Shown here piece after piece: positions 1 through 6,652 of a stretch of DNA of 6,652 nt; the stretch's first letter is position 1; each line of letters begins with the position of its first letter. The DNA is taken from positions 1 to 6,652 of the forward strand of contig JAAZAQ010000137.1 in assembly GCA_012514225.1 (NCBI GenBank), given 5' to 3'. Under the pieces are notes generated by a model that was given only the letters and a program-made list of their open reading frames with translations, did no database searches and had not been told where the DNA came from. Position numbers and translations under genes: made by a program. The stretch is from Clostridiales bacterium. GTDB taxonomy: Bacteria; Bacillota; Clostridia; Christensenellales; Aristaeellaceae.

Positions 1-2117
1 ACAACATGGTGGACGCGCTGACCGCGGCCACCATCACCTCCAACGCGGTGGTCGCGGGCGTCAATGAAATCGCCAAGCAGGTGAACGGATACCTGAACCC
101 GGACGCCGGGAACGGCGGGCTTCCGGCTGCGGAGGGCACCTCCTACGCCGGTGAGGCGGAAGGATTCAAGGGGCCGGTCGCCGTGGTCGTGACGGTCAAG
201 GACGACGGGACTATCTCCGCGCTGAAGGTTGGCGACGACCGCTTCCATGAGACGGACGGCCTGGGCACCCTGGCGCTGGAGCCGGAATTCGCGGCCTCCT
301 TCGTGGGCAAGGCGCTCCCGGTGGCGCTCTCCGACATCGACGCGCTCGCCGGCGCGACGGTCACCACCCAGGCGGTGGTGGACGCCGTCAACAAGGCGTA
401 TGTAGACAAGAACATCGTAATCATCGGCCCCGCGCTTCCGGAAGGTACGTCTTACACCGGCGAGGCGGAAGGCTTCAAGGGCCCGGTCGCCGTGGTAGTG
501 ACGGTCAAGGACGACGGGACGGTGACCGCATTGAAAGTCGGCGACGACCGCTTCCACGAGACGGACGGCATCGGCACCCTGGTGCTGGAGCCGGAATTCA
601 CGGCCTCCTTCGTGGGCAAGACGCTCCCGGTGACGCTCTCCGACATCGACGCGATTGCCGGCTCGACAGTCACCACCCAGGCGGTGGTGGACGCCGTCAA
701 CAAGGCCTATGAAGACAAGATCGTCGTTTCCACCGGCCCCGCGCTGCCGGAAGGCACCCCCTATGCCGGCGAGGCGGAAGGCTTCAAGGGCCCGGTCGCC
801 GTGGTGGTGACGGTCAAGGACGACGGGACGGTGACCGCGCTGAAAGTCGGCGACGACCGCTTCCACGAGACGGACGGCATCGGCACCCTCGTGCTGGAGC
901 CGGATTTCGCGGCGTCCTTCGTGGGCAAGACGCTCCCGGTGACGCTGGACGACATCGACGCGGTCGCCGGCTCGACAGTCACCACCCAGGCGGTGGTGGA
1001 CGCCGTCAACAAGGCGTATGAAGATAAAAACGCGGTCGGGGCGGCGCAGCCGGCCCAGACCTCCGCGCCGACGGCACAGCCGACAGCCGCCGTGACGGAA
1101 GCGCCGGTCGAAATCCCCGCGGACGCCGTCACAGCCCGGATGGAAGGATTTGCAGGTCCGGTCGCGGTCACGGTCGCCTTCGACGGGGAAGGGCACATCA
1201 CCTTCCTGAAGGTCGGGGACGCCGACTTCAAGGAAACGGACGGCCTTGGAACCGAGGCGCTGAAACCCGCCTTCACCGGACAGTTCATCGGCAAACTGCC
1301 CCCCCTGAACCTCCGGGCGGCGGACGAGAACGCGGCCGACACGAACGTGGACGGAGTATCGGGGGCGACCGTCACCAGCCGCGCCGTCGTCGACGCGGTC
1401 AACGAAGCGCACGCCCAGGTGTTCCCGCAGCCGGCGGCGACCGAAGCGCCGGTGCTGACCGGCACGACCGTCACCGTCACAAAGGATGGCTTCATGGGGC
1501 CGGTCACGGTGCTGACCACCTTCAACGCGGACGGCACCGTGCAGTCCGTCGCAATCAACCCGATGGAGTTTTTCGAGACGCCGGGCTACGGCCAACTGGC
1601 GCTTGAAGGCGCTTACACCGAGCAGTTTGCAGGCAAGCAGCCGCCCCTCGCGCTGGCGGAAAAAGGAGCGGCCCTCAGCGAAAGCACCGTTCCCAACCTG
1701 ACAGGGCCGGACGCCGTCACCAGCGCGACAAGGACCGCGCAGGCCGTCGTGGACGCCGTAAACGAAGCCTACGCCGTGTTCCAGAGCGTGCCTCAGGAAT
1801 ACACCGTGACCAAGCAGGGCTTTATGGGGCCCGTCGAAGTCAGGGTGACCTTCGGCGAGGACGGCACGGTCAACGATGTCAAAATCGGCGGGGAAGGCTT
1901 CGCCGAAACGCCCGGATACGGCGCCGCCGCAATGGAAGAAGCGTTTTCCGCCCGTTTTGCGGGCAAACGCCCGCCCCTGAAAATCAGGGAAGCGAACGAG
2001 GCGCCCGGCGAGCACCTGGTTGACAACATCCTAAACCCGGACACAGTCACCAGCGCCACCGCGACCATGCAAGCCATCCTCGACGCCATCAACGAAGCAT
2101 ACGCTTCCCGGCCCTGA
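1..2117 (+). CDS. Multi-domain FMN-binding (RnfG/NqrC-like) protein, 5'-truncated by window edge
   Basis: Likely an extracytoplasmic flavoprotein carrying a chain of covalently bound FMNs, perhaps standing in for RnfG. The frame is open to the left edge (AAC precedes the ATG at 6). That ATG falls inside a domain, so the real start, signal peptide or anchor is upstream. Numbering from the ATG at 6 gives 703 residues: the tail of one FMN-binding domain (about 1-30), then six full domains at about 43-135, 146-238, 249-341, 376-471, 488-592 and 599-703. Each full domain has a GFxGPV strand, an ETDGLG or ETPGYG loop, and a C-terminal D-x-x-x-x-(A/S)-T flavinylation-type motif followed by an AVVDAVN-like helix. 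Predicted FMN-acceptor Thr are 9, 118, 221, 324, 455, 575 and 685. A Pro/Ala/Thr-rich linker spans about 342-375 and a shorter one 472-484. I see no Cys or Trp, so iron-sulfur or haem binding is unlikely. It lies 27 nt before rnfC, presumably in the same operon. The domain family is clear; the role as RnfG substitute is inference. Confidence 0.9.
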   Translation, partial: NMVDALTAATITSNAVVAGVNEIAKQVNGYLNPDAGNGGLPAAEGTSYAGEAEGFKGPVAVVVTVKDDGTISALKVGDDRFHETDGLGTLALEPEFAASFVGKALPVALSDIDALAGATVTTQAVVDAVNKAYVDKNIVIIGPALPEGTSYTGEAEGFKGPVAVVVTVKDDGTVTALKVGDDRFHETDGIGTLVLEPEFTASFVGKTLPVTLSDIDAIAGSTVTTQAVVDAVNKAYEDKIVVSTGPALPEGTPYAGEAEGFKGPVAVVVTVKDDGTVTALKVGDDRFHETDGIGTLVLEPDFAASFVGKTLPVTLDDIDAVAGSTVTTQAVVDAVNKAYEDKNAVGAAQPAQTSAPTAQPTAAVTEAPVEIPADAVTARMEGFAGPVAVTVAFDGEGHITFLKVGDADFKETDGLGTEALKPAFTGQFIGKLPPLNLRAADENAADTNVDGVSGATVTSRAVVDAVNEAHAQVFPQPAATEAPVLTGTTVTVTKDGFMGPVTVLTTFNADGTVQSVAINPMEFFETPGYGQLALEGAYTEQFAGKQPPLALAEKGAALSESTVPNLTGPDAVTSATRTAQAVVDAVNEAYAVFQSVPQEYTVTKQGFMGPVEVRVTFGEDGTVNDVKIGGEGFAETPGYGAAAMEEAFSARFAGKRPPLKIREANEAPGEHLVDNILNPDTVTSATATMQAILDAINEAYASRP
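132..1028 (+). repeat. Three near-identical 309-bp tandem repeats, each encoding one FMN-binding domain
   Basis: Units begin at 132, 441 and 750 with an exact spacing of 309 bp (103 codons). The domain cores are 132-410, 441-719 and 750-1028. By hand alignment over 93 residues, units 1 and 2 differ at about 11 positions and units 2 and 3 at about 6. Long stretches are also identical in DNA, for example the segment around 360-396 that recurs near 669-705 and 978-1014. Linkers between units are short and similar (GPALP before units 2 and 3). This fits recent in-frame duplication. The three downstream domains of the same protein are much more diverged and not evenly spaced. Confidence 0.95.
1029..1130 (+). 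other. Pro/Ala/Thr-rich interdomain linker
   Basis: Codons for residues about 342-375 of the FMN-domain protein are rich in Ala, Pro, Thr and Gln and contain no FMN-domain motifs. The segment separates the recently amplified block of three domains from the older block of three. Such linkers are typical of secreted or surface-exposed multidomain proteins in Gram-positive bacteria, which supports an extracytoplasmic location by inference. Confidence 0.7.
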
Positions 2118-2144
2118 GCGCATAGAAAGGCAGGCAATACCACG

Positions 2145-3461
2145 ATGAGATTGAGTTTCAAGGGCGGCATCCACCCCCTCAGGGAACGGCACGAAGGGAA
2201 GAACGCCAGCAAGGGCCAGCCGATCAGGGCCTATATCCCGCAAAGCGTCTGCATCCCCATGGACATGCACATCGGGGCGCCCAGCGCCCCCGTCGTCGCC
2301 AAGGGCGACCGGGTCAAGATGGGGCAGGTCATCGCGACGGCGGTGGGCGGCATCGGCATCCCCGTCCACGCCAGCGTTTCCGGTGAAGTCGTCGCGGTGT
2401 CGCAAAAGCAATTGCTGGGGAAAAACCCGAGCACCTGTGTTGAAATCCGCAACGACCTGCAGGACGAATGGACGGAACTGACGCCCCTTGGCGAAGCGGA
2501 GACCGCGCCGGCGGAGCGGATTATCCAGGCGGTCCGCGACGCAGGCATTTGCGGCATGGGCGGCGCCTGCTTCCCCACGCACGCGAAGATGTCCCTTCCG
2601 GAAGGAAAGTCCGTCGACACAGTCATCTTGAACGGCGCGGAATGCGAAACCTTCCTGACCTCCGACCACCGGCTGATGCTGGAAGAGCCCGGTCGCGTGG
2701 TGGACGGCCTTCGCCTGATCATGCGGGCGATGAAGGTCAGCCGCGGCTTCATCGCGGTGGAAGAGAACAAGATGGACGCCGTCAAAGCCATGCAGGAAGC
2801 CGCGCGGGGCCGCGAGGGCGTCAGCGTGGTGGTGCTGAAGACCAAATACCCGCAGGGCGGTGAAAAACAACTGATCGAGGCGGTCACCGGGCGGCAGGTG
2901 CCCTCCGGCGGCCTGCCGATGGACGCGCACGTCAACGTCTTCAACGTGGGAACCGCCGCCGCGGTCGCCGACGCCGTCATCCTGGGCAGGCCCCTGGTCA
3001 GCCGCGTGACGACGGTGACCGGCTGCGTGAAGGAGCCTGCCAACCTGCTGCTGCGCATCGGGACGCCCGTGCAGGAAGCGATCGACGCGGCGGGCGGCTG
3101 CAGCGAGGAGCCCGGCAAGGTCTTCCTGGGCGGCAGCATGACGGGCATCGCCATGCCGGATACCTCGATGCCCATGACCAAGGCCAACAACGGCATCGTC
3201 GTGATGGGCCAGAAGGAAGCCGTCGTAGCGCCGCCCACCCCCTGCATCCGCTGCGCGCGCTGCCTGGCCGCCTGCCCCATCCGGCTCAACCCCCAGCGGC
3301 TCAAGGAACTGTGCGACCAGCAGGATTACGCGAAGGCGAAGAAGGAACACGTGATGGACTGCATCGTCTGCGGCGCCTGCAGCTACGTGTGCCCCGCCAA
3401 GCTGGAGCTGAGCCCGGCGTTCAAGGAAGCCAAGGACAAGATTACCGCGAGGAGGATATAA
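2145..3461 (+). CDS. rnfC: Rnf electron transport complex subunit RnfC
   Basis: Peripheral cytoplasmic subunit of the Rnf complex and its NAD+-reducing end, related to NuoF. It has 438 residues. The N-terminus carries the family GGIHP motif (7-11), followed by a biotinyl-like sandwich domain (about 48-86). The FMN/NADH-binding part includes GMGGACFPTHAK (137-148) and NGAECETFLTSDHRLM (163-178). KYPQGGEKQL (234-243) and VPSGGLPMDAHV (252-263) follow, then an SLBB-like segment around 286-318. Two C-terminal CxxCxxCxxxCP motifs, at Cys 367/370/373/377 and Cys 406/409/412/416, should bind two [4Fe-4S] clusters. The protein ends soon after them, without the long Ala/Lys-rich extension of enterobacterial RsxC. 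The ATG at 2145 keeps the complete conserved N-terminus and has a purine-rich site (AGAAAGGCAGG, 2124-2134) upstream. Cys136 and Cys142 flank the glycine-rich loop, which looks unusual. Confidence 0.97.
   Translation: MRLSFKGGIHPLRERHEGKNASKGQPIRAYIPQSVCIPMDMHIGAPSAPVVAKGDRVKMGQVIATAVGGIGIPVHASVSGEVVAVSQKQLLGKNPSTCVEIRNDLQDEWTELTPLGEAETAPAERIIQAVRDAGICGMGGACFPTHAKMSLPEGKSVDTVILNGAECETFLTSDHRLMLEEPGRVVDGLRLIMRAMKVSRGFIAVEENKMDAVKAMQEAARGREGVSVVVLKTKYPQGGEKQLIEAVTGRQVPSGGLPMDAHVNVFNVGTAAAVADAVILGRPLVSRVTTVTGCVKEPANLLLRIGTPVQEAIDAAGGCSEEPGKVFLGGSMTGIAMPDTSMPMTKANNGIVVMGQKEAVVAPPTPCIRCARCLAACPIRLNPQRLKELCDQQDYAKAKKEHVMDCIVCGACSYVCPAKLELSPAFKEAKDKITARRI
3449..3455 (+). promoter_or_regulatory. Shine-Dalgarno site for rnfD
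   Basis: GAGGAGG sits at 3449-3455 inside the last codons of rnfC, 10 nt before the rnfD ATG at 3466. It is a near-perfect Firmicute-type ribosome binding site. It fixes the rnfD start and shows that rnfC and rnfD are read from one transcript. Confidence 0.85.
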
Positions 3462-3465
3462 AAGG

Positions 3466-4407
3466 ATGAACCTGCGCCTTTCCACAGGCCCGCACCTTCT
3501 GAGCCGGGAGAGCACCCAGACGCTCATGCTGGACGTCCTCATCGCGCTGATTCCCACGACAGCCGCGGGCATTTACCTGTTTGGCTCCAGGGCTGCCTGG
3601 GTTCTGGCTGTGGCAGTGATTTCGGCTGTGGTCTTCGAGTGGCTCTGGCAGAAGCTGACCCGGCAGCCGGTGCGGGTCAAGGACCTGTCCGCCGTGGTGA
3701 CAGGCTTGATTCTGGGGCTGAACCTGCCCGCCCAGGCGCCGTTGTGGATGCCGGTCATCGGCAGCCTGATTGCCATCGTGCTGGTCAAGCAGCTCTTCGG
3801 CGGCATCGGCCACAATTTCCTGAACCCCGCCCTTCTGGCCCGCGGGATTCTGCTGGCTTCCTGGCCGGCACATATGAGCGTGTACTATCTGCCCACGCGC
3901 GTGCTGGGCGCGACCAGCGTCGCGCCGGCCGCCGACATGACCAGCGCGGCGACCGCCCTCCTGCGCCCCAGCGGCTTCGCCCCCTATGACCTGCTGATGG
4001 GCAATATCCCCGGAACCATTGGCGAAGTCAGCAAGATCGCCATCCTGATCGGCCTGTTGTACATGCTGTTCGTCGGCACGGTCACCTGGCATGTCCCTGT
4101 GGTTTTCGCCGGCACAACGGTCCTGCTGACCTGGATTCTGGGCGGTGACCCGCTGGCCTCCCTGCTCTCCGGCGGGCTGCTCTTCGGCGCCGTCTTCATG
4201 GCGACGGACTATGTGACCAACCCGATGACCAAACGGGGACAGGTGGTGTTCGCCGCCGGGTGCGGGCTGATCGTCACCGTCATCCGGCTGTACGGCAGCT
4301 ATCCGGAGGGCGTGACCTTCGCAATCCTGCTGATGAACATCCTGACCCCGCTGATTGACCGCCTGACCGTGAGGCGGATTTATGGGATGGTGAAAAAACA
4401 TGCGTGA
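3466..4407 (+). CDS. rnfD: Rnf electron transport complex membrane subunit RnfD
   Basis: Integral membrane subunit of the Rnf complex, homologous to NqrB, which carries covalent FMN and is implicated in ion translocation. It has 313 residues, mostly hydrophobic helices. Family signatures are an N-terminal TGPHLLSRESTQTLMLDV (7-24), FGGIGHNFLNPALLAR (111-126), GNIPGTIGEVSK (179-190), FMATDYVTNP (244-253) and GSYPEGVTFAILLMN (277-291). The FMN attachment motif is DMTSAAT (157-163), with Thr163 as probable acceptor. It fits D-x-x-(S/T)-x-A-T but differs from the more usual S/T-G-A-T core. rnfD follows rnfC by 4 nt and overlaps the next gene by 8 nt, in the place where rnfG normally sits. Confidence 0.97.
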   Translation: MNLRLSTGPHLLSRESTQTLMLDVLIALIPTTAAGIYLFGSRAAWVLAVAVISAVVFEWLWQKLTRQPVRVKDLSAVVTGLILGLNLPAQAPLWMPVIGSLIAIVLVKQLFGGIGHNFLNPALLARGILLASWPAHMSVYYLPTRVLGATSVAPAADMTSAATALLRPSGFAPYDLLMGNIPGTIGEVSKIAILIGLLYMLFVGTVTWHVPVVFAGTTVLLTWILGGDPLASLLSGGLLFGAVFMATDYVTNPMTKRGQVVFAAGCGLIVTVIRLYGSYPEGVTFAILLMNILTPLIDRLTVRRIYGMVKKHA

Positions 4408-5026
4408 AAAAAAGACCTTCCGCGGCGTCTTCCTTAACGGCGTCCTCAACGAAAACCCAACCTTCCGCCTGGTGCTGGGCGTCTGCCCGACGCTGGCCTC
4501 CACCACCTCCGCCACCAACAGCATCGGTATGGGTCTGGCGGCGACCTTCGTGCTGGTCGGGAGCAACATCGTCATCAGCATGCTGCGCAACCTGATTCCG
4601 GACAAGGTGCGCATCCCCGCCTACATCGTGGTCATCTCCACCTTCGTGACCATCGTGCAGATGCTCATCCAGGCCTTCGTCCCCTCCCTGTACGAGGCGC
4701 TGGGGCTGTTCATCCCGCTGATCGTGGTCAACTGCATCATCCTGGCCCGGGCGGAAGCCTTTGCCGGGAAGAGCAGCGTCTTCCTCTCGGCGGCGGACGG
4801 CTTCGGAATGGGTCTGGGCTTCACAGGCGCGCTGCTGCTCATCGGCGCCGTGCGCGAGCTGCTGGGCAACGGCACCCTGTTTGGCAACAACATCCTCGGC
4901 GGCGGGTTTGAGCCGATGCTGCTGGCCGTGATGGCCCCGGGCGGGTTCATCCTCTTCGGGCTCATCCTGGGCATCGTCAACGCAATTACGGACCGGATTA
5001 GCGCCCGGAAAGGAGCGAAGGCCTAA
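4400..5026 (+). CDS. rnfE: Rnf electron transport complex membrane subunit RnfE
   Basis: Integral membrane subunit homologous to NqrD. It pairs with RnfA in inverted topology, and together they hold a membrane-embedded [2Fe-2S] centre on the electron path. It has 208 residues with about six membrane helices. The family motif NENPTFRLVLGVCPTLA (17-33) contains Cys29, and VVNCIILARAEAFA (109-122) contains Cys112. These are the two cysteines expected to be cluster ligands and match the positions known for NqrD. SAADGFGMGLGFT (130-142) and GAVRELLGNG (149-158) are also typical. The ATG at 4400 overlaps the end of rnfD by 8 nt with only a weak G-rich site upstream, which suggests translational coupling. 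The first residues match the usual RnfE N-terminus, so nothing is missing. Confidence 0.97.
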   Translation: MREKKTFRGVFLNGVLNENPTFRLVLGVCPTLASTTSATNSIGMGLAATFVLVGSNIVISMLRNLIPDKVRIPAYIVVISTFVTIVQMLIQAFVPSLYEALGLFIPLIVVNCIILARAEAFAGKSSVFLSAADGFGMGLGFTGALLLIGAVRELLGNGTLFGNNILGGGFEPMLLAVMAPGGFILFGLILGIVNAITDRISARKGAKA

Positions 5027-5617
5027 ATGGAATTCACACTGACGAATTTCCTGCTGTTCATGGTCAACTGCGTGCTGACCAACAACTTCATCTTTTCGCG
5101 CTATCTGGGGTGCTGCCCCTTCCTGGGCGTCTCCTCCAAGGTGGAGACCGCCGCGGGCATGGGCATCGCCGTCACCTTCGTGATGGGCCTGGCTTCCCTG
5201 TTTACCTACGCGGTGTACCATTACATCCTGGTCCCCCTGCAAATCAGCTACCTCATCACCATCTCCTTCATCCTGGTCATCGCCGCGCTGGTGCAGTTCG
5301 TGGAGATGTTCCTGAAGAAGTCCATGCCCTCGCTGTACAACGCGCTGGGCATCTACCTGCCGCTGATCACCACCAACTGCGCCGTGCTGGGCGTGACCAT
5401 CCTCAACATCGACAACAAATACAACATGCTGTGGTCCGTGCTCAACGGCGTGTTCGGCGCGCTGGGCTTCCTGCTGGCCATCGTGCTGATGGCAGGCGTC
5501 CGCGAGCGGCTGGAATCCTCCAACATCCCCAAGGCGTTCAAGGGATTCCCCATCAGCCTGGTCATCGCAGGCCTGATGTCCGTGGCCTTCCTCGGCTTTG
5601 CCGGGCTGGGCAATTAA
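5027..5617 (+). CDS. rnfA: Rnf electron transport complex membrane subunit RnfA
   Basis: Integral membrane partner of RnfE, homologous to NqrE. It has 196 residues, a normal length, with about six membrane helices. Signatures are FLLFMVNCVLTNNFIFSRYL (8-27), LGCCPFLGVS (27-36), KSMPSLYNALGIYLPLITTN (98-117) and GVRERLESSNIP (157-168). Cys30 in LGCCP aligns with RnfE Cys29, and Cys118 in TTNCAVLG aligns with RnfE Cys112; these should complete the shared [2Fe-2S] site. Cys29 and Cys15 are additional. The ATG directly follows the rnfE stop codon with no gap, and GGAAAGGAG (5007-5015) in the end of rnfE serves as ribosome binding site. Confidence 0.97.
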   Translation: MEFTLTNFLLFMVNCVLTNNFIFSRYLGCCPFLGVSSKVETAAGMGIAVTFVMGLASLFTYAVYHYILVPLQISYLITISFILVIAALVQFVEMFLKKSMPSLYNALGIYLPLITTNCAVLGVTILNIDNKYNMLWSVLNGVFGALGFLLAIVLMAGVRERLESSNIPKAFKGFPISLVIAGLMSVAFLGFAGLGN

Positions 5618-5625
5618 GGGGGAGG
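5618..5625 (+). promoter_or_regulatory. Shine-Dalgarno site for rnfB
   Basis: GGGGGAGG occupies most of the 12-nt gap between the rnfA stop and the rnfB ATG at 5630. It is purine-rich, close to the start, and supports the chosen ATG. Confidence 0.75.
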
Positions 5626-5629
5626 AAAG

Positions 5630-6427
5630 ATGGATTACGCTGCGATTCTGAAGGCCGTCGCCGCCCTGGGCGGGCTGGGGATTCTCTTTGGTCTGGTGCT
5701 GTCCTTTGCGGACAAGAAATTTGCCGTGCCGGTGGACGAGCGCTTCACCCTCGTGCGCGAAGCGGTCGCCGGCGCGAACTGCGGCGCCTGCGGGTACGCG
5801 GGCTGCGACGCCTACGCCCAGGCGGTGGTCAAGGGCGAGGCGGACATCAGCCTTTGCACGCCCGGCGGTCAAGCGACCCTGGACGCGCTGGCGGCCATCA
5901 TGCAAAAGGAATCGGCCGTCGCGGAGGTGCAGGTCGCCCGCGTGCTGTGCCAGGGCGAGACCGGCGTCGTGAAGCCGCGCTACGACTACAAGGGCCCTAA
6001 AACCTGCCATATGGCGGTTTCGCTGTCGGGCGGGCCCAACCTGTGCAACTGGAGCTGCGTCGGTCTGGGCGACTGCGTGCGGGTCTGCCGGTTTGACGCG
6101 ATGAGAATCGAAAACGGCATCGTGGTCATCGACGAGAACAAGTGCACCGCCTGCGGCATGTGCGTGCTGGAATGCCCGCGCAGCGTCCTGCGCCTGCTGC
6201 CCAAGGCCGCGCGGGTGACCGTGCGCTGCCGGAACGAGGCCAGGCCGAAGGAAGCCCGGGAAGCCTGCTCGAAAGCCTGCATCGCCTGCAAGCTGTGCGA
6301 AAAGGCCTGCGCCTACGACGCGATTCACGTGAACAACAACGTCGCCCGGATCGACCCGGCCAAGTGCACGCTGTGCGGCGAATGCGTCAAGGTGTGCCCC
6401 ATGAAGTGCATCGAGCAGCTGCCTTGA
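5630..6427 (+). CDS. rnfB: Rnf electron transport complex iron-sulfur subunit RnfB
   Basis: Membrane-anchored multi-cluster subunit that accepts electrons from reduced ferredoxin and passes them to the RnfA/E site. It has 265 residues. An N-terminal membrane helix (about 5-26) is followed by a 4Fe-4S domain with Cys 51/54/59/76 (motif CGACGYAGC). A central block then carries Cys 107, 126, 139, 143, 149 and 153, including CVGLGDCVRVC. Three ferredoxin-type CxxCxxCxxxC motifs follow, at 172/175/178/182, 217/220/223/227 and 246/249/252/256. I count 25 cysteines by hand, enough for five or possibly six [4Fe-4S] clusters, as in clostridial-type RnfB and unlike the shorter proteobacterial form. It is the last rnf gene, and its stop is 4 nt before the next ATG. 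Confidence 0.96.
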   Translation: MDYAAILKAVAALGGLGILFGLVLSFADKKFAVPVDERFTLVREAVAGANCGACGYAGCDAYAQAVVKGEADISLCTPGGQATLDALAAIMQKESAVAEVQVARVLCQGETGVVKPRYDYKGPKTCHMAVSLSGGPNLCNWSCVGLGDCVRVCRFDAMRIENGIVVIDENKCTACGMCVLECPRSVLRLLPKAARVTVRCRNEARPKEAREACSKACIACKLCEKACAYDAIHVNNNVARIDPAKCTLCGECVKVCPMKCIEQLP

Positions 6428-6431
6428 GACC

Positions 6432-6652
6432 ATGAGCGGCTCCGACGTAAAAAATCAAAAGGACCTTCGCGCGCAGGCCGGCCTGCGCGCGTCCCTTATC
6501 GGGCTGATCGCCAACGTCGGCCTGGCGGCGGCCAAGATTATCGCGGGGATGCTGTCCGGCGCCGTGTCCATCCTGGCCGACGGCGTGAACAACCTGTCCG
6601 ACGCCGGCTCCGTCGTCGTGTCGATGCTCAGCCTGCGCATGGCGCGCAAGCC
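6432..6652 (+). CDS. Cation diffusion facilitator (CDF) family metal transporter, N-terminal part, cut by window edge
   Basis: The first 73 residues of a membrane transporter continue past the right edge. After a short polar, Lys/Arg-containing N-terminus (about 1-21) comes a first membrane helix (about 22-43). It leads into SILADGVNNLSDAGSVVVSM (46-65), which strongly resembles the second helix of CDF proteins. Asp50, Asn54 and Asp57 lie where that family places metal-site residues. CDF proteins export Zn2+, Fe2+, Mn2+ or similar ions in exchange for protons; the substrate cannot be told from this fragment. The ATG at 6432 is 4 nt after the rnfB stop. No good ribosome binding site is visible, so translation may be coupled to rnfB. 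No ATG, GTG or TTG further down would preserve the first helix, which supports this start. Confidence 0.85.
   Translation, partial: MSGSDVKNQKDLRAQAGLRASLIGLIANVGLAAAKIIAGMLSGAVSILADGVNNLSDAGSVVVSMLSLRMARK
6468..6491. repeat. Perfect 24-bp GC-rich palindrome within the CDF gene start
   Basis: Bases 6468-6479 (CGCGCGCAGGCC) are followed at once by their exact reverse complement at 6480-6491. The palindrome spans exactly codons 13-20 of the CDF gene (R A Q A G L R A). An A-rich stretch precedes it (A6 at 6449-6454 and A4 at 6457-6460). On the minus strand the element therefore reads as a GC stem followed by a T-rich run, similar to an intrinsic terminator for antisense transcription. On the plus strand no T-run follows. 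With no spacer, a loop would have to come from the centre of the stem. Function is uncertain and it may be chance in GC-rich coding DNA. Confidence 0.5.

Follow-up and report, generated by a model that had tools for sequence, protein, structure and literature searches.

A predicted RnfG with seven FMN-binding domains encoded at the head of an rnf operon

The Rnf complex is normally read as a loop that carries electrons from ferredoxin to NAD+ across the membrane. Canonical RnfG (7zc6, 9eri) has one FMN-binding domain, whereas the protein encoded at the start of the stretch analysed here has seven. This stretch, referred to below as the window, is the whole of a 6652-base contig (C64) in a genome bin of 401 contigs and 1.93 Mb that is 89% complete. 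What is this protein, does it belong to Rnf and what might its additional flavins do? The preliminary description of the window had reported six complete FMN-binding domains, with a seventh present in part, in a cysteine-free protein 27 nt before rnfC, at the head of an Rnf operon, and all of these points held.

The complete rnfG and its operon

The frame of 704 codons that precedes rnfC is open already at the window's first bases. We found that the 3′ end of a second contig from the same genome, C255, is identical to the opening 127 bases of the window, an exact overlap of the kind that probably marks where a graph assembler broke a contig. Joining the two extended the protein leftward, as the preliminary description had proposed, to 852 residues, adding the ATG, a membrane helix and the whole of domain 1. 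The hydrophobic stretch begins at residue 5, ahead of seven domains (residues 81–175, 196–284, 299–387, 402–490, 524–621, 638–741 and 748–851) that are separated by linkers of 6 to 33 residues, and cysteine is absent from both the 704 residues encoded in the window and the 852 of the joined protein. The frame was thus not cut off from a membrane anchor, an outcome that the preliminary description had held open. A database homologue of 858 aa (P0001) that is 99% identical has the same start, includes seven Pfam PF04205 stretches and differs from the joined protein at 8 positions. As a single contig encodes all of P0001 (the longest has 12,554 bases), it confirms both the join and the domain count, and the earlier "at least seven" domains becomes exactly seven. 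Some of the database homologues are labelled Christensenellales, and Clostridiales bacterium DTU024 falls within the family (loci L101 and L042 are the same over their first 9000 bases).

In a Pfam search, FMN_bind (PF04205) matched the window frame in six stretches (E 2.3e-83), with a partial match at positions 6–71 (profile positions 54–75, 25 bits), and TIGR01947 (rnfG) scored 243.4 bits against a cut-off of 102. Matches of the repeats to TonB_C, PBSX_XtrA and DUF5875 covered 0 stretches and were taken as background. When a structure model (pLDDT 79.2, pTM 0.39) was compared using Foldseek, residues 1–186 matched the ordinary RnfG structures 7zc6 and 9eri over nearly the whole length of RnfG, while the six domains behind domain 1 resembled SaFMN3 and CbFMN4, with matches to 8p2b and 8p2a. 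Rows ranked below the RnfG/NqrC group were taken as chance. The individual domains are modelled well, the model does not settle their mutual placement and no fixed path between flavins is predicted. We conclude that the gene encodes a predicted seven-domain RnfG, made up of a membrane helix, a single domain of the ordinary RnfG kind and six extra domains. The N-terminal helix is the one feature that would place the domains outside the cytosol, with the topology read from the RnfG match.

All seven of the predicted acceptor threonines are present (Table 1) and, judging from the published motif, each probably carries FMN. The acceptor has been kept in 49/49 extra domains compared (48 Thr, 1 Ser), and dN/dS between domain copies is 0.17–0.27. 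A further homologue (P0002), found on two contigs of which the longest is 114 kb, corresponds to the joined protein minus exactly one 103-residue unit, with one further residue different. This difference between six and seven domains may be genuine variation or a repeat collapsed in assembly.

The last base of the rnfG stop codon is 2117, and rnfC starts with an ATG at 2145. The rnfC, rnfD, rnfE, rnfA and rnfB genes are all intact, and from rnfC to the truncated CDF cation-efflux gene at the contig end all genes are on the same strand and overlap or are separated by at most 12 nt. Because rnfD and rnfE overlap, the place usually occupied by rnfG is empty, and no second RnfG was found among the ten PF04205 matches in the genome (89% complete). 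RnfD Thr163 is Thr in 50/50 aligned homologues, Cys29 and Cys112 of RnfE are kept in 49/49, and Cys30 and Cys118 of RnfA in 48/48; these are presumably the acceptor threonine of RnfD and the paired cysteines of RnfE and RnfA in their usual Rnf roles. A CDF cation-efflux gene also lies 3′ of rnfB in 8/8 genus loci that reach that far (L044–L051).

Table 1. Positions of the genes, domains and sites discussed (window coordinates unless a contig is named)
Feature	Position	Strand	Basis or comment
rnfG, multi-FMN form	3–2117	+	residues 149–852 of 852; ATG at C255:3491 on overlapping contig C255
FMN_bind domain 1, end only (RnfG domain proper)	3–83	+	profile match, structure comparison
FMN_bind domain 2	144–410	+	PF04205/profile search
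FMN_bind domain 3	453–719	+	PF04205/profile search
FMN_bind domain 4	762–1028	+	PF04205/profile search
FMN_bind domain 5	1128–1421	+	PF04205/profile search
FMN_bind domain 6	1470–1781	+	PF04205/profile search
FMN_bind domain 7	1800–2111	+	PF04205/profile search
Three 300-nt direct repeats, domains 2–4	130–1047	+	spacing 309 nt; 86–88% identity to first copy
Predicted FMN-acceptor Thr codons (seven)	30–32, 357–359, 666–668, 975–977, 1368–1370, 1728–1730, 2058–2060	+	
rnfC	2145–3461	+	TIGR01945, 492 bits; Pfam
rnfD	3466–4407	+	Pfam/TIGRFAM; predicted acceptor Thr163 at 3952–3954
rnfE	4400–5026	+	Pfam/TIGRFAM
rnfA	5027–5617	+	Pfam/TIGRFAM
rnfB, Fe-S cluster domains	5630–6427	+	Pfam/TIGRFAM
CDF cation-efflux gene, start only	6432–6650	+	Pfam; cut by contig end
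Kinase-less FAD synthetase, 230 aa	C255 (L064) 2770–3462	+	PF06574 only; directly upstream of rnfG
ApbE start, signal-peptide-like	C334 (L067) 5137–5556	+	cut by contig end
Second multi-FMN protein, 652 aa	C267 (L066) 2–403 joined to C95 (L065) 3397–5079	-	signal-peptide-like start

Related rnf loci in the family

Of 130 genomes of the family, 114 contained an RnfC match with an E value no higher than 1e-60. In total there were 121 matches, in two groups: 48 scored 500 bits or more and 73 scored 432 bits or less. A partial match in G100 (62% identity) belongs to the low group by bits and to the first group by identity, and its locus was left out. We read through 53 loci of this first type, including those from five further genomes of the genus, and found a protein with FMN domains encoded upstream of rnfC in 51. 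In G029, 6.2 kb upstream of rnfC is free of FMN domains, which rules out the rnfG-first order as a fixed rule, and in G025 the locus begins too close to rnfC to judge.

The rnfG gene is complete in 26 loci of this type; 20 encode 3 to 11 domains and six (G011, G071, G083, G105, G110 and G154) encode one. This count leaves out frames that touch the end of a locus, G147, which has unreadable bases at the contig start and two frames, and G114, in which a cut one-domain frame accompanies a six-domain one. Domain counts from our own profile and from Pfam differ for G125 (9 versus 6) and G087 (4 versus 3); for the remaining eight of the proteins compared, the two give the same number.

While rnfG is upstream of rnfC in the window, in 18 of the 33 loci of the other type that we read, from the family and the order, an FMN-domain frame follows rnfD and lies between rnfD and rnfE. 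Six of these 18 are multi-domain (eight domains in G034, four in G055 and two in each of four others). Multi-domain RnfG, seen upstream of rnfC and after rnfD, thus occurs at both gene positions. Our profile found no FMN-domain frame nearby in 10/33 other-type loci, two of which are cut by contig ends. In five other-type loci (L086, L087, L088, L089 and L098), a frame of 480–572 codons at the rnfD place includes an FMN_bind domain by our profile and looks like an RnfD-RnfG fusion. No CxxCH motif was present in those FMN-domain frames that were listed for the loci, so multi-heme forms of RnfG were set aside.

Flavin supply and candidate electron partners

The FAD synthetase gene that adjoins rnfG on C255 is the single FAD_syn match in the whole genome (89% complete). 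Exactly one FAD_syn was found in 10/11 genus genomes, the source genome included, and in those ten it adjoins rnfG, counting G004, where the contig ends within rnfG. Riboflavin kinase, found in 8/11 genus genomes, is encoded separately on a different contig. A synthetase gene is present on the rnfC contig, no more than 10 kb from rnfC, in 23/48 loci of this rnf type, the source locus included through the C255 join, versus 0/73 others (Fisher p 9e-12, a guide only, as the loci are related by descent and contig ends truncate many of them). Of the 53 loci read, 29 include the synthetase in the cluster (G004 and G019 when followed over contig ends), 21 are undecided, and it is absent from three whose rnfG is complete (G093, G125 and G145), where synthetase copies sit on other contigs. 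It is therefore not a fixed member of the cluster. Nor does it mark many-domain RnfG only, as all six single-domain loci carry it, downstream of rnfB in G011, G071, G083, G105 and G110 and upstream in G154; flavin number alone cannot account for its presence.

ApbE, the flavin transferase that the preliminary description had proposed looking for, was recovered in part. Contig C334 of the genome bin ends in the first part of the gene (profile positions 15–84 of 266) and no full-length copy was found, and a near full-length match was present in 10/10 genus relatives searched. On C334, apbE is downstream of PhoH-like, HD-domain-like and Era-like genes, named from their translations. The order apbE, FAD synthetase, rnfG, then rnfC onward is found in G021, G136 and G154 and, across two contigs, in G019.

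A literature search over titles and the starts of abstracts, with supplements outside its range, returned no paper describing a link between FAD synthetase and rnf. In text searches, neither PMC8238504 nor a review of ApbE (PMC12052999) contained "FAD synth" in its main text, and both "FAD synthetase" and "Rnf complex" occur in the available text of PMC10339131 and PMC11633334. Tentatively, and with more doubt than confidence, we suggest that apbE, the sole FAD synthetase of the cell (a protein separate from riboflavin kinase), the multi-FMN rnfG and rnfCDEAB might be one self-loading module, in which flavin supply, flavin attachment and a ferredoxin-driven outer chain are made together and capacity is tuned as 309-bp flavin-domain units are gained and lost one at a time.

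The second multi-FMN protein of this genome (Table 1) includes two FMN_bind domains, two longer repeats that have no Pfam match and are perhaps of the published FMN-bind2 type, and four acceptor-like motifs. It has strong relatives in G001, G002, G008, G009 and G010, and this putatively secreted protein could be a partner of the seven-domain RnfG. Just upstream of it on the same strand (C267, L066, 574–2085, -) is a gene for an FeFe-hydrogenase-like protein with PF02906 and ferredoxin domains. The search for a terminal flavin reductase in the genome gave only partial PF00890 matches, the best of 30.5 bits over 75/414 positions. In the genus relatives G006 and G003 (L147–L150), the FMN protein had 13 and 16 matches, respectively; 4/4 frames checked of these many combine FMN_bind with FAD_binding_2 and have signal-like starts, which makes them candidate partners there by domain content. 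The sole match in G007 (99% complete), which has a five-domain RnfG, is that RnfG itself.

Possible roles of the extra domains

Meheust et al. (2021, eLife, PMC8238504) listed 2081 multi-flavinylated proteins, with a maximum of 13 predicted sites, described RNF clusters with a multi-flavinylated RnfG and proposed a second electron path to outside acceptors. The window protein is like those RnfGs in its several FMN_bind domains and its RNF cluster with rnfB near (5630–6427), and unlike their Christensenellales subset with a multi-heme domain it includes no cysteine. The passages of that paper on multi-flavinylated RnfG mention neither gene order nor FAD synthetase. The idea of a flavin arm is already in print there as a proposal, and the window is a well-resolved new example; the FAD synthetase link and the one-unit difference between the six- and seven-domain forms are the new parts. 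Covalent FMN has been demonstrated in tandem domains of the SaFMN3/CbFMN4 type, proteins with three and four FMNs (PMC10339131). The tandem domains of the window protein are like these, and its beads differ in being joined to the C-terminal side of an RnfG domain and encoded in an rnf operon. Beads-on-a-string models of multi-flavin proteins have also been published (mSystems 2024, PMC11334425; preprint PMC10979944).

We give roughly equal weight to belief and doubt in the following scheme. With seven FMNs predicted to be attached covalently on the membrane's outer face, the seven-domain RnfG would use domain 1 for the Rnf pump itself, and its other six domains would likely divert some electrons to outside acceptors. 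ApbE would put FMN from FAD onto each acceptor threonine. Domain 1 would swing between RnfA/E and RnfD, as RnfG does in a 2025 review that treats it as a switch (PMC12174285), taking electrons derived from ferredoxin. The tethered beads would meet domain 1, accept electrons and then hold them or pass them on, and could finally hand them to secreted flavoproteins or other acceptors. Likeness of the domains in sequence would favour storage and diffusion over a directed wire; SaFMN3 has a single potential of -184 mV, and the study that describes it sees no directionality there (PMC10339131). The arm would likely be an outlet for ferredoxin electrons. Against this, six of the 26 complete RnfGs from loci of this type have a single domain, and the beads are therefore dispensable in some lineages.

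A serious rival is a pure electron buffer, which we consider rather unlikely: the six beads would do no more than hold electrons (some twelve at most) beside Rnf and return them to RnfD and NAD+, with no outside acceptor. Their role could be to smooth ferredoxin pulses or scavenge traces of oxygen, and reduced SaFMN3 does react with oxygen (PMC10339131). The searches, which yielded neither a terminal reductase in this genome nor a partner in G007, favour storage and count against an outlet, and loose linkers and the near-identity of copies 2–4 are also consistent with a buffer. However, relatives with many secreted flavin reductases exist, and this genome has its own second, secreted multi-FMN protein as a possible partner.

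Passive growth of the repeats, in which recombination adds or removes domain copies with little effect and Rnf runs on domain 1 alone, appears improbable. Such growth would fit both the range of 3 to 11 domains in 20 complete multi-domain genes, with one in six others, and the exact 103-residue unit, plus one residue, that distinguishes P0002 from the joined protein. Yet acceptors retained in every extra domain compared, together with the dN/dS values, point to selection on the copies, and multi-domain RnfG is found at the other gene position too.

PplA of Listeria is a lipoprotein with tandem FMN_bind domains outside the membrane that is fed by another system. That the window protein is an extracellular electron-transfer protein of this kind, merely beside rnf and fed by a different membrane enzyme, is very improbable: its tandem domains are like those of PplA, and C267 and C95 show that tandem-FMN proteins are present in this genome, but domain 1 and the helix match RnfG nearly end to end, TIGR01947 is far above its cut-off, no other RnfG match was found in the genome (89% complete), and a helix anchor and 852 residues with no cysteine, hence no lipobox cysteine for a lipid anchor, rule out a PplA-type lipoprotein. 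The comparison with PplA drawn in the preliminary description survives for the tandem domains; as domain 1 is Rnf's own RnfG, the nearest described kind is instead the multi-flavinylated RnfG of Meheust et al. (2021).

Six spare flavins would give Rnf a possible way of releasing or banking low-potential electrons. The link to FAD synthetase suggests that flavin supply has been evolving jointly with the flavin chain. The clade is a natural series, in which a single type of locus encodes 1 to 11 domains and the six- and seven-domain proteins are otherwise one residue apart, and the effect of flavin number could be directly tested in it.
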